A DNA stretch of 12,011 nucleotides from Synergistota bacterium (lineage in GTDB: Bacteria; Synergistota; JAGHAJ01): positions 1 to 12,011 of the forward strand of contig JAGHAJ010000131.1 in assembly GCA_021161545.1 (NCBI GenBank), written 5' to 3'. The number at the start of each line of letters is the position of its first letter. Within the stretch, counting starts at the first letter, position 1. The notes beneath the pieces were generated by a model that ran no database searches, had not been told where the DNA came from, and saw nothing but the letters and a program-made list of their open reading frames with translations. Positions 1 through 12,011 of this stretch are shown here, in pieces. Position numbers and translations under genes: made by a program.

Positions 1-102
1 ACCACAGTCCTACACGCAGAAAGAAAGATAAAAGAATTAATAGAAAGTTCCAAGGAAGTGAAAGAGAAATTGGAACAAATAGTTACATTTATCCACAAAT
101 AG
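1..102 (+). CDS. dnaA: Chromosomal replication initiator DnaA, C-terminal end (5' truncated by window)
   Basis: Frame 1 is open from the first base to TAG at 100-102 and gives 33 residues beginning TTVLHAERKIKEL. TTVLHA is the core of the DnaA domain IV signature (DHTTVLHA), the helix-turn-helix part that reads DnaA boxes in the major groove. The remainder is a charged helix ending in FIHK, a usual length for a DnaA tail after this motif. DnaA-ATP binds the origin, opens it and recruits the helicase. The DnaA boxes directly downstream and dnaN 206 bp further on support the call. The last codons (for FIHK) overlap a perfect DnaA box at 89-97. Only the tail is visible, so nothing can be said about the ATPase domain. 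Confidence 0.93.
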   Translation, partial: TTVLHAERKIKELIESSKEVKEKLEQIVTFIHK

Positions 103-112
103 TTGTGGATAA
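89..112. repeat. Head-to-head pair of perfect DnaA boxes (inverted repeat)
   Basis: TTATCCACA at 89-97 and its exact complement TGTGGATAA at 104-112 are separated by 6 bp, giving 9-bp arms. The first arm lies inside the final dnaA codons and the dnaA stop codon sits in the loop. The pair could bind two DnaA molecules in opposite orientation. As RNA it could also form a small hairpin at the dnaA 3' end, but no T-run follows, so a terminator role is not supported. Confidence 0.9.
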
Positions 113-123
113 GTACATCAAAA

Positions 124-132
124 TGTGGATAA
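124..132 (-). promoter_or_regulatory. DnaA box 3 (perfect, minus orientation)
   Basis: TGTGGATAA is an exact complement of the consensus box TTATCCACA. It lies 11 bp after the inverted pair and in the same orientation as its second arm. Confidence 0.9.
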
Positions 133-170
133 ACTGCAAAGTAAAAACTAAGTAGAGGAGTATAACAGAT

Positions 171-179
171 ATATCCACA
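171..179 (+). promoter_or_regulatory. DnaA box 4 (one mismatch)
   Basis: ATATCCACA matches the consensus at 8 of 9 positions, with A for T at the first base. It lies within an AT-rich spacer between the perfect boxes. It may be a weaker site, which is common inside origins. Confidence 0.7.
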
Positions 180-223
180 ATATATGCGAAATAAAAATAG
201 TGTAAGTACTGCTTTAAACCCAT

Positions 224-232
224 TTATCCACA
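224..232 (+). promoter_or_regulatory. DnaA box 5 (perfect), proximal to the unwinding element
   Basis: TTATCCACA is exact and points toward the trio and AT-rich elements. By analogy with B. subtilis it would be the anchor site from which a DnaA filament extends onto the trio strand. Confidence 0.9.
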
Positions 233-236
233 TTTT

Positions 237-255
237 GAACGTTCCTACTACTACT
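237..255. promoter_or_regulatory. GC patch and DnaA-trio element
   Basis: An 8-bp perfect palindrome GAACGTTC (237-244) is followed at once by CTACTACTACT (245-255). Read 3' to 5' on the bottom strand this gives GAT, GAT, GAT, then GAG, which fits the DnaA-trio consensus 3'-[G/A]A[A/T]-5' for at least three repeats. Trios are the single-strand binding sites of the DnaA filament during origin opening. The position directly between the last box and the AT-rich element is as expected. Confidence 0.85.
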
Positions 256-295
256 CAATAAGAATATTTTAAACTAAAAGTACTTAGTTTATTTA
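256..295. other. Probable duplex unwinding element (AT-rich)
   Basis: Only 6 of these 40 bases are G or C. The stretch follows the trios directly and ends at the dnaN ribosome binding site, so strand opening and dnaN expression share the same DNA. It also contains an 8-bp inverted repeat, TAAACTAA at 270-277 with TTAGTTTA at 284-291, around a 6-nt loop. Confidence 0.75.
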
Positions 296-307
296 GGGAG
301 GTAAAAC

Positions 308-1432
308 ATGAAACTTACAGCAAAAAGACAAAAAGTTACAGAAAAGCTATCTATTATGTCAAAAATAGTCAGGAAAAACAGTATAATGCCGGCCTTAGAG
401 GGTATTATTGTATCTTCCAACTCAGGAGACCAAGTTGAAGTAAAAGGTAGTAACTTAAGAACTAATTTAACTTTGAGGGTAACTGCTACCGTGGAAGGAA
501 GCGGAACACACATCATACCTCTAAAGGGATTATTGGACATATTAAGAAAGTTACCAGATGAATATGTAGTCTTACACTTTAAAGAAAGTGAGGTTAAGTT
601 GTATGCAAAGTCATCAGAATACAGCTTTAGAACGTATATTCCAGATGAGTACCCAGATGTTACATGGAATATAGAAGGAACAAGGCTTTCTATTGCTTCA
701 AAGGATATATTAGAGTGTTTAGGAGAAACCTCATTTGCTACTTCTCCTAACTCGGAGTATGCTCCCTCCTACTCGCAGGGGATTCAGATGGAGGTGTCTA
801 AGGGTAGGATTACTATTGCGGCCTCTGATGGTCAGAGGCTGGCTGTAGGTTACTTTAGTGTGGATGACATCGCTGAAGATATAGGCATATGTGCTATTCC
901 GATACTATCCTTGAATGAAATCACACCTGTGATCAGCGGTAGCGAAATCATTGACCTTATTTTTGGTGATAGGTATGTGGCTGTTGAATCTTCTTTGGGG
1001 GTAGCAGTCCTTAGCAAGCTTAACGTTCGTATTCCTGATTATGGACCTGTGATAAAGAAGGCTACTTCTGTTGACGAGAATGCTGTATTCGATAGGATGC
1101 AGCTTGTTGGAGCACTTGATAGACTCATGTCAGTGTCGTCTGATAGTTACCTTGTTAAGGCAAGCTTTGATGAGACTTCTATCTTTGAGACTGTAGGTCT
1201 CAGCTCTGGAGCTGGTAGTGAGAGGGTTGAGTGTGAGTATAGTGGTAATCCTATAACGGTGCATTTTTCCATAAGGCATGTCTTAGGTGCTTTAAAGAGC
1301 TTAAGCGAGGAAAAGGTTGTATTCTTTATTCAGGATAGTATGGTAGCTATACGCAAGTGTAGTACCGATAACTTTGTGTATGTTGTATCTACTGCATCTG
1401 TAGCTGAAGAAGGTCCTTCAGAGTACGAATGA
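308..1432 (+). CDS. dnaN: DNA polymerase III beta subunit (sliding clamp)
   Basis: The product forms the ring that holds the replicative polymerase and many repair proteins on DNA. The 374 residues match the usual 360-380 and the three-domain layout (about 1-125, 126-250, 251-374). Recognisable family stretches are the N-terminus MKLTAKRQKVTEKL, MPALEGIIV near residue 30 and SNLRTNLTL near 48, which matches the usual TDL core. ATG 308 has a strong site AGGGAGGT at 295-302. Position directly after oriC confirms the call. An odd point: after YVV (358-360) the protein reads STASVAEEG and runs on to 374 with an acidic tail, where most clamps end in an MPMRL-like motif that helps form the partner-binding cleft. 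The first ~450 bp are more A-rich and less G-skewed than the rest of the window. The stop overlaps recF by 4 bp. Confidence 0.93.
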   Translation: MKLTAKRQKVTEKLSIMSKIVRKNSIMPALEGIIVSSNSGDQVEVKGSNLRTNLTLRVTATVEGSGTHIIPLKGLLDILRKLPDEYVVLHFKESEVKLYAKSSEYSFRTYIPDEYPDVTWNIEGTRLSIASKDILECLGETSFATSPNSEYAPSYSQGIQMEVSKGRITIAASDGQRLAVGYFSVDDIAEDIGICAIPILSLNEITPVISGSEIIDLIFGDRYVAVESSLGVAVLSKLNVRIPDYGPVIKKATSVDENAVFDRMQLVGALDRLMSVSSDSYLVKASFDETSIFETVGLSSGAGSERVECEYSGNPITVHFSIRHVLGALKSLSEEKVVFFIQDSMVAIRKCSTDNFVYVVSTASVAEEGPSEYE

Positions 1433-2472
1433 ACTCCATGAAAGTGAGAACTATAGTTGCAGATGGTATAAGAAATTTAAGCTCTATTACAGTTGCCCTT
1501 TCTGATGGATTTAATGTAGTTTATGGTGATAATGCGCAGGGTAAATCTTCTTTGTTAGAGTCTGTTCACATACTTTGTACTTCGTTTTCTTATAGGACAA
1601 AGCGAATAACTGAGATAGTGAATTGGGACAAAGAAAGTGGTTATGTGAGAGGATCTATTGAGGTAGTTTCTCACCCTCATGTAGTTTATGTCTCCTTAAG
1701 TAGTGTGGATGGCAAAAAGCAAGTAGTATTAGATGACAAGAAAGTAAGAGCTACGGACCTCTTTAAGAAGTTTCCGGTAGTCTCTGTCTCAAGGAGCATT
1801 AGAAGCTTTGTCGATGGTTCTCAAGAAGCAAAAAGGAGATTCATAGACTATCTTCTTTTTAGGATAGATCCTGAGTATTCTCTCTTTTATTATAGATACA
1901 TAGAAGTGCTAAAGAACAGAAATCATCTATTAAAGCACTATAGCGAGTCGATGAAGGGTTTGATATCCTCTCTTGGTGAGCAGATGATAGAGTATGGACA
2001 TTATATCCTTGATAGGAGAGTAAAGCTCATAGAGCGCATAAATACGTTTATTGGAAGGACAATGCCTGCTTACATTAAGTATGAGCCTGCATTGATGAGT
2101 GATACAAGAGGCATAATGGATAGGGAGATAAGGATCGGGTATTCCCTGATGGGCCCTCATAGGGATAAAATGCATATACTGATTAAAGATAAGCTATTTG
2201 ATAAGTTCGGCTCATCAGGTGAGAAGGAACTCTATGGTGTCCTGATAAAGATGGCAGAAGTTGAGATACTTCGCGAGCATTATAAATACTGGCCTTTAGT
2301 CATACTCGATGATGTAGATATAATGATGGTTGACAGGTCAAATGTGGCAATGATGTTGGATTACCTCCTTTCAACACCTGTGCAGGTGCTGATTGCTACT
2401 GTGTACCCTAATATGTGGCCTAAGGATGCAAATCTGATACACATGAGTAGGGGGTGTATTCTCGCAGAGTAG
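1429..2472 (+). CDS. recF: DNA replication and repair protein RecF
   Basis: RecF is an SMC-like ATPase that, with RecO and RecR, loads RecA at single-strand gaps. The 347 residues are close to the usual 350-370. Visible motifs are Walker A GDNAQGKS (residues 33-40), the ABC signature SSGE (262-265) and Walker B VILDDVD with acidic D294 and D295. The N-terminus MKVRTIVADGIRNLSS matches the family's opening strand. The stretch after Walker B reads DIMMVDRSN rather than the common SELD-type D-loop, so the ATP interface is divergent. ATG 1429 forms an ATGA overlap with the dnaN stop, which suggests translational coupling. ATG 1438, which starts at MKVRT, fits the family N-terminus as well. Neither has a clear ribosome binding site at normal spacing. 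Confidence 0.9.
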   Translation: MNSMKVRTIVADGIRNLSSITVALSDGFNVVYGDNAQGKSSLLESVHILCTSFSYRTKRITEIVNWDKESGYVRGSIEVVSHPHVVYVSLSSVDGKKQVVLDDKKVRATDLFKKFPVVSVSRSIRSFVDGSQEAKRRFIDYLLFRIDPEYSLFYYRYIEVLKNRNHLLKHYSESMKGLISSLGEQMIEYGHYILDRRVKLIERINTFIGRTMPAYIKYEPALMSDTRGIMDREIRIGYSLMGPHRDKMHILIKDKLFDKFGSSGEKELYGVLIKMAEVEILREHYKYWPLVILDDVDIMMVDRSNVAMMLDYLLSTPVQVLIATVYPNMWPKDANLIHMSRGCILAE

Positions 2473-2491
2473 GTACGGGTCTAAGTGGGCT

Positions 2492-2519
2492 TTGTTGCCG
2501 GTTTTACTTGTGGTATAAT
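2492..2519 (+). promoter_or_regulatory. Predicted extended -10 promoter for dciA
   Basis: TGGTATAAT at 2511-2519 is a perfect extended -10 element (TG, one base, TATAAT). A weak -35, TTGTTG at 2492-2497, matches three of six bases with a 16-bp spacer, as is usual when the -10 is extended. Transcription would begin about 6-7 nt after the hexamer, at or next to the ATG at 2526. It lies in the 53-bp gap after recF and would provide a second transcription start for dciA and the gyrase genes. Confidence 0.65.
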
Positions 2520-2525
2520 ATATTT

Positions 2526-2984
2526 ATGGATTTAACACATGTGGGTGACGTTGTCTTTGGCCAGATTGAAGGGTTGGGTCTAAAGAGGAGATTTATTTTA
2601 GAGTCAATTAGGCATGAATGGTCTAATATAGTTGGTGATGATATTGCTAAGGCTACTTATGCTTATGCGGTTGATAGAGATGTCTTGAAGGTTAAGGTTG
2701 TAGATAACTGCTGGCGCCAGGAGCTTCACTTAAGGAAAGGTGATATCCTCCGCCTTATAGAAGAAAGATTTGGCCAAGGTATACTTAGGGATATTGTTTT
2801 TTCTGTTGGCCGTGTGGCTGGTAAGAGTAGAGGTAGATTGGCTGTTGCTGGTGGAAGTAGTGAGCTTACAGATGCAGAGCTGAGATGGGTAGAGGAGGTT
2901 ATTGGAGGTGTGAGTAATTTAAGACTAAAGGAGATTATGAGAGATACACTGCGAAGCTATATCTCGAGTGGGAGGGGGCATTAG
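2526..2984 (+). CDS. dciA: DciA-like replicative helicase loader/operator (DUF721 family)
   Basis: DciA is the widespread bacterial factor that helps load the DnaB helicase at the origin. The 152-residue product shows the DUF721 pattern: EWSNIVGDDIAKAT (residues 31-44), a hydrophobic strand DVLKVKVVD (52-60) and CWRQELHLRKGDIL (62-75), where a conserved W and an EL pair follow the strand, then an FSVGR stretch. The C-terminal part from about residue 100 is less conserved. The frame is open further upstream to GTG 2454 inside recF, but ATG 2526 is preferred because family similarity starts here and a TATAAT box lies 6 bp upstream. No ribosome binding site precedes 2526, so the transcript may be leaderless. 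Gene order recF-DUF721-gyrB is common in several phyla. Confidence 0.82.
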   Translation: MDLTHVGDVVFGQIEGLGLKRRFILESIRHEWSNIVGDDIAKATYAYAVDRDVLKVKVVDNCWRQELHLRKGDILRLIEERFGQGILRDIVFSVGRVAGKSRGRLAVAGGSSELTDAELRWVEEVIGGVSNLRLKEIMRDTLRSYISSGRGH

Positions 2985-2989
2985 AAGTT

Positions 2990-5033
<2,044 letters not shown>

Positions 5034-5052
5034 TTATGGAGGTTGATAAGAG

Positions 5053-7464
5053 TTGGGACAGATTATTCCGCTAAAAGTAGAAGATGAACTTAAGGTTTCT
5101 TACTTAGACTATGCGATGAGTGTTATCGTGAGTAGGGCACTTCCTGATGTGAGAGATGGTCTTAAACCTGTGCATAGAAGGATCTTATATGCGATGAAGG
5201 AACTCGGGCTAACACATAATAGGCCTTACAGGAAGTCGGCGAGAGTAGTTGGAGAGGTGTTAGGTAAGTATCATCCACATGGGGATACTGCTGTGTATGA
5301 TACTATGGTGCGAATGGCACAGGACTTTTCTTACAGATATGTGCTTCTTGATGGTCAGGGTAATTTTGGTTCGGTGGATGGTGACCCGCCAGCTGCTATG
5401 AGATACACAGAGATACGGATGTCTTCTATAGGGGAAGAGATGCTGGTGGATATAGATAAAGACACTGTGGATTGGGTTCCAAACTTTGACAATAGCCTTA
5501 AAGAGCCAACAGTCCTTCCCTCAAGGATACCAAATCTGCTTATAAATGGTTCTTCTGGGATTGCTGTAGGGATGGCTACAAATATACCCCCTCACAATAT
5601 AAGGGAGATGGTAGATGCACTTGTGTTCTTGATAGACAATCCAGATGCTACTATAGAAGATATTATGATGTATCTTAAAGCGCCGGATTTTCCTACTGGG
5701 GGAATAATATACGGTGGAAAAGGTATTGTTGAGAGTTACAAGACTGGTAGGGGAAAACTTACCTTGAGAGGAAGAATAGTTAAAGAGGTTTCCAAGGGAA
5801 GAGAGAGGTTAATAATTACGGAAATACCTTATGGTGTTAATAAATCGTCTTTGCTTGAGCAGATAGCAGAGATGGTAAAGGAGAGGAAGATCGTAGGTGT
5901 GACGGATCTGAGGGATGAATCTGACAGGAGAGGCATGAGAGTGGTGATTGAGCTGAGAAAGGGGGTTAATCCGGATACTGTTGAGAATCAGCTTTACCAT
6001 CACACCTCTCTTCAGATGACCTTTGGTGTAATACTCTTGGCGCTGGATAATGGTGAACCTAAGGTGTTTAACATAAAGCAGATGATGGAGAAGTATGTGC
6101 AGTTTAGGGAAGAGGTTATAAGAAGGCGGTCTAACTATGAGCTCAGGATTGCACAGCAGAGAGCCCACATAGTTGAAGGGCTAAAAAAGGCCCTTGAACA
6201 TATAGATGAGGTTATTGCGGTGATAAAGAAGTCGTCATCTGTATCTATTGCGCGGGATAGATTGATGGAAAGGTTTTCATTTACGGAAGTTCAAGCACAG
6301 GCCATACTGGATATGCGGCTTCAGAGGCTTACAGCATTAGAAAGGGAGAAGTTAGAAAGAGAGTATAAGGAGCTGATGGATAAGATAGCGTATCTAAGTA
6401 AGGTGCTTTCTGATAGGATGGAGGTACTGAACATCATAAAGGCAGACCTGAGGGATGTGGCGGAGAAGTATGGCGATAAGCGGAGGACTGAAGTTAGGTT
6501 GGATGTACAGAAAGTTGCACTTAGGGAACTTATTCATAAGGAAGATGTGGTGGTCACTGCTACAAAGGCTGGATATCTTCATGTTGTGCCTGTTAGCAGG
6601 TATAGAAAGCAGAGGAGAGGCGGGGTGGGTAGTAAGGGAGTTGTATTGAAGGAAGAGGACTTTTTGGTAAGCGTATCTGCTACTAATACTTTGGCAGACC
6701 TTCTGGTATTTAGTGATGCAGGAAGAGTGTATAAAATAAAGGTGTATGAGATTCAGCAGAAACAGGCGACTAGGGGGATGCATGTAAATAGGCTGTTTTC
6801 CATGTCTGAATCTGAGAGGATTATTGCCATAAAGCAGATGGATTATCCTGAGGGTGGATTTGTTGTGATATTGACTAGATATGGGTATATAAAGAAGATA
6901 CTTCAGAGCGAATTTAAGATGATAAACAGGGCAGGTAAGAGGATTATAAGGCTTAATGAGGGTGATGTGATAGAAAAAGTGCTTTTCTATCATGGTGATA
7001 GTAAGGTGTGTGTTGTTACTGGTGCTGGTATGATAGGTGTGTTTGAGGATAGGGAACTGAGGGTGCTTGGTAGATCTGCTATGGGTGTAAGAGCGGTGAG
7101 ATTAAGGAAGGGAGATAAGGTAGTTGGTGGAGGTGTTTTCAAGACAGTAGGTACTTTGCTTCTCGCTACTGAGAATGGGTTTACCAAGCGTGTAAGTCTT
7201 GCTGATTTCAGGGTTACGCATAGGGGCTCTGTGGGGGTGAGAGGTATAAGGCTGACGGAACGTTCGGGCAGGGTTATAGGTGCATGGATAGTGGATGAGG
7301 ATGATGAAATTATGTTCCTTACCAGGAAGGGTAGGATGGTAAGAATAGAGGCAAAAGAGGTTCCACTTATAAGTAGGACTTCCATGGGACGTATAACGGT
7401 GAGGCTTACAGAGGATGATGAGATAGTAGATGTTAGCGTGGTGAAGAAAGATGAGGATAGCTGA
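5053..7464 (+). CDS. gyrA: DNA gyrase subunit A
   Basis: This subunit cuts and rejoins DNA and wraps it through its C-terminal beta-pinwheel. It is 803 residues, a normal length. The catalytic tyrosine is Y118 in AAMRYTE. The quinolone-pocket region [10 protein letters not shown] has T79 and D83 at the positions of E. coli S83 and D87. The GyrA box QRRGGVG at 520-526 separates gyrase from topoisomerase IV ParC. Repeated pinwheel blades follow to the end. The start is TTG 5053: it is the first start after an in-frame TAA at 5047, it leads directly into the conserved [20 protein letters not shown] region, and GGAGG lies at 5038-5042 with 10-nt spacing. The stop overlaps psd by 14 nt. Confidence 0.97.
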
Positions 7465-8113
7465 GGAAGGCTTGCATGTAGTTTTTGTCCTGTTGGCTGT
7501 AACGGTAACTTTGTTCTTTTTCTCTGTGGTGACTGGAATAGTTGCATCTATCTTCTTTTTGTTTTCTTTGTACTTTTTTAGAGACCCAGAAAGGAAGCTG
7601 CCATCTTTATCCGCTACTGCAGTAATATCTCCTGCAGATGGGAAAATCATAGGGATACAGGAAGTACAGGAGGAGAAGTTTTTGAAGGAAAAGAGGTTGA
7701 AGCTTTCTATATTTATGTCTTTGTTTGATGTCCATGTAAACAGGAGTCCTATTGATGGTGTCGTCAAAGGGATAGAGCACGTACCAGGGAGGAAAGAACC
7801 GGCTTATAAAGAGGATTCCTCTGAGGTCAATGAGAGAAATTATCTCGTTTTAGAGAAGGAAGGGCTTTCACTGCTTATTGTTCAGGTTGCTGGAATAGTA
7901 GCTCGTAGAATAAGATGTCATGTGAAGGTGGGAGATTTTTTGACAAGAGGAGAGAGGTTTGGTATGATAATGTTTGGTTCGAGGGTTGATGTGTACTTAC
8001 CTCTGTCGGCTGAGGTGAAGGTAGTGATGGGGGAGAAAGTCAGGGCGGGTGAAACCGTTTTGGCAGAGCTGGATGCAAAGGGGGTGAGTGGTGATGAAGA
8101 TAAAAAAAGTTAA
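7451..8113 (+). CDS. psd: Phosphatidylserine decarboxylase proenzyme (short, pyruvoyl-dependent type)
   Basis: This enzyme decarboxylates phosphatidylserine to phosphatidylethanolamine at the membrane. The 220 residues match the short Psd form. A hydrophobic anchor spans about residues 8-45. Family motifs are SPADGKI from residue 60, [12 protein letters not shown] with H95, and the self-cleavage site FGS at 175-177. In this site S177 would become the pyruvoyl group of the alpha chain, followed by the usual RVDVYLP. The ATG at 7451 lies inside gyrA with only a weak upstream GAAGAAAG, so translation probably depends on ribosomes finishing gyrA. It overlaps pssA, which makes its substrate. Archaetidylserine decarboxylase-like enzymes share this form, but a bacterial lipid role is far more likely. 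Confidence 0.92.
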
Positions 8114-8822
8114 TATTCTTCCCAATGCACTCACGAGTGGTAACCTCATTTGTGGTTTGCTTTCTATAATGTTAGTCTGGCAGGATAAGTATCTTCCAGC
8201 AGCATGGTTGATATTGGCAGCCATGTTGTTTGATTTTATGGATGGAAAAGTGGCAAGGATGTTAGGTGGTAGTAGTGAATTTGGTAAGGAACTGGACTCC
8301 TTAGCAGATGTAGTCTCTTTTGGTGTTGCACCAGCTTTTTTGATATATGCTACGTACCTCTTTTATTATGGTATAGTGGGCGCATTGGTTGCTTCGTCAT
8401 TTGTAGTGTTTGGTGCATTAAGGCTTGCAAGGTTTAATATACAGAACATTATCGAATACTTCATAGGGCTTCCGATTCCATCGGGAGGAGGTCTTTTAGC
8501 AGGTATAGTGCTCAGTAATTATGCTTTTCATCCTTCGCTGGTTATGGGGCTTGTCATTGTAACGGGGATCATGATGGTTTCAGAGTTCAGATATGCAAAT
8601 CTCAAGCACTTGAATAAGAACAGCGTTGATTGGAGAAGGTTTTTTATGTTCATGTCTGGTATGGGACTGCTTGTTCTGTTGCTTAGGGGAAAACTTGTGC
8701 TGGCAGTGTTTTTGGTGTATCTCGTTAGTGGCCCTCTTGGCGTGGATTGGGAAAAGATGGTGATAAAGGACCACTATCAGATGGATAAAAATGAGGAAAA
8801 TACTGAAGGTGAGGAGGTATAG
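8094..8822 (+). CDS. pssA: CDP-diacylglycerol--serine O-phosphatidyltransferase
   Basis: This membrane enzyme joins serine to CDP-diacylglycerol, giving phosphatidylserine for Psd. The full CDP-alcohol phosphotransferase signature DG-x2-AR-x8-G-x3-D-x3-D is present as D50, G51, A54, R55, G64, D68 and D72. The opening [19 protein letters not shown] is typical of bacterial PssA. Several hydrophobic segments suggest a multi-pass protein, and the total is 242 residues. GTG codons at 8088 and 8091 are also in frame, but ATG 8094 is preferred because a G-rich site (8080-8086) lies 7 nt upstream. It overlaps psd by 20 nt, so the pathway pair is translationally linked. Adjacent phosphatidyltransferases such as PgsA share the motif, but the psd neighbour favours serine as substrate. 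Confidence 0.92.
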   Translation: MKIKKVNILPNALTSGNLICGLLSIMLVWQDKYLPAAWLILAAMLFDFMDGKVARMLGGSSEFGKELDSLADVVSFGVAPAFLIYATYLFYYGIVGALVASSFVVFGALRLARFNIQNIIEYFIGLPIPSGGGLLAGIVLSNYAFHPSLVMGLVIVTGIMMVSEFRYANLKHLNKNSVDWRRFFMFMSGMGLLVLLLRGKLVLAVFLVYLVSGPLGVDWEKMVIKDHYQMDKNEENTEGEEV

Positions 8823-8826
8823 AGAG

Positions 8827-9702
8827 ATGGGGCTTGTTTACATGAATGGTAGTTTTGTTCCGAAAGAGGAGGCAAAGGTCTCGGTCTTTGACCATGGTTT
8901 TTTATACGGTGATGGTGTATTTGAGGGTATAAGAGCTTATGATGGGGTGATATTCCGGCTAAACAGGCATATAAGGAGACTTTACAATTCGGCGAAGGCG
9001 ATAAGGCTGGAAATTCCGATGTCTGAAGAGGAGATGATTAAGGCTACTGTCGAGACAGTTAAAGTTAATAACCTGAGGGACGCGTATATAAGACTTGTAG
9101 TTTCCAGAGGAGAGGGGGACCTTGGATTAGACCCAAGAAAGTGTCTAAGGCCCAATGTGATAATAATTGCGGACGAAATAGTGCTCTTTCCTGAAGAACT
9201 CTACGAAAAGGGTCTTGAGATTGTAACTGCAGCGCCGCGTAAGAATTACGGAGAAGTGCTAAGCCCACAGATAAAGAGTCTGAACTATCTTAGCAGTGTA
9301 ATGGCAAAGATAGAGGCGATAGAGGCAGGTAGAATAGAGGCACTCATGATTACGAGGGAAGGATATGTTGCTGAGGGAACGGGGGATAATGTCTTTATTG
9401 TAAAAAATGGTGTTTTGATGACGCCTCCTCCGTATGTTGGGATCCTTGAAGGCATTACAAGGGAAGCAGTAATGGAGATAGCCCAGGATATGGGTATAAA
9501 AGTCTTGGAGACGCCATTCACAAGATTTGATGTGTATGCTGCCGATGAATGTTTCCTTACAGGTACAGCTGCTGAGATGATACCGGTTATTGCTGTTGAC
9601 GGCAGAAAGATAAACGATGGCGAGGTGGGACCTACCTTTAGGAAACTTTTGCGGAAATTCCGTGAGATAGTAAAAAATGATGGAGTGAAGGTATATGAGT
9701 GA
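8827..9702 (+). CDS. ilvE: Branched-chain amino acid aminotransferase (class IV)
   Basis: This PLP enzyme interconverts leucine, isoleucine or valine and their 2-keto acids, using glutamate/2-oxoglutarate. The 291 residues fit fold type IV. Visible motifs are FDHGFLYGDGVFEGIRAY near the N-terminus, the PLP-binding lysine K150 in QIKSLNYLSS, EGTGDNVF with E183, and a late FLTGTAAEMIPV stretch. ATG 8827 is chosen over the upstream in-frame ATG 8791 because GAGGAGGT (8811-8818) lies 8 nt before it and family similarity begins there. D-amino acid transaminase and aminodeoxychorismate lyase share the fold. The GIRAY motif and the buk and ptb neighbours favour IlvE. It could work in synthesis or in breakdown feeding ptb/buk. 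The stop overlaps buk by 8 nt. Confidence 0.88.
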   Translation: MGLVYMNGSFVPKEEAKVSVFDHGFLYGDGVFEGIRAYDGVIFRLNRHIRRLYNSAKAIRLEIPMSEEEMIKATVETVKVNNLRDAYIRLVVSRGEGDLGLDPRKCLRPNVIIIADEIVLFPEELYEKGLEIVTAAPRKNYGEVLSPQIKSLNYLSSVMAKIEAIEAGRIEALMITREGYVAEGTGDNVFIVKNGVLMTPPPYVGILEGITREAVMEIAQDMGIKVLETPFTRFDVYAADECFLTGTAAEMIPVIAVDGRKINDGEVGPTFRKLLRKFREIVKNDGVKVYE

Positions 9703-10768
9703 TTTTATGGTTCTGGTCATAAATCCGGGTTCTAGCTCAACGAAAACCTCTTTGTTTAGGGGTGAAGAAGAGCTCTGGTCTAAGAAGCTCTTTCACACGA
9801 ACGAGGAGCTCTCTGAGTTTGCTCATATAGTGGATCAGCAGGATTATAGGTATAACATGATAGTTTCTTCCCTTAAGAAAACTGGTTTCGAGATAGACCA
9901 GCTTGATGCGGTTGTGGGTAGGGGAGGACTGCTTGACCCATTGGAGAGTGGGACGTATGTGGTAGATGATGTACTGATTAGGGACCTCAAGCGTGGAAAA
10001 CCCTGGGAACACGCATCGAATTTGGGGGGAATAATAGCGAGAAAGATAGCAGATAGTGTAGGTATCCCTGCTTTTGTTGTTGACCCGGTTTCTGTAGATG
10101 AGTTTGAGGAAGTTTCCCGTATAACTGGTATGCCGGAGATAGAGAAAAGGAGTCTTTCTCATGCGTTGAACATAAAGGCGGTTGTGAGGCGTGCAGCGGC
10201 TAGGATGGGCAAACCATACGATGAGCTTAACTTCATCATTGCTCATTTGGGTGGAGGGATATCAGTTGCTGCACACAAGAGGGGTAGGATGATAGATGTA
10301 AATAATGCGAATGAGTTAGGTCCATTTTCTCCGGAGAGGACGGGGGGATTACCTGCAGTAGATATAATAAAAATGGCGTATTCTGGTAAGTACACATATA
10401 AAGAGCTGAGGTCTAAACTTGTTGGAAAGGGGGGACTTGTTGCTTACCTTGGCACGAATGATGTGAGGAAGGTAAAGGAGATGATAGCCCAAGGGAACAT
10501 GAATGCAGCCCTTGTGTATGAAGCTATGGCTTATCAGGTAGCAAAAGAGATAGGTGCAATGGCTGCTGCATTGGAAGGTAATGTTGATGCCATACTCATT
10601 ACGGGTGGTGTAGCATACAACGGTGACTTTGTGGATATGATAAGAAAAAGGGTGGAATTTATAGCGCCAGTTGAAGTTTTCCCAGGTGAAGATGAGATGC
10701 GAGCCCTTGCCGAAGGCGCGTTGAGGGTGCTTAAAGGAGAGGAAGAGCCGAAACTCTATAAAAGGTAG
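9695..10768 (+). CDS. buk: Butyrate kinase / branched-chain fatty acid kinase
   Basis: This kinase transfers phosphate between ATP and short-chain acyl phosphates, making ATP plus butyrate or a branched-chain acid, or the reverse. The 357 residues fit the family (about 355) and are clearly shorter than acetate kinase. Motifs are the ATPase-fold phosphate loop INPGSSSTKTSLF (residues 9-21), AHLGGGIS (183-190), IDVNNA, and PFSPERTGGLP (210-220), which is characteristic of butyrate kinases. A later ILITGGVAYN also fits the fold. ATG 9695 has GGAG at 9682-9685. ATG 9707, which starts at MVLVINPG, is possible. It is followed 9 bp later by its usual partner ptb. The ilvE neighbour suggests isobutyrate, isovalerate or 2-methylbutyrate as substrates, which is an inference. 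Confidence 0.92.
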   Translation: MSDFMVLVINPGSSSTKTSLFRGEEELWSKKLFHTNEELSEFAHIVDQQDYRYNMIVSSLKKTGFEIDQLDAVVGRGGLLDPLESGTYVVDDVLIRDLKRGKPWEHASNLGGIIARKIADSVGIPAFVVDPVSVDEFEEVSRITGMPEIEKRSLSHALNIKAVVRRAAARMGKPYDELNFIIAHLGGGISVAAHKRGRMIDVNNANELGPFSPERTGGLPAVDIIKMAYSGKYTYKELRSKLVGKGGLVAYLGTNDVRKVKEMIAQGNMNAALVYEAMAYQVAKEIGAMAAALEGNVDAILITGGVAYNGDFVDMIRKRVEFIAPVEVFPGEDEMRALAEGALRVLKGEEEPKLYKR

Positions 10769-10777
10769 GTGTGAATT

Positions 10778-11689
10778 GTGCCTATAAGAACCTTGGATGA
10801 ATTGAAGAATGCGGCAAAGGGTGTGGGAAGGCTTTCTATTGCTATTGCAGTGGCAGATGATAAAGATGTGTTAGAAGCAGTAAAGATGGCAATGGATTTT
10901 GGTATAGTTTCACCTATACTTGTTGGGAGAAAAACAAGGATTGAAACGATGCTGAAAGGCCTTTCGATAAATGTTGCAGATGTAGAGATAGTGGATCTAG
11001 AGGATGATGCTGAGGCATCTTTGGAGGCGGTGAGGCTTGTAAGTAGTGGTAAGGCGTCTTTGCTTATGAAGGGTATGGTAAAGACTGCAACTTTTCTGAA
11101 GGCGGTGCTGAATAAGGAAGTAGGATTAAGGACCGGTAGAATTTTGAGCCATGTCTTTCTAATAGAGCTGCCCTATGCAGGTAGGTTTTATGGAATAGCT
11201 GATGGCGGTATAAATATGTATCCTACGTTACAGGAAAAAGTTCAAATATTACAGAACACGGTGATGCTGTATCATGCCCTTGGTTATGAAATTCCTAAGG
11301 TAGCGGTGTTGGCGGCGGTGGAAGTAGTGAATCCGGATATGCCAGCGACGATAGATGCGGCTGCGTTGTCCAAGATGGTGGACAGGAAGCAGATAAAGGG
11401 AGTGGAGGTAGATGGGCCTTTGGCGTTGGATAATGCGGTTAGTGAGGTAGCTGCGCGGCACAAGGGTATAGAGAGTTCTGTTGCTGGTAAGGCAGACATA
11501 TTGCTCGTTCCTGATATAGAGGTAGGTAATATGACGGGCAAGGTTATGTTGGAGATGTCTGGTGGTAGGGGAGCAGGACTTGTTGTTGGTGCTAAAAGGC
11601 CTGTTGTCTTGACTTCTCGCATAGATACACCTGAGACACGGTTTTTGTCTATCTGTCTTGGTGTTGTTGCTACCAAAATTATAAAATAA
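10778..11689 (+). CDS. ptb: Phosphate butyryltransferase (first copy)
   Basis: This enzyme swaps CoA for phosphate on butyryl-CoA or branched acyl-CoA, giving the acyl phosphate used by Buk. The 303 residues match the Ptb family. The protein follows the family layout: TLDELKNAAKGVG opening, VAVADDKDVLEAV, ILVG, SGKASLLMKGMV near residues 88-99, a GGINMYPTL region, then LLVPDIEVGNM and VVLTSRIDT near the C-terminus. The start is GTG 10778, preceded by AGGTAGG-like bases that overlap the buk stop. It is followed after 17 bp by a second ptb. Codons 70-103 share a nearly identical DNA segment with that second copy, whereas the first 69 codons are much more diverged. Phosphate acetyltransferase is related, but the Buk partner favours butyryl-type substrates. 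Confidence 0.92.
   Translation: MPIRTLDELKNAAKGVGRLSIAIAVADDKDVLEAVKMAMDFGIVSPILVGRKTRIETMLKGLSINVADVEIVDLEDDAEASLEAVRLVSSGKASLLMKGMVKTATFLKAVLNKEVGLRTGRILSHVFLIELPYAGRFYGIADGGINMYPTLQEKVQILQNTVMLYHALGYEIPKVAVLAAVEVVNPDMPATIDAAALSKMVDRKQIKGVEVDGPLALDNAVSEVAARHKGIESSVAGKADILLVPDIEVGNMTGKVMLEMSGGRGAGLVVGAKRPVVLTSRIDTPETRFLSICLGVVATKIIK
10985..11085 (+). repeat. Direct repeat within ptb, copy 1
   Basis: These 101 bases match 11911-12011 with one difference (C at 10997 against A at 11923), including 88 consecutive identical bases. The offset is 926 bp, the tandem spacing of the two genes. The left edge is sharp. The right edge is unknown because copy 2 runs into the window end. Confidence 0.95.
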
Positions 11690-11706
11690 ATCAGGAGGTG
11701 TTCTTT

Positions 11707-12011
11707 ATGATAAAGACGTTAGATGCTTTGTTACAGAGGGCAAGAGATGTTGGCCCTCTAACGATATCTGTTGCGGTGGCACAGGACCTTGATGTCCTTG
11801 AGGCGGTTGATAAAGCAAGGGAAGAGGGAATATGTAAGGCTATCCTTGTAGGTGCCAAAAAGGGGATAGAGGATGAGGCGGAGAAGGGCGGAATAGAGCT
11901 CAAAGATTATGAGATAGTGGATATAGAGGATGATGCTGAGGCATCTTTGGAGGCGGTGAGGCTTGTAAGTAGTGGTAAGGCGTCTTTGCTTATGAAGGGT
12001 ATGGTAAAGAC
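11707..12011 (+). CDS. Second phosphate butyryltransferase, tandem paralog (3' truncated by window)
   Basis: ATG 11707 follows an excellent site AGGAGGTG (11693-11700). The frame is open to the window edge for 101 codons. The product begins MIKTLDALLQRARDVG and aligns without gaps to the first Ptb, shifted by one residue. By hand count about 32 of 67 residues match in the N-terminal part. From EIVD onward 33 of 34 residues are the same. Beyond base 11923 the DNA is identical to the first copy up to the edge. It may differ in acyl-CoA preference or be a recent partial copy. Whether it is full length and intact cannot be seen here. Confidence 0.88.
   Translation, partial: MIKTLDALLQRARDVGPLTISVAVAQDLDVLEAVDKAREEGICKAILVGAKKGIEDEAEKGGIELKDYEIVDIEDDAEASLEAVRLVSSGKASLLMKGMVK
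11911..12011 (+). repeat. Direct repeat within second ptb, copy 2 (cut by window edge)
   Basis: This is the partner of 10985-11085, lying in the same reading frame and at the same place in the protein. It continues out of the window, so its full length is not visible. Confidence 0.95.

Follow-up and report, generated by a model that had tools for sequence, protein, structure and literature searches.

A candidate short gene-conversion tract between anciently diverged tandem phosphate butyryltransferase genes of a Synergistota bacterium

Genes of the ptb locus

The window, i.e., the whole stretch of 12,011 bp that was analyzed, comprises all of contig C115 of the bin (G000:C115, 12,011 bp), and position 12011 is the physical end of this contig. 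Close to this end, the forward strand carries two tandem genes for phosphate butyryltransferase-like proteins. The first, ptb1 (10778 to 11689), is complete, has a GTG start codon, and encodes a protein of the PTA_PTB family (Pfam PF01515; E = 7.5e-50). The second, ptb2 (11698 to 12011; PF01515, E = 1.4e-08), is cut by the contig end after its first 104 codons and is ptb2-like as far as about codon 75. Directly upstream of ptb1, and on the same strand, lies buk (9695 to 10768) for butyrate kinase, the partner enzyme of ptb (TIGR02707 butyr_kinase, 530.6 bits; cut-off, 289.1). Upstream of buk, also on the forward strand, is a gene for a class IV, branched-chain amino acid aminotransferase-like protein (8791 to 9702; PF01063; PRK08320.1, 474.6 bits versus 363; ilvE_I, 346.6 bits versus 245.55). 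As judged by eye from the translations, positions 308 to 8822 contain dnaN, recF, gyrB, and gyrA, then phosphatidylserine decarboxylase- and synthase-like genes, leading up to the ptb operon; by the same reading, this gene series resembles a replication-origin type of neighborhood.

The NCBIfam models for ptb match ptb1 at scores under their curated cut-offs, and only PRK08190.1 scores above its own. PRK05805.1 gave 381.6 bits over profile positions 2 to 299 of 302 (cut-off, 399), and the cut-off of the equivalog model TIGR02706 was not reached (360.6 bits versus 410.5). Among solved structures, the phosphate butyryltransferase 7vg9 is matched by ptb1 over residues 5 to 297 (E = 1.3e-81). Because the neighboring buk scores above its cut-off, ptb1 likely functions as a phosphate butyryltransferase, and we use the name provisionally; with scores below the cut-offs of the ptb equivalog models, the match does not settle the preferred acyl-CoA.

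We searched 100 relatives, all of them related at the level of the same phylum (Synergistota); no sister species was among them, and a scan of the genome contig collection with the window ptb1 found no relative. In a protein tree of 50 sequences, the ptb1 and ptb2 proteins of Synergistota form separate clades (support, 99/98 and 100/99), and the window ptb1 falls in the ptb1 clade. A nucleotide tree that put the window ptb1 beside the ptb2 clade was set aside as a long-branch effect, since the protein tree, which uses a better model, gives ptb1. For the first 72 residues of ptb2, all 16 of the best matches listed were ptb2-clade proteins; a tree of these residues, which has few columns, gave no firm placement. 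By the protein tree, the two clades are older than the Synergistota families sampled; together with the ptb2 matches, this makes ptb1 and ptb2 old neighbors and not the product of a recent duplication. As a separate observation, genome G006 has three ptb genes on separate contigs (L036, L109, and L110), and its L036 copy is the only sequence that groups with the window ptb1 (97/87), both on long branches.

A stretch of silent identity and its counterparts in relatives

Over the 69 aligned codons that precede the stretch of interest, ptb1 and ptb2 share 46% of amino acids, 52% of bases, 35% of third positions, and 19% of whole codons, which bears out the initial annotation, according to which roughly half of the residues match there. 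Among the codons for the same amino acid in this part, 13 of 32 are identical. From codon 72 of ptb2 onward, the picture changes abruptly. Comparing the window with itself at an offset of 926, we found that 100 of the 101 bases of 11911 to 12011 in ptb2 are identical to 10985 to 11085 in ptb1 (both on the forward strand; referred to here as the patch), with matches at 32 of 33 codons and, as had been claimed, at third codon positions as well (33 of 33). The sole mismatch is 10997 C versus 11923 A (CTA for Leu versus ATA for Ile), and the perfect run of 88 bp extends from 10998 to 11085 and from 11924 to 12011. The patch surrounds the codons for the LMKG motif (ptb1 codons 70 to 102). On its left side, divergence outside (52% base identity) gives way to near identity inside (99%), as is typical of a converted tract; its right side is the contig end. 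The switch is as abrupt as first described, but its position, initially given as 10985/11911, can be placed only within 10985 to 10998, because the 12 bases that precede the mismatch encode EIVD, which is possible in both ptb1-type and ptb2-type genes. Similarly, the identity does continue to the edge of the window; this edge, however, is not an arbitrary cut but the end of the contig, so there is no sequence beyond 12011 to align.

Members of the family have a conserved protein sequence in the LMKG region, and one might ask whether constraint on DNA or RNA, or chance, keeps the stretch identical without any exchange. We give this explanation almost no credence. All 32 same-residue codons of the patch are identical, for which the chance is about 10^-13.6 when computed with the codon usage of the window itself; functional constraint is thus insufficient, as had been argued initially. 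Moreover, the corresponding segment of 23 tandem pairs from relatives shows a base identity of 47 to 66% and a third-position identity of 15 to 61%, compared to 99% and 100%, respectively, here. None of the 23 pairs scored has such a patch at this segment, and the pattern was therefore not inherited from the phylum. A silent identity shared by the pairs of distant relatives would have spoken against a recent exchange; the values for these pairs do not.

We also determined the longest identical run between ptb1 and ptb2 in 31 distinct tandem pairs of relatives. In 28 pairs, this run is 11 to 35 bp long; the other three, all from one genus and one of them from Acetomicrobium sp. UBA5826, have runs of 186, 68, and 54 bp. 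In the tandem ptb loci of Acetomicrobium (L014, L015, L016, L105 to L107, L256, and L261 in genomes G010, G088, G018, and G015), the paralogues are 95 to 97% identical at codons 166 to 228, while orthologues across the two lineages of the genus are 78 to 80% identical there. In the segments outside these codons, orthologues are more alike than paralogues. A tree of codons 166 to 228 rejects the ptb2 clade (p-AU = 4.5e-9), and both flanking segments recover it (support, 98 to 100). In G018, the identical run of 186 bp is located in a region inside a 2.1-Mb contig. These comparisons make conversion between ptb1 and ptb2 in Acetomicrobium secure and firmer than the case of the window; Acetomicrobium is the only genus for which this holds. 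The nucleotide tree had hinted at a hot spot of conversion at these codons throughout the phylum; this was not supported, as the segment did not reject separate clades when Acetomicrobium was left out (P = 0.45). In G015, the assembly is broken exactly at the tract, with the same 186 bases at the ends of its contigs C7 and C17. As the same region lies within a contig in G018, an assembly break at a tract of this sort can, by this comparison, indicate that the tract is genuine.

The contig end in a bin of mixed strains

The bin consists of 288 contigs, with a completeness of 82% and a contamination of 3.2%. Protein and DNA searches of the bin did not find the rest of ptb2; the ptb sequences there are ptb1, the start of ptb2, and the ptb1 of a second strain. 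The last is on contig C184 (L007, 1 to 3074; 3,074 bp), which is colinear with 8345 to 11418 of the window, without gaps and with 95.25% identity. From this colinear variant of C115, we conclude that the bin mixes at least two strains. Further overlaps between strains are suggested by three contig pairs (L235/L249, L209/L210, and L092/L194). C184 has an A at the mismatch position of the patch and a G at the position of 11914. Accordingly, the tail of ptb2 is identical to the ptb1 of C184 over 97 bp (perfect from 11915, i.e., 11915 to 12011) versus 88 bp to its own ptb1. Over these 3,074 bp, the two strain haplotypes have their longest identical run, of 106 bp, at 10998 to 11103 (forward strand); this run includes the perfect part of the patch.

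To understand how contigs end in this assembly, we compared the ends of 108 of the 288 contigs. For six contig pairs (L096/L086, L053/L090, L059/L202, L060/L222, L088/L214, and L226/L247), the shared terminal sequence measures exactly 127 bases, which points to a k-mer assembler with a final k of 127. These pairs resemble adjacent nodes of a k = 127 assembly graph and could be neighbors in the genome. Further terminal matches among the 108 contigs include ones of 117, 117, 107, 97, and 97 bp. C202 and C216 represent one region in two strains (95.4% identity over 1,359 bp), and their ends share 107 and 97 bases; ends that run into a homologous contig of the second strain share 97, 107, or 117 bases. 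A MEGAHIT k ladder of 27 to 127 in steps of 10 is a setting in use (PMC6784871). End matches of 99, 96, 95, 70, and 63 bp fall outside this ladder. The final k does not directly explain the end of C115, the shared run being shorter than 127. Rather, looked at post hoc, this end looks like a k-mer merge node at which the path of ptb2 met that of ptb1 at an intermediate k of 97 and was extended no further. Because C115 traverses ptb1 unbroken, the length of the identity probably does not exceed 127 bp by much. Separately, the ends of L051, L063, L054, L232, and L247 and internal parts of L095 and L244 contain imperfect repeats of about 90 to 190 bp that are 91 to 98% alike and possibly belong to dispersed repeat families of this genome.

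These features bear on unequal crossing-over between ptb2 and ptb1, which would have generated a hybrid gene with the start of ptb2 and the end of ptb1 together with a tandem duplication of a 926-bp unit. It predicts an equally sharp change from ptb2 to ptb1 sequence, and neighbors in direct orientation have the right geometry for it. However, a recent repeat of 926 bp would be longer than the inferred final k (127), so that C115 should break where the patch begins in ptb1, but both C115 and C184 run unbroken through this patch. Also, the bin contains no further ptb copy, extra hybrid, or 926-bp repeat, an observation that is not final at a completeness of 82%. The initial annotation had named conversion and unequal crossing-over side by side; with ptb1 intact and the 926-bp repeat missing, the latter appears improbable, and conversion is the better supported of the two.

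The main rival to conversion is an assembly artefact, in which either the assembler would have carried the tip of C115 by mistake from ptb2 into ptb1 sequence or the two genes would have been joined by a chimeric read across 12 shared bases (GAGATAGTGGAT). The patch terminates exactly at the contig end, two strains are mixed in the bin, other contig ends of the assembly also lie in short repeats, and all copies of the patch agree, as they would in a collapsed consensus. The caution about assembly voiced in the initial annotation was thus justified and matters more than was thought, position 12011 being a contig end in a mixed-strain bin. On the other hand, a k-mer walk switches genes only where an exact word at least as long as the smallest k is shared. 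In relatives, ptb2 diverges from ptb1 right after EIVD, and a word of this kind would probably be missing from a genuine ptb2 that lacks the patch. Additionally, the remaining contig ends of this kind reflect true merging of homologous strains, and the comparable break in Acetomicrobium marks a real tract. Because the required exact word is not expected from the ptb2 genes of relatives, we regard a chimeric contig tip as less likely than conversion and, overall, as an explanation of rather low but appreciable probability.

Origin of the patch and comparison with known systems

We favor the explanation that the patch is a short ectopic gene-conversion tract between tandem, anciently diverged phosphate butyryltransferase genes, and assign it a probability of roughly 65%. 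In this scenario, a stretch of at least 88 to 97 bp, around the codons for the LMKG motif, would have been copied from one ptb gene onto the other when an ancestor of these strains underwent recombinational repair; the copying would have erased the silent differences within this stretch and left the left flank untouched. Conversion is favored by the silent identity, the anciently separate paralogues, the lack of a patch in the relatives scored, and the secure conversion in Acetomicrobium, and it also accounts for the sharp left border. The 97-bp match of C115 to C184, which resembles the end matches of merged homologous strains, likewise counts for it. Counting against it are the location of the patch wholly at a contig end in a two-strain bin, the absence of the rest of ptb2 from this bin, and the position of the Acetomicrobium tract at codons 166 to 228 and not at the patch. 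Finally, the patch is the longest run common to the ptb1 genes of the two strains, and a collapse of copies into one consensus could give the same result. Conversion as the mechanism is an inference, and so is the reading of the final 101 bases of the contig as genuine sequence of the genome.

In an attempt to derive the direction of transfer from residue scoring, the patch came out on the side of ptb1 at +13 bits (ptb1 of relatives, +34 to +99; ptb2, −88 to −32). The proteins closest to the patch, next to the window ptb1 itself, are mostly of the ptb2 type, and MKGMVKT is also present in single ptb genes of the ptb2 clade; therefore, we claim no direction. The initial proposal, that the two enzymes may differ in their N-terminal halves and have a core in common, goes beyond the visible part of the identity, which spans only about 100 bp, the remainder of ptb2 being absent from the bin.

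A broader hypothesis, which we advance tentatively and rate somewhat below an even chance, is that tandem ptb genes of Synergistota undergo recurrent ectopic conversion that shifts in position despite their being only about half identical, with an N-terminal tract here and a core tract in Acetomicrobium, such that parts are swapped between otherwise distinct enzymes. If the tract of the window is real, bacterial paralogues that are about 50% alike in DNA would still exchange short tracts, with cases from no fewer than two distant lineages that affect two different parts of one gene. Two practical implications concern assembly and annotation. A contig that ends in a short repeat between tandem paralogues may mark a true conversion tract and not an error, and partial sequences can be a misleading basis for assigning functions to ptb1 and ptb2.

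A literature search on conversion of ptb genes returned no reports. The closest comparison is with the tract of Acetomicrobium, which involves the same tandem genes in the same phylum and, similarly to the patch, has sharp borders, silent identity, and an assembly break at the tract; unlike the patch, it occupies another part of the gene, is longer, and lies inside a contiguous chromosome, making it secure. Outside this phylum, the duplicate tuf genes offer a parallel; these genes are nearly identical and far apart on the chromosome, and a DNA identity of about 52% is low for homologous recombination. Gene conversion between the tuf genes has been described in Salmonella (PMC5485169) and, like the event proposed for ptb, consists of nonreciprocal copying of a tract between two paralogues of one chromosome that leaves other parts of the genes unchanged. 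The ptb genes, in contrast to tuf, are direct neighbors whose DNA upstream of the patch is only about 52% identical, and their event was deduced from sequence rather than observed. Thus, conversion between bacterial paralogues is well known, while the degree to which the ptb genes diverge outside their tracts is less usual.
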